NCBI GenBank assembly: GCA_961205875.1
Contig: OY540816.1
Location: 4,908,701-4,972,700 of the forward strand
DNA length: 64,000 nucleotides
Source of the DNA: Sialis fuliginosa
Lineage: Eukaryota; Arthropoda; Insecta; Megaloptera; Sialidae
Direction of reading: 5' to 3'
This document shows positions 1-64,000 of this stretch, one piece after another. The notes beneath the pieces were generated by a model that saw only the letters and a program-made list of their open reading frames with translations, was not told the DNA's origin and did no database searches. Each line of letters starts with the position of its first letter. Position 1 is the first letter of the stretch. The translations under genes were made by a program, and so were the position numbers.

Positions 1-113
1 ATGTACTTTAAAAAATTATTTTGAAAGAGACGTAACCATAGTGACATAAATCAATAAAATACTGAAACCGTAAATTATAGAATTCTTTATCCATGGCTAC
101 AGTGTTTTTATAT

Positions 114-386
114 AAATGGCGATTTTGATGATTTTGAAATGGGACCGTCCTCAAGCCAGACCCAACCATCCGACCAAGTTTCAATAATATCGGTTCAGTG
201 GTTCATGAGTTATGCGTGTGACAAGAATTCAGGGGACAGACGGACACACACACGGACAGACAGACAAACAGACACAGAACGAAAAGTATTTGTTTATTTA
301 AAATTTTGAAATCGGAGAACATTTTTTTTGTCTCATTCTAAAACGATCACAAAGCTTCTCGTATCTTCGATATTGCGAGGAAGCGA
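114..386 (-). repeat. Family A interspersed repeat, copy 1 (partial)
   Basis: This is one of about twelve copies of the most abundant repeat in the window, which I call family A. Read in family orientation it starts TTGCTTCCTCGCAATATCG, which can fold into a short hairpin with the following CGAGAAGC. It then carries a run of GACAGACA/TGTCTGTC type, a block that reads CACTGAACCGATATTATTG, and ends near GCACGAGGAAGCACTGTG. This copy lies on the minus strand and holds only the starting third. I see no coding potential and cannot assign a transposon class. Confidence 0.8.
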
Positions 387-944
387 AAATAAAAACTTTC
401 AAAGCGTTAAGAATAATATTGTTTGTCCGTTTTTATGAATTAAAATTTGATGAAACTTTATTCTAATAAAATAATAAATAATGTATCTCTCAATAACTAT
501 AACAGAGTATACAAATTCTGAACACCAGAGAACTTCAACTTGCTGAAACTATGAAGATGTCTACACAGTTTGCCCGAAATCACCTGTGCACTAGATCGAA
601 GTTAAATAGCACTTCACAAATGTTACACTGACATTTAGTTTTAACAAAAGCGCTATAATTTTTTATTAACATGTAATTAATGGCTTAAGGCTACAACACC
701 CTAACATCAATTTACCTTGAATTTTATAATTATTGTTTTGTGTAATAAAATAACATCCTGGTAGTTTTTAAATTAACGTACCTACTTATTTATTACATTA
801 TTCATTATATTTATAAGTCAATTGACTTAGGTAGCGATCGTAGTAATATTATTTATAGATATACATAGGTAGCTTACATTATTTTTAGAATGAATGCAAC
901 ACGGAAAAATCGATAGCTTTAGTGGTTCTTGGCAACAAATATAT
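387..944. other. AT-rich DNA, no feature seen
   Basis: Low-complexity AT-rich sequence with no reading frame, repeat boundary or RNA motif that I can support. Confidence 0.5.
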
Positions 945-952
945 GTAATCAA

Positions 953-1235
953 TAGTGATTGGAAAAATAGTTGTTATTTTCAATGAAATAGTTACTAGTT
1001 GAATTTTTTTCGGAAAATAGTTGATAAATAGTTTTTTTTACGTTTTAATAATAATTAGTGCAAAAAAAGCAGTAAAAAGTGTCGCAAAAAAAATAGTTGG
1101 AAAGGTAGTTGCAAATAGTTGATTTCAAATTGTGTTCAATCAAACTAGTTTTCTGAAAACGATGGAGATATGTAATAAAAATTACAATAAATGCATTTTT
1201 ACGGAATAGTTGAAAAACTATTTTTCCAATCTCTA
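953..1235 (+). mobile_element. hAT-type MITE, family F copy 1
   Basis: A 283-bp non-autonomous element. It starts TAGTGATTGGAAAAATAG and ends CTATTTTTCCAATCTCTA, so the ends are inverted repeats that fit the hAT end consensus YAGNG. It is flanked by a perfect 8-bp duplication, GTAATCAA, at 945-952 and 1236-1243, the length hAT transposases make. The interior repeats the word ATAGTTG and has no reading frame. The family recurs at 2216, 4718, 23551 and 61345. Confidence 0.88.
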
Positions 1236-1262
1236 GTAATCAATCGACATACATAAATATAA

Positions 1263-1934
1263 CTAGTTGGGCCCGCGCGGCTTCGCTCGCGTGGACTACG
1301 GAATTATTGTTTAGGATTTAAAAAAAATATAGTTAAATTAAGTACAAACACGATTAGTGATTATTGTAACAAAAACCAAACAACACATAAATTACCAACT
1401 TACAAAACCGAATCAGGACAAAAAGTAAAAATAATGTTTGTCCTATTTAAATTTAAAAGTTAATTATTGAAAACAAAATTAACAATTGACAATCAAAAGA
1501 ATACCGGCCTGTGATCATTCCATCTGCCCTGCGTCTACTCGGCACGGGTTCCCATCGCGCGAATAATATGTTCCCGTATTTGTATTTCACGATATTTTCT
1601 AAACTATAAGACCAAATTGGATGTTATAAAGAGCAAATTATATCTACATTAAGTACTTATGACGATGAAATCATTTATTTCGATAAGGGTTAATGTTTTG
1701 CAGGTCATAAGTCCACGTAAACAATTTTTTTTCCTATTTGATTTACTATTATCGTCATTGCTTAGTTATTATGTTACCTAACGTAACAAAATATAGTCTA
1801 TAACCTGGCCAGAGAACGTACCTATGAATTAAAAAAGAAATCACGTAAATCGGATATGTGCTTCTCGAGTGATAAGCGCACTAACGGACAGACAGACAGA
1901 TAGAGACACGTTGAGCTTTATATACAAGTATAGA
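1263..1934 (-). mobile_element. Non-autonomous Helitron, family B copy 1
   Basis: On the minus strand this 672-bp element starts TCTATACTTGTATATAAAGC immediately after an A. It ends with a GC hairpin followed by GGGCCCAACTAG and then a T. A 5' TC, a 3' hairpin shortly before CTRR, insertion between A and T, and no terminal inverted repeats are the standard Helitron marks. A CTGTCTGTCTGTC run lies just inside the start. There is no Rep/helicase coding sequence, so it would depend on an element elsewhere. Related copies are at 25653, 27135 and 54322. Confidence 0.82.
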
Positions 1935-1935
1935 T

Positions 1936-2207
1936 AAAGCTGCCATGGACGATTTAAGGTTTTTTAATACTGAGAGTAAAAAGTGTACATTTAATTTAAA
2001 AAAAGCCATTACTGGGTCATATCCAAGACTGTTGCTATTACCTTATTGGGCGAACAAAATTAGAAGTTCTAACTTTGTTTATAAATCACACAAACTTGGT
2101 CATAAAATATTTATCATATAGTTTTACGTAATAAAAGCACTACAACCTTTTTAATTAAAGTACATAAAAACACTGGTTACAATGATTTAATATTTTAATT
2201 ATTATTT
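1936..2207. other. AT-rich spacer
   Basis: No feature seen between the Helitron and the next hAT element. Confidence 0.4.
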
Positions 2208-2509
2208 ATGATTATTAGAGATTGGAAAAATAGTTGTTATTTTAAATGAAATATTTACTATATAGTTGATTTTTTTTCTTTCGTAAAATAGTTGGTAAAT
2301 ATTTTTAATCAAAATAGTTGAGAAATGGTTACAAAATATTTTACGATAATAAATTTTTTTACGATTTAATCGATAATTAGTGAAGTCAACATAGTAGTAA
2401 AATGTGTCAAATCCGAAATTTATGTGACAAGCATGTTATGATCGATTCTAGATAGATATCAGAAGCTAAAAAAAACCGTGTAAATATAACTAAAAAATAA
2501 ATATATGTA

Positions 2510-2970
2510 GGTATAATATTTTTTGTTTGCACAATAATCATAAGTGTAATACATGTGCGGTCGAGGCATACTCAATGATGCCGGAATAGGCGGGGGGGGG
2601 GGGGGGGGGGGGTGCAATGATTAATTTTTTTTACTCTTAAAAATTCTTTAAACTGATGTTAAAGCTCACAAGCAAATTTTAAAATGTAACCACGATTCTA
2701 GTCAGATATAAAGAAAAATAAAAAGTGAGTTGAGTGAAACCTCGTTAGTACGTTTGTTTTCTATTTTTAGGTCTCGGCATTCTTCCATAAGACCCCATTC
2801 TCGTTAGTACGTGTTTTCCCCCAGTCCCTTTAAAAACATACTAACTTAAATTTTATTAAACTATTTATTTTTATTTTTTAACAAATAATTAATTTTTATT
2901 TTTAAAAACACCAAGTAAAATTAGGTCAGCTTTAATAATTAGAATTATTTCTATGATTTTTTTTTAATAC
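2510..2970. repeat. Inserted DNA inside F copy 2, with a 21-base G run
   Basis: Compared with the element at 61345 this block is extra. It holds a homopolymer of about 21 G at 2592-2612 and two direct copies of CTCGTTAGTACGT near 2743 and 2803, a phrase reminiscent of mariner/pogo element ends. I could not find clean ends or a target duplication, so its class is unknown. Confidence 0.45.
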
Positions 2971-3113
2971 AAAATTTTTAACGTTGGATAAAAAATAATA
3001 ATTTTAAAATAGTTGAAAAGGTCAAATAGTTGATTTTAAATTGGGTTCAATCAAACCAGTTTTCTGAAATCGATGGAGATATGTAATAAAAATTAAAATA
3101 GTTGCATCTTTCG

Positions 3114-3529
3114 TAAAGTGACCAGACGTCCCGGATTGCGCGGGACAGTCCTGGATTTGAGTAGCCTGTCCCGCATCACAAATTGTCCCGGATTAGACAT
3201 TTATAATATTATATTATCATGATTGTGTGTTCACCTTAATTTGAAGACCTTTTTTTTAGTACCTATATTTTCTTACAAAAAAATTAAAAATTGAATTTCA
3301 ATTAGATGACTAAAAAAAAAGGTCTTTAGAATTTATTTTAACAAGCAGGATATCCAACAGTAAAATATAAATTTTATCTAAAATAAAAAAACTTGTATTA
3401 TTTAAATTTTTATAAAAAATTATTTTTATTAATTTTTTTTCTTTTATTTTTGTTAGAATTTTTTTTTCGTATGTGTATGTGGGGGGGGGAGGTGTCCCGC
3501 ATCAGGGTTTTAGAATTCTGGTCACTTTA
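3114..3529 (+). mobile_element. hAT-type non-autonomous element nested in F copy 2
   Basis: The ends are TAAAGTGACCAGA and TCTGGTCACTTTA, exact inverted repeats except for a base inside. A perfect 8-bp duplication, ATCTTTCG, lies at 3106-3113 and 3530-3537. Inside are several CCCGG / GTCCCGCATC motifs in both orientations, a subterminal pattern known from hAT elements of many animals. It is 416 bp with no reading frame. It must be younger than the F copy it interrupts. Confidence 0.85.
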
Positions 3530-3579
3530 ATCTTTCGCAATATAGTTGAAAAACTATTTTTCCAATCTCTAATGATTAT

Positions 3580-4192
3580 ATAACTTATTAATTTTTGATT
3601 TTGTGTGTAATTTATTCTTTGTAACTTTAACAACCCCTGATTGCTAGTACTATATCATCAAACAAGAAAAATGTAACGACGAGATAAAAGCTTAATTAAT
3701 CAATTGATGTGGAAACATCTGCTGTACAACAGGACATTGTTATAAATAGACGACGCTAATTATAAACATTTGACAACCACAAGCTAAATCAATGAACAGT
3801 CGACACCCACGAGAAACAACAACACCTAGACGGAGTTGTCGGATATTTGCGCGATTGTAATAATGATGTCAGTGTATGGTGGGGGGGGGTTGGCTGGCTG
3901 GCTGGCTGGCTGGCGGTGGTGTAAAGAGTAATTCCGGAATCAACACGTCGCTAGCGTAGCGTGTGTAAATCAGAATGACGCGAACAGGGATCGATCGAGG
4001 ACTTGTAACAACTCTGCCACATCATTGTTTAGTTGGAGACATGAGAAACAGATGAGTCGAGGGCTCTCTTAAGCATTCTTCGGATGGAAATACTTAAGAT
4101 TCGGTGCCATTTTAAGTTTTTATTCAATAAATATGTATTTTATATTATTTCATTTTTATTTTTTGACATTTATCTATATTATAAGTAGAGAT
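3580..4192. other. Non-repeated stretch with a GGCT microsatellite
   Basis: This is one of few stretches with nearer to balanced base composition and no match to other parts of the window. A microsatellite of about six GGCT units lies at 3888-3915. No open frame longer than about 60 codons is present. It could be unique intronic or intergenic DNA. Confidence 0.45.
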
Positions 4193-4717
4193 ACTATACT
4201 CTATTTCATTTATAAATGCAGTGGTTGCCGGGGTTTTGACAGTACGAATCATGCATTTTACCTTAGACAAGGAAAGATAAAGGACAAATAACACATTACC
4301 TAGCGTTGTTACCATATCGCACCACGAATCATTGGCGTATCATTCAGATTTTTAAATAAGTATCAATTGTTTTGAATTATAAAATTAATTAATAATAAAT
4401 ATTTTATGTTGTTTTTAAAAGTATTTCAGTGATAATTGATTAACAGAGAAATGTCTATTTGGAAATGTCATATCTCATACATACTAAATTCAATTGTAAT
4501 TTAAAGCATATTTGTATATTATAAATTTTCAACTGACGTCTATGGGATAATATACGGTTTTGATAATTAAAAAAAGATGGCCGCCGACAAATTTTAGTAA
4601 CACTTTCATATACGAACTAGCATTGGTTGTTATCTATCCATAGCCTTTCCTAATATAAGCATTTTACCGTCAAAAACCACGACAACCACTGCATTCTTAA
4701 ATGAAATAGAGTATAGT
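4193..4717. repeat. Inverted-repeat element, arms about 48 bp
   Basis: The left arm starts ACTATACTCTATTTCATT and runs through AATGCAGTGGTTG. The right arm repeats this in reverse, ending AAATGAAATAGAGTATAGT. The arms match along about 48 bp with a few changes and enclose about 430 bp without coding capacity. The innermost arm sequence, CAGTGGTTG/CAACCACTG, looks like a hAT end, but I find no 8-bp duplication. The outer part of the right arm also resembles family F, so the arms may be of mixed origin. Confidence 0.55.
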
Positions 4718-5480
4718 TGAATTTTTTTTCGGAAAATAGTTGGTAAATAGTTTTTTTACGATTTCATAATAATTAGTGCAAACGAAGCAGTAAAAAGTGT
4801 CGCAAATAATTTAATAATAGTTGGAAAGGTAGTTGTAAATAGTTGATTTCAAATCAAGGTTAGTAAAGTAATAGGTTGCCTCATAACTCTGGCGGGGAGT
4901 GGCATGAGAGGGGAGAACGCGTCATCGTGAGGAACTCTTTGACATTATAAATGGCTGTCAAACTATATTTACTCTTTATTTTAGTTAAGCTGATTTATTG
5001 TAAGTTGTTTTTAAATATTTTCATTTGATATTGATAGTGTACTGAGTTTTAAATCTAAATTTTTATTATTTTATTATTATAAATTATAGTTTTAAACAAG
5101 TGTTTTTTTATGTGTAACCAAGAAATGTATTTTCTTTAAGCATTGATTTCTGACATCATTTTAAAGTTTTTATGAAGAAATATTATATGTAATAATTTGT
5201 GCTTCTGTAATAAACAATAATATTTACTTTTTTTATATACAAATATCCAAAAATTCGAAATAATTTGAAAAAAACCTTAATATATGAAACAACGTTTAAA
5301 GGTTCCTCAGGGTGACGTCATCACACGCAGCCGCTGATTGGTCAAAAAGTTATGAGGCAACCTATACATATAGTAACCTTGATTTCAAATTGTGTTCAAT
5401 CAAACCAGTTTTCTGAAAACGGTGGAGATATGTAATAAAAATTACAATAATTGCATTTTTACGCAATAATTGAAAAACTA
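4718..5480 (+). mobile_element. hAT-type family F copy 3, left-truncated and interrupted
   Basis: Sequence at 4718-4854 and 5391-5480 together gives the middle and right part of family F. The left end is replaced by the element at 4193-4717, the last bases of the right end are lost, and a MITE at 4855-5381 splits it. Confidence 0.75.
4855..5381 (+). mobile_element. MITE with 9-bp target duplication
   Basis: A 527-bp insertion into family F. The ends are CAAGGTTAGTA and TACTAACCTTG-like inverted repeats, with a second matched block AGGTTGCCTCATAACT near each end. The target duplication is ATTTCAAAT at 4846-4854 and 5382-5390, 9 bp and perfect. A 9-bp duplication with long inverted ends points to the Mutator superfamily; that assignment is inference. 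No reading frame. Confidence 0.78.
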
Positions 5481-5752
5481 ATCTGGTTTTTTCGGATCAG
5501 CTCCGAGTGATTAATTGTAATTTTTTTTATTTGTATTAAAAATTTATTTTCTACCATAATTTAAAGCATTTTATGGTACTTGTATGTTAGCCCTGAACAA
5601 CTGAAGCGGGGAGTAAGATCATGTTAATGCGCATATTTTAACATGCACCGAACCTAAAAAAACGTTTTTTTTTCGGTTCGGTTCCGGTTTTTGTTCCGCA
5701 AATATAACAATTTTTCCGGTTATCGGTTTTCGGTTCAGTTTCGGTTCAAAAC
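5481..5752 (+). mobile_element. hAT-type family G copy 1 (left-truncated)
   Basis: Resembles the complete copies at 34994, 56641 and 60915: many CGGTTTTC / GGTTCGGTTC words, a central GATCATGTTAA, and an end GGTTCAAAACCCTAG that is a decayed version of GGTTCGAAGCCCTG. The left end is missing and there is no duplication, so this is an old copy. Confidence 0.7.
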
Positions 5753-5774
5753 CCTAGTTATAACTATATAAGCT

Positions 5775-5872
5775 CCGCCCTAGAAAAAGATAACCGATGA
5801 TATTTGTCTTTAAATTTGGAATCTGTTATAAGCGATTCTGACCTTTAAGGTGGCAGACGAGTTCTGCAGGCG
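5775..5872 (+). repeat. Family T repeat, copy 1
   Basis: About 100 bp that reappears in reverse at 35706-35810, including the phrase AAAGATAACCGATGATATTT. Function and class unknown. Confidence 0.65.
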
Positions 5873-6638
5873 ATTGTAAATACATTCCTATATTAAAAAA
5901 TAAATAAAAAATATAATAGATTTTATTATCTCAATGACATCTTTAATTTATACATAGAATTTACAAACTTCGTATAAAGGAATTTCACTTTCATAAATAT
6001 AAACCAAAATTAAATAATATTTACAAAAAATTTTTGATTGAAATCATGACCTACGTAACGAAGTATTTTAAATAAAAATAACATATTCGGAAATATATAA
6101 CCGAAAATGTAAACAAACAAACAAAAAATACACGTGTAAAATATTCAAATATGTTATTTTTTGACTTAATAACTGTTCATGGAATTTGACGACGTATAGT
6201 TGCCGAACAAAAAAAACGGAATTGTATTTGCAGCGAAATGAAATGTAATTGTGAACCTAACATGTAGGTATTCATATTTCTGCACACGTGTACATTTTAT
6301 ATATGTACATACGTACAGATGTACCTATGTATATTCAATGAACTTACACAGGATGTACGACGAATTTACTATATTGAAATCTCTGCGATATATTTAAATA
6401 AAATAAGAAAATATTTAAAATAAGTGTCTAAATTAAGTAAAAATTTAACATTTTTTGTTGCATTTTAGGAGACATATCTAAAGATACCCCACTCAAATTA
6501 TATAGTTGACTTTAGTATTTGTCGTTGGTAGTCCTACCAAAACCTCGTTAACAAATTTTTTCAAGTTTTTTTAGTCGGTAGTTACAGAGTTAGGGGGGGG
6601 GGGGGGGAAATAAAATACTGCTTTTATAGGGGTACAGG
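5873..6638. other. AT-rich stretch with a G run
   Basis: Mostly AT-rich sequence. About 6470-6535 shares a phrase (CTAAAGATACCCCACTCAA) with the satellite block at 17441 in reverse. A run of about 15 G lies at 6593-6607. No gene seen. Confidence 0.45.
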
Positions 6639-7092
6639 TGCCATTTTAAAGTTAGAAAAAAAAAGATATGGTCAAATTCAACTAATTGAGATGTACATTT
6701 TGACATGCCACACGTCTTGGTATACAATTTTTTTGTTTTTTGGATTTATTTTAAAGCCCCCTACAGGCACCTTTTTGATTTAGAAAACAAATAGAAAAAG
6801 GGTCTAATTCCGCTTGTTTGGTTATAAATTTTAACGTGCCACATACCTTGGTATAAAAAAAATATTTTTTTTACCTAGCTTTAGCTCCTTATCCCCCCCC
6901 CTGAAAAATTATTTATTCAATAAATTTGTAGATATTTTACTAGAGGGTATCATTTTACATGTTCAGTAAAAATTTCAAGTTTCTAGCTTAGGTATATATT
7001 ATAGTTTACGAGCTATTTGGCTTTGAGTGAAAAGGACGGACGAACGGACGGACGACAAAGTGAGATTAATAAGGTTTCTTCGGAACCCTAAA
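6639..7092 (+). repeat. Family H repeat, copy 1
   Basis: It shares with 56355-56636 the phrases CAGGTGCCATTTTAAAGTTAG, a GGACGGACGGACGACAAAGTG block and an end TTTCTTCGGAACCCTAAAA. Repeats ending in GGAACCCTAAAA next to GACGGACG runs are very common in moths and butterflies. No coding sequence. Confidence 0.7.
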
Positions 7093-8310
7093 AAGTTTGC
7101 AGAAAATTTTATTATCTGTTAGAAATACGAATTACGAGGTAGATCGAAAATTCCATTCATTAGATACAGTGCGTTTACAAAACTTTAGGCCCTTGGTTAA
7201 GGGTGTTCAAGAAATATACATCCCGTTATTTTCTAATTGCTCTACAAATTTTATACCTTCTACATTATCCTAAAGTTCAAAATTTTATTGTAATGTAAAA
7301 TAGCAATATTATGTACCTATTCATTTAACATCTATATTACGTAATGAAAGAATAAATACAGACTAAACCTATTATTGAACTAATTTAAAATAAATCTTAA
7401 TACTAGACTTTATGAAGAAAATTTTCAGACCTTTCCGAAGTTTATGAGATTAGTAATTTCCGTGTACCATATCGCCAAACACAAGACTCGAATCCAAGTA
7501 TGTATGAATATATTTACCGTAACGTATTTAGATACTATAATGGTTAGTGAACTGAAAGTCCGATTAACCCCATTTTTAATTTTTTGAAAAGATAATTAAA
7601 TGTACCTACTACAATTAATTATAACATATTCTTGGTCATAAATAACTTTATACCTATCAAAAGGCTGTCGAACTCAAAATTTTGTATTTTTAAAGTAAAA
7701 TTTTAGGTTTGACCGCCATTTTGAAAGGTATACAATTATTTTTGGTTAAAAGAATAATAAAAAAGGTTGTAGAAAATTTAATAATCTGTTTAAAATGCAA
7801 AATACGGGGTTGATTGAACATTCCATTCATTAGATACAGAGTGTTTACAAAATCCTTGTAAAACAAAACTGGCTATATTCTAATCACTGTTTAAATTTGG
7901 CACCTCATACATTGTACTTTTTTCTTTATTTCCCGGGCTAGTTATAATGATTTCAGATATGATGTAAAAATATACATCAAATTTGAAAAAATTGTTAACC
8001 GATTTAATTAGCAGACCTTTTTTAACTTCTATGATGAATAAAAAAAATACATTTTTCCAATTCGACAATAACAAAAGTCGAATTAAGAGATCCTTGCTAA
8101 TTTAATAGATCCCTAAATTCAGAGTAGAATAGCAACATTATAAATTACTTTTTTTTATAAATTCTGAAAGAAAACATTAGAACGAATTTGTTAAAAATTG
8201 AATAATCATTTTAAAAAAGGTTAGTATGTAGTTCGAATTCCCGAACGAATATAAATCATCAGTCACTGGAAATGGCCATGCACGGGTAATGTTGACACCA
8301 TTTATTTTCC
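7093..8310. repeat. AT-rich stretch with a direct repeat of about 95 bp
   Basis: 7092-7190 and 7763-7858 are diverged direct copies sharing ATTCCATTCATTAGATACAG and TGTTTACAAAA, about 670 bp apart. The rest is AT-rich with only short open frames, none of which I believe. Confidence 0.55.
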
Positions 8311-8572
8311 TATACCGGGTGTTTTTTAAAGACTTTCCAGCAGATTATTTCCAAAATAACGAATTTTCAGAGAAAATGTTTCATACAAAAGTTTCATGGT
8401 TTCGAGGGGGCTCAATACTGACAATATGGGTTGACCAAGGTCACCTCAATGGGTTTTCAGGTTCAACTTTTCTTTTTTAATTCTAAACCTGTATTTTTTG
8501 TTGCAGATTCATAATTTATGAGGAAAAATAAGCAACTTTTACCTGAAACATTTTTTCTGAAAATGTCCATTT

Positions 8573-8913
8573 TTTATGATATGGAGCAAAACAAAGAGAA
8601 ATTTTTGGATTTTCAATAATTTTTTACTTGAAAACTATTATTTTAAAAATATTCATAAGAGGTAAAAAGTACTTAGATTTAAGCAATGATTCTCAGAGAT
8701 TTTTATTTTATTTGTTTTTAATTTTTTTCTTAAAAAATTAAAAAGTTGCATAACAAGTTAATATTAAATTTGAATAGAAAAAATTCTCTGAGAATTCTTG
8801 ATTAAATCTAAGTACTTTTGTCCTCTTGTGATTTTTCTAAAAATGTATAGTTTTCGAGTAAAAAAATATTTAATATCCAGAAATGTCTTTTTGTTTTGCT
8901 CCATATCATAAAA
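8573..8913. repeat. Palindrome of about 340 bp
   Basis: The arms start TTTATGATATGGAGCAAAAC and end with its reverse complement at 8899-8913, with matching blocks such as AAAGTACTTAGATTTAA in between. The arms are about 140 bp, with roughly 85% match by eye. No reading frame. Confidence 0.7.
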
Positions 8914-9820
8914 TATCGGTATGGAGAACCATACATGACTTCCATGTTCTTTAATTTATTTTTAATATATGAAAAATTTCAATGGGATTTGTCAGAAATA
9001 AAACTCACCTTTGTATAAATAATGTCCTAACGTCAAAAACATAATACACATTCGTAGAATAAAAATTTGACAATTTGAAGGTGTTTTTCACCCCTTCAAT
9101 CGCACGTACAAATAATAAATGTCCCTTAGATTCAATTGAACTGCAAATGAACCAAATCTTATCAAAATTAGTGAGATAATACTCGCAATGTTCACTTTTT
9201 AGACGAAAAAAGTTACAAAATTTCGAATATATCCAAAACCCCTAATCCGATTAGCACCAAAATCAATAGGTCTGGAGTACTCATTGAGACAAACATTTTC
9301 CCCAAAAATAATTCAGATCGGTGCATTTTTACAGTAGTTATCGTGAACGAAAGAAAATTCTACATTCGCATAGACACACAGACACAAGCACAGCCGCGAT
9401 GCGGAAATTAACTTTTCTTTAAGTTTTGAAGTTAGTACATTCAGAATCTGTCATTATCTCGGACACGATTTTTCGACGGTATTACAATACTTCCATTTCT
9501 TTCAGAACATGGAAGTAAAATGAAAATCATGAAAACTGAACTGAAATTGAATCCACCGTGTCAGTTTTAGATTTGCATACGTTATACAATTAAATTAAAT
9601 AAACACATAAATATATTGATACATTTTACATACATATAAGGTATTGTAAATTGTATGCATATCTATGCTTTGAGCTAGACGTCTGTTTATAATTTCCAAT
9701 AAATATATTCAGCTGTCCAGTAATTAAACTGCAAATTACAGAATGAGTTCATAAATTATTTTACTCATCTGATTCAGAGCTTCTCAATCGTTTTTGTGTT
9801 ACGATGAACATTTCTTCAAA
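8914..9820 (-). repeat. Family D repeat, copy 1
   Basis: It matches 18294-19361 in reverse over most of its length, so the two form an inverted pair about 8.5 kb apart. It ends in a GGTATGGAGAACCATACATG hairpin-like phrase and contains ACTTCCATTTCTTTCAGAAC, itself a small hairpin. A CACAGACACAAGCACAG run lies in the middle. No coding sequence or known class. Confidence 0.78.
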
Positions 9821-9842
9821 AAACTAGTTTGGTCGTATTGGC

Positions 9843-9920
9843 CGTACATCATAAATAGCATGGCTTGGCCATAAAAAGCACACCCTTAGACTTTTGAAAC
9901 TATCGTTTTTTGAAACGTAG
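9843..9920 (+). repeat. Family M segment, copy 1
   Basis: About 75 bp matching 53775-53846 in reverse, including the phrase AGCATGGCTTGGCCATAAAA. Class unknown. Confidence 0.6.
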
Positions 9921-10046
9921 TTTTGGAATCGCAGCAAAAAATCGGCATAACATGATTTTTCACCATAAATATTTCCAAAACGGCTGATTTTACGTGAAAA
10001 ATGATTATGTTAAAAATTGTACGATTTTTCGACGGTATTACAAAAA

Positions 10047-10748
10047 AAGTAATAAGCTCCTTATTCGCGCTTCCTTCATTCGCGTTTTCACTATTCACGG
10101 ATTAAAAAAATGCGACCCAATTCCTATATTCGCGGCTAAAGATTTCTTTATTCGCGGATCTAATCAATACATACATAATAATCAAAAGGATTCCAATAGG
10201 TATCCAACCCAATATCCTTTGTAAACGACGTCAAATGGACTAATAAAAAAGTAAAATAGACCTTATTACAACTTTGCCTAAAGTATGTTGTTAAGGATGT
10301 ATGGGATGTATTTCAAAATGCTACCAAATATATGAAAATTGGAAACGTGACATTTAATTTGAAAAATCTTAGTGAAGGTTTAACAATGGCAAATGAGCTT
10401 TGTGATTTCTTTATGAAAATTGATCCGTCTATGGAACGAAGTCTTATTTTTAAGAGGCAAATTGCTAATGCCACTGCTGAATATCAGTCTGAATTGAAGG
10501 AGCTTTTAAAAACTGCCAAGCAAGAAAAAATTACAAAATTCTTTAAACCATTGCCAGATAATAATTAATCAATATGGTCAAAAACATCAATTAAATTGAT
10601 TTTTTTATATTGTATTTGTTTATTTATTTTGTCACCTAGGAACGTATCCCCTATAATCCCATATAAATTACCATTCCGTATTCACGGTTTCTGTATTCGC
10701 GGCATATTTATGGAACATATACCCCGCGAATAAAGATCTTTTACTTAC
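10047..10748 (+). mobile_element. pogo/Tigger-like DNA transposon remnant
   Basis: The insertion splits a piece of family D: the flanks CGACGGTATTACA at 10031-10043 and ACTTCCATTT at 10751 are adjacent in other D copies. The ends are inverted repeats of about 22 bp (AAGTAATAAGCTCCTTATTCGCG against the reverse of CGCGAATAAAGATCTTTTACTT), followed by more ATTCGCG words, a pattern known for Tigger elements. The right flank has the expected TA. A transposase tail sits inside. The element is heavily shortened. Confidence 0.7.
10260..10568 (+). pseudogene. pogo/Tigger-like transposase, C-terminal remnant
   Basis: An open frame of 102 codons begins after an in-frame TAG at 10257 and stops at 10566-10568; its first ATG is at 10332, giving 78 residues. 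The segment DVWDVFQNA followed later by LSEGLTMANELCDFF, MERSLIFKRQI, QSELKEL and the end ITKFFKP looks like the tail of CENP-B/jerky/Tigger DDE transposases, which commonly close with a T-x-F-F motif. The catalytic DDE core and the DNA-binding domain are absent, so it cannot act as a transposase. No start or promoter of its own is visible. Assignment rests on motif memory, not a search. Confidence 0.62.
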
Positions 10749-10796
10749 ATACTTCCATTTCCTTCGGAACATGGAAGTAAAAACACCCGGTATATA

Positions 10797-11305
10797 ACAT
10801 AAACGTGACGCCTATGCATAACCAACTCACTCAAACATGTACAATTATGCACGAGTATATCCCTGTGACAACACATATACGTACAGACGCACAGACACAC
10901 ATACAGCCGTAAACCCACGCGGAAACGCGGTGGAGATATCAACATGTAGACAGTAATTACCTTTGTATGTGCAATCTGTACGAGTCTCGCAGGAAGTGGA
11001 ACAAACAAATGTCCTATTTTAATTAGATTTGGTATTTTGTTAGCAATATGTAAAAAGTGTTTACATGCAGCGCGTTTAAAGGTGCCGTATGTCTGTGTGT
11101 GTGTGTGTGCGTTGAATTAAATAATTACATTAATGAAATAACTTGACGGAATATAAATTCATGATGTGAATGAGCGTGTGACTAATTTAAAATAAATACA
11201 TAATTACGTGGAATATCTTCATTGGTTTATTAGCGTGATTTGTAACGACGTAGGGAAAGGATTATACTGCATTGCTAAGCACAAATATAGAATCAGCGTT
11301 TAGAT
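10797..11305. other. Non-repeated stretch
   Basis: Slightly less AT-rich, with a GT dinucleotide run at about 11093-11111. No gene supported; the minus-strand frame at 10745-11008 starts in a family D hairpin. Confidence 0.4.
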
Positions 11306-11310
11306 CAGGC

Positions 11311-12428
11311 CTGGCCAATAGGGTGGAGTGAAAAATTTTTTTTTTCAATCTTCGAAACGCTATATGCACAAAATGTGCATTTGTATATTCTTAAAACACC
11401 TTATGAAGGAATTTGTAATTGGATATCATTCTGAGGTTCCTAAATGATTTTCTTTATTAGAAAAAAACATAAATTTTTGGGCATTATATCTCGGTAACGG
11501 GGTAAGATATTTGAATGCGCAATAATTTAAATTAAAGAACAATCCAGCGTCTTTAAAATAATATGTAACTGTAATTTTTTTTTATAGTTAATCATTTCTT
11601 TTTTAAATGAAGTTTATTTTTTGGTTTATTTATAAAAATAATCTTATTTTGAGAGCATTTTTCAAACGATTAACTAGAATAAATGTTTCACTGTTATATA
11701 TCAAAAAATTCAACCCCTAATAGCGTAAGAGGTGGACGAGGGTGGGTTTTTGATATGTTATCTGCATAGTTGCTTTAGTTATACAGATGAATTTGGACAA
11801 AACAGTCTTCAATAAAAATAAAAAATCGACACTCAACCCCTAATGGCCGGGGTAGTCAGGGGGTGAGTTTATGCAATTTTTAGTTTCATTCATAGTGTTA
11901 GAGCGAAATTTTGTTGTGGATTGTTGTAAGGAGATTACTTCTATTTAGATTGTTATTTGTTTACACCGCGTGCTTATAAAATTAATTTGATTAAAATCGG
12001 ATAACTTTTGAAATATCTTGGTCGCCATATTAGATCCGCCATTTTAAATTTTAAAATTTTTATAAAAATTTTTGAATCAGCGTCCCAATAAAACCTTATA
12101 AATATAAAATGAATTTTATTTAAATCGGATAACTTTTGAAATATATTGGTCGCCATATTGAATCCGCCATTCTGAATTTTTATAAAAAATTTAAAATCAG
12201 TGTCCCAATAAAACCATATAAAATGAATTTTATTTAAGTCTGATAACTTTTGAAATATATTTGTCGCCATATTAGTTCCGCCATTTTGAATTTTTGAATT
12301 TTTATTAAAAATTTGAAATCAGCGTCCCAAAAAACCCTTATAAAATGAATTTTAATTAAATCGGATAACTTCTGGACTTTTGGCCATAGAACAGGGTCTC
12401 CTGGCCCATAGTGCACCCTACTGGCCAA
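11311..12428. mobile_element. Inverted-end element containing a minisatellite
   Basis: CTGGCCAATAGGGTGGAGTG at the left is mirrored by TAGTGCACCCTACTGGCCAA at the right. These resemble the CAGGCCTGGCCAA ends of some hAT elements, but no 8-bp duplication is seen, so the call is tentative. The right third is a tandem repeat (next entry). Confidence 0.45.
11985..12376. repeat. Minisatellite, about 3.3 units of 113-128 bp
   Basis: Units start at about 11995, 12123, 12236 and 12360 with AAATCGGATAACTTTTGAAA and contain GTCGCCATATT and CAGCGTCCCAATAAAACC. On the minus strand the units happen to read open, which explains the duplicated peptide MATNIFQKLSDLNKIHFI in the frame at 11974-12270; I regard that as chance, not a gene. 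Confidence 0.85.
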
Positions 12429-12459
12429 CTCAAATTGCACCGCGGGCGGCATTGATGAC

Positions 12460-13390
12460 CTAAAATTTTCACGATTTTATTCCGGTTCTGGTTCCAGTCG
12501 GAACTAGTAAATTCCGGCCGGATTTTCCGGAACTTTTAAATTTTATTACTGCTTTCTACTAAGAAATTCAGATAATATACGTTGTATTTGTTTAAAAAAT
12601 CAAACATAAATATAATAGTTATGATATAATAAAATTTTATTAGGAAACATTTTAATGGAAACAATCATTTCATAACACAAATGCCGTTTTTTAACATTTT
12701 GTGCAGCAAAAGTATGATTGTAATTATAACATTAATTGACCTTAAAAAAATAAGTTAATTTTTTTATAATGATATATTAACAAAAATGTCAGTAATAATA
12801 CAGGGTCATATCAGGAAAAACAAATTTGAACAGATCAGATTTTGAGAACCCATTGTGAAACAGTTATCAAATTTTGTAATCGGTTTAGTATCAAACACGA
12901 TTATAAAAAGAAAGATCGAGGGAAAATTTTGAAATCGTAGAATAATTTTTCTTTAAAAAATGATCACAAAGCTTTTCGTATTTTTGATAATAAACAACTC
13001 ATAACAAAGATACAACGCATTTTATTCATTATTGAATAAAAATCACAATTGCCATGGAAAACTAAAATATTTTTGTTAGTCGAGGCGTCATAAGCAAAGA
13101 CTACAACAATCACTCGAGTGCAATATTAAAAAGTCAAGTAAGCTTTGGAAAAAAGAATACTTGATGTTTAAAATTTTTATATTTATTAAAATTCGATGAT
13201 TATTTTGTTAATGCATAACAGCAATACTGGCTTTAGGGAGGGAGGTTGTGCGACTGTTTTGGGTTCCAGTTCAGAAAGGGCGGCGGACGGCCACATGGAG
13301 AAAAACGGATTTTTTTTAAGAAAAAAATTAAGAACAAAAAAAACTAGATATAACTCAATGGGCCCACTAGTCGGACTGGCCACATATATG
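12460..13390 (+). repeat. Family K repeat, copy 1
   Basis: About 900 bp matching 42190-43008 in reverse over nearly its entire length: a CCGG-rich start, a segment TCACAATTGCCATGGAAAAC, CACTCGAGTGCAATATTAAAAA, and an end CTCAATGGGCCCACTAGTCGG. A GGGTCATATCAGG phrase at about 12803 also begins the sequence at 41948. The short frame at 13196-13432 has no recognisable motif. Class unknown. Confidence 0.75.
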
Positions 13391-13735
13391 GCCAATGCCG
13401 ATGTCGTCACCGTCGACGGTACCGGTGTGTGAAAAAGCGACCTTATCGGCGCCCCTCCCTCCCACTGTTACGTAACTTTTCATATTAAATATAACAATGA
13501 AATTTCCGAAATTCAATTATTTTCTTATTGTTGCGTCTATATTTTGTTTGTTAAAAATTATCACATCATCTTTTTGTGCACACAAGAATCTTTTTATATT
13601 GTGTAAGTAGGTGATAGGTACTTACTGACACAATTATTTTTTTGTTATTTTTCAAAAATTTCGCGCGCGTGCCCCTTTGTAACCTCACGCCCTAGGCACG
13701 TGCCTAGTTTGCCTTATGGATAATCCGCCTCTGGA
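13391..13735 (-). mobile_element. Possible hAT element end
   Basis: On the minus strand it begins CAGAGGCGGATTATCC followed by AGGCACGTGCCTAGGGC, a phrase like the ends of a known type of animal hAT element. The opposite end and a duplication were not found. Confidence 0.35.
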
Positions 13736-13831
13736 CCTTATATTATATAATATTCTTTACGTTTACAAAAATATAAACAATATAAAGCTTAACAAATACA
13801 AATCCCCTAACCATAAAAATTGTAAGAGTTT

Positions 13832-13876
13832 AGACTTACACGTGTTTCAATAGCAATGCTATCATCATCAGAGTCT
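13832..13876 (-). ncRNA. Hammerhead-like ribozyme motif 1a
   Basis: Read on the minus strand: helix I strand AGACU, core CUGAUGA, helix II AUAGC-AUU-GCUAU set off by UG and U, core GAA, helix III ACAC/GUGU, cleavage base A in the triplet GUA, and helix I strand AGUCU pairing fully with AGACU. The order and core match the hammerhead ribozyme. The tiny helix III without a loop and the unpaired bases between core and helix II match the small hammerhead variants described in Penelope-like elements, which act as dimers. Predicted cut between 13837 and 13836. Activity is not shown. Confidence 0.55.
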
Positions 13877-13893
13877 TAAAGTCAGTGTCTTTA

Positions 13894-13938
13894 AGACTCT
13901 GATGATGATAGCATTGCTATTGAAACACGTTCAAGTCT
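13894..13938 (+). ncRNA. Hammerhead-like motif 1b, decayed
   Basis: The plus-strand mirror of motif 1a in the other arm of the palindrome. Helix I (AGACU/AGUCU), both core parts and helix II are kept, but helix III reads ACAC/GUUC with two changes, which breaks pairing at the cleavage site. Probably inactive. Confidence 0.45.
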
Positions 13939-14035
13939 AAACTCTTACAATTTTTATGGTTAGGGGATTTGTATTTGATAAGTCATAACCATAGTTTTTG
14001 TCGGTTGTTTGTTATAATATAAATTGTAAGAGTTT

Positions 14036-14080
14036 AGACTTACACGTGTTTCAATAGCAATGCTATCATCATCAGAGTCT
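14036..14080 (-). ncRNA. Hammerhead-like ribozyme motif 1c
   Basis: Exact copy of motif 1a in the second tandem unit. With 1a it forms a direct pair on the minus strand, spaced 204 nt, so a minus-strand transcript could in principle be cut twice to free a 204-nt RNA that is largely self-complementary. Confidence 0.55.
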
Positions 14081-14097
14081 TAAAGTCAGTGTCTTTA

Positions 14098-14142
14098 AGA
14101 CTCTGATGATGATAGCATTGCTATTGAAACACGTTCAAGTCT
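14098..14142 (+). ncRNA. Hammerhead-like motif 1d, decayed
   Basis: Exact copy of motif 1b in the second tandem unit, with the same damaged helix III. Confidence 0.45.
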
Positions 14143-14228
14143 AAACTCTTACAATTTTTATGGTTAGGGGATTTGTATTTGATAAGTCATAACCATAAGT
14201 TTTTGTCGGTTGTTTGTTATAATATAAA

Positions 14229-14689
14229 GCTTATTAATTTGAAAAAAAATTACAATTACAACAATTTTACATATTGATAAATAAATAAAGAAAATAAAAA
14301 TAAATCTCAAGAATGTAGCTCAACGTATTTATTGATTACCGCAAACTCTTCAACTGTCAGAGAAGGGAGAGAGAGGACAGTGGGAGCTCTTCAGCAACTG
14401 ACACTTGTGACGGTGCAACATTACAACCACGGTACGTAGGTGGTGGCTGTGTATGAACAGGTGCAAGGTTGGGGGGGGGGGGAGACTCACACGGCAACCG
14501 CGAACTGTAATCTGTCATCAACAGTTGATGCGGACGACATTTGTGTTACAACCATTATAAATATAGTATATAGCGACGTTAAAAATATATCAATAATAAA
14601 TAAGTTTATAATATATGTATGTATCTCCACAATTTCTTGAAAAATGACATAAGCAAAGTATGATTCACAGAATCATTGCCAGGTTAAAA
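14229..14689. other. Non-repeated stretch
   Basis: Moderate GC around 14340-14530, a G run at about 14470. The plus frame at 14440-14640 has no recognisable domain. Confidence 0.4.
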
Positions 14690-15672
14690 AACATTTGCCA
14701 TGTAAATGCACAGTGCTTCCTCGTGTTAAATTCACCAAAGGTAGTTAATTATAATTATTCAACAACTTAAATAAAAACCGATAGTGTTTAAATAAATTGC
14801 CTGGAATTGGTTAACCATTTAATTTTTATATAATTTTACTAAAAAATATTGGTTCGAAATTTTTCTTAAAACGCACTTGATTATGTTTTCGTATATTTTT
14901 AATGTCTTGACAATTTCAATCTAAATCTAAAAAGCAAAAGTCAAAATGAAATTTAAAACGTCAAAATGACATTTAAAACGCCATTTTTAAAAGTAAGAGG
15001 CAAGAGGACTCACATTAAAAAAGCATCCCAAAGGAAACTTAAAACTACTACGTCCACGCCGTTGTTTCTGGGTAATGCTAAAAGTAGTTTGAGCTATTAG
15101 GTGCAACTTTTTTTCAGATATTTGAGTTCGTTGATAAATCTTACAGCGCCCTCCACCAAGAGAAGAAAGCATTTTTAAGAAAAAATGTTCCTACTAAAGA
15201 TACTCATTTTTTCACGTAGAATACGAATATGCAATAAAAAAATATAGGTTTCCATTTAAAAAATCAAAGTTGACCTTGATTTGATCTTGAAAATGGTTTG
15301 AAGGTCAACCGCAAGGTCATTATTGTTTGGCTACCTTGAAACCAAGTAACTTTTGTTTGAAACGTTTTTCTCAATTTCGTTTACTTTTCGAGATATTTGA
15401 CTGCGTTGATTAAAATGACTCACCCTGTATATATTTTACAGCAAACGTTGTAGTAGATCTATATTATAGAAAATTTAATGCTCTACAAAAAAGATTCTGT
15501 AAAATTTTCACGTAAAATGTGTCGTTCTTGAGATATCTTGAAAAAATAAATATTTTAGGATGTCACCCCTCGCCCTTACACACGATTTTTAAAAAATGGG
15601 ACCGTCCTCAAGACAGACCCAACCATCCGACCAAGTTTCATTAATATCGGTTCAGTACTTCATGAGTTATGT
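14690..15672 (-). repeat. Family A copy 2, interrupted
   Basis: Minus-strand copy covering the family end (GCACAGTGCTTCCTCGTG at 14708) through the CACTGAACCGATATT block; its start is missing. About 14982-15427 does not belong to family A and ends in CACCCTGTATA, the end of the CAGGGTG/TATA class, so a partial element of that class seems to have inserted. Confidence 0.78.
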
Positions 15673-16080
15673 TCTATGGCTGTTAAGGCACGTATAACAA
15701 AAAGAATACTGAAATACATTTTTCATTATTTGTATTGTAGAATATTTATGTTAAGTTTCAAGTAAATCCGACCAAAAAAAAAACTTTACACCCCTTTTTA
15801 CCCCTTTAGGGGTTGAATTTCGAAAAATCCTTTCTATCAGATCATAATAACGTCAATACGTTTCGATTGGCACCCCAACGAAGTCAATAACTTTTTTTAT
15901 TTACGAGATTTCGTGAACGTAAAAAATAACACGCGCATACATACGTACATACACACATACACAGCATCTTTCTGAAAATAGTGTAAATATACTATAGTGA
16001 CCTTAAAACATACAATTATGTTGACATTTTTGATTTTGATTTTCGGACCGATTACAATAACTTCCAGTTGGGAAGTTAAA
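15673..16080. other. AT-rich stretch ending in a small hairpin
   Basis: Contains CATACATACGTACATACACA-type runs and closes with the hairpin AACTTCCAGTTGGGAAGTT at 16059-16077. No gene seen. Confidence 0.4.
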
Positions 16081-16670
16081 AAGTCATAAAATTCAATAAA
16101 AACCCAAAAAAAAACCCATAATCATATATCCCAACAACTCCACAACCCTATAACCTTAAACCCCCATAACCCTTAACCCTATAACCCTAAACTCTAAAAC
16201 TCCATAATCCATTGTTAAAAAGATAATTATGCAGTGAAAATCAATATGTTTGAAAAAGCTATGCTTTTTAACCCCTCAACCACGTACCCTTAAAACCCCA
16301 TAATCCTAAACCTCCTAATTTCCATAACTCCATCAATGGAGTTATGGGGTTTTTGAGGTTTAGGATTATCGGGTTTTAAGTTTATGGGGATGATGTGATA
16401 TATGATTTTGGAACAATAGAATTTTTTATTTATATTTTCATATCTAGGCATGTGGGGTGTCGAAATGTACATCTCAACTTACTAACTCATAATCTCAAAA
16501 ACCTCATAACCCTATAACCCTATAACTGATAACCCTATAATTGATGGAGTTATGGGGTTTTTGAGGTTATGAGATTTAGGATTATGGGGTTTTAAGGTTA
16601 TGGGGTTCTGGGGTTGATGGGACATATGATTATGGGGTTTTGTTTGGGTTCTTATTGCATTTTATGACTT
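16081..16670. repeat. Palindromic element built from CCCTATAACC words
   Basis: The ends AAGTCATAAAATTCAATAA and the reverse of CTTATTGCATTTTATGACTT pair. The left half is rich in CCCATAACCC / CCCTATAACC and the right half in the reverse, GGTTATGGGG, with internal perfect stems such as CCATAACTCCAT/ATGGAGTTATGG at 16321-16347. The words recall telomere repeats but are irregular and differ from the insect TTAGG repeat. Confidence 0.75.
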
Positions 16671-17440
16671 TTTTATTTTTTGAGGTTAGGAAAAAAATCT
16701 GACGTGATTGGGGTATTTGGACTCTGGATTCGATTTCATCATGCTCGATTACATATAGTATGGTGGGTCAGATCCCCGCAAACAAAAGTTGTTGTTTTTT
16801 GTGGAGCTGTAAATTATCTGTAAAATATGCGCCCTCGATGATTTTCAAATCTTATATTGTGACCAAAAGATTGTAACCCTGTTATATATGATTATAATTT
16901 ATTCCAGTTTAAATATATTTATAATTTAATTACAAATATAAAGACAAATAAATTTAAATAATTTCCTGGTAGACCACAGGTCATTGTCAGTTCTCAAATT
17001 ATTACATGCGGTTTGCCTTTGCTTCTGATCGTGTACTGAACAAGAGTATACGATACATATTGAAATGGACAATTCAGGTACAGAGAGATAATGTGATTAT
17101 CTTTTACCTCTAGACTCAAAGCCACCAGAACCGCAAACACATTCATCTATAACAAAACCAGATACCCACACACATAAACAGAAGCAGATATATATGTATG
17201 ATATAACGATAGAGTATACACCAACACTATGTATACAGGCTGTTAGAAAATCATATTTACACAAGAAAATTACAATTCCACAGTGGTAATGTTTAACATT
17301 TACATTAGGCGCCAGTTATTGTCAAAAATAATTATATAGCCTTGAAATGTGCAACAAAAAACATCTTTGAGAGAATCGGCAATGATTCATAAATATTTTT
17401 CCTTTTTTTACTGGTGCCCATGTTTTTCGAAATATTAATT
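16671..17440. other. Non-repeated AT-rich stretch
   Basis: No feature supported. 17090-17230 is somewhat less AT-rich. Confidence 0.4.
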
Positions 17441-18195
17441 AGATAGGTCTCCTAAAATGCAATAAAAAATGTTATATGACATTTTGATTTTAATCCTTCA
17501 ATCATGATATATTTGCATTCAAAGTCGTGATCAGAGCGTCCCCACACTTAATTTCTAAACTATCTATTCAAAAAACCTGAAAAAATTCGAGAATGTAGCT
17601 TTTAATTAGTACTTCCACTGAAAATTATAACGAACACTGTCAAAATTATTTTGGACCCCCCTCCCATAGACTGAAAAGTGAACTCACATTAGATAGGTCT
17701 CCTTAAATGCAACAAAAAATGTTAAATGATCTTTTGATTTTAATCCTTAAGTCACGATATATTTGCATTTAAATGTCGTTGTCAGAGCGTCCCCTCCCCC
17801 CTTACTCCTTAATTTCTAAACTATCTATTCAAAAAATCTGAAAAAAATTCAGAATAAAGCTTTTAATTAGTACTTCCACTGAAAATTATAACGAACACTG
17901 TCAAAATTATTTTGGACGCCTCCCATAGACTAAAAATTGTACTCAAATTTTTTTTCACTTACCCCATTGAGTGGGGTATCCTTAGATAGGTCTCCTAAAA
18001 TGCAACAAAAATGTTTTATGACCTTTTGATTTTAACCCTTCAGTCACGATATATTTGTTTTTCAATGTGGTTATCAGAACCTTCTCCCCTTCTACTTTCT
18101 AAACTATCGATACAAAAAATCTAAAAAAAAATCCAGAATGTAGTTTTTAGTTAGTACTTTCAATGAAAATTATAACGAACACTGTAACTAGAATA
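17441..18195. repeat. Satellite-like tandem repeat, family I copy 1
   Basis: Three units start with AGATAGGTCTCC at 17441, 17691 and 17984, so the periods are 250 and 293 bp. The second unit carries an extra CACTTACCCCATTGAGTGGG. Units share CACGATATATTTGCATT and ACTTCCACTGAAAATTATAACGAACACTG. A related two-unit block lies at 47440. Confidence 0.85.
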
Positions 18196-18293
18196 GTTTA
18201 TATATATTTTTTTAAATAACTCTTGTTTATAAATCATAATGACTACGGAAACCTATTATGTGCGTGCCCAACACACACTTGACTGTTTTATTT
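18196..18293. repeat. Family I flank
   Basis: The phrase CATAATGACTACGGAAACC and GTGCGTGCCCAACA is shared with 47900-47990, so it travels with family I. Confidence 0.6.
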
Positions 18294-19361
18294 AAAGAAA
18301 TGTTCATCGTAACGCAAAAACGATTGAGAAGCTCTGAATCAGATGAGTAAAATAATTTATGAACTCATTCTGTAATTTGCAGTTTAATTACTGTACAGCT
18401 GAATATATTTATTGGCAATTATAAACAGACGTCTAGCTCAAAGCATAGATATGCATACAATTTACCATACCTTATATGTATATAAAATGTATCAATATAT
18501 TTATGTGTTTATTTTATTTAATTGTATAACGTATGAAAATCTAAAACTGACACGGTGGATTCAATTTCAGTTCAGTTTTCATGATTTACATTTTACTTCC
18601 ATGTTCTGAAAGAAATGGAAGTATTGTAATACCAACGAAAAATTGTGTTCGAGATAATGACTGATTCTGAATGTACTAACTTCAAAACTTAAAGAAAAGT
18701 TAATTTCCGCATGGCGGCTGTGCGTGTGTCTGTGTGTCTGTGCGAATGTAGAATTTTTTTTCGTTCACGATAACTACTGTAAAAATGCACCGATATGAAT
18801 TATTTTTGGGGAAAATGTTTGTCTCAGTGAGTACTCCAGACCTATTGACTTTGGTGCTAATCGGATTAGGGGTTTTGGAAATATTCGAAATTTTGTAACT
18901 TTTTTCGTCTAAAAAGTGAACGTTGCGAGTATTATCTCACTAATTTTGATAAGACTTGGTACATTTGTAGTTCAATTGAACCTAAGGGACATTTATTATT
19001 TGCACGTGCCTAAACAGTCTTTGAAGGGGTGAAAAACTCCCTCAAAATTTTAAATACTAATTAATACGTCATTAATTTATGTTGCCTTGGAAACAAATGC
19101 AACTAAATTCAAATTCAATTCAAATTGTCAAATTAGTTGTTCTACGAATGTGTATTATGTTTTTGACATTAGGACATTAAATTATATTTATATACAAATG
19201 GCAATAACTGCTGTAACCGTCGTAAGTATAAGTATATGTTTTTTATGTATTACGAAATTTATATTCATAGTAGTAGGTTATATAAATGAAATATTTAAAA
19301 AAAATTATATAAAAAGATAGAAAAAACATGGAAGTCATGTATGGTTCTCCATACCGATATT
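18294..19361 (+). repeat. Family D repeat, copy 2
   Basis: Reverse partner of 8914-9820, with about 170 bp more near the end. It includes GGAAGTATTGTAATACCAAC, GTCTGTGTGTCTGTGCG and ends GAAGTCATGTATGGTTCTCC. No function is apparent for the frames at 18412 and 19087. Confidence 0.78.
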
Positions 19362-19903
19362 TTTATCAAGTAACATTTAAGTATGTGTATATAACACAAC
19401 TAAATATTCATGTTCATCATGAATTCAATCTATTTTTAATATCCGTTTTAGCAAAAATTTTAATCAACGTAAGTGACCAGTTGAAATGAAAAATCATGAA
19501 AAAGTAATTGTGAACCAGATAATAACCGGATCCTTATTGAATTGTTCAGTTACAGAGAAATCAAAGCGTTCGTGAATTATTAATTGAAATAAATATTTAT
19601 TGTTTAAAATCAATACCACAGAATTTGCTTGTTGAATTTGATCTTAGTATGATATTTAAAATGTGTTTTGAATTTTTTTTGTAAAGGTTTGGTACCAGTA
19701 CAATAAGAGATTTTATATATTTTGTATACACGTGTGCATTGTATAATAAAATTAATACATTTTTTTGAACATGCAAATTGAAAATCTCTTCAATGTTTAA
19801 AATGTTTTTTCGTTAAAAAGAAAATCTTTTTATAATATATTTTCATTATCAAACCTAATTATTTTAAGTAAATTCTAAATAAATCTTTAGTATAGTGCAA
19901 ATA
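19362..19903. other. AT-rich DNA, no feature seen
   Basis: No repeat match, frame or motif found. Confidence 0.4.
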
Positions 19904-19907
19904 TATA

Positions 19908-20564
19908 CAGGGTGTTTGGTTCGGCGATACGAATATTTTGAAGGAAGCTAGAATGACTCATTTGAGAGTGATTTAAGCAAATATACCTACGTACAAAGTG
20001 CAACAGTTTTTTAAATATCGGCCATTTTAGTAAATTTTTGAAAAACCCCAGATTTATACATGTTAATCGCAATAGTTCAAAGGTTAAAGAGCCTATATTT
20101 TTTAAACAGGATTTTTATATTACTTAAATATTTATGCTACACTATCAGATCAAAATAAAATTTATGAATAGCAAAAATAATAAAAAATGGCTGCAGTTTA
20201 ACTTTTAAAAAATAATAAAACTTTGATAAAATTATTTCTTTAAAAAATTATTTTATAAAATTTAGTACACTTACAGATATTAAGATGGTTTTAAAAACTG
20301 CTTTATTTTATACCCTTTCGAAAAAACTACCATAATAAATACATGAATTGGCTATTTTTGTTAAAAAAACTTACATTTATCTCCGAATAAGTAAGATTTT
20401 TACATTTTTACAGTGAGTCGATTGTAGTATGCTATTCTAAATAAGTCATTAAAAACGTGATACTTTTCAAATATTTTTTATACTCAATGGACAGGATCAT
20501 CCTTTGCACAGGAGTAAATGTTACCTTCCTTCAAAATATTCATATCACCGAACAAAACAACCTC
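19908..20564. mobile_element. Inverted-repeat element of the CAGGGTG/TATA class
   Basis: The left end TATACAGGGTGTTTGGTTCGG continues to ATACGAATATTTTGAAGGAAG; the right end mirrors it (CTTCCTTCAAAATATTCATAT, then ACCGAACAAAACAACC). TATA lies at both edges, consistent with a 4-bp target. The right terminal bases are decayed. No transposase; class not assigned. Confidence 0.65.
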
Positions 20565-20639
20565 TATAGTGCAATTTTGAAATTTGATAACCGGTTTATT
20601 ATTAATAAGTGTTATCGATTTCCTGTATCAAACAATAAT

Positions 20640-20826
20640 AATTTAGACCTGGGGTGTATAAAAACAACCCCCTTTCTCGCATAGGACCTGAGATATTTAC
20701 GATTGTGTATATCGAAAAAAAAAGGAAAAAATAAAAATTTTATATTTCATCCCCTGTCTTAAATTATTTGTGCTGCCAATATAAAAAACTAAACAACGCG
20801 GGCAAAGCCGCGGGCGGGTTTGCTAG
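20640..20826 (+). mobile_element. Helitron family C, 3' end fragment
   Basis: It ends with the hairpin CGCGG-GCAAAG-CCGCG at 20797-20812, then GGCGGGTTTG and CTAG at 20823-20826 followed by T. The segment CTCGCATAGGACCTGAGATATT matches the element at 43458. The 5' TC end is absent here. Confidence 0.72.
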
Positions 20827-20989
20827 TTTATGTATATAACATATATTTTTGGAATGAGTAAAAAGTGCAACATTAAATGTTTTAACTTTGTTGGTTATTT
20901 TCTATCTGAATAAATAGATTTGGCTAAAATTTAATTTAATTAGTTTTAAAATGATGTAAAATACCATTAACATTAAAATGATGTAATTA

Positions 20990-21523
20990 TAAACAAAAAA
21001 AATGTATGACTGTTTCATTTAATAGGGTAGGTAGCAAAATAGTCACTTTGGGGATTATTTAGATAAAATAACTAGAAAACTGTAAGACCCAGGTCTAAAC
21101 TTGATAAAGTGAATTTGTAGGTTACATTATGACACACCAAAATAATGATAAAAAATACCACATACTATAGGTACTTTTAGAGAAAAATGTCATTTTCATA
21201 AAAATTTTCAAAAAAATAAATATATTTTTTGACTTTGATGAGCAATAACTCTGAACTGGAAACACGGCTAGCAATAACGCTAATATTGAAAAATACGCTA
21301 GTTAATTACCTATGAAACTGACTCATTGTGGTTGCTCTAGTTACGTTACTTTGGAAGTTATAAGATAATCTTTGTTTGTAAGTACTAATCTAAAGGAAGT
21401 TTTTAAACTTCCTGTAGTTCAGAGGGTGTTGAAGATAGACCCCATCTACCATACAATTTTTTACTCACAATGAGCCAAGGAATCAGCTCTTAAAATATAT
21501 GTATCCCAAACCAGGCTACCCTG
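20990..21523 (-). repeat. Family L, copy 1 (CAGGGTG/TATA class)
   Basis: Reverse of 63229-63775. It begins on the minus strand CAGGGTAGCCTGGTTTGGG and includes ATGAGCCAAGGAATCAGCTC and ATAGGGTAGGTAGCAAAATAG. No coding sequence. Confidence 0.75.
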
Positions 21524-21738
21524 TATATATATTTTATAATTTCTGTAATACCTACCTAATATGAAATATCTAACAAATATTATCTAAGTTACATGTATAT
21601 TTTACTAATGTGTTGTAAAAAATGTAGGTTTTGCTTCCTCGCAATATCGAAGATACGGTCCCATTTCAAAATCATCAAAATCGTGTGAAAGGGAGAAGGA
21701 TGACATCCAAAAATATTTATTTTTTCAAGATATCTTAA

Positions 21739-22614
21739 GGGGGGTGGGGGGGTAAGGTTTTAAAATGCATTTTTTTTTTTAAATTTTCTGAATGTACAAC
21801 ATGTCGAGAGTATTGTGTCAAAATTTCAAGTAAATCGGAATAAAACTAACGAAGATACAGCGTTTCAAGCGACCGACCCTCATGCTCGATTTTTATACGG
21901 ACAAACTTCACGTACAAGTAAAGAGGGTAGAATCCAACTTAGGCAAGAGCAAAAAGATGCATTGGACATCCTGAATGACAGTGTTTCACTGTACGAAGCT
22001 GGCATTGATGTGTAAGTATAAAAAATTATACCCTTTTATTGATGCTTAATTTTGGATGTTCGAGTATAATAAACTTTAAATCGATTTTCTCGCAAATGTC
22101 ATTTTTGAAGTTCGTGAACATTATAACTCAAAATCTACTTTACCGATCCTTTTGAAGTTTTAAACACTATTTCTACACATAAATCAACTGGTAATCAGAG
22201 AGAGTTTTTTTTTTACCATTTTTTTCCATTTTATAATAACAAATTCACCGAAATTTTTAGCGAAAATCACGTTTTTCACTTTCAAATGCTGCCAAAAATA
22301 ATTAAATCAAAAAAAAAATCTCTCTGACTACCTAGGGAAACAAATCACCTTTCAAGCACATTTCGATTTTTTTGTTTTACATGATCCGGTAACGAGTTAT
22401 GGTGTTCACCGCATAACAACTTTTTTTCGAGGCGCCTCCAGAAATTCGCTGTCATGGACTTATTTTTTGATATTTTTAATTGAAAATTTTTCCAAAGATA
22501 CTTTAGATGTCATACTATAACGTGTATATGAAATAAATAAACCAACATTATTCATATCTTCAAAAAAAATCATGAAAATATGCCTTTTTTTCGCCTTTAA
22601 AACCTTACCCCCCC
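21739..22614 (+). mobile_element. piggyBac-like non-autonomous element
   Basis: An 876-bp insertion flanked by TTAA at 21735-21738 and 22615-22618. The ends are inverted: GGGGGGGTAAGGTTTTAAA at the left (after a GGGGGGT extension) and TTTAAAACCTTACCCCCCC at the right. A TTAA target with no other duplication is characteristic of the piggyBac superfamily. It holds no piggyBac transposase. An exon-like segment lies near its left end. Confidence 0.8.
21870..22011 (+). pseudogene. Exon-like coding segment inside the piggyBac-like element
   Basis: A 142-bp stretch with far higher GC and codon-like composition than its surroundings. It is preceded by TTTCAAG, a possible acceptor site, and followed by GT-AAGTAT at 22012, a good donor. 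In the open frame it encodes a peptide including ATDPHARFLYGQ, TSKEGRIQLRQEQKDA and LYEAGIDV. I do not recognise the protein. The frame stops one codon after the donor, as expected when an exon runs into an intron. It may be a captured host exon or a leftover of the parent transposon's gene. Confidence 0.45.
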
Positions 22615-23084
22615 TTAAGAACGACATATGTTACGTGAAAATTTTATAGAATATTTTTTGCAGAGCATTAAATTTCCTATAATATGGGTCTACAACGTTT
22701 GTTGTAAAATATTCCCTTACAAAGATTTATCTCAATTTATTTTAAAAATTCGTGTTTTGTTTTTCTAAATTATTATTTCCTTGGAAAAAATTTAATGTCA
22801 TTTTAACGTTTTAAATGTCATTTTGACGTTTGCATAAATTTAGATTTAGATTGAAATTGTCCAAAAATTAAAAATATACGAAAAAATAATCAGGTGCGTT
22901 TTAAGAAAAATTTCGATTTAATATTTTTTAGTAAAATTGTATAAAAATTAAATGGTTTACCAATTCCAGGCAATTTATCTAAACAGTATCGGTTTTTATT
23001 TAAATTGTTCAATAATTAACCATCTTTTGTGAATTTTGCACGAAGAAGCACTGTGCATTTATTTGTCAGATGTTTTTTGTCCAG

Positions 23085-23550
23085 ACCACAGTAAGTTTAA
23101 ATCGAAAAACACTGAAATATTTATAAAGTAATGTCTCATTGAAGACACATTATTATTATTTATAATAAAGTTAATATAAAAAACCTGTAGGCGAATTTTT
23201 GTAAATGAAGAACATACAATAAATACTTTAATTTCATTTTCACATAGTTTCAGTAGTGCATTACCATAAATCCGTTAACGTTATATAGTGGTTTTTACGT
23301 TTTTAATCCAGAAGCTGTTTCCGTAACTCTGTAACATACAAATGCATTTAACTCGGCGTGTTAGTTGAACGTTAATACGTTATTAATTATGTTTCCTAGC
23401 CTACTACGCTGTAGTGAAAATATTATTAATGGCGTAATTGTTTTACTAAACAAGATCCGACGTATGTGTAGAGTCAACATAACTAACTGATGCATATTTA
23501 TATAACACATTTTTGCAGTTTTGTTATATGTCTTTTTCATATATTATATT
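23085..23550. other. AT-rich DNA, no feature seen
   Basis: No repeat match or credible frame. Confidence 0.4.
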
Positions 23551-23751
23551 TAGAGATTGGAAAATTAGTTTTTCGACTATTGCGTAAAAATGTATTTATT
23601 GTAATTTTTATTACATATCTCCTCCGTTTACAGAAAACTGGTTTGATTGAACACAATTTGAAATCTACCTTTCAAATTATTTTTAAACTATTTGCAACAC
23701 TTTTTACTGCTTCGTTTGCACTAATTATTATTAAATCGTAAAAAAACTATT
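23551..23751 (-). mobile_element. hAT-type family F copy 4 (partial)
   Basis: It begins TAGAGATTGG and runs in reverse orientation through CAGAAAACTGGTTTGATTG to AATCGTAAAAAAACTATT, where it breaks off. The other end and the duplication are lost. The short frame 23490-23741 is an artefact of this repeat. Confidence 0.78.
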
Positions 23752-24251
23752 ATTAATGGGCTTGTTTTTTGTAATTCTCATGAACTCATGTAATGAAATA
23801 AATCATTTATTTATTTTCATCTCAAATGTGGAATTTACAATTCCCAATTTGAAATTGATTAGTCTAAATTTGAACTTGAAATTGTATAATCTCCTTTATT
23901 AACATTTTATTATACACTTCGCGAAAGACCCTCAAATTCCATTTACTCCGCTATAATAGTTTTATTTACACACTACGCGTTAGTTTGTAGATGTCACCCT
24001 TTTTGTAATTTAAATAAATTCACAACATAAATACTTCATGAATAGCAGTAAAAAAAAATTATTAGTCAATTAAAGAAACAAAAATATATATATATAATTA
24101 ACTTTCAGTTTTTCGGGAAAAACTCGGTTTTACGGTTTTGGTAAATTTTAACAAGAAACCGGTTAACCGGTTTCGGTTAAAACCGGTTTATATGCCTAAG
24201 TAGATGCATATCAATATATACTTAATTGAATTTACATGAGCTGTTCAAAGA
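23752..24251. other. AT-rich stretch with an ACCGGTT cluster
   Basis: Around 24150-24190 AACCGGTTAACCGGTT forms short palindromes, resembling the ends of hAT family G, but no element can be delimited. Confidence 0.4.
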
Positions 24252-24300
24252 TGATTGGAGTGAGAGAAGGCATAGTTAACACCTCCTCTCACTCCAACCA
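24252..24300. repeat. Short hairpin
   Basis: TGATTGGAGTGAGAG and the reverse CTCTCACTCCAACCA pair as a 15-bp stem with one or two mismatches around an 18-base loop, immediately left of a hAT insertion. Confidence 0.65.
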
Positions 24301-24307
24301 TCTAGAG

Positions 24308-24849
24308 CAGCGCGCAGCGGTTCTTAAACTTATGTAATCTAGGGACCCCCTTTTGAACATTTATTTTTCAGGGACCCCCAGCAGGGGTTATTTTAAGAAA
24401 ATTTTAAAACTGCAAGATCTTATTTTTTGCTCCATTCATACAATTTTTGCTTTTCAACTGCAATGACCTTTGTTTTTTGCATTACATTTCTTACATTTTT
24501 TGTTATTACGACTGCAATAACCTTTTTTTGCTCTACATTTCTTACATTTTGTGCTTTTACAACTGCAATGACCTTTTTTCCACACATTTTATTATTTTAT
24601 TTATTTAAACATTGTTTCAATTTTTTGCACTACACAAATTTGCTTTTGCAACTGTACTTTTTATTTTTACAACTGCAGAAACAAGCTACTCACTAAAATA
24701 ACCCCTGCTTCCCTGATAGAAAAACAAAGAAGGTCGTTAGATACTAATTAATCACTGGTAAATAGAAATGTAAAAGTACTTTAATTTATGCCAAACATGT
24801 TTCACGGACCCCCGCAAAAGTTTCGCGGACCCTAGTTTAAGAACCGCTG
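24308..24849. mobile_element. hAT non-autonomous element with 8-bp duplication
   Basis: A perfect duplication ATCTAGAG lies at 24300-24307 and 24850-24857. The right end AGTTTAAGAACCGCTG pairs with CAGCGGTTCTTAAACT at the left, which is preceded by an extra CAGCGCG. Subterminal GGGACCCCC words are typical of Charlie-like hAT elements. Inside, about three units of some 54 bp with ACTGCAATGACCTTT form a minisatellite, which keeps the frame 24427-24696 open by chance. Confidence 0.85.
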
Positions 24850-24857
24850 ATCTAGAG

Positions 24858-25376
24858 TATTCTAGAGAGGTTATAGTATTTAAAAATTGAAAAATATAAT
24901 AATATAATCTGCAATTACTTAATTATGACTTATAATTCATATTTATTATTAATTTTCACCGTTAAGAAAAATTATTTATTTATTATTTTTCATTATTTAT
25001 TTCATAACTACAATAAACAGAAAGTACATAATATACTAAATAGCGAATATAGAAAATAAATCTATCCCAAAACACACAAACTTTTTACTTATAAATTGAT
25101 ATTAAATACAATCCTCTCATAATAATTAAATCATTCATTTATAGATAAATAATAAATATCATTTCAATCTAATCATTTAAAAATGAAATGTTGACAAATT
25201 TATAATTAGTTTATCTGATTACCTTTGCCGTATACACCAGCTGTTTGTTAATTAAAAATTAATTATCATATTGTACATCAGTTGCCGGTTCTATCTGCAC
25301 AACTTCATAGCTACATACGAGAATATATATTATCCTATATACTGTAATACTATATCTACCTAGACACATTTGAATA
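24858..25376. other. AT-rich DNA, no feature seen
   Basis: No credible gene or repeat boundary. Confidence 0.4.
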
Positions 25377-25380
25377 GATA

Positions 25381-27053
25381 CAGGGTGTCATTTTAATTAA
25401 CGGAAATATTTCGGAAACAAGGTATTTTAGAGAAAAATATCTCAGACAAAAGTTTCATGGTTTCGAGGGTGCCATAAAATTATATTATTGGTTTGACATT
25501 GAAGAGTCATTTCAAGGTTACGTGGAGGTAACTTCAATTTTTTTAAATGGCGCTCTATATTTTTTATTGCATATTCTTGTTGCTCACCTTGAGAGCTTTC
25601 CAAAACATTATAGTCAAATTTTTATTCGTGAAGTACTTTTCGAGTTATATTATCCTTAATATATATAAAGCTCAACGTCTCTCTGTCTGTCTGTCTAACT
25701 AACCCTTAGTGCGCTTATCACTCGAGAACTACTTATCAGATTTACGTGGTTTCTTTTTAAATGGCCAGGTTATAGACTATATTTTGTTACGTTAGGTAAC
25801 AAAACAACTAAGCAGTGACGATAATAGTAAATGAAGTCGGAAAAAAATTTGCCGTCGGTGCACTATTTTGCAATACGCTGCCTAAGCCGTTCAATATTAA
25901 ACAAAATAATGTGTTAAATAATTGTGTAGAATCAAAAGATCTACAATAAAGTCTGCGACACCATATATTTAACTTTTATATTTAAGCCACAATGACTGCT
26001 TTTATGTTACAAAGAAAATTTGAAATATTTGGGTTTTATTTATGTGGACTTATGGTCTGCAAAACATTAATCCTTATCGAAATAAATGATTTCATCATCA
26101 TAAGTACTTAATGTAGATATAATTTGCCCTTTACAGCATCCAATTTGGTCGTATAGTTTAGAAAATATCGAAATATATATACGGGAACATATTATTCGCA
26201 CGATGGCGACCCGTCTCGCGGCGTGCGGCAAGGAGCAAGCGTGCCAAGTCGACGGTGGGCAGAGGAAATGATCACAGGCCGGTATTCTTTTGATTGTCAA
26301 TTGTTTATTTTGTTTTCAATAATTAACTTAAATAGAACAAACATTATTTTTACTTTTTGTTCTGATTCGCTTTTGTTAGGTAGATAATTTAAGTGTTGTT
26401 TGGTTTTTATTACAATAATAACTAATCGTGTTTGTACTTAATTCAACTATATATTTTTTAAATCCTAAATAATAATTCCGTAGTCCACGCGAGCGAAGCC
26501 GCGCGGGCCCAGCTAGTGTTATATGTATTCACTTTCTGACAGCCTTGTCCTACATTATTCGACTAATCAAAGAAAGACCTGAGCATTCTCTTAGCATTTA
26601 TCGCAGAAACTGTTAAAAAAAGGTCAATGTAGTTTTTTTTATATACATGTATAAGTAACTAGGTTTGGGAAGTTGTAAAAACGTATAATTTTGAATAGTC
26701 GCGAAAACATTTGGCTGGACCATGCTCGGGTCTTGCCTTGATTGGTCGAATAATGTAAAATAATAAGATAAAATAGGATAATCAGAAAATGAATATTTGA
26801 CGAGATATTTTGTATTTTTATCAAAATATTGAAAAGTACTTCACGAAAAAACATTTGACTATAGTGTATACGTAATAAAAAATAGGGAGCGCCATTTAAA
26901 ATAAATTGAAGTGGCCTTCACGTAATCTTCAAATGACTCTTCAATGTCAAACCAATAATACCATTTTATTACCATCAAACTTTTGTCTGAAACATTTTTT
27001 TCTAAAATACTTTGTTTCTGAAATAATTGCGTTCATTAATTAAAATGACCCTG
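25381..27053. mobile_element. Long-armed inverted-repeat element of the CAGGGTG/TATA class
   Basis: The left arm (25381-25652) starts CAGGGTGTCATTTTAATTAA and is matched in reverse by 26826-27053, ending AATGACCCTG then TATATA. The arms share TATTGGTTTGACATTGAAGAG and GTGAAGTACTTTTC; they are about 230-270 bp with modest divergence. A Helitron lies inside the left arm boundary, so this element is older than that Helitron. No transposase frame. Confidence 0.78.
25653..26516 (+). mobile_element. Non-autonomous Helitron, family B copy 2
   Basis: It starts TCCTTAATATATATAAAGCTC after an A and ends GCGAGCGAAGCCGCGCGGGC, CCAG, CTAG at 26513-26516 before a T: hairpin, CTRR end and A/T insertion site as in Helitrons. 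CTGTCTGTCTGTC lies near the start. At 864 bp it is the longest copy of the family here. The minus frame 26067-26300 overlaps a region conserved in the other copies (GTCATAAGTCCACG, ACCAAATTGGATG) but frames are not kept in them. Confidence 0.85.
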
Positions 27054-27134
27054 TATATAACAAGCTTGCTATTTTTACATTGAACGTAGGCAAGTACTAA
27101 ACGATTCTAATTTATTTTTTATTATATTGTACTG

Positions 27135-27538
27135 TTGGGCCCGCGCGGCTTCACTCGCGTGGACTACGGAATTATTGTTTAGGATTTAAAAAAATATAGT
27201 TGAATTAAGTACAAACACGATTAGTTATTATTGTAATAAAAACGAAACCACACTTAAATTACATACCTAACAAAAACGAATCAGAACAAAAAGTAAAAAT
27301 AATTTTTGTTCTATTTTTTAAAAGTTAATTATTGAAAACAAAATAAACGCTCACTCCTTGCCGCACGCCGCGACACGGGTCGCCATCGCGCGAATAATAT
27401 GTTCCCGTATATATATTTCGATATTTTCTAAACTATACGACCAAATTGGATGCTGTAAAGGGCAAATTATATCTACATTAGGTACTTATGACGATGAAAT
27501 AATTTATTTCGATAAGGATTAATGTTTTGCAGGTCATT
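27135..27538 (-). mobile_element. Helitron family B copy 3 (truncated)
   Basis: The GC end GGGCCCGCGCGGCTTCACTCG is present at 27136, but the expected CTAG reads CTGT in the plus strand. The copy stops after GTTTTGCAGGTCAT, just before a hAT element. Confidence 0.75.
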
Positions 27539-27550
27539 TATATGCTTATG

Positions 27551-27944
27551 CAGGGCCGTAACTACCACCGGAGCAGTGCCCCGGGGCCCCCGAGATTTTT
27601 TTTTTGCTCCGCAGCAGCGTAAAAATTGGAGTGAGCAAGAAAAACAAATGTAAATTGAAGATTATTTTTAATGTATTTGGTACTAATTTGAAAACGTGAT
27701 ACTTATTACTAATTTTGATTTTAATTACCTTTTTTTTGACTTATGAACTTCAATTTTACACTTATTATACATTAAAATTACTAAGAAGTGTAAAATTCTA
27801 GTTGGCAAGCAAAAAAAATCATTCAAATCAAAATTAGTAACAAGTGTAATATTTGTAAGCTATGGTCAAAAAAAAGGTCTTCAATTTTTATTTTTTGCAT
27901 ATTCTGGGAGTCCCGGGGACTCCGAGTCTCTAGTTACGGCCCTG
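27551..27944. mobile_element. hAT-type element, CAGGGCCGTAACTA ends, copy 1
   Basis: CAGGGCCGTAACTACC at the left and TAGTTACGGCCCTG at the right are inverted ends, matching the element at 34552. Both have CCCCGGGG-rich subterminal parts and AT-rich centres. No 8-bp duplication is visible, so this copy is older or rearranged. Confidence 0.72.
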
Positions 27945-28009
27945 CATATAATTTCTGAGATAATAAACTGTAACACTTTAAATACTCCACTCAGTATACA
28001 TAATAATAC

Positions 28010-28452
28010 ATTTTTATTTTGACTTCGAGGCTTTTAGGTCATTATATGTAAATAAAATAGTTATATGTGATATAACATTATTTATTTTGATAAACGTTTC
28101 GTCATGTTTCAGACTTCATCACTATCTATAAAACACATTGAAACATATAACATTAATTAAAAAACTAAATAAGCTAACAAACAATATTTTTGAAATTATA
28201 AATGTTAAAATAACTATTATAAAATTACAGTCATATAATACTAATTTTTTGTATATAAAAACAGTCAAACTATAATTAAAACTTAAGTATTTTTAGTGTA
28301 GTATTAACATGTAAAATAAAAATATAAAATAAGAACTTATATAATAAAAACAATTTACCTTTTAATAACAATGATACTTGTACATATTTCTATTTAATAA
28401 TATTTTATATTTACATATAATGACCTAAAAGCCTCGAAGTCAAAATAAAAAT
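28010..28452. repeat. Family P element, 45-bp inverted ends
   Basis: ATTTTTATTTTGACTTCGAGG continuing to TTATATGTAAATA is mirrored at the right end with almost no change. The 443-bp unit has no reading frame. A hammerhead-like motif lies about 80 bp from the left end. Related sequence at 49930 shares TTCGAGG, TTTTAGGTCATT and the motif. Inverted terminal parts and hammerheads both occur in Penelope-like elements, but no reverse transcriptase is present. Confidence 0.7.
28089..28126 (-). ncRNA. Hammerhead-like motif 4, core mutated
   Basis: On the minus strand: helix I GAUA/UAUC, core GUGAUGA (C3 changed to G), an A, helix II GUC/GAC with an 8-base loop, GAA, helix III ACGU, cleavage base U. 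Same layout as the motif at 50009 with the same helix I. The C3 change should abolish activity. Confidence 0.35.
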
Positions 28453-29392
28453 CATTAAAAATGGTCATTTTCTTAAATTCTACATAATAAAATACATATA
28501 TCTTGTAAACGTGTTCCCGTATCTATTAATATTACGAAGCAAAATATATAATATTTTGCTTCATATAAGTAAAAAGTCTCACTCACGTTATAAAACAAAA
28601 ATAATAACATAAATGAATGATGAAGTATACACATTATTATATGACATTTCTGAATTTATCTGCGCGCCAGAAAATATATTATTCGAGTTCTGCTAAAAAG
28701 AAAACAGATTCATTTTGTACAGAGAACTCAGGTAATGTTGATGATTTTAACTTTCGCCGTGTGCTGACAAACCGCGAGTCCGATAGGGGTGGGGAGGGGT
28801 GGGAGGGGGGGCAAGGGGACGGACAGGAGACGGATGTGACGTGGGACACATAACGCCCTCTCGTGTTTATTATTTATGAGATGGCTGAACGAGAATAATG
28901 GAAAATGGAATGGTAAATAGAGGCACCCACTGTGCAGTAACTTTTCCAGGTTTTTATATCGCCGTGTTTTCAAAGTCAGGTAATATCTCCGCAAATGTTG
29001 TTTTGTATGGAGTGTGTTGTGTCTGGCTTGGTTTAATGATTCTGATGGATTTTTACGTCATTTGTTGATTTTTGTCAGTTTTAATTTCATTAACAGAAAT
29101 TTACTTTTGCTTTTTACGCATTTGTAAATGGTTATTTTTGATTGTCGCATGCAAGCTCGATTGTTGAAAATAACTAATATAGAATATGTTGGGTTAAGTA
29201 TATCAGAAAATTTAATTTATTCCTATAATTCTAAAAAATGTTTCTTGATGATTTGAAAGTCAAACAAGCTTGGGGTGAGGTGAGACCCTTTAGGTCCACA
29301 CAATCAACTTCCCAACACGGTATGATTATAAATACTTGAATACTGATTATTTATTATTTCCGTATAGTTTATGTGCATATTTTTTTAATATG
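28453..29392. other. Non-repeated stretch with a G-rich block
   Basis: 28560-29340 has no match elsewhere in the window. 28770-28860 is GC-rich with GGGGTGGGGAGGGG-like runs. Overlapping frames on both strands (28617-28853, 28728-28994) show no domain. Possibly unique regulatory or intronic DNA. Confidence 0.4.
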
Positions 29393-29396
29393 TATA

Positions 29397-29816
29397 CAGG
29401 GTGTCTAAATACCAGGGTACAGTATGGGGATCTCGGAAACTATAAGAGATAGAGATTCGGTTAAATGAGAGAAAAGTTACCTTTAAGAGGGGACAGTTCA
29501 ATGGTGTATTTACATTTCACAAAAATTTCATAGCCTACTAGATATTAGTCAAAAACCATTTTAGTCCGAATTTTTCATCGTGAATATTTCTTAAGCGACT
29601 TGAAATTTTAAAAAATGTTAAAATAAATGCTGTAGGGTTTAGTATTGTCTATTTAGAAATATTTGATGTTTTCTTAAATAGGAGCAATATGAAATTTTGT
29701 AATTTTTGAACAGAAGATTTTATTACCTTTTCAATGATATGCAACTTGATGCACTTACTTTTCAAAATTTCTCAAAAAATGATCAAAAAGTACTTTTTTA
29801 TTTATTTAATACCCTG
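29397..29816. mobile_element. CAGGGTG/TATA-class element
   Basis: It begins CAGGGTGTCTAAATA after TATA and ends TTTATTTAATACCCTG before TATG. About 420 bp, short inverted ends, no coding sequence. Confidence 0.6.
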
Positions 29817-30389
29817 TATGATCCAAAGATGGCTATGACAATCATCAATAATTGAGATCGATTTTTATTAATTAAAATAACTAGATATATTTAGTCAATA
29901 AACAATTATATAAATAATAATACGTCTTATGAATTTATTGTGGAAAAATATTCGTCTGTATTATTTAATTAGAACGTTGGAAATAATTTGAAAATTGAGC
30001 TATAAATAAATTATCAAAAACGTCAACCTTTTTCACCTCATTCCATAAAAATAAAACACTAAAAATATTGAAAGCATTGTCAAAGCAGTCGAAAATATCA
30101 GCAAAGATTATAGATACCAATAATATATTGATTTTTTACTGTATGTATACAGATATTTTTACAAATTATTTATACTTCTGAAAATATCCCTTATAATGTT
30201 TTGATTTATAAATGTTTTCAGTTTTTATTTTATTATTAAAAAAATTCTGATAATTTATATAAACATTTAAATTAACTAATAAATTGCAATAAATATTTTA
30301 TGAATAAATATATTTTCCTACATTTCTTGTAATAGAAAATAGATATATCAAACAAAAAAATAAAATAAATACATAATACATACCCATAT
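29817..30389. other. AT-rich DNA, no feature seen
   Basis: No credible gene or repeat boundary. Confidence 0.4.
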
Positions 30390-30925
30390 TAGGCATGATG
30401 CCTAATTTTTAAAAACTAATTTACCTATGATGATCTTACGTGTCTCCTATTTCCAAAAAAATACTTATTTCTGCAGAAAATAAAGGTTTAATCACAAAAA
30501 TTGACTCTTTTAAAACTAATTTTGAATTTGACGCCAAAACGCTCGCAGGCGTCATGGCGCATTTTTGACGTCACGTCTATGTAAAGACTCCTTATCAACA
30601 ATAATAAATCCTTGTTCCATCGCTAACGTTTCTCGGTTTTAGTTTTGGTAACACAAAACTGAGCAAATTGATAATTTAAAACCACAAAATAATTTATAAA
30701 CAGTGCAGATATTAATGAAACAAAAATGATTGTACTTAGCCGTGACGTCATCCACTCTGACTGGTGTTTTATCTAATATGATGGATTACTGTATTTTGTG
30801 TTTTTATTTTAACAAAAATCATATTAATCTCGCTTATAATATAAAAATAAACACATTTTTTAGAATCTTTTTAACCTATTTCATTATTTAAAATCATAAT
30901 TTCAGTGATACTTTGTTACTGGCAT
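30390..30925 (+). repeat. Family J repeat, copy 1
   Basis: It starts with the small palindrome AGGCATGATGCCT and ends TGATACTTTGTTACTGGCA. The interior has ACGCTCGCAGGCGTCATGGCG and GTGACGTCATCCACTCTGAC. Copies at 38022 (reverse) and 48879 are about 90% alike by eye. Two CRE-like TGACGTCA sites are conserved in the family. Class unknown. Confidence 0.78.
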
Positions 30926-31691
30926 AGATAACATAGCTTTTTAAATTGTTATTAATCTATTTTGACAATAAAATAGCAGAAAGGTAAATAAGGAAATGGG
31001 TATATTCGTTGACAGATTACACATTTAAATATAAATAAATCATTTTGTTATTTGCCCTATTTCGAAGTCCAGATGATATGTTAATGCATGAGAAAAAAGG
31101 ATTTTAACACGCAGATGTCATTCACAGTAAAACAAAAAGCTTTCGCTTTAGCATAATCATTTATACAATACTCTCTTCTTATCTTGTCATCTTGAATTAT
31201 CATCATGCCTTATAATGTTTAATTTCTTAAAAGCTTTCAACATGTTACGATGACTGAATATAATGTATTAGAATAGCGTATTTAAACATTTGTTCTTTTA
31301 ACAGAATGTTTATGTGAGTGTATATATGTGAAATATCAAAAAAGCATTAATTATTAACATTTATTTACTTAAAAGAAATTTTTAGATTTTTTGCTTTGAT
31401 TAATGTGTATTTTTATCTCAAATTGATTTAACAATAATAAGGGTCATTATGTAAATAAATAATCTTTATTCAGGTCAACCTCGAGCATTTTCATGAATTT
31501 ACAATATGTTTTAAAGGCTTTTATATGTTCCAGCATAATTTTATTTTTTTATAATTATTTATAAAAAAGTTATAAAATATTGAATTCTTTAGTTAATTTT
31601 TTTAATGCCAAATCTCTTAAAAACTGTGCATTTTATGCAAAATTAACAAGAGTATTTTGATCGACAAAATACAGATTTATATAAAAAACAT
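30926..31691. other. AT-rich DNA, no feature seen
   Basis: No credible gene or repeat boundary. Confidence 0.4.
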
Positions 31692-32325
31692 CTGCCAAGT
31701 AAATGCACAGTGCTTCCTCGTGCCAAATTCACCAAAACCGACAGTGTTAAGATAAATTGCCGGGCATTGGCTAACGATTTAATTTTTATACAAATTTTAC
31801 TAAAAAATCTTAGTTCGAAATTTTTTTTAAAACGCACCTCCATATATTTGTAATTTTTTTACAATTTCAATCTAAATTTAAATTTATGCAAACGTCAAAG
31901 TGACATTTAAAACGCCAAAATGACATTTAAAACGTCAAAATGACATTTAATATAGCCAAGCAAATATCAATTTAGAAAAACAAAACACGAATTTTCAAAA
32001 TAAATTGAGATAAATCTTTGTAAGGGAATATTTTACAACAAACGTTGTAGACCCATATTATAGGAAATTTAATGCTTTACAAAAAATATACTATAAAATT
32101 TTCACGTAACATGTGTCGTTCTTGAGATATCTTGAAAAAAGAAATATTTTGTGGTGTCACCCCTCCCCTTTACACACGATTATGATGATTTTGAATTGGG
32201 ACCGTCCTCAAGCCAGATGCAACCATCCGATCAAGTTTCAATAATATCGGTTCAGTGGTTCATGAGTTATGCGTATGACAAGGATTCTCGCAAAGCTTCT
32301 CGTATCTTCGATACTGCGATCAAGT
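31692..32325 (-). repeat. Family A copy 4
   Basis: Minus-strand copy with the family end (CTGCCAAGTAAATGCACAG) and the start hairpin (CGTATCTTCGATACTGCGA). The GACAGACA block and neighbouring sequence are deleted: GACAAGGATTC joins directly to GCAAAGCTTCTCG. Confidence 0.8.
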
Positions 32326-33096
32326 AAAATTACATTTATTTATACTATACATTGTCCATCTAAAAATAATAAAATAAAACTTAGTATACTAGTGTGGGTA
32401 CTCAAACCCACGTACTTCACTGTCACTGTGATTGTAAATTAAAATTATATTTATATTTTATAAATTTTTTATCTAGCCATCAGAAAATAAAAAAAAACAG
32501 AAAATAGAGTGTCAGTAAATTTTATAAATGTAATACAATATTCAGTTCCTTTTAAAGAAAATAAAAATATATCACCAATAATCAAGTTGTTTAATATAAA
32601 TGTTACTCAAAGGTGCTACACTAGAAACTATAAACAAACCGAATTAAAAAAAGATAAAAGAAAGTAATAACTTCACAGTTACCAAATTCTCACATTATAG
32701 TTTCAATAAAATGTTTTGTTATACAGGTTTCTCGGCATTTGCTTGTGCGCACGTATATGTGTGTGAGGGTGCCGGAGTGTGTGTGGGGGGTGAGGAAGGG
32801 GAGTACACGTTCCCAACAATCATAAGACGCTGGGTAATACATTAAATATACATAGCCAATATGAAAGCGAGTTCGGAACAGCGGTGAGAAATTAGGAGAT
32901 TTTTTATTCATCCCGGTTCCCAGTTTGAACATCTAATATTTATATGTACAGGTGTGGCGGGGAGCGCGGCCGCTTTCAAAGACAACATTCAAACTGAGCA
33001 AATAGCTGGAAAATTAAATTGTAGAAACATGTATGCACGCGACTTCTCAAATCTTGTGGTGTCACTATTCAGATTCCAGTTTTTACTTTCTTATAC
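32326..33096. other. Non-repeated stretch
   Basis: Includes a hairpin GTGGGT-ACTCAA-ACCCAC at 32395 and a GC-richer part with GTGTGGGGGGTGAGG at 32780-32810 and GCGGGGAGCGCGGCCGC at 32957. The minus frame 32690-32932 shows no motif. Confidence 0.4.
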
Positions 33097-33104
33097 CCAT
33101 GTAT

Positions 33105-33864
33105 TAGTGATGTAACGAATATTCGCATTCGCATTCGCATTCGCAAGAAAAAATGTGGATATTTTTGCGAATATTACTATTTTTTGTAATAGTAAAAAAA
33201 ATATTTTTTTATCTATTATATTAAATAATTATTTTTAAGAACTTAGAAACAGTCAACATTTATTTTTACTTCCATGTTCTGAAGAAATGGAAGTATTGTA
33301 ATACCGTCGAAAAATCGTGAACGAGATAAGAGCAAATTCTGATTGTACTAACTTCAAAATGTAAAAGAAAGTTGATTTACTCATGACGGTTGTGCGTGTG
33401 TGTGTCTGAATGTAAATTTTCATTCGTTCACGATAACTATACTGTAAAAATGCACCGATTTGAATTATTTTTGGGGGAAATGTTTGTCATAGTGAGTACT
33501 CCAGACCCCACCAAAAAAAGTTTTTTTTATGAAATTATGGCAATTTAAATAATACAATACATTTGGGAGGGGGGGTTGTATGGAGCATACCCCAACCCCT
33601 AAAAAAAGTAAAAGTTATAAAATAAAAACTAATTAAAGGGATTATATGGATCGTGCTCCCCCCCCCCCACAAAAAATACAAAAAATTATCAAATTAATAC
33701 AAATTAAAATTTACAAAAAAAATAATTGAGGGAGCTTTTATGTCTACATGCCCCCCCTCATAGCGAAAAAATATGAAAAAGAAAATTTATAATAAAAAAA
33801 GTCAATATTCTCATTCGCATTCGCATTCGCGAATGTTTAAAATCATACATTCGTTACATCACTA
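33105..33864. mobile_element. hAT-type element with ATTCGC repeats
   Basis: TAGTGATGTAACGAAT at the left and ATTCGTTACATCACTA at the right are perfect inverted ends fitting YAGNG. The flanks CCATGTAT (33097-33104) and CCATGTTA (33865-33872) look like an 8-bp duplication with two changes. ATTCGC runs lie inside both ends. A piece of family D sits within, and several C and G runs follow. Confidence 0.8.
33266..33508 (+). repeat. Family D copy 3 (partial)
   Basis: It carries TTACTTCCATGTTCTG, GGAAGTATTGTAATACCGTC, GTGCGTGTGTGTGTC and GTGAGTACTCCAGACC in D order. It lies within the hAT at 33105. Confidence 0.75.
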
Positions 33865-33872
33865 CCATGTTA

Positions 33873-34543
33873 TATGAAATATACATAAAGTATAAGTAAG
33901 TATAGTGAAGCCGATTTTTTTCGAAAACCGAATTTTGATGGAATTATCCATTTTGACCTTCCCTGAGTCCATTCTGATTATTTTTGCCATGATGTCTGTC
34001 TGTCTGTTGGTCTGTAAACGCTGTACTCAAATACGACAAATCGGAGAAAGGTGAAATTTTATATTTAAAATTAATTTTTTTCTGGGAAGAAAATCTCCTA
34101 TTTTTGAAAAACGATCTTTCAACCGGATACGGATGTTTAATGACGTCGATTTTTAAATTTTTTGAATTACTTTGAAACAGTGCGAAATAGAGAAAAATGG
34201 TCAAGTTAAAAACTGTGGGTAATACTATCTATAATTTATATTTTATTAATTTAAAAAAAAATAAATAAATAAATAATAATTCAAATCGATCATAACGGAG
34301 AGTAAATATCTGCCATGAGTGTTATGGGACTTTCTTAAACGTATTAAAGAAATTGAATAGTGTACATGTTTGCCATAGATGGGTAATTCTAAATAATTAA
34401 ATTGACAAGAGTAAACATCCGTTTCCGGTTAAGTTATTACGTTCAAAAAAATTCATTTGATACATAATGTAAAGAATATTATTATCTATAGTTTATTTCC
34501 TATTCATTTTTATTAGTTTGAAATATGTTTTAATAAAATAAGA
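33873..34543. other. AT-rich stretch
   Basis: A GTCTGTCTGTCTGTTGGTCTG block at 33990 suggests another decayed insect repeat. The frame at 33944-34204 is not convincing. Confidence 0.4.
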
Positions 34544-34551
34544 ATCACGTA

Positions 34552-34914
34552 CAGGGCTGTAACTACAGGCTCGGGGGGCCCTGGAGCAAGAAGAGACCGA
34601 GTGACCCCAAAATATGAAAAATTGTAGACCTTTTTTTATCCTTACTTGGAAATGTAGGTACCACTTATTTATAATTTAGATTTTAATGACCTTTTTTTTT
34701 AGTCGACAATCTCAATTTTCTTTATGTAACTGTACATTTCCTATTATCTTTATTTTCATAAATAATAAATGTTAAATTCAAATTCGCAACGAAAAAAAAG
34801 TCATTAAAATCAAAATATATGTAACATTTATTTAACATTTTCAAGAACCAAATAAAAATAAAAGTTTTTCGTTACTGCGGGGGCGTTACTGCCCCGGTGG
34901 TAGTTACGGCCCTG
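34552..34914. mobile_element. hAT-type element, CAGGGCTGTAACTA ends, copy 2
   Basis: A 363-bp element with a perfect 8-bp duplication ATCACGTA at 34544-34551 and 34915-34922. The ends CAGGGCTGTAACTAC and GTAGTTACGGCCCTG are inverted and fit YAGNG. It is related to 27551-27944. No frame. Confidence 0.87.
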
Positions 34915-34993
34915 ATCACGTACACTGTTAAGTATAAGAAAGTCCCGTGGCTCCCATGGCAGATATTTTATTATTATCTTATAATATTTTTTT

Positions 34994-35382
34994 CAGGGCT
35001 TCGAACCGTTATTTTTTTCGTTTCGGTTTTCGTTCCGGTTCGAGCAAAAAAATATATTTCGGTTCGGTTCCGGTTTTCGTTCCGCAAAAAATAACGGTTT
35101 TTCCGGTTTTTTCGGTTTTCGGTTCAGCTCCAAGTGATTAATTAAAAAAAAATTATTTGTATTAAAAAAAAATGTTCTACCATAATTTAGAATATTTTAT
35201 GGTACTTGTATGATAGTCCGAATGACAATTGAAGTGGGAAATAAGATCATGTTAACGCGCGTATTTTAACATGTACTGAACCGTAAAAACCGATATTTTT
35301 ATTTCGGTTCTGTTCCGGTTTTCGTTCTGGCAAAAAATAACGGTTTTTCCGGTTTTCGGTTCAGTACCGGTTCGAAGCCCTG
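34994..35382 (+). mobile_element. hAT-type family G copy 2
   Basis: 389 bp with perfect ends CAGGGCTTCGAACCG and CGGTTCGAAGCCCTG and an 8-bp duplication ATTTTTTT at 34986-34993 and 35383-35390. The subterminal parts are repeats of CGGTTTTCGTTCCGG. The short frames 34897-35141 are chance readings of these repeats. Confidence 0.87.
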
Positions 35383-35390
35383 ATTTTTTT

Positions 35391-36102
35391 CATTTCTAGT
35401 AGGTACATATATCAAAAGTAGTAGGTATGTATGTTGTTTAAGGACAAATCAAGATTGAACAAATATGCAATCTGTCATTTTCAGTGTGTACCTTTGCAAT
35501 GAGTGTACTTAACAACTCTACAAATAGTGCAATTGCAATTTCAAGTAAATATTTCTCAAGGAAACAATCATTGACCTGCTTTTGTCGATAAATAATAAAT
35601 ATTGACACAAGTGCAAGACTTTTAATGTAATTAAGTCTTGTAAGAACTGTAATTAATTTCAAGTATTCCAGTGTACATATTATGTATATCTATTTATATG
35701 AAATATGTATGTACAGTCACCTACAGAACTCGTCTGGCACCCTAAAGGCTAGAATCGCTTACAACAGATTCCAAATTTAAAGACAAACATCATCGGTTAT
35801 CTTTTTCTATCAAATTTAATATATTTAAATACTAAAATTCGGAATATCAAATATTTATTGCCACAAAATTTACGTATACAATTTTCAATAGATTACATAA
35901 TAATTTAATTGCACAAATATATATGAGTACCTATTATAAACGAAGAGTAGTTCTTTATCTAGCAAATGAATTTCAAAATATCTGTTTTTGTTTGATACAT
36001 GGAGAAATGATTTAAATATTATAATAATCAAATGGGAGGAGCCTACTAAGTTTGTGATAAACGAAAATGAATACAAACTGCAAGACCATTAATGCAGACG
36101 AC
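35391..36102. other. AT-rich stretch
   Basis: Apart from the family T copy at 35706-35810 I see no feature. Confidence 0.4.
35706..35810 (-). repeat. Family T repeat, copy 2
   Basis: Reverse match to 5775-5872, with ACAACAGATTCCAAATTTAA in both. Confidence 0.65.
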
Positions 36103-36680
36103 TGTACGTTAGGGTGTTTTTTTAAATATTTTTTTAATTTTTATTTCTTCGGTCCCATTGGCCCATGTTTTAGCTTTGGATCAAAAGTTAATTGTCCCAA
36201 AGAGTAGAGTAGATCAAACCTGTGAACGGTGCAAACCAAGTCTTTTTCCATTTGATTAACATGGTAAAAATTACTTTTTTACTTACGCGTGAATAGCTTG
36301 TTGAAAAAATTTTTTTTTGAAAATTTCTCAGAGCAATATTTTGTAGAGAATTAAGTGCTCAATTCATAAATCCAGTAATTTTTAAGATATGTTTGTTTAA
36401 AAATTATCATAAAAATTAGATGTTACTTTTTATGATAATGTTTAATATGTTGCTGTAAGAAATTAAAATAAATACATTTTTCAACGAAATATTCACGCAT
36501 AAGTTAAAAAGTAATTTTTCCCATATTAATCAAATGAGAAAAGACTCGGTTTGCACCGTTCACATGTTTGATTAACGAGTCTGAAATTTTGGGACAGTTA
36601 ACTTTTGATCCAAAGTTAAAATATAGGTCAATGAGACCGAAAACATAAAAATAAATAAATAAAAAACACCGTAATGTACA
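36103..36680. repeat. Palindromic element, arms about 200 bp
   Basis: TGTACGTTAGGGTGTTTTTT at the left is mirrored by AAAAAACACCGTAATGTACA at the right, and pairing continues through GGATCAAAAGTTAA, GTGAACGGTGCAAACC and TACGCGTGAAT to a centre near 36395. Arms differ by roughly 10-15% by eye. No coding sequence. Confidence 0.78.
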
Positions 36681-37452
36681 TATCGTCCCCTACAAGGCAA
36701 AGTATCGTGAGCGCCATTTTTCTAATTTTACAGGAGACACAAAAAACTGATTAATATGACCTATATAATTTTATTATTTTTCTTTAATAATATGTATTTT
36801 GATACTATTAACTTAACCGCTATTAAGGAATTGAAAAACAATGATTATTTATCAATAAAATGGCGCTTAAGATATTTTATAACCCCCAATTTCAGTGGTC
36901 AGTGGTGCTTAAGATTCTTCTACTTGGAGTTTAAGATATTTTAGTGGGTTCACAACTTGACAGCACTTAAACACCTTTTTTGATTAAAATAATATTTAAT
37001 TTTGTTCAACTATTCGCACAATGAAAATAATATTTATGAATTAAGAACACTGGAAATAAAAAATATAAACCAAAACTTTTTAATTTTAATTTTGAAAAAT
37101 AATGACAATGTTTTTAACGATTACATTTCTGGGCTTTGGTTCACAATTAACATAATGTATGCTATTTTGAAATATGATAAGTACCATTACGATGCAATAT
37201 CATTGTCGGATACGATATTTGTGAAACAGAATTCGGTGCTTACAATATTTTATCTCGCGGTTACGATACTTTATAAAACAATGGTAGATACGATGGTCAA
37301 AATTTAAACAGATTTTTTAGTGAGAAAGAGAAGATTATCACTTATGAAACTTTCAGAATCGATGGGCAGTATCAAGCGGATTATCATAACCAAAAAAAAC
37401 TCAATTTCGCAAAAAATGGCGCTTACGATACTTTGCCTTGTAGGGGACGATA
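36681..37452. mobile_element. DNA-transposon-like element, 42-bp inverted ends
   Basis: TATCGTCCCCTACAAGGCAA and the following AGTATCGTGAGCGCCATTTTT are mirrored at 37412-37452 with one change. The element of 772 bp abuts the palindrome on its left with no spacer. Its interior contains repeated TAAGATATTTTA and CGATAC words and a 101-codon frame at 37002-37307 with no motif I recognise. The high identity of the ends implies recent insertion. Class unassigned. Confidence 0.72.
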
Positions 37453-38021
37453 TATTTAATTCTGTCTATTTATATTATTTAATTTGGATAAAAATATTCG
37501 TCAAAACAAATATATGACATCCAAATAGAAGCAGGTATGTTTATTTCACTACCTACAAAGAAATTGGAAGAAAACGGTAAGTTGTAATTATTTATTTATT
37601 AATTTTACTCTAAAGCCAAAACTTATTAAACATCCACAACTACATAAGACCAAAACAACCTCCAACATATTTGTTTTATAATTATACTAAAATCTCGTAT
37701 ACATACACTATATCGTATGTGTTTGTATTGTAATATTAACTCCGAAGTGAAAACTGGCATTGACGCTTATATCCATGGACTTTAGAGACCACAATCGTAC
37801 TCCGTCACTTTGTGCGGTGGTTAATTAATGTTTCTTTGTATAATAAGGTGCTTCAATTTTCATCTCTGAATAATTATTCCGTAAGTACTCTAGGAAGGTT
37901 CTTTAGCCAACAAAATTTGTTCGAATGTTGATGCATTTTATGAGATTATCATTGTTTAAACATTTATAAACATTATACGTCATTATATTGATTAACAGTG
38001 ACTGTAATTGGGGTTTGAATT
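37453..38021. other. AT-rich DNA, no feature seen
   Basis: No credible gene or repeat boundary. Confidence 0.4.
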
Positions 38022-38896
38022 AGGCATGATGCCAATAACAAAGTATCACTGAAATTATGATTTTAAATAATGAAGTAGGTTAAAAAGATTTTTTTAAATG
38101 TTTTTATTTTTATATTAAAAGCGAGATTAATATGATTTTTGTTGAAATAAAAACACAAAATACAGCAATCCGCCATGTTAGATAAAACATCAGTCAGAGT
38201 GGATGACGTCACGGCTAAGTAAACATCATTTTTGTTTCATTAATATCTGCACTGTTTTTAAATTATTTTGTGGATTTAAATTTTCAATTTGCTCAGTTTT
38301 GTGTTACCAAAACTAAAACTGAGAAACGTTGGCGATGGAACAAGGATTTATTATTGTTGAGATGGAGTCTTCATATAGGCGTGAGTGACCAGGCCCGGAT
38401 TTAGAAATTTGCCGCCCTTAGGCAGTTGCGAAAATTGCCCCCCCCACCTCGAAACTAACAGATTAAGTCATAAATGTCAAAATATAAAACTCAGGATCTT
38501 TTTATTTTGGTTGCGTCAGTTTCAAATTTTATAAATTTTTATAAAGTTACATTAGGAAACATAAAAACTGAAGACCTTTTTTTTTAGTCATGCTTGAGTT
38601 ACATGTATAGAGAAATTATTAGTTATGGGTTGACATTTTTACGTCTCGATTTTCGGACGGCAAACTCATTGATAATGGAATCAAAATCAAATTCAATTCC
38701 CACGAATATAACAAGTTTTCAAAGTTTCCACCAAAATTTGCCGCCCTTCAATTCTTGCCGCCTTAGGCAGCTGCCTACTCTGCCTGCATGGTAAATCCGG
38801 GCCTGGGCGTGACACCAAAAATGCGCCATGACACCTGCGAGCGTTTTGGCATCACATTCTAAATTAGTTTTATGAGTAAATTTTTGTGATTAAACC
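38022..38896 (-). repeat. Family J copy 2, interrupted by a hAT
   Basis: Starts AGGCATGATGCC and runs in reverse through GTGGATGACGTCACGGC to TTTTTGTGATTAAACCC, where it is truncated. A hAT element sits at 38390-38805. Confidence 0.8.
38390..38805. mobile_element. hAT-type element in family J
   Basis: CAGGCCCGGATTTA and TAAATCCGGGCCTG are perfect inverted ends, followed by GCCGCCCTTAGGCAG and CTTAGGCAGCTGCC. The flanks TGAGTGAC and GGCGTGAC agree at six of eight bases; the left flank seems to have a 4-bp duplication after insertion. 416 bp, no transposase. Confidence 0.78.
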
Positions 38897-38913
38897 CAGT
38901 CTGGAACTGTTAG

Positions 38914-38957
38914 GCTCCTGATGAGGACTTCTTGTGAAGTCGAAACACGTGTCGAGT
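38914..38957 (+). ncRNA. Hammerhead-like ribozyme motif 2
   Basis: In order: helix I GCUC (38914-38917), core CUGAUGA (38918-38924), a G, helix II GACUUC-UUGU-GAAGUC (38926-38941), core GAA (38942-38944), helix III ACAC/GUGU (38945-38952), cleavage base C of GUC (38953), helix I GAGU (38954-38957). All core positions of the hammerhead are present. Helix II is a perfect 6-bp stem with a tetraloop, and differs in sequence from the motif at 13832 while keeping its pairing. The extra G beside the core is the one non-canonical point. Flanks do not show a reverse transcriptase. Confidence 0.55.
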
Positions 38958-39433
38958 GACATTGTTTTATTGTGGTTAAGGTGTATAATTTTAGTTTAAG
39001 TGACTAGAAACCACGGTTTCTCCGTTTTTCCAGTAGCAATCTCTAGTAATAAGTATTATCAGTGGTAAGCAAGGGATAAGTGAAATCGGCCCCCGTCGGG
39101 GGGCACAAGGTCTAAGGGGACGGTAAATTCAGGTTGATGGTGATAGAAAAGATAGCAAGTTTATGCTTAAGAAAAGGTTCAACTGAAGGAGGTGTCAAAA
39201 ATTACAATGAAAAAAAAACTCTTTTTCAAAAGTAGCGCAAAATAAGTTCAAGGGAGTTGAATTCGACATGATGACGAAAAAATGTATGGAGGTGCTTTTT
39301 TCAGTTTTTTACCAGGAGAGCAGCGACTTTTAGCTACGTCTCTTAGTATTAAGAGATTATTTTTATCCAATTAACAAAATTAAAACGAGGGGAATAAACA
39401 AATTGTAATTAATTAGAAAGTATTGCTTCCTCG
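38958..39433. other. Non-repeated stretch
   Basis: A GC-richer block with CCCCGTCGGGGGGCACAAGG at about 39092. It follows the hammerhead-like motif directly and could hold the remains of its parent element, but no frame was found. Confidence 0.4.
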
Positions 39434-40105
39434 CCATATCGAAGATACGAGAAGCTTCGTGATCGTTTTAAAATTTTAACATGATCTTTCCGTTTCAGGT
39501 CAAGACAAACACTTTTCGTTTCGTGTCTGTCTATCTGTGTGTCCCCTGAATCCTTGTCACACGCATAACTCATGAATCACTGAATTGATATTAATGAAAC
39601 TTGGTTGGTTAGTTGGGTCTGACTTGAGGACGGTCCCATTTCAAAATTATTAAAATCATGTTTAAGGGGGAGGAGTGACACCTCAAAATATTTTTTTAAG
39701 ATATCTCAAGAAAGACACATGTTACGTGAAAATTTTATAGAATCTTTTGTAGAGCATTAAATTTCCTATAATATAGGTCACCACAACGTTGTAAAATATT
39801 CTTTTACAAAGATTTATCTCAATTTGCTTTAAAAAATCGTTATTTTGACGTTTTGAATGTAATTTTGAACATTTTAGATTTAGATTGAAATTGTCAAAAA
39901 ATTAAAAATATACGAAAAAATAACCAGGCGCGTATCAAGAAAAATGTCGAATTAATATTATTTAATAAAATTGTATGAAAATCAAATGGTTAACCAGTGG
40001 CGGGCAGTTGGACTGAATACTTTTTTTATTTAAATTGTTCAATAATTAATTAAATTTTGAAAAATTTAGCACGAGGAAGCATTGTGCATTTACTCGGCAG
40101 ATGTA
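39434..40105 (+). repeat. Family A copy 5
   Basis: Nearly full length: TTGCTTCCTCGCCATATCG start, TGTCTGTCTATCTGTG block, and end GCACGAGGAAGCATTGTGC with GGCAGATG. Internal deletions of about 100 bp compared with copy 6. Confidence 0.8.
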
Positions 40106-41939
40106 TTTTATCATTGTAAAAAATATTGTGTATAGTATATGTATTATGTATAGCTATATCAAATTCTGAAACTGAATAATTCGCAATTTGAAAGTACGAG
40201 AAAAACTGTCGAGTTAAAATTTTTGACGCAGTTGAGTGTCTCCCGCGGAGTAGATGAAGAAATCACATTATTGCCTATTAATTAATTACCGGAAGTGTCC
40301 GTCATCTTGGATTTTGTGTTTTTGTCGATTTGCACACATATTTAGCATTTTTCGATAAAAAAGCTAACTAACAAATTTGTAGAGAATTTAATTATTGTTG
40401 AAAATAATTTTACGACGTTAATCTATATGTATGATACAATAGGACTGCACACGAAACGAGAAGAGAGATAGAAAAGTCACATCTCATCTCGGTTCTGATT
40501 TTGTAAATTAACTGCCTCGTCTCGTTATTGCCAAATAAAAAAAAAATTAAATATCCAAAAAAATAAATACTTTAAGATTATAAATCAAAAATATATACAT
40601 TGAATTTAAAAACATAACTTTGATTTGTAACGCGCTTATGGGACACCCTATATAAATGTAACTAATTTTAAAATATGCGGCTTGTCTAACCTGATAACTT
40701 TTGTATTTAAAGTTTTCTTCAATTTGTTATAATAAATGAAATATTGAACTTTGACACAGTCTTGGGACTGTAATAAATAATATTTTTTTGGAAAATAGAT
40801 AATATTATAAGTACCTATCAATCGACTTATTTGAATATAAATAGTAAATCTCTTTCCCGAATACATGTTTTCTTAGAAAGGCGAATGTGGTCGTGGTCAG
40901 AAATGTGAGTTTCTCAAACCACTCAAACGTTTATGTTTAAATTATTTCGTATGTTCGTCGCTCGCATTGTTTCAACTATTTAAATATTTACATCTGTATG
41001 TCGAATATAGTCTCTTTGTCATGTTTGCAGCGCAAACGGCTGTCTATGTAGCTTATATGAATATTCGCTATATATTATATGTATATTCCCTTCAACAATG
41101 TAATTACTGTTATTGTTACAACTGATTGAATGAGCAGTTTATTTATTATGAATATTGCGTACCAATACATATAATATAAACAACCAGACTCCACTTTGCG
41201 TCGGAGATACGTTCTTCAGTAACATGACGCATACTGAAATAATGTAAAGTGGGGTTAAATTGTACATATTATATTAATGTATACACTATATAAACTATAT
41301 AATATATTATACATAGGTAATATATATTATAGTGATGCTAATATATTAAATAATAACAAATTAATTGTCTAAACGGACTTCACAAAAAAAATCCGGCCGG
41401 AACCGGATTTTTTTTTAAAACATTTTATTTTAATTAATAATAATAATTAAAACAATATGTAAGGTTTTTTTCATAGATTGTTATCTTAAATTAATATTTT
41501 ATATGGTATTTCTTAAATAGTAGAAGCGTCCTACATTAGGTAGGTATATTATAAAAAATATTATTTTTTACAAATCTTGTAATTTTTACAGCTTCGTAAA
41601 ATCGATTGTTTTATATTTTTTCATATCTTCTTGATCTAATCTGATTACATTTCTAGTGTCAAATTATAAATGTGATAAATCACAAATAGCATCTAGACAT
41701 ATTCACAATAGAGAAGATTGTATAAATTTACTACTACTCACTACTCGAAATAAAAGCACCAATACATTACTATTATATTATAGTGCATGTATCATAAACA
41801 ATACTGCATTATCTTAATACTATTAGCTAAGTTCAGACAGTTTTTGAAGAAAACATATTTAGGGCTACAGTAATATAAAAAATTCAGAACAAGTCTTATT
41901 TTTACACCTTAATAATTGGAAATTAAAAAAAATCTTTGA
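40106..41939. other. Long AT-rich stretch without genes
   Basis: Mostly unique AT-rich DNA. 41390-41412 is a palindrome ATCCGGCCGGAACCGGAT that recalls the CCGG-rich end of family K. Frames such as 40648-40866 show no domain. Confidence 0.45.
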
Positions 41940-42185
41940 TATACAGAGAGAGTCATATCAGGTGCAACAAACTTGAACAGTTTATTAAGAAACAAATTTA
42001 TATAAACATGTGTTCGGAAACTCTTCGTGAGGGAGTTACAGACTCAAATATTTTGTCTCAAATGAGTTTTTATTTAATATTTTGAGAACCCATTGCGATA
42101 CAGTACTTAAATTTGACACCCGGATTAATATTATACGTGTTATCGATTTCCAGTATCAACCAATGACCAGGATATATGGGGCCAG
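41940..42185. repeat. Repeat shared with 12800 and 20560
   Basis: GTCATATCAGGTGCAACAAAC and TTTTGAGAACCCATTG resemble 12803-12860; CGTGTTATCGATTTCCAGTATCAA resembles 20608-20630. Boundaries unclear. Confidence 0.5.
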
Positions 42186-42189
42186 TCCG

Positions 42190-43008
42190 ATCAGTGGGCC
42201 CATTGAGTTATAATATCTAGTTTTTTTTGTTCTTAATTTTTTTTATAAATAAATCAGTTTTTCTCGATGTGGGCGTCCGTCTCCCCTTCTGAACTGGCAC
42301 CCAGAGCAGTCGCTCAGCCTACCTCCTTAATGCCAGGCCAGCATTGCTGTTATACATTAACAAAATAAGAAACGAATTTTAATAAATATAAAAATTTTAA
42401 ACATCAAGTATTCTTTTTTCCAAAGCTTACTTGACTTTTTAATATTGCACTCGAGTGATTGTTGTAGTTTTGGTTTATGACGCCTCGACTAACAAAATAT
42501 TTTAGTTTTCCATGGCAATTGTGATTTTTATTTAATATAATGAATAAAATGCGTTGTATCTTTGTTATGGTTATTTGATATTGGTTTAGTATTAATACGT
42601 GTTTAAAACTTAACCGATTATAAAATTTCATAACTATATCACAATGGGTTATCAAAATATTAAATAAAAACTAATTTTAAACAAAATATTTGAGAGTTTT
42701 TTTGTTAATATATCATTATAAAACAAATTACTTATTTTTTCAGGTCAATTATTGTTATAATTACAATCATACTTCTGCTGCACAAAATGTTAAAAAACGG
42801 CATTTGTGTTATGAAATGATTGTTTCAATTAAAATTTTTGCTAATAAAAAGTTGTTATATCATAATTATTATATATATGATTGATTTTTTAAGCAAATAC
42901 TACTTATATTATTTATGAATTTCTTAGTATAAAAGCAGTAATAAAATTTAAAAATTCAGGAAAATCCGGAATAAAATCGTGAATTCCGGCCTGAATTCCG
43001 GTACACCC
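42190..43008 (-). repeat. Family K repeat, copy 2
   Basis: Reverse match to 12460-13390, starting with AGTGGGCCCATTGAGTTATA and ending with CCGGCCTGAATTCCGG. The minus frame 42404-42655 and plus frame 42690-42884 are not conserved in copy 1. Confidence 0.75.
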
Positions 43009-43457
43009 CTAGTTTATACCACTATTACAACCCTAATTTTTTTTTAATCAAATTGGTGCGACAAGATGGTCCCCTTGTGAGATACTAACGATTTTTGATC
43101 ACCCTGAAAATGTTACATCAAGTTTCTGAAATACCCTCCCCATTAGTTGGCGTGAAACACTAAACGTTATTCATGTCAAAAAATAGTTGAGAGATAATCT
43201 GTATTTTCCTACAACCACTATGAAAAGCATTCCCCATTTCTAAATAATTCGAAAAATTCAAAAATTGATGATATCTCTTTCCGGTTTAGTATGTATTACA
43301 ATACTCTTTTCACACATTCATTGAATTACATAATGGCCGTAGGTGATTCAAGTTCAAAGTGTAAACATTTTTCAGAAATATTTGCTTGTATATATGTACA
43401 GGTACAGTATTTCAAATTTATAAAAAATAAACAATAATTATTTTATATTAAAATCAA
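43009..43457. other. AT-rich DNA, no feature seen
   Basis: No credible gene or repeat boundary. Confidence 0.4.
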
Positions 43458-44023
43458 TCCATACTAATATTATAAATCCGAAAGTGTGTCTGTCTGTTTG
43501 TTACCTTTTCATGGCTAAACCGCTAAACCGATCTTGATGAAATTTGGCAGTGAGATAGCTTGCATCCCGAGTTCGGACATAGGCTACTTTATATCTCGAA
43601 AATTCAACCCCTAATGAATTGCAAGGAGGTGGAATTTTTTTATTTTTTTTAGTAATTAATATTTTACCCCCCGTTACATATGAAGGGTTGTAAGGGGTTT
43701 TATTCGATCTGGCGTGAAAAATACTTTGGTGGTGGGGAGATCAAGGGGAAAAACAACCCTCTATCTCGCATAGGAGCCGAGATATTTACGATTTTGTATA
43801 ATGAAAGAAAACTAGAAATAAGAAAAATTTAATATTTCACATATGAAGGGTTGTAATTGGTTACTTCGATCTGGCGGGTAAAATACTACAGAAGAGGGGT
43901 TATTAGGGGGACAAAACAACCCCTTATCTTACATAGGAGTCGAGATTTATATTATAATTGCGAAAGTGTATCTCTCAATCTGTCTATTTGTTACCTGTTT
44001 ACGGCTAAATGGGTAGCAGCTAG
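43458..44023 (+). mobile_element. Non-autonomous Helitron, family C
   Basis: Starts TCCATACTAATATTATAAAT after an A, continues with TGTGTCTGTCTGTTTGTTACC and ACCGATCTTGATGAAATTTGG, a phrase common in insect Helitrons, and ends GTAGCAGCTAG at 44023 before a T. The usual GC hairpin is missing because a second, truncated start region (GCGAAAGTGTATCTC at 43961) runs straight into the end. So this is an internally rearranged copy. Confidence 0.75.
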
Positions 44024-44205
44024 TTAATAATATATTCAATTTAAGAAAGTATATTATTCTCAAGTTGCTCCTCGAGTTGCTCCAAAGTTAATTAGGTTAC
44101 GTTAATTTTAATAATTAGAAAGCCTATATTTATATACGTATAATGAGATGGTGCATACAAATATAGATAATTTTGTTTAAAACATATAATAAATACAAGT
44201 ATGTA

Positions 44206-45102
44206 GGGGAGACCGGGGGAATGGCGCCACTCGAGGTAATGCCGCCACCCTATATAAACAGCAAACGATAGTCGGTGGAGAGGTCGCGATAAATGCTGTA
44301 CTTTAGTGACCAACAGAAGAAACTGCTTCAGTATTATCAAGGTTCTAATTAGAGAAGTGTAGTTATTATCGCAGAAAATATTGTTTTTTACTGTTTCGTT
44401 ATAATTTGTGACTTATATATAAATCGAGTTAAGTGTCATTTTTTGTTAATTTATAGCCGTAATTAGTATGCGTACGCATTCAACTAATATTCAATTACAT
44501 TTATGTGTTATATTTTTTATGTATAAATGTCTTCACTAGTTGTGAATTAAGATCATTCGCCATATTGTCATACCGGGGTAATGGCGCCATTATAGCTGGG
44601 GCAATAATGTAAATCCTCTCAGATTAAAACTTAGAACCTCTAGTTATTGACGATCAAGAAGTTGAAGAGGTCTTCTATCTTGGGCAAAATAACGTAAACC
44701 TAGGCCCAATAACCGATAGCAGAAACCTACCCCAAACTGATAAAACTGAAGAAATTGCCATTTATAGTCCAGATGGCCTACCAGAAGTTCCCGGAATTTC
44801 GAGTACGTCTTCAAAAACAACCGATGGCAGTTTTAATGTAGCATTGAACAAGTTATCTTCAATCCTAATTGCGGCAGCTAAACAAATTACCCCGGTACCA
44901 GAGTAATCACGTCACCGTGGCCTTTTTAAACTTATTTTTAAATAACGTTAAAACTTCGCTTAATTAAGCTTTGTTAAAGTATTTGTACAATGCGTGAGAA
45001 ACTGTATAACTAAATAGTCCGCTTATTTAAAGTGTTATGTTACTTTAAAGTATAGGAAAAAATCGTTTTTCCTTAAGGTGGCGCGATTCCCCCGGTCTCC
45101 CC
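44206..45102 (+). mobile_element. TA-flanked DNA transposon (pogo/mariner-like) remnant
   Basis: GGGGAGACCGGGGGAATGGC and the reverse of GGCGCGATTCCCCCGGTCTC are long inverted ends of about 26 bp; TA lies at both edges (44204-44205, 45103-45104), the target of the mariner/pogo group. An internal GGGGTAATGGCGCCA at 44574 repeats the end motif. A transposase-like reading frame occupies 44628-44906. Confidence 0.75.
44628..44906 (+). pseudogene. C-terminal coding remnant in the TA-flanked transposon
   Basis: An open frame of 92 codons without an ATG begins after an in-frame TAA and stops at 44904-44906. It includes DDQEVEEVFYLGQ, EEIAIYSPDGLPEVPG and LNKLSSILIAAAKQI. Base composition is far less AT-rich than around it, which supports former coding use. 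Position close to the right end of the element suggests the last exon of its transposase (jerky/Tigger-like by analogy). No catalytic residues are present and the family is inferred from context only. Confidence 0.5.
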
Positions 45103-45104
45103 TA

Positions 45105-45782
45105 CCAATATTGCATATAATATTGTTGTTTATTGTATCACTCGACTGCTTATTGGCGTAAAGTAACCTTAAATTCACGCTCGTCACTATTCATATCAAT
45201 TACTTACTTTGTACTTTGTAAGTACAAACATTCATACGTTCATAAATCAGATTGTTTAATAGATATGTATTTTTTATTTTTAATAACTTCTTTTTTGTTG
45301 TTTTAACATGCTATAATAAAGTTTATTTGAGTGAAAATCAATTAATTTAACATAAATTCATGTCAGAAAGCCTGTTATTATCTAGTAAGTACGTTTCTGT
45401 TCTATGAGAGAGATAGAGACGGGTATATCGCGTGACCTGTTGCTTTAGCTTAATATACGATAACACGGCCTTTGTGAAAGTGTGAGTGAAACGAATAATC
45501 ATTATTTCAATGTTTCGTCTTTTTCTAATCCAATTCTGCGTTTTATTATTCAGGAAAGGTAGTTCATCCCAGTAACTAAGATCGATATGTTATAAAAATA
45601 CGAAAAGATTTTTCTTCCTTACTCTGAGTGGGTATATATATTTACTAATAATTTAATATACTGCATCCAGATAATTTTTATTTTCTTTTAGGAATGTTAT
45701 AATGATTTTTCGTTTTGTTTTATTCAACTGCAATAATCTAGACGTTACGATTTATTATTAAATTAATTCAAAAATTCGATTT
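45105..45782. other. AT-rich DNA, no feature seen
   Basis: No credible gene or repeat boundary. Confidence 0.4.
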
Positions 45783-46562
45783 TGCTTCCTCGCAATATCT
45801 ATGATACGAGAAGCTTTGTGATCGTTTTAGAATGAGACAAAAAAATGTTCCCCGATTTCAAAATTTTAAATTTATCATTCCGTTTCACGTCAAGACAAAC
45901 ACATTTCGTCCCGTGTCTGTATGTCTGTCCGTCCGTCTGTCCCCTGAATCCTTGTCACACGCATAACTCATGAACCACTGAACCGATATTATTGAAACTT
46001 GGTTGGATGGTTGGGTCTGTCTTGAGGACGGTTCCATTTCAAAATCATCAAAATCGTTGGTAAGGGGAAGGGGTGACACCCCAAAATATTTATTTTTTCA
46101 AGATATCTCAAGAACGTTACGTGAAAATTTTATAGAATATTTTTTGTAGAGCATTAAATTTCCTATAATATGGGTTTGCAACGTTTGTTGTAAAATATTC
46201 CCTTACAAAGATTTATCTCAATTTATTTTAAAAATTCGTGTTTTGTTTTTCTAAATTGATATTTGCTTGGATATATTAAATCTCATTTTGACGTTTTAAA
46301 TGTCATTTTGACATTTGCATAAATTTAGATTTAGATTGAAATTGTTAATGAATTAAAAATATATGAAAAAATATTCAAGTGCGTCTTAAAAAAAATTTCG
46401 AACTAATATTTTTTAGTAAAATTGTATAAAAATTAAATGGTTAACCAATTCCAGGCAATTTATATAAACACTACCGGTTTTTATTTAAATTGTTGAATAA
46501 TGAACTACCTTTGGTGAATTTAGCACGAGGAAGCACTCTGCATTTACTTGGCAGATGTTTTT
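45783..46562 (+). repeat. Family A copy 6 (near complete)
   Basis: The best reference copy: TTGCTTCCTCGCAATATC start, GTCTGTATGTCTGTCCGTC block, ACTGAACCGATATTATTG, the AAATGTCATTTTGAC-type repeats, and the end GCACGAGGAAGCACTCTGC followed by GGCAGATGTTTTTTT. About 780 bp. The minus frame 45885-46079 (with peptide IISVQWFMSYACDK) recurs in other copies because the DNA does. Confidence 0.85.
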
Positions 46563-47200
46563 TTATCAGGTATGATTTCCATTATAATAAACAATTTGGT
46601 TTAGACTACAACCAATACAAACCAATAACATTCTATAGGATATCGAAATGTATTATGTAGTTTAATATGTAGAAATTGTATAGAAAGTAAACATCTAAAA
46701 TTCATTGATAACATAACTGTCAATCTTAATGGAAAAACCTCGTAAAATGATTGTTGGTCGAGACCGAATTCTTTATAATACCAAGCATATTAATAATAAA
46801 TTAATCAATTTAAACCGGTCCTTTTATTATACTCAGTTAATAAATCTAGTTTTTAAAGATTATTTAAAAACATTTTAAACATTAATTAGTTTGATATGAC
46901 AGTAAAATTACACATCAATGTCAAATTCCAGCTTTGTATTTCTCTCTGTGCGACCCCAAATCAATAAAATACATACACACACACGACCCAATATCGTTAG
47001 CTCCGTATTATTTATGCTACGAGCCTAAAGGTTAGGAACTGATTTAATTCTCAGGTAGGTGTTGTAGGTGTGATTTAAAATTATAATCTAGTTAAAGGTC
47101 TGAATATGAATTAAATATCAAGATGTTGATAATCATACTGTCTTATTGTTATTACTCTTTAACGATGCAAAATTACATAGATATAATACTCGTATATATA
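46563..47200. other. AT-rich DNA, no feature seen
   Basis: No credible gene or repeat boundary. Confidence 0.4.
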
Positions 47201-47430
47201 CAGGGTGGGGCATTTAAAGTGTTACAGATCATTATCTCAGAACCATTGCATATTTAAAAAAAAAATTTCATCTAAAAAATGTTTGGTTGTGATGGGGTAA
47301 TCGAATAGTACCTAATATTTATTTGCAATTTTAACGTGGCCTTCAAGGATATTTGAAGGTCAACACCATTTTTTTTAAAATTTAGTAATCTTATTCTACG
47401 TGAAAAAACACAAATCTTTCATTTAAAACT
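47201..47430 (+). mobile_element. CAGGGTG-class element, left part
   Basis: Starts CAGGGTGGGGCATTTAAAG after TATA. The interior has GGCCTTCAAGGATATTTGAAGG. The right end is not found; it runs into family I. Confidence 0.5.
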
Positions 47431-47439
47431 TTTTTTTGA

Positions 47440-47895
47440 TCTTTTGATTTTAACACTTCAGTCACGATATATTTTTCATTTAAATGTCGTTATCAGAGTG
47501 TCCCCCCCACCCTAATTTCTAAACTATCTATTCAAAAAATCTGAAAAAAATTCAGAATATAGCTTTGAATTAGTACTTTCACTGAAAATTGTAACGAACA
47601 TTGTCAAAATTATTTTGGACCCCCACTCATAGACTGAAAATTGTTATTAATTTTTTTTTCCACTTACCCCATTGAGTAGGGTATCTTTATATAGATCTCC
47701 TAAAAAGCAACAAAAAATGTCAAGTGATCTTTTAATTTTAACCCTTCAGTCACGATATATTTGCATTTAAATGTCGTTATCAGAGCGTCCCCTCCCCCTT
47801 CTACTTTTTAAACTATCGATGCAAAAAATCTAATAAATAAATCCAGAATGTAGCTTTTAGTTAGTATTTTCAATGTAAATTATAACGAACACTGT
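47440..47895. repeat. Family I tandem repeat, copy 2
   Basis: About two units, sharing CAGTCACGATATATTT, GAAAATTGTAACGAACATTG and CACTTACCCCATTGAGTAGG with 17441-18195; unit spacing about 245-290 bp. The flank to about 48000 is shared too. Confidence 0.8.
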
Positions 47896-48130
47896 AGCTA
47901 GAATAGTTTATAAAAAAATTGAAATAACTCTTGTTTTAAAATCGTAATGACTACGGAAACCTATCATGTGCGTGCCCAACATGCACTTGGCCGTTTTTTT
48001 TTTTTTGATAATACACATCGTTTTCGAAGTTTGTGGTAATTTTCCAAATCTAAAAGTTAATGCCCATAAGAGAATAAGAGTTCAAGTTTTCTTAACATTA
48101 TTTACTACATACTAATAACATTTTAACAAT

Positions 48131-48447
48131 TATGTCCAGGAGCTAGCAAAATATGCTAGCTAGCAAGCACTTTCAAATGGGGTATTAATTCTGTACTAGT
48201 ATTTATGGATTAGTTAGAGCAGTGACACTTCAACTAATTGTAACACAGTTGGCATCTTTCACTGTACAACATAATTTTCATAATATCACCACTGTTTTAA
48301 TACCGTTGGTGTTTACCTACAACGCGTGCGCAAAACTTGTCAAAGTCTTCAACAAACTCCAAAAGAACTGTCATATAAGTTTGATATCTCATTTGAAAGT
48401 GCTTGCTAGCTAGCAAATTTGCTAGCTCTTTTATAATACCGGACATT
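48131..48447 (-). repeat. Family N inverted-repeat element, copy 1
   Basis: Ends TATGTCC...GAGCTAGC at the left and GCTAGCTC...GGACATTA at the right, each with a GCTAGCTAGCAAGCAC block; 317 bp. On the minus strand the peptide FQMRYQTYMTVLLE is also present in copy 2, as the DNA is. Class unknown. Confidence 0.75.
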
Positions 48448-48878
48448 AGTTTAATTAATTTAGTAGTTGTTAAATAAATCAACTATTTTTTGCAATTTCA
48501 AAATATTAAAACAATAACATTTTATCCAGTATTTATATACATTTTACGAAAAGCATTAAGTATATTATTTTCGTATCTAATCGCTAGCTTCTCGATATTT
48601 CTGTATTTTCTCTTCTCCATCTTTTATGTTTACTTAAGCTTCGGAATGATTGAATTTATTGGAATTATTTATATCATGTATTTAGACTTCAGATTAGATC
48701 ATTTTCATTTCTGATATTTTTATTTACTATAGTACAATATTGATTTTGATTTTTTCTGGTGGATAATATAAATTGTAATATCTTATTTAATCATATTTTA
48801 AAAGAATGCATGGTTTAAATATATGTCATTATAATTATATACTCGTATTTATAATTATTTATTAATAAAAATATACAA
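48448..48878. other. AT-rich DNA, no feature seen
   Basis: The frame 48490-48714 is hydrophobic by AT richness; no support for a gene. Confidence 0.4.
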
Positions 48879-49413
48879 TGATGCCTAATTTTTAAAAACT
48901 ATTTTATGATGATTTTACATGTCTCTTATTTCCAAAAAATACTTATTTCTGCCGAAAATAAAAGTTTAATTACAAAAATTGACTCTTTTAAAACTAATTT
49001 TTAACTTGACGCCAAAACGCTCGCAGGTGTCATGGCGCATTTTTGACGTCACGCCTATGTAAAGACTCCTTGCCAACAATAATAAATCCTTGTTACATCG
49101 CTAACGTTTCTCGGTTTTAGTTTTAGTAATATAAAACTGAACAAATTGATAATTTTAAACCACAAAATAATTTATAAACAGTGCAGATATTAATGAAACA
49201 AAAATTATGTTTACTTAGCCGTGACGTCATCCACTCTGACTGGTGTTTTATCTAACATGGCGGATTGCTGTATTTTGTGTTTTTATTTTAACACAAAATA
49301 TATTTATCTCGCTTTTAATATAAAAATAAATACATTTTTTTAAATATTTTTAATCTATTTCATTATTTAAAGTCATAATTTCAGTGATACTTTATTACTG
49401 GCATCATGCCTAT
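48879..49413 (+). repeat. Family J repeat, copy 3
   Basis: Starts ATGATGCCTAATTTTT and ends ACTGGCATCATGCCT, with both ends of the family intact. Includes TTTTTGACGTCACGCCTATG and CCGTGACGTCATCC. Confidence 0.8.
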
Positions 49414-49832
49414 TGAAGGATTATTTATATTACACTACAAAGTGACGTCACCTTGGAAAAATGAAATTATGTATATTAGGTATACGGTATTATAAATGGG
49501 TATACTTTTATAAATTTATTGTTAAATAAAAGAAGTTATAGATAAATAGTGATTCTTCATCTAAAATTTTGATATTTTTATCTTAGCAACACAGGAACAC
49601 TATTTTCAAAAAGATGTGTGTGTGTCTGTACGTATGTACGTGGTCATTTTGCACGAAATCTAGTAAATAAAAAAATGATATTTTCATATTTCATCAAATT
49701 TGGTTAAGCCATTTTTTTGTAAAAAGTAGATTTCAGAATTTCTTGAAAAAATCACATCTAATTTGTTTTAGTGGCAATCGATACTTAAAAATATCAAATA
49801 TTTTTATAGAGTTTTTATCAAATAGCATCTTA
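49414..49832. other. AT-rich stretch
   Basis: A TGTGTGTGTCTGTACGTATG run at 49617. No gene seen. Confidence 0.4.
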
Positions 49833-50541
49833 TCTATACATATTATAAAACAAGTCCTTCGCCGCGTCTGCTTGCCTGTGTATGATTTTCTCAGTAACTA
49901 CTAAACGGATTTGACCATTTTTAATAAAATTTTATTTTTGTATTCGAGGTTTTAGGTCATTGGTTGAATAAAAAAATAGTTATATAGGATGTAACACTTT
50001 TTATTATTGATATACGTTTCGTCTTATTAAGACTTCTTCAGTATCTTATTTTTTGTTTCTTAAGTTTATACAAATTACCATTTTAACAATACGAATTTTT
50101 TTCTGTTACATTTCTCTTTGAAATTATCTTATCAATGGTATTTTGTCGAACAATTAGATGATTTTGGCACATGCTAACAATTAAATATTTTGAAATAAAT
50201 TGATTGAAAATTGAAACATAAAGAAACATTTCACTTCCAAGAAAGGTAAAATATCGAAATTAATTATTATGATTATTGCTAACCTATTTATTTATTTATT
50301 TTCGATTTTCATATAAATTCTAAGACAAGACCTGGTGTTTCCTGGGAGTTTTAAAATATAATTTTAAACGAATATTTCAGTAACTACTGAATGGATTTTA
50401 TTCCGGTTTTCACTAATGGATAGGTTATGTTTAGGTGAATCGTGTGTTGTGAGTATGTTGGGTGGGCACGTTGGGTGGGAATGATTACTTTATGTTTAAT
50501 TAAATTAATATTCCCGGATAACACCGGGTCCAATGCGCTAG
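49833..50541 (+). mobile_element. Non-autonomous Helitron, family E, with nested family P sequence
   Basis: Starts TCTATACATATTATAAAACA after an A, then AGTCCTTCGCCGCGTCTGC and CAGTAACTACTAAACGG. It ends with hairpin CCCGG-ATAACA-CCGGG at 50513-50528, TCCAATGCG and CTAG at 50538-50541 before a T. The CAGTAACTACTGAATGG phrase occurs again at 50380, so DNA of family P origin (about 49935-50330) has entered. No Rep/helicase. Confidence 0.8.
50009..50045 (-). ncRNA. Hammerhead-like ribozyme motif 3
   Basis: On the minus strand: helix I GAUA, core CUGAAGA (fits CUGANGA), an A, helix II GUCUU-AAU-AAGAC, GAA, helix III ACGU, cleavage base A of GUA, helix I UAUC. Helices I and II pair perfectly and differ from those at 13832 and 38914. 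Helix III is only AC/GU and could close only between two molecules, as in dimer-active variants. Confidence 0.48.
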
Positions 50542-51130
50542 TATTATATAAAACCTGGAATACAAAATTACAAATTTAGTTATATACATCCTTCGGTTTA
50601 AATATAATTGTTAACTATTAAACTAAAATGAAGAGCTATTAACTATGTCTTGTTTAAATTGAATATAATATACGTTTGATGAGTTGCGGGTTAAGAAATG
50701 TATAGCACACCTCTGTAAATATATATGTCTATAGGTATGTATATGTGTGTTTATGTGAATGTGCAGGTGTATAAAGATCAGAGAGACTGACATTAGAGTT
50801 GAACCTCGAGCTTTACCTGAAGAATGCAATTACTTCGGTCAGTTGCGAAGCCCGGGTAAGCTTTTAATTCGATTAACGTACATGGCGATGGCGAACACCG
50901 CTTTATTCTTGCGCGGCGCATACATATATACCAACACACTTGTGTGTGTATGTGTGCAGCCAGCGCCGGTAAAAAGTCACGACCTGTGCGCCGGGCACGT
51001 CAAGCTCACTGCTTCCATTATGTGCTGGATATGCAGCGTCTGCATGTTTCTTTTACGTGTGTGTAGTATAAAATATAGTGATTACAGACAATCTGATACA
51101 GGACACTGTGTTCTGCAAAAGTAACATTTA
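50542..51130 (+). other. GC-richer unique island
   Basis: 50760-51070 is the least AT-rich unique DNA of the window. It carries the longest open frame (50759-51124, 121 codons), a GT-AAGC donor-like site after GCGAAGCCCGG at 50853 and a TGTGTGTATGTGTGCAG acceptor-like site at about 50943-50959. I recognise no domain. It might be an untranslated exon or a promoter-proximal island, but I cannot support a gene. Confidence 0.35.
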
Positions 51131-51388
51131 TGTCCGGTATTATAAAGGAGCTAGCAAGCACTTTCAAATGAGATATCAAACTTATATGACAGTTCTTTTG
51201 GACTTAGTTGAAGACTTTGACAAGTTTAGCGCACGCGTGGTAGGTAAATACCAATGGTATTAAAACATTGGTGATATTATGAAAATTATTTTGTAAGGTG
51301 AAAGATGCCAACTGTTTTACAATTAGTTGAAGTGTCACTGCTCTAAATTCCATAGCTAATCCATAGATACTAGTACAAGTGCTAAATT
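51131..51388 (+). repeat. Family N copy 2, right end displaced
   Basis: Starts TGTCCGGTATTATAAAGGAG and runs to ACTAGTACAAGTGC, where copy 1 continues into its right end. That right end lies at 52003-52070 in the wrong orientation (see micro-inversion). Confidence 0.78.
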
Positions 51389-51391
51389 TAA

Positions 51392-51919
51392 GTAAACGTC
51401 AAAATGACATTTAATATGTCCAAGCAAATATCAATTTAGAAAAACAAAACACGAATTTTTAAAATAAATTGAGATAAATCTTTGTGAGGGAATATTTTAC
51501 AACGTTGTAGACCCATATTATAGGAAATTTTCACGTAACATGTGTCGTTCTTGAGATATCTTGAAAAAATAAATATTTTGAGATGTCACCCCTCCAACTT
51601 ACAGACGATTTTGATAATTTTGAAATGAGACCGTCCTCAAGCCAGACCCAACCATCTGACCAAGTTTCAATAATATCGGTTCAGTGGTTTTTGAGTTATG
51701 CGTATGACAAGGATTCAGGGGACAGACACACGGACGGACCGACGGACGGACACACGGACACACGGATGGACAGATAGACAAACACGGAACGAAAAGTGTT
51801 TGCCTTGATGTGAAACGGAAAGATCAATTTAAAATTTTGAAATCAGAGAACATTTTTTTTTGTCTCAATCTAAAACGATTACAAAGCTTCTCGTATCTTC
51901 GATATTGCGAGGAAGCAAA
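51392..51919 (-). repeat. Family A copy 7, start half (inverted part)
   Basis: Minus-strand start half with hairpin CGTATCTTCGATATTGCG and an expanded GGACGGACCGACGGACGG / ACACGGACACACGG run at 51727-51775. The two opposed frames here (51583-51777, 51599-51781) are artefacts of the run. Confidence 0.82.
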
Positions 51920-52002
51920 AGACTAAATAGTACCAATTGTTTTTAAAACAATTATATTAAAAATCAATGTTGGTATTTTGTTGTTTGGTATTAAACCAAC
52001 TT

Positions 52003-52070
52003 TAATGTCCGGTATTATAAAGGAGCCATCAAAATTTGCTAGCTAGCAAGCACTTTCAAATGGGGTATTT
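52003..52070 (+). repeat. Family N right end, inverted
   Basis: TAATGTCCGGTATTATAAAG through GCTAGCTAGCAAGCAC to CAAATGGGGTAT; belongs to N copy 2. Confidence 0.75.
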
Positions 52071-52074
52071 ACGT

Positions 52075-52232
52075 AAAATTTCGAACTAATATTTTTAAGT
52101 AAAATTGTATAAAAATTAAATGGTTAACCAATTCAAGGCAATTTATCTAAACATTAACGGGTTTTATTTAAATTGTTCAATAATTAACTACCTTTGGTGA
52201 ATTTAGCACGAGGAAGCACTGTGCATTAAAAA
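52075..52232 (+). repeat. Family A copy 7, end half
   Basis: AAATTTCGAACTAATATTTT to GCACGAGGAAGCACTGTGC in plus orientation; the partner of 51392-51919. Confidence 0.8.
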
Positions 52233-53774
52233 AAATTACCTTCATTTTTTCATTCAAACTTTTTTGACAGTTAAAGTACAAATTGTCATCCTCGCGACTT
52301 CAATGATCTTATAATGTTTGTTAAATATATACACATGAAGTGCCTAATACATAACCCTTATTTTTGCTTCACTGAAGCGGATAAAAATTTTTTAGTAAAA
52401 TTCATAATAATAAGTTTAATTGAACTATTTAAGAGTATAAATACGTATAAAACTCCTATTTATATTTATTGTAAAATAAACTTTATCTCTTTCAATGAAG
52501 AGTAAAGATATCGATTTTTAATTAAAAATTCTCTTTAAGGCATTATTGTTAAATTTTATGCAAAGTTGTCTTTTCTTAATCCTAAAATGGGAAGTAAATA
52601 ATAATTAAATGAGTTAAATATTACGTGAGAAGAATTCTTTGAAACAAAACAGCTTTAACAATTCGTCTAATTTCTTGTAAATTGTATTAACTGGAGAAAA
52701 GAAATATTTTGACTAATTTATTGTGATATAGACAATAGATTTTTTATAATTAATTTGTAATTACTAGAATGATATATACAAAATCGTCGCATTTATAATA
52801 AATATAATTAATTTTTTGTCAATTATTATTAGCACACCCAAAGCATGCTTTGCAGTCTGGTATTACTCTCGTCCCATTATTTTTTTCGTATGAAATTTGG
52901 TAAAATGTGCATTATATATTAAATTTCTTCAGTAACCCCCTTACATGTTTACATTTTCTAATTGAGAACATTACAGTCTCCATATCCACTTAATTGAATA
53001 TTGATTGGTTTTAATTTTCTGTCATAAAAATATAAACAAAGTTCAATTTGTCGTTTTAGACCCATTTTTACACCACGGCAAGAAACTGCAGCTCGCAATA
53101 CGTAATAAATTAACATTCAACCTTTTGAATTCGCTTCATCTATTTGCAGAATAGAACCCTATTAAAACTCAGCCAAATCGGATAACTAGAAGTAAGGAAA
53201 TTTGCAGTTTATTTAAATATTTTTAAGTATTTTAACGTCAAAATTTTGGGCAAATATATATAGTTGTTCAGGAAAGTTTGAAAAATATCCGCTAAGCGCG
53301 ACCGTCGCGCGAACTGACATGTTTTATACATTTACTTACATCTGTCATTATAGCTAAAAAATGTACATTTAAATTTTGTATTGTATTAAATTATGTTATT
53401 GTTACTTATTGTTTGATACGTTTTTCTATGAAAATATACGACGGTAATGAACATCTGGATATTGTTCTGTGTTATGAATTTCATCTTTCATTATTGGTAT
53501 GGTATGTTTTTTTTTAAATTTTTTGTTTGTTGAAATTTAATGTTAATTTCGAAAAATTATAATTGTAGGATTAACGTATTATGATAAATTAAAATGTATT
53601 ATTTATTATTTGTGGAATATGTTTTTCAGGTTCTGTATTTATTTATTCTTTTGTGACAAATTGTTTTAAGAAAATATACTACTTGAAAGTGAGGTTATGT
53701 CATTTATTACTATTAACATCAATTTTTTTACAAGAAATGAGAGTAGATAAGAAAATTACCATTTTACCATTTTA
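52233..53774. other. Long AT-rich stretch without genes
   Basis: Unique AT-rich DNA. A palindrome GCGCGACCGTCGCGCG lies at 53297. Frames at 52314 and 53653 show no motif. Confidence 0.45.
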
Positions 53775-53846
53775 CCAACATCCTTCAAAAAACGATGGTT
53801 TCGAAAGTCTAAGGGGTGTGCATTTTATGGCCAAGCCATGCTATTA
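53775..53846 (-). repeat. Family M segment, copy 2
   Basis: Reverse match of 9843-9920, with TTATGGCCAAGCCATGCTAT. Confidence 0.6.
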
Positions 53847-53849
53847 ATT

Positions 53850-54321
53850 ATTATTATTAAGTACAATAGTCTGGTACAGGACAGTTATTTTATTTCATCT
53901 TACATATTTCAATTTATGATATAATGATTTACCATTTTTTAATAATTTTTAATTTCGTATATTGAAAACCGTATTAATTAGTTAAAAACATATTCTATAA
54001 TATTTTATCATGTCTAGTTTAAGAGATACAAGAAATATTTGTAAGTTGGCACATGCAATTTTTAGCGTTTGTAGATGTACCTAAATAAAATAACTTATTT
54101 TTCAAGAGATAATGATTTCGACTATTATTATTATTATAGAAATATAAAGGACAACAAAAAAGCAAAGGGTCCGATACTCCTTAATTAATTTTAAAAGGTA
54201 CCTACCTATTTAAAAACGCACTTATGAAACCAAAAATAAAGTCTTTTTATGTATCAATTTTTATTTTTAACTAAATAAGATAGTTACAATTGGTCTCTGG
54301 AAAACTTTAAAATTATATTCG
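53850..54321. other. AT-rich DNA, no feature seen
   Basis: No credible gene or repeat boundary. Confidence 0.4.
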
Positions 54322-55100
54322 CCCGCGTGGACTACGGAATTATTGTTTAGGATTTTTGAAAAATATAGTTGAATTAAGTACAAACACAATTAATTACTTT
54401 CGTAATAATAACTAATCAAAACCTAAATTACCTAAAAAAACGAATCATAACAAAAACTACAAATAATTTTTAAATTCAAAAGTTAATAATTGAAAACAAA
54501 ATAAGCAACTTCCTGCCAAGCGAATAATCCTACCCTCTGCCCCGCGACACTTCTTCCTAGTTCGTGCGAATTGCCGCGAATAATATGTTACTGTATGTAT
54601 ATTTCAAGTTTTTTCCTAAACCAAAAGACCAAATTGGATGCTGTAAAGGGCAAATTAAATCTACATTAAGTACTTATGACAATGAAATTATTTATTTTGA
54701 TAAGGATTAATGTTTTGCAGGTCATAAGTCCACGTAAACAGAACCCAAATATTTTACATTTTCTTTGTAACATAAAAGCAGTCACTGTGGCTTAAATATA
54801 AAAGTTAGACATATGGTGTTTATTTTTAACCTTTTTATTCTACACAATTCTTTACTACATTATTTTGTTCAATATTGAACGGTTTAGGCAGCGTATTGCA
54901 AAACAGTGCAAATTTTTTCCGACTTGATTTACTATTATCGTTACTGCTTAGTTGTTATGTTACCTAACGTAACAAAATATAGCCTATAACTTGGCCAGAG
55001 AACGTACCTATGAATTAAAAAAGAAACCACGTAAATCGGATAAGTGGTTCTCGAGTGATAAGCGCACTAACGGACAGACAGACAGACAGAGAGACGTATA
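54322..55100 (-). mobile_element. Helitron family B copy 4 (ends decayed)
   Basis: CGCCCGCGTGGACTACGG at the left (hairpin and CTAG lost) and GGACAGACAGACAGACAGAG at the right (TC start lost). The interior matches copy 2 including AGTCCACGTAAACAGAACCC and GTAACAAAATATAGCC. Confidence 0.78.
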
Positions 55101-55497
55101 AAATTTTAACAAAATACGAACACACGTTTGCTTTTCCATTTAAAACTTTCTTTATTTTACGAAACACCTGTAACAAGTTCGTGTAACATTGTTTAAGAAC
55201 CACTGATCGACACAGTAACAAAAAAATTATTGAATTTGTAATAAAATTACAAGTGTTAATTAAATTTCAGCTTTTGATTTTTCGATGTAATTGCATGATC
55301 AAAGTTTTCTCGTTGACTGCTAGCAAACTATTCAGTGTAATTATATTTGAATTCGTTTTGATAAAATCCGGTCGTATTATTTTTGAAATTACAGGTTATA
55401 CTACTTTGTATTGCTTTATAATGTTTTAATTATTCGTATTGCGTAATTTATTGGGGGACATAAAAGGTTAAATGAAGATACCAGGTATATATTTAAA
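55101..55497. other. AT-rich DNA, no feature seen
   Basis: No credible gene or repeat boundary. Confidence 0.4.
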
Positions 55498-56241
55498 AAA
55501 AAATCTTCCAAGTAAATGCACAGTGCTTCGTCGTGCTGAATTCACCAAAGGTATTTAATTTTTGAAAAATTTAAATAAAAACTGATAAAGTGTTCAGATA
55601 AATTGCTTGGAATTGGTAAACCATTTAATTTTTAAACAATTTTACTAAAAAATATTAGTTCCAAATTTTTCTTAAGGCGCACCTGATTATTTTTTCGTAT
55701 ATTTTTAATTTTGTGACAATTTTAATCTAAATCTAAATTTATGCAAACGTAAAAATGACATTTAATATGTCAAAGTAAATATCAATTTAAAAAAAATAAT
55801 ACAATTTTTAAAAGCAAATTAAGATAAATCTTTGTAAGGGAATATTTAACAACAAACGTTGTAGACCTATATTATACGAATTATAATTATATATACTATA
55901 TTATACGAATTGTCGTTCTTGAAATATCTTGAAAAATAAATATTTTGGGATGTCACCCCCCCCCCCCCCCCTTACACACGATTTTGAAATGGAACCGTCC
56001 TCAAGCCAGACCCAACCATTCAACCAAGTTTCATTAATATCGGTTCAGTGGTTCATAAGTTATGCGTGTGACAAGGATTCAGGGGACAGACACACAGACA
56101 GACAGACACGGAACGAAAAGTGTTTGTTTGACCTGAAACAGAATGATCAATTTAAAATTTTAAAATCGAAGAACAATTATTTTGTCTCATTCTAAAACGA
56201 TCACAAAGCTTCTCGTATCTTCGATATTGCGAGGAAGCAAA
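55498..56241 (-). repeat. Family A copy 8
   Basis: Minus-strand copy from CTTCCAAGTAAATGCACAG to GATATTGCGAGGAAGCAAAA, with a run of about 14 C at 55959-55972 where other copies have CCCCTCCCCC. The frame 55929-56195 follows the repeat. Confidence 0.82.
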
Positions 56242-56354
56242 ATTGCTCTCATCACTGAAAGCAGGATTCTTAAACTGGTGATACGTTTCATTTGTACGTC
56301 TAATGTGTTGGTAATTAAAAATAATTCGGGCAAGACATACACGAGTGTATGCCA

Positions 56355-56636
56355 TAAGGGTTCCGAAGTACGTACTACGTGAAATGTTTGGAACCACTTA
56401 CAGGTGCATTTTTAAGTTAGAAAAAAATATATAAAAGTGTCAAGTTCTACTAATTGAGATCTATATTTTGACACCCCACTTGCCTAGATATCAAAATAAA
56501 AAAATCTATGACGCCCCTCCTTATAATTCCAAAATTTAAAATTATATTGTTGACTTTAGTATTTGAGTGAAAAGGACGGACGGACGGACGACAAAGTGAG
56601 ATTTATAGGGTTTCTTCGGAACCCTAAAAAGTAAAT
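56355..56636 (+). repeat. Family H repeat, copy 2
   Basis: Starts AAGGGTTCCGAAG and ends CTTCGGAACCCTAAAAAG, so short inverted ends are visible in this copy. GGACGGACGGACGACAAAGTG lies near the right end. Related to 6639-7092. Confidence 0.72.
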
Positions 56637-56640
56637 AAAT

Positions 56641-57001
56641 CAGGGCTTCGAACCGGAACTGAACCGAAAACCGGAAAAACCCGTTATTTTTTGCCGGAAC
56701 GAAAACCGGAACAGAACCGAAATAAAAATATCGGTTTTTACGGTTCAGTACATGTTAAAAAACGCGCGTTAACATGATCTTATTTCCCACTTCAATTGTC
56801 GTTCGGACCATCATACAAGTACCATAAAATATTCTAAATTATAGTAGAAAATTTTTTTTTAATTAATGACTCGGAGCTGAACCGAAAACCGAAAAAACCG
56901 TTATTTTTTGCGGATCGAAAACCGGAACCGAACCGAAATATATTTTTTTACTCGAACCGGAACGAAAACCGAAACGAAAAAAATAACGGTTCGAAGCCCT
57001 G
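56641..57001 (-). mobile_element. hAT-type family G copy 3
   Basis: 361 bp, ends CAGGGCTTCGAACCG and GGTTCGAAGCCCTG, perfect 8-bp duplication AAATAAAT at 56633-56640 and 57002-57009. Opposite orientation to copies 2 and 4. Confidence 0.87.
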
Positions 57002-57009
57002 AAATAAAT

Positions 57010-57762
57010 AACCAAACACTAATTTCGTATATAGGAAAAAAAACAGTTAGCAACTAGACAGGTCGTGTTACACCGTTGTCATAGTTTTATTTAAAGCCAA
57101 GGACAAATGCGATATTTTTCTTCCCTTTACATACAGTCGCCTGTTAGCGTTTATAGTATCAAGACACACGCAAAAGACATTCAAACGAATGCATTTGTGA
57201 CCGAGCATTGTCACGGAACATGTAAAGAAAATGTAGCGTATGTTCAAACTAAGGTATCAGATTGTTATAGTTAATCTAAGAACTAGCGTTTTGTTTGGTG
57301 AATTATTTACTAATGGCCGAAACTTTTAAAAATTATATTAATTAATGTTCTGCATCGGCAGGGCTGGCAATAATATGAGTTTAAACAACCTGAATCGATT
57401 TCTAGTTGATTGTATTAATTAATATTATTAAATAATTCTTTAACATTTGAGGTAATCATTTTTTTTGTACAATTCAATTCTTTATTATTTAAGGAACATT
57501 TTAAGACCAAAAAGAAAAAAAATCGCCTTAGCGCTTTTTTAATAATTTATAAAACAAAAAATACATAAATTGTGTGGAGGTCATAACGCGATTTTTTAAA
57601 ATTAATTATTATTTATTAACTTTTTACTCGACAAAAATAAAAAATAAAAAATTATTGGAATTCGAACTTTTATAATTTTTTGTAAATTTTGAAATATAAA
57701 ACAAATGGTATTTTATATCGAAAAATCTCAAGAGACACAATAATTTGCTTTTATTAAGGGGA
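57010..57762. other. Non-repeated stretch
   Basis: 57060-57250 is slightly less AT-rich and unique. No frame or motif supported. Confidence 0.4.
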
Positions 57763-58215
57763 TTCCAAAACATATTTGATATTATCGATACGATAATTAA
57801 TACCCGAGATATGAATTATTTTCAATTTTGAACGGCCGCCATTTTGAAATTCATAACTAACACACTTAACTGAGGTATTTACAAGATCAATTTTTCTACC
57901 AAGTTTCAAAAAGATCGGAAGAACACCTGAAAAGGTTTTAGAGTCCGCAAGAAAAAGGCCTAATAATAAAATTGAAAATAGTTCATATCTCGAGTACAAA
58001 TTATCGGATCGATAATATCAAATATGTTTTAAAATCCTCTCAATAAAACCAAATTATTGTATCTCTTCTGATTTTTCGATATAAAGCACCGTTTGGTTGA
58101 TATTTTAAAAGGCTAGAGACTCCACAAGAAAAAAAGCCTTATAATAAAATTGAAAATAATTCATAACTCGGGTACTAATTGTCGGATCGATATTATCAAA
58201 TATATTTTAGAATCC
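57763..58215. repeat. Cluster of one inverted and two direct repeat units of about 75 bp
   Basis: AACATATTTGATATTATCGAT at 57770 is mirrored at about 57995-58030 (ATCGATAATATCAAATATG) and repeated in that second orientation at 58165-58205. Each unit includes AAAATTGAAAATA and CATATCTCG or its variant. 57754-57999 is not a gene. Confidence 0.7.
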
Positions 58216-58348
58216 TCTCTTTATCACCGCTTTGTAATCAAAAAAGGAAATTTATCTTGCACTTAATGGTTCAGTGATTTAATGTCAAATTTTACAAAAC
58301 TAACATAGGATTAGGGAAACCACCACACAACAATTTATTGTGAATTTT

Positions 58349-59147
58349 GCTTCCTCGCAATATCGAAGATACGAGAAGCTATGTGATCGTTTCTGATTGA
58401 GACAAAAAAATGTTCTCCGATTTCAAAACTTTAAATTTATTTATCCGTTTCACGTCAAGGCAAACACTTTTCGTTCCGTGTCTGTCTGTCTGTCCGTGTG
58501 TCCGTCCGTCCGTCCGTCCCCTGAATCCTTGTCACACGCATAACTCATGAACCACTGAACCGATATTATTGAAACTTGGTTGGATGGTTGAGTTTGGTTT
58601 GAGAACGGTCCCATTTCAAAATCATCAAAATCGTATGTAAGGGGGAGGGGTGACACCCCAAAATATTTATTTTTCAAGATATCTCAAGAACGACACATGT
58701 TATGAGAAAATTTTATAGAATATTTTTTGTAGAGCATTAAATTTCCTATAATATGGGTCTACTACGTTTGTTGTAAAATATTCCCTTACAAAGATTTATC
58801 TCAATTTATTTTAAAAATTCGTGTTTTGTTTTTCTAAATTGATATTTGATTGGATATATTAAATGTCATTTTGACGTTTTAAATGTAATTTTGGCGTTTT
58901 AAATGTCACTTTGACATTTTAAATGTCATTTTGACATTTGCATTTTAGATTTAGATTGAAATTGTCAAAAAATAAAAAATATATGAAAAAATATTCAGGT
59001 GTGTTTTAAGAAAAATTTCGAACTAAGATTTTTTAGTAAAATTTGTATAAAAATTAAATGGTTAACCAATGCCAGGCAATTCATCTGAACACTATCGGTT
59101 TAGTGAATCTAGCACGAGGAAGCACTGTGCATTTACTTGGCAGATGT
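58349..59147 (+). repeat. Family A copy 9 (near complete)
   Basis: TTGCTTCCTCGCAATATCG to GCACGAGGAAGCACTGTGC and GGCAGATGTTTTTT. The AAATGTCATTTTGACGTTTT unit is repeated about four times at 58860-58945, a family-specific mini-array. Confidence 0.85.
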
Positions 59148-59512
59148 TTTTTATAACATTTTGTAAACAGTAAATACGTTAACGTTTACTTTTTTAAAGA
59201 AGTGCAATTTGTTTTGTAGTTTTCTTTTTGATTCAATATCTAGCTAGTGAATTAAATTTACTTTACTTCAGTATCGACAGTATGTACGCTATTATAGTTT
59301 AATAGAGAAATACTTGTATGAAGTCTTGATAAGTTAGCATTACAAAGACAAAATGCAATAGATACACTTTATTTTCAATAAATATAAGCTTTTTTACTAT
59401 CGATTTTTCTGAAGTCGGTTTAAATCAAAGATGAAATACATCATTTGAAAACTAACATAATTTTTGAGCCATCAAAAGATTATATTCCAATATAAATCCT
59501 GGAACTATTACA
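59148..59512. other. AT-rich DNA, no feature seen
   Basis: No credible gene or repeat boundary. Confidence 0.4.
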
Positions 59513-59723
59513 AAGCAAAATTAATCATGATTAGTTAATCGACTATTTTAAACCATAATTATATTAATTCTTTACGTTAATTATTGTTATGGTGAATATT
59601 CTATAGAAAATAATAATCACAATTAATAAATGGACTGTAAACTAACCGTGATTAAATTTAAGATTAACGTTAAATCATGGATTGAAAATGGACGATTAAC
59701 TAATCGTGCTTATTTTTGCTTTA
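59513..59723. repeat. Inverted repeat, arms about 75 bp
   Basis: GCAAAATTAATCATGATTAG TTAATCG at the left pairs with CGATTAACTAATCGTGCTTA at the right, diverged. Words GATTAA/TTAATC recur throughout. Confidence 0.6.
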
Positions 59724-59861
59724 TACAATCTAACATTAGACTCCTAAACATGTGACTAATAAATCATAGTTTCTCTGTTCTATTTCAAGTATTTTTTAAA
59801 ATATTCCGTTTCCTTATTTACCACGGTATAAATACATATTTTAAGATATATAAAAAAACAT

Positions 59862-60857
59862 CTGCCAAGTAAATGCACAGTGCTTCCTCATGCTAAATTA
59901 ACCAAAGGTAGTTACTTATTCCACAATTTAAATAAAAACCAATAGTGTTTATATAAATTGCCTGGAATTGGTTTAACAATTTAATTTTTATACACTTTCA
60001 CTAAGAAATATTAGTTCGAAATGTTTCTTAAAATGCACCTGAATATTTTTTCATATATTTTTAATATTTGGACAATTTCAGTCTAAATATAAATTTATAC
60101 ATATGTCAAACTGATTTTTTAAACGTCAAAATGACTTTTAATGTATCCAAGCAAATATCAATTTAGAAAAACAAAACACGAATTTTTAAAATAAATTGAA
60201 ATAAATCATTCTAAGGGAATATTTTACAACAAACGTTGTAGACCCATATTATAGGAATTTTAATGCTCTACAAAAAATATTCTATAAAATTTTCACGTAA
60301 CATGTTTCGTTCTTGATATATCTTGAAAAAATAAATATTTTGGGGTGTCACCCCTCCCCCTTACACACGATTTTGATGATTTTTATTTTTTATATCCTTT
60401 TGTTAATTTGACCTTAAAACCACCTTGACCTTGACTCAATATAGAAAAGCGGACCCGAAAACCTACCTGTACATTTTTTTCAGATTTTTGTAATGGCTTC
60501 TTGTTTATTTCACCTTGAATCGACCTTGACCCTTCACTCGATACAGAAAAGTAGACCTCGGATTCGGATTTAGCGACCCCGAAAACCTCTGAATATATTT
60601 TTTTTAGATTTTTTTGATGGTTTTTTGGTAATATGACCTTGAAATAACCATGAAGATCGAGTTTGCGGACCCATGTTCTATGAACTACTTTGATCACTAT
60701 ATTATGTAGTATTTATATCCGTGGGTTTGGTCAAAATCCACCGAGAATGTTTTTCCGTGGGTTTTGTGCGGGGTCCTTTAAAATTTTTAAATCGGAGAAC
60801 ATTTTTTTTGTCTCATTCTAAAACAGTTTCTCGTATCTTCGATATTGCGAGGAAGCA
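59862..60857 (-). repeat. Family A copy 10, central part replaced
   Basis: Minus-strand copy from ACATCTGCCAAGTAAATGC to GATATTGCGAGGAAGCAA. Between about 60380 and 60779 the usual GACAGACA part is replaced by a tandem array with units of about 120 bp (ACCTTGACCTTGAC, GAAAACCT, TTTTCAGATTTTT). The minus frame 60383-60697 is that array. Confidence 0.8.
60380..60779. repeat. Minisatellite within family A copy 10
   Basis: Roughly three diverged units of about 120 bp, then two copies of CCGTGGGTTT near 60720 and 60755. No match elsewhere in the window. Confidence 0.65.
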
Positions 60858-60914
60858 ATATAAAATTACATCTTTGTGTATGATATATTACAGAAAGATA
60901 CTATATATAACAAG

Positions 60915-61263
60915 CAGAGCTTCGAAGCGATATTTTTTTCGTTTCAGTTTTCGTTCCGGTTCGAGTAAAAAAAATTATTTCGGTTCGGATCTAGTTTTCG
61001 TTTCGCAAAAAATAACGGTTTTTCCGGTTTTCGGTTCAGCTCCGAGTGATTAATTAAAAAAAAATTATTTGTATTAAAATTTCTTTTTCTACCATAATTT
61101 AGAACATTTTATGGTACATGTATGGTCACGACAATTGAAGTGGGAAAGAAGATCATGTTAACACGCGTATTTTAACATGTACTGAACCGTAAAATCCGGT
61201 ATTTTTATTTCGGTTCTGTTCCGGTTTTTCCGGTTTTCGGTTCAGTTCCGGTTCGAAGCCCTG
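60915..61263 (+). mobile_element. hAT-type family G copy 4
   Basis: 349 bp, ends CAGAGCTTCGAAGCG and GGTTCGAAGCCCTG, perfect 8-bp duplication ATAACAAG at 60907-60914 and 61264-61271. The 110-codon frame 60721-61053 runs across the boundary and is chance. Confidence 0.87.
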
Positions 61264-61344
61264 ATAACAAGTATTATGAAAATTAATTAAACCGTAGTTA
61301 ACAATATGCATATTTGAAAATAAATGAGATATATTATATATTGC

Positions 61345-61816
61345 TAGAGATTGGAAAAATAGTTTTTCAACTATTGCGAAAAATGTAACTATTGTAATTT
61401 TTATTACATATCTCCATTGATTTCAGAAAACTGGTTTGATTGAACCCAATTTGAAATCAACTATTTACAACTATTTTACCTTTTCAACTATTTTTAAACT
61501 ATGTGCCTTTTTTTGATCCAACGTTAAAAATGTTCATTACATATTTATTTGTTTTTCCTTTTTTTTTTAGCTTCTCAAATCTATCTAGACTCGCATAACA
61601 TGTTTTCTTCGAAAATTTCAGATTTGACACTTTTTACCAATACGTTAATGTCACTAATTATTGATTAAATCGAAAAAAAATGTATTATTGTAAAAAATTA
61701 TGTTACTATTTCACAACTATTTTGATAAAAAACTATTTGCCAACTATTTTACAGAAAAAAAATCAACTATATAGTAACTATTTCATTGAAAATAACAACT
61801 ATTTTTCCAATCTCTA
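61345..61816 (-). mobile_element. hAT-type family F copy 5 (intact long form)
   Basis: 472 bp with ends TAGAGATTGGAAAAATAG and CTATTTTTCCAATCTCTA. Flanks TATATTGC and ATTATTGC agree in six of eight bases. It is the long form against which the insertions in copy 2 were recognised. No transposase. Confidence 0.85.
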
Positions 61817-61824
61817 ATTATTGC

Positions 61825-62123
61825 ATGTTATTGACAGAACGTACGTGCATAAGTAGATTGTATGTACCAATATGTAAAATGAGATTGTAAATATAGAATT
61901 GACCTAATGAATCAATATTAATGTAATTTAGTATGTATGTATTTAAAAACGAAGCGTAATCCACCAACCTTGTACATAAATTACTAATAAGAATTGCAAA
62001 ACATGTTATGGTTATGGATATTAAATTTTCATAATGCCAATTATTATTTTGGATATTAAAATACATGTAGAGGGTATAATTTTTTAGAGATAAAAAATAA
62101 TCGTATAGGTATAAACATTTTTT
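61825..62123. other. AT-rich spacer
   Basis: No feature seen; the frame 61818-62066 has no motif. Confidence 0.4.
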
Positions 62124-62820
62124 TGCTTCCTCGCAATATCGAAGATACGAGAAGCTTTGTGATCGTTTTAGATTGAGACAAAAAAAATGTTCTCCGATTT
62201 CAAAATTTTAAATTTATCTTTCCGTTCCACTTTTCATTCCGTGTCTCTCTGTCTGTCCGTCTGTCCCCTGATTCCTTGTCACACGCATAACTCATGAACC
62301 ACTGAACCGATATTATTAAAACTTGGTGAGATGGTTGGGTCTGACTTGAGGACGGTTCCATTTCAAAATCATCAAAATCCTTTGTAAGGGGGAGAGGTGA
62401 CATCCCAAAATATTTATTTTTTCATGATATCTCAAGAACGACACATGGTACGTGAAAATTTTGTAGAATATTTTTTGTAGAGCATTAAATTTCCTATAAT
62501 ATGGATCAACGGTTGTTGTAAAATATTCTCTTACAAAGATTTATCTCAATTTATTTTAAAAATTCGTGTTTTGTTTTTCTAAATTGATATTTGCTTGGAC
62601 ATATTAAATGTCATTTTGACGTTTTAAATGTCATAATCAGGTGTGTCTTAAGAAAAGTTTCGAACTAATATTTTTTAGTAATATTGTATTAAAATTAAAT
62701 GGTTAACCAATTTCAGGCAATTTATATAAACACTATCGGTTTTTATTTAAATTGTTGAATAATTAACTACCTTTGGTGAATTTAGCACGAGGAAGCACTG
62801 TGAATTTACTTGCCAGATTT
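62124..62820 (+). repeat. Family A copy 11
   Basis: TTGCTTCCTCGCAATATCG to GCACGAGGAAGCACTGTG, with the stretch between AAATGTCAT (62630) and CAGGTGTGTC deleted. Confidence 0.82.
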
Positions 62821-63228
62821 TTTTTTTAATTGATGAATAATATTTAAAATTATTAAGACCGAGACGAATCTACCAAAAAATCAAATATAAATTTCGTTAT
62901 TAATTCTTGTTTAATACACTTTTACCTTCAGTTTCATGCAATAAAATAATATGCAAATATAAAATTTATCACTGCAGTCATTCCAAAATAAAACAATCAA
63001 CAAACGGAAATTGCGCCCCAAAAGTCTCTTCCGCTTGCATCACTGGCCATCACTAAATATTGCGATTATTTTCAGTACATAGGAAGAGCACATAGATGAC
63101 TAACACGGTGATAAAATATCTACGTTTAAAATAAAAACTATAAATTGTTACAATAATACAATAAATCAAATATTCTGTAAATTTTATCTTGCTAAATTAA
63201 GTACGTATACAATTAAAATCTCTATATA
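62821..63228. other. AT-rich DNA, no feature seen
   Basis: No credible gene or repeat boundary. Confidence 0.4.
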
Positions 63229-63775
63229 CAGGGTGGTCCGGTTTGGGATACAGATATTTAAGGAGCTGATTCCTTGGCTCATTGTAAGTAAAAAATTATA
63301 CGGGAAGATGGGGTCTATCTTCAACACCCTCTGAGCTACAGGGTGTTTAAAATCTTCCTTCAGAGTACTTACAAACAAAGATTATCTTATAACTTCCAAA
63401 GTAACGTAACTAGAGCAACCAAAATGAGTCAGTTTCATAGGTAATTAACTAACGTACATATTTTTCAGTATTAGCGTTATTGGTATTCGTGTTTCCTGTT
63501 TAGAATTATTGCTCATCAAAGTCAAAAAATATATTTAGTTTTTTGAAAATTTTTATGAAAATGACATTTTCCCCCAAAAGTAACTATAATAGGTGGTATT
63601 TTTTATCATTGTTTTGGTGTGTTATAATGTTACCTACAAATTCACTATACCAAGTTTGGACTTGGCTCTTATAGTTTTCCAGTTTGAATTTATCTAAATA
63701 ATCTCCAAAGTGACTATTTTGCTACCTACCCTATTAAATGAAACAGTCATTTTTTGTTTGTTTATAATTACATAA
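63229..63775 (+). repeat. Family L, copy 2 (CAGGGTG/TATA class)
   Basis: Starts CAGGGTGGTCCGGTTTGGG after TATA; a second ACAGGGTGTTTAAAATC lies at 63340. Reverse partner of 20990-21523. The 63184-63378 frame is not a gene. Confidence 0.75.
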
Positions 63776-63890
63776 TTTTATTGTTAATGTTAATTTACAT
63801 AATTCTAAAACCAATTATGTAATTATAAACAAACAAAAAATTATGACTGTTTCATTTAATAGGATAGGTAGCAAAATAGTCACTTTAGAG
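63703..63890. repeat. Palindrome at the end of family L copy 2
   Basis: CTCCAAAGTGACTATTTTGC at the left pairs with GCAAAATAGTCACTTTAGAG at the right; arms of about 73 bp are nearly perfect, with a 42-base centre that itself contains ATAATTACATAATT and its reverse. Confidence 0.85.
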
Positions 63891-63892
63891 AT

Positions 63893-64000
63893 AGTCACTG
63901 AACCGATATTATTGAAACTTGATCGGATGGTTGGGTCTGGTTTGAGGATGGTCCCATTTCAAAGTCATCAAAATCGTGTGTAAGGGGGAGAGGTGACACC
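63893..64000 (+). repeat. Family A copy 12 (runs off the window)
   Basis: Begins inside the family at CACTGAACCGATATTATTG and continues past the window end with GGGGGAGAGGTGACACC. It joins directly to the palindrome of family L. Confidence 0.8.

What the first reader, a model, noticed from the sequence alone, without database searches (positions are those of the whole stretch)
13832..14142. Tandem 204-bp unit with hammerhead-like motifs on both strands of a hairpin
Each unit is a near-perfect palindrome, with an intact hammerhead-like motif on the minus strand and a decayed one on the plus strand. The two minus-strand motifs lie in direct tandem 204 bp apart. Cleavage at both would free a 204-nt, largely self-paired RNA with hammerhead sequences on both strands, an arrangement that recalls retrozymes and viroid-like circular RNAs, here encoded in an insect chromosome. 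The units differ by a single base, so the duplication is recent.
Basis: partly seen in the sequence, partly recalled or inferred. Interest (0 to 1): 0.85.

Follow-up and report, generated by a model that had tools for sequence, protein, structure and literature searches.

The report
Palindromic scrap of a hammerhead-bearing Penelope retroelement
The hairpin is a short, recently copied fragment of a Penelope-type jumping gene that carries a hammerhead-ribozyme motif; it is probably not a viroid-like RNA circle, but its many palindromic relatives may record how such elements insert into DNA.

Summary
Window 13792-14219 holds two near-identical hairpin units 204 bp apart. The minus strand carries a 45-nt type I hammerhead-like motif; the plus-strand copy is decayed. 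The retrozyme/viroid reading is mostly unsupported. In the host genome (392 Mb) the unit is a dispersed family: 39 further copies fetched, 38 with 8-14-bp direct repeats at their flanks, nearly constant outer ends, variable hairpin tips. The same motif, letter for letter, lies at both ends of an 815-codon open frame with reverse transcriptase and (weak) GIY-YIG matches (L257). So the unit is the hammerhead-bearing pseudo-LTR of a Penelope-like element (PLE), inserted as a head-to-head inverted pair. A second PLE family, with a better motif at window 38914-38957, shows the same architecture; its stems differ from the first by paired changes. Typically the sense arm runs from a putative transcription start to a 'tail' end; partner arms, where present (29 of 49 copies), mostly stop about 33-36 nt short, resembling the two reverse-transcription start sites reported for an Anolis PLE. 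The 204-bp tandem looks like a local duplication: 69 other locus records (67 places) show none of that spacing. Cleavage and circular RNA were not testable.

The parts
13779..13791 (.). left copy of 13-bp flank repeat AATATAAAGCTTA (putative target-site duplication)
   Evidence: read directly; 38 of 39 other copies have 8-14 bp direct repeats at their flanks
13792..13883 (-). unit 1 antisense partner arm (inverted pseudo-LTR, lacks the tail), with intact hammerhead-like motif
   Evidence: arms; family ends
13832..13876 (-). type I hammerhead-like motif; predicted cut between 13837 and 13836 of the minus strand
   Evidence: model R1 14.2 bits E 0.02; identical to the PLE motif in L257
13884..14014 (+). 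unit 1 sense pseudo-LTR arm, from putative transcription start to end of tail
   Evidence: by comparison
13894..13938 (+). sense hammerhead-like motif, decayed (stem III lost)
   Evidence: 12.1 bits E 0.13; sequence
13979..14014 (+). tail: 36-nt extension present on the sense arm only; in the PLE it is leader sequence ending 5 nt before the start codon
   Evidence: sequence
13817..14020 (.). first copy of the 204-bp tandem duplication
14021..14225 (.). second copy of the tandem duplication (one extra A)
14021..14087 (-). unit 2 antisense partner arm, shortened by the duplication boundary
14036..14080 (-). second minus-strand hammerhead-like motif; predicted cut between 14041 and 14040
14088..14219 (+). 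unit 2 sense pseudo-LTR arm with tail
14098..14142 (+). second decayed sense motif
14221..14233 (.). right copy of 13-bp flank repeat AATATAAAGCTTA
38897..39036 (+). pseudo-LTR copy of a second Penelope-like family (family B) in the same window
38914..38957 (+). type I hammerhead-like motif of family B
   Evidence: Rfam RF00163 17.7 bits, below cut-off 34; R1 17.7 bits E 0.001

Best explanation
The locus is a non-autonomous copy of the hammerhead-bearing pseudo-LTR (pLTR) of a Penelope-like element, inserted as a head-to-head inverted pair and later tandem-duplicated. Likely steps. (1) Inferred: the PLE mRNA starts at a TATA-box promoter inside the pLTR, about 15 nt upstream of the hammerhead core. 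(2) Inferred from published PLE biochemistry: the PLE protein nicks both target strands about 12 bp apart, and reverse transcription starts inside the mRNA leader, not at its 3' end. (3) Read from copy anatomy: one arm begins at the end of the tail just before the start codon, the other about 33-36 nt further in; both run back towards the mRNA 5' end and join at a variable tip, giving a palindrome between short target-site duplications. (4) Read from copies: arms of one copy share variants, so both come from one template molecule or from each other. The hammerhead belongs to the PLE; in most copies it had not cut the RNA that was inserted. The 204-bp tandem arose later by local duplication. 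The confidence given is for the identity (inverted PLE pLTR pair); for two-strand priming rather than self-priming I put about 0.6.
For: The window motif is identical over 45 nt to the one at both ends of an 815-codon open frame in L257 (the stop-to-stop frame starts inside the first motif, the first Met is residue 33). That frame matches RVT_1 at E 2.7e-13 and GIY-YIG at E 0.0023. In L191 the same motif and tail follow an RT/GIY-YIG frame. The tail string occurs 359 times in the genome, reversed control 0; CTGATGA...GAAACACGTGT 1754 times, control 0. Flank repeats >=8 bp: 38 of 39 copies chosen by similarity (no control run there), 18 of 29 chosen by tail position (random pairing of flanks 6.6%), 11 of 20 of family B (1.3%). 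Partner arm: 18 of 29 (family A) and 11 of 20 (family B); outer end 25-41 nt short of the tail end in 17 of 18 and 9 of 11; none at the tail end. Commonest sense-arm 5' ends (7 of 29 at -130; 8 of 20 at -138) lie 33 and 30 nt after the start of TATA boxes. Arms share a variant string in 10 of 10 family B copies, permutation P 4e-5 (a narrower search string had given 7 of 7, P 0.0046). Between the two families, 5 of 10 hammerhead pairs change on both sides and 60 of 60 cells pair. Published PLEs have inverted pLTRs, a 31-bp tail on one of them, TSDs of 8-10 bp in several copies and none in others, TATA+Inr, palindromic junctions (PMC3846280, passages); hammerheads, cutting and extension of both strands, and two RT start sites that bound the tail (PMC11167929, main-text section read).
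Against: GIY-YIG scores below Pfam's curated cut-off; no tree places the RT. Eleven of 29 family A and 9 of 20 family B copies show no partner arm; the same numbers show no flank repeat >=8 bp, and a few counted repeats lie 7-14 nt from the arm's end. One family A partner end (-57) and two family B ends (-116, -316) do not fit. [quoted passage not shown] In family A, single-position differences between arms are three times as many (18) as shared ones (6). Covariation rests on one split between two families, and one of its measures (pairs changed on both sides) was reached by 62 of 500 shuffles. Transcription start, reverse transcription and cleavage are inferred, not observed.
Confidence: 0.93

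Rival explanations
1. Non-LTR retrozyme: an independent element whose tandem hammerheads cut a multimeric transcript into 204-nt monomers that circularise and re-insert.
For: Type I hammerhead-like motif, 204-bp dimer within the published 150-450 bp range, low G+C (as is the whole window, 29.5%), direct repeats longer than 4 bp, highly self-paired RNA (PMC7229834 passages; PMC4918200 passages).
Against: The motif is shared with an RT/GIY-YIG element. Of 69 other family locus records (67 places) none has a 204-bp tandem and one has another tandem spacing. Insert ends match PLE leader positions. The core sits in a hairpin about 30 kcal/mol better.
Confidence: 0.04
2. Same identity, other route: the inverted arms arise by self-priming (the first cDNA, or an antisense RNA template, folds back at its end and copies itself), as proposed for rotifer PLEs, rather than by separate priming from both target strands.
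For: Variable tips; arms that share variants (10 of 10 in family B; 6 shared changes in 5 of 38 family A copies); palindromic junctions and the proposal in PMC3846280 (passages).
Against: Fold-back gives no evident reason for the partner arm to stop about 33-36 nt short in two families. That site seems to serve as an end on its own: of eight stretches fetched downstream of other PLE frames, five (L258-L261, L263) leave PLE sequence near it (by eye). An Anolis PLE has two RT start sites bounding the tail.
Confidence: 0.35
3. Ordinary foldback DNA transposon (MITE) with terminal inverted repeats and a chance hammerhead-like string.
For: Long near-perfect inverted repeat, high copy number, flank repeats.
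Against: Flank repeats vary in length, one end carries an asymmetric tail, and the sequence is part of a PLE.
Confidence: 0.02
4. Hairpin-RNA (endo-siRNA) locus.
For: Transcribed, it would give a long dsRNA hairpin.
Against: It is one copy of a dispersed mobile family. No target gene was sought and small RNA is not testable here.
Confidence: 0.03

Closest known systems
Penelope-like elements with pLTRs and tail (Penelope of D. virilis, Adineta vaga Pen families, Poseidon PAc of Anolis)
   Same: RT + GIY-YIG open frame, hammerhead near the pLTR/ORF junction, direct and inverted pLTRs, 30-40 bp tail on one inverted pLTR, inverted pLTR shorter (37 bp in one Adineta copy), TATA/Inr, TSDs in many copies (PMC3846280 passages; PMC11167929)
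   Different: Here ORF-less inverted pLTR pairs are common: 15 of 29 tail-sampled family A copies have both a partner arm and a flank repeat, which scaled to 359 tail hits suggests a couple of hundred. The Adineta passages mention only several solo pLTRs without TSDs. Hammerhead and start sites lie before the start codon here, inside the ORF in PAc
Metazoan non-LTR retrozymes
   Same: Type I hammerhead, small size, low G+C, direct repeats over 4 bp, self-paired RNA (PMC7229834 passages)
   Different: No multimer arrays in the sample; sequence belongs to a PLE; insert ends not set by cleavage in 25 of 29 copies
pDo500 satellite of Dolichopoda cave crickets
   Same: Insect DNA with hammerheads (PMC2837043 passages)
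   Different: Tandem satellite, not a dispersed insertion
Avsunviroidae-type viroids with hammerheads on both strands
   Same: Hammerhead sequences on both strands of a self-paired RNA; an extra nucleotide in a viroid hammerhead core is reported (title in a reference list, PMC3705267)
   Different: Chromosomal PLE fragment; both-strand motifs come from an inverted pair

Membership tests
Penelope-like element (source family) | One ORF with reverse transcriptase and GIY-YIG endonuclease | tested here: met
   P0002 from L257: RVT_1 E 2.7e-13; GIY-YIG E 0.0023, below curated cut-off, GIY...YIG motif read directly
Penelope-like element (source family) | pLTRs with hammerhead on both sides of the ORF | tested here: met
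   L257 motifs at 411-444 and 2998-3031 of the reverse strand, open frame 436-2880
Penelope-like element (source family) | Inverted pLTR shorter by ~30-40 bp than the tail-bearing one | tested here: met
   17 of 18 and 9 of 11 partner arms 25-41 nt short
Penelope-like element (source family) | Short target-site duplication in many copies | tested here: met
   38 of 39; 18 of 29 and 11 of 20 in the other samples
Penelope-like element (source family) | RT falls in the PLE/telomerase clade | not tested
   no tree built; NCBIfam's only match is a weak group II intron RT model, E 2.5e-8, far below its cut-off
Penelope-like element (this window copy as autonomous element) | own ORF | tested here: not met
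   no open frame of >=110 codons in 13779-14233
Metazoan non-LTR retrozyme | Type I hammerhead in tandem repeats of 150-450 bp | tested here: inconclusive
   dimer here; none of 69 other locus records has a 204-bp tandem
Metazoan non-LTR retrozyme | Independent of an autonomous element's own sequence (my reading of the class) | tested here: not met
   sequence is a PLE pLTR
Metazoan non-LTR retrozyme | Circular RNA, self-cleavage | not testable with these tools
   needs RNA
Hammerhead ribozyme, Rfam RF00163 | Score at or above gathering (34 bits) | tested here: not met
   finding motif unlisted at E<=10; family B 17.7 bits; best in genome 22 bits, 73 of 31351 candidates scored
Hammerhead ribozyme, Rfam RF00163 | Core CUGANGA...GAAA, three stems, UH cleavage site, covariation | tested here: met
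   extra nucleotide after A9 in both families; one family split only

The most novel reading that the evidence does not exclude
These palindromic pLTR pairs are end products of a two-strand PLE integration reaction in which the two nicked target strands start on different sites of the same mRNA leader (tail end on one, about 33-36 nt inside on the other), so that the 5' leader alone has become a high-copy, SINE-like palindromic parasite of the PLE. In 29 partner arms (two families) none starts at the tail end. Against it stands the in vitro report of no strand difference in start sites.
Probability: 0.45. Interest if true: 0.65.

Novelty: new variant of a known kind. Interest (0 to 1): 0.5.

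Why it matters
The papers seen here leave open how Penelope-like elements insert and why they carry inverted repeats, a tail and a hammerhead. This genome offers many ORF-less insertions from two PLE families (probably a couple of hundred in family A alone, extrapolated) in which both start points and the junction can be read. That makes self-priming versus two-strand priming, and the role of the ribozyme, testable by counting copies. It also warns that a hammerhead on both strands of a hairpin need not mean a viroid-like RNA.

Tried and rejected
A strict hammerhead scan with no offset in stem II gave nothing and briefly suggested a false motif; a relaxed scan found it. Rfam misses the finding's motif; most of the 36 sub-threshold hits are microRNA models that fit any long hairpin. 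Alignment A1, which included the window motif, was dropped as circular in favour of A2. Outside the genome: no match in phages; 0 exact hits in viral contigs and genome contigs; no confirmed relative of the PLE protein in viral contigs; none in PDB sequences at E<=0.01. Five viral-contig hits to CTGATGA...GAAACACGTGT did not look like relatives by eye; one, L121, has hammerhead-like stems but G at position 17. The genome-wide Rfam search at E<=10 also rings in 11 of 14 control genomes, so its 22-bit best hit says little. The MITE reading was dropped once the PLE ORF copies were seen. The fold of the single-arm PLE leader is no more stable than shuffles (z -0.67). An unbiased sample by the internal start site could not be drawn. 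In one search my automatic search for the start codon failed; its place was read by eye.

Full report
OBSERVATION. The tandem 204-bp unit is there: the two units differ by one inserted A. Each is a hairpin with arms of 97 and 72 nt and folds far better than shuffles. The minus-strand motif at 13876-13832, repeated at 14080-14036, fits a type I hammerhead: stem I of 5 bp, the CUGAUGA and GAAA cores, a 2-bp stem III with loop ACGU, and UA at the cleavage site. Two oddities probably explain why Rfam misses it: one extra nucleotide after A9 and a G.U pair at the base of stem II. U-U mismatches at this place and weak stems are reported in natural hammerheads (PMC3088659 passages); a viroid hammerhead with an extra core nucleotide is known to me from a title in a reference list. 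As a bare motif it is not decisive: model E 0.02 per window, 0.0013 comparable chance motifs per 64 kb, about 8 per genome of this size.

A SECOND MOTIF IN THE WINDOW. The same scan found 38914-38957 on the plus strand. Rfam Hammerhead_1 gives it 17.7 bits, below the 34-bit cut-off; model R1 gives 17.7 bits, E 0.001. It has the same string GAAACACGTGT and also an extra nucleotide after A9. Genome-wide, Rfam's best score is 22 bits, E 1.49, with 73 of 31351 candidates scored; the same search rings, below cut-off, in 11 of 14 control genomes. Homology had to decide.

FAMILY A. In the host genome (G000, 392,097,322 bp, 20 contigs) the unit has 1187 first-look candidates; 40 places were scored and match. 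I fetched the 39 other than the window. Orientation below is that of the window's plus strand. Nearly all begin with TCAAATAC and end with TTTGTTA; L148, L150, L151, L159 and L171 depart by a base or more at one end; the hairpin tip varies. Direct repeats of 8-14 bp (mode 12) flank 38 of 39; the exception is L166 (no control was run there). Both strands keep the hammerhead core in 30 of 39. In the window copy the first T of TCAAATAC is A, and the 13-bp repeat AATATAAAGCTTA lies at 13779-13791 and 14221-14233.

A SAMPLE NOT CHOSEN BY SIMILARITY. The tail string occurs 359 times (reversed control 0). The first 30 places, all on contig C1, were taken; L191 was set aside because it supplied the query, leaving 29 (two of them, L181 and L185, are places also in the similarity sample, as L143 and L134). 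An inverted partner arm is present in 18 of 29. Its outer end lies 33 or 34 nt short of the tail end in 9, within 25-41 nt in 17, and at -57 in one; none reaches the tail end. The alignment can run about 3 nt into an AT-rich flank; counted from TCAAATAC the offset is 36 nt. Sense-arm 5' ends peak at -130 (7 of 29). Flank repeats of >=8 bp: 18 of 29, against 6.6% for random pairing; 15 of 29 have both partner and repeat. The sense core is intact in 16 of 30 and both arms in 5 of 30, so the similarity sample is enriched in young copies.

FAMILY B. The element at 38897-39036 has 1814 candidates, 40 scored. I fetched the 20 best of the 39 other places. By the rule, 11 of 20 have a partner arm; 9 of the 11 end 27-36 nt short of the tail end (five at -34), and two do not (L217 -116, L226 -316). 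One search, with a lower bar, also shows 11 of 20, with L221 in place of L226. Flank repeats of >=8 bp: 11 of 20, against 1.3%. Seven copies extend upstream, and there an open frame ends with a GIY-YIG-like domain about 50 nt before the hammerhead (PF01541 E 0.0019, below cut-off).

THE PARENT ELEMENT. That protein has 152 matches in the genome (150 of 1039 candidates scored). A group at about 53-58% identity includes places next to family A motifs. L191 shows an RT/GIY-YIG frame, then the family A hammerhead, then the tail. L257 shows hammerhead, an 815-codon open frame (stop to stop; first Met at residue 33), hammerhead and the start of the tail, with the C-terminus of another copy upstream, that is, tandem PLEs. 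The frame matches RVT_1 at E 2.7e-13 and GIY-YIG at E 0.0023, the latter below cut-off. The window's minus motif and the L257 motif are identical. The tail is leader sequence ending 5 nt before the start codon (sequence printed, read by eye).

HAMMERHEAD AS A CONSERVED FOLD. Aligning eight motifs (six distinct) of the two families and counting ten pairs (two of stem I, six of stem II, two of stem III; the third stem I pair was left out because the alignment misplaces a gap there), 60 of 60 cells pair and 5 of 10 pairs change on both sides. No shuffle of 500 reaches the covariation score, but 62 of 500 reach the number of doubly changed pairs; slid controls collapse. These changes reflect one split between two families.

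MECHANISM. Published PLEs supply the frame. Adineta PLEs have inverted pLTRs, a 31-bp tail on one of them, a shorter inverted pLTR, TSDs of 8-10 bp in several copies and none in others, TATA and Inr, and palindromic junctions explained by self-priming (PMC3846280, passages). The Anolis PLE protein cuts and extends both strands, starts inside the RNA, and its two start sites bound the tail; its hammerhead is not needed for insertion in vitro; no difference in start site between strands was seen (PMC11167929, main-text section). Here the two outer ends fit such start sites, and the commonest 5' ends lie 33 (A) and 30 (B) nt after TATA boxes, as expected for mRNA 5' ends. In 25 of 29 family A copies the sense arm passes the predicted cleavage site, in the commonest class by about 50 nt, so those templates were uncut; L193 starts within 1 nt of the site. 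Arms of one copy share their variant string in 10 of 10 family B copies (permutation P 4e-5; first run with a narrower string 7 of 7, P 0.0046). In family A (38 of 39 copies, L147 left out) 6 changes in 5 copies are shared, against 18 unshared single changes and deletion runs in four copies, which may have come after insertion. So the arms come from one RNA or from each other. Of eight stretches fetched downstream of other PLE frames, L258-L261 and L263 leave PLE sequence near the internal site without the tail, L264 carries the tail, L262 breaks off earlier, and L265 is unclear (by eye; insertion ends were not proved). That favours two real start sites over fold-back. Self-priming remains open at about one third.

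A 204-nt circle would need the tandem. Among 69 other family A locus records (67 distinct places) none has it; L147 has a 128-nt tandem. The duplication is best read as local and recent. In the palindromic RNA the ribozyme competes with a hairpin that is about 30 kcal/mol better. Cleavage, circles and expression cannot be tested here.

LIMITS. Searches score only the best candidates, so copy numbers are lower bounds. Cervera and De la Pena 2014, on PLE hammerheads, is not held and is known here only as cited in PMC11167929 and PMC6431247. Of the papers listed I read passages or a section of five (PMC11167929, PMC7229834, PMC6431247, PMC4918200, PMC3846280) and saw no description there of high-copy ORF-less inverted pLTR pairs; most subscription papers are not held.

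Noticed in passing
window 38897-39036: Second Penelope-like pLTR family (B) with a better-scoring type I hammerhead, in the same window as the finding.
   Followed up: yes
window 50008-50046 (minus): Weak hammerhead-model hit, 13.0 bits E 0.061, with a 1-nt insertion in the core; family not examined.
   Followed up: no
G000:C4:26093740-26093779 (L174): Best Rfam Hammerhead_1 hit of the whole genome, 22 bits E 1.49; its relation to families A and B was not checked.
   Followed up: no
L147 (G000:C6:23997550-23998350): Another rearranged family A copy with two palindromes 128 nt apart.
   Followed up: partly
L257 (G000:C9:1293000-1296100): Tandem Penelope-like elements with long open frames (815 and 711 codons), possibly recently active.
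   Followed up: partly
L182 and L186: Two different family A copies on C1 carry the same 14-bp flank repeat TAATTATTATATTA; perhaps insertions into copies of one repeat.
   Followed up: no
window 14936, 22794, 31890, 46276, 58859: Related 20-bp AT-rich units (such as AAACGTCAAAATGACATTTA) form short tandem arrays at several places.
   Followed up: no
window 17437-17949: Tandem repeat of 261 bp, two copies, 86% alike.
   Followed up: no
window 55700-62900: Cluster of long inverted repeats, perhaps nested mobile elements.
   Followed up: no
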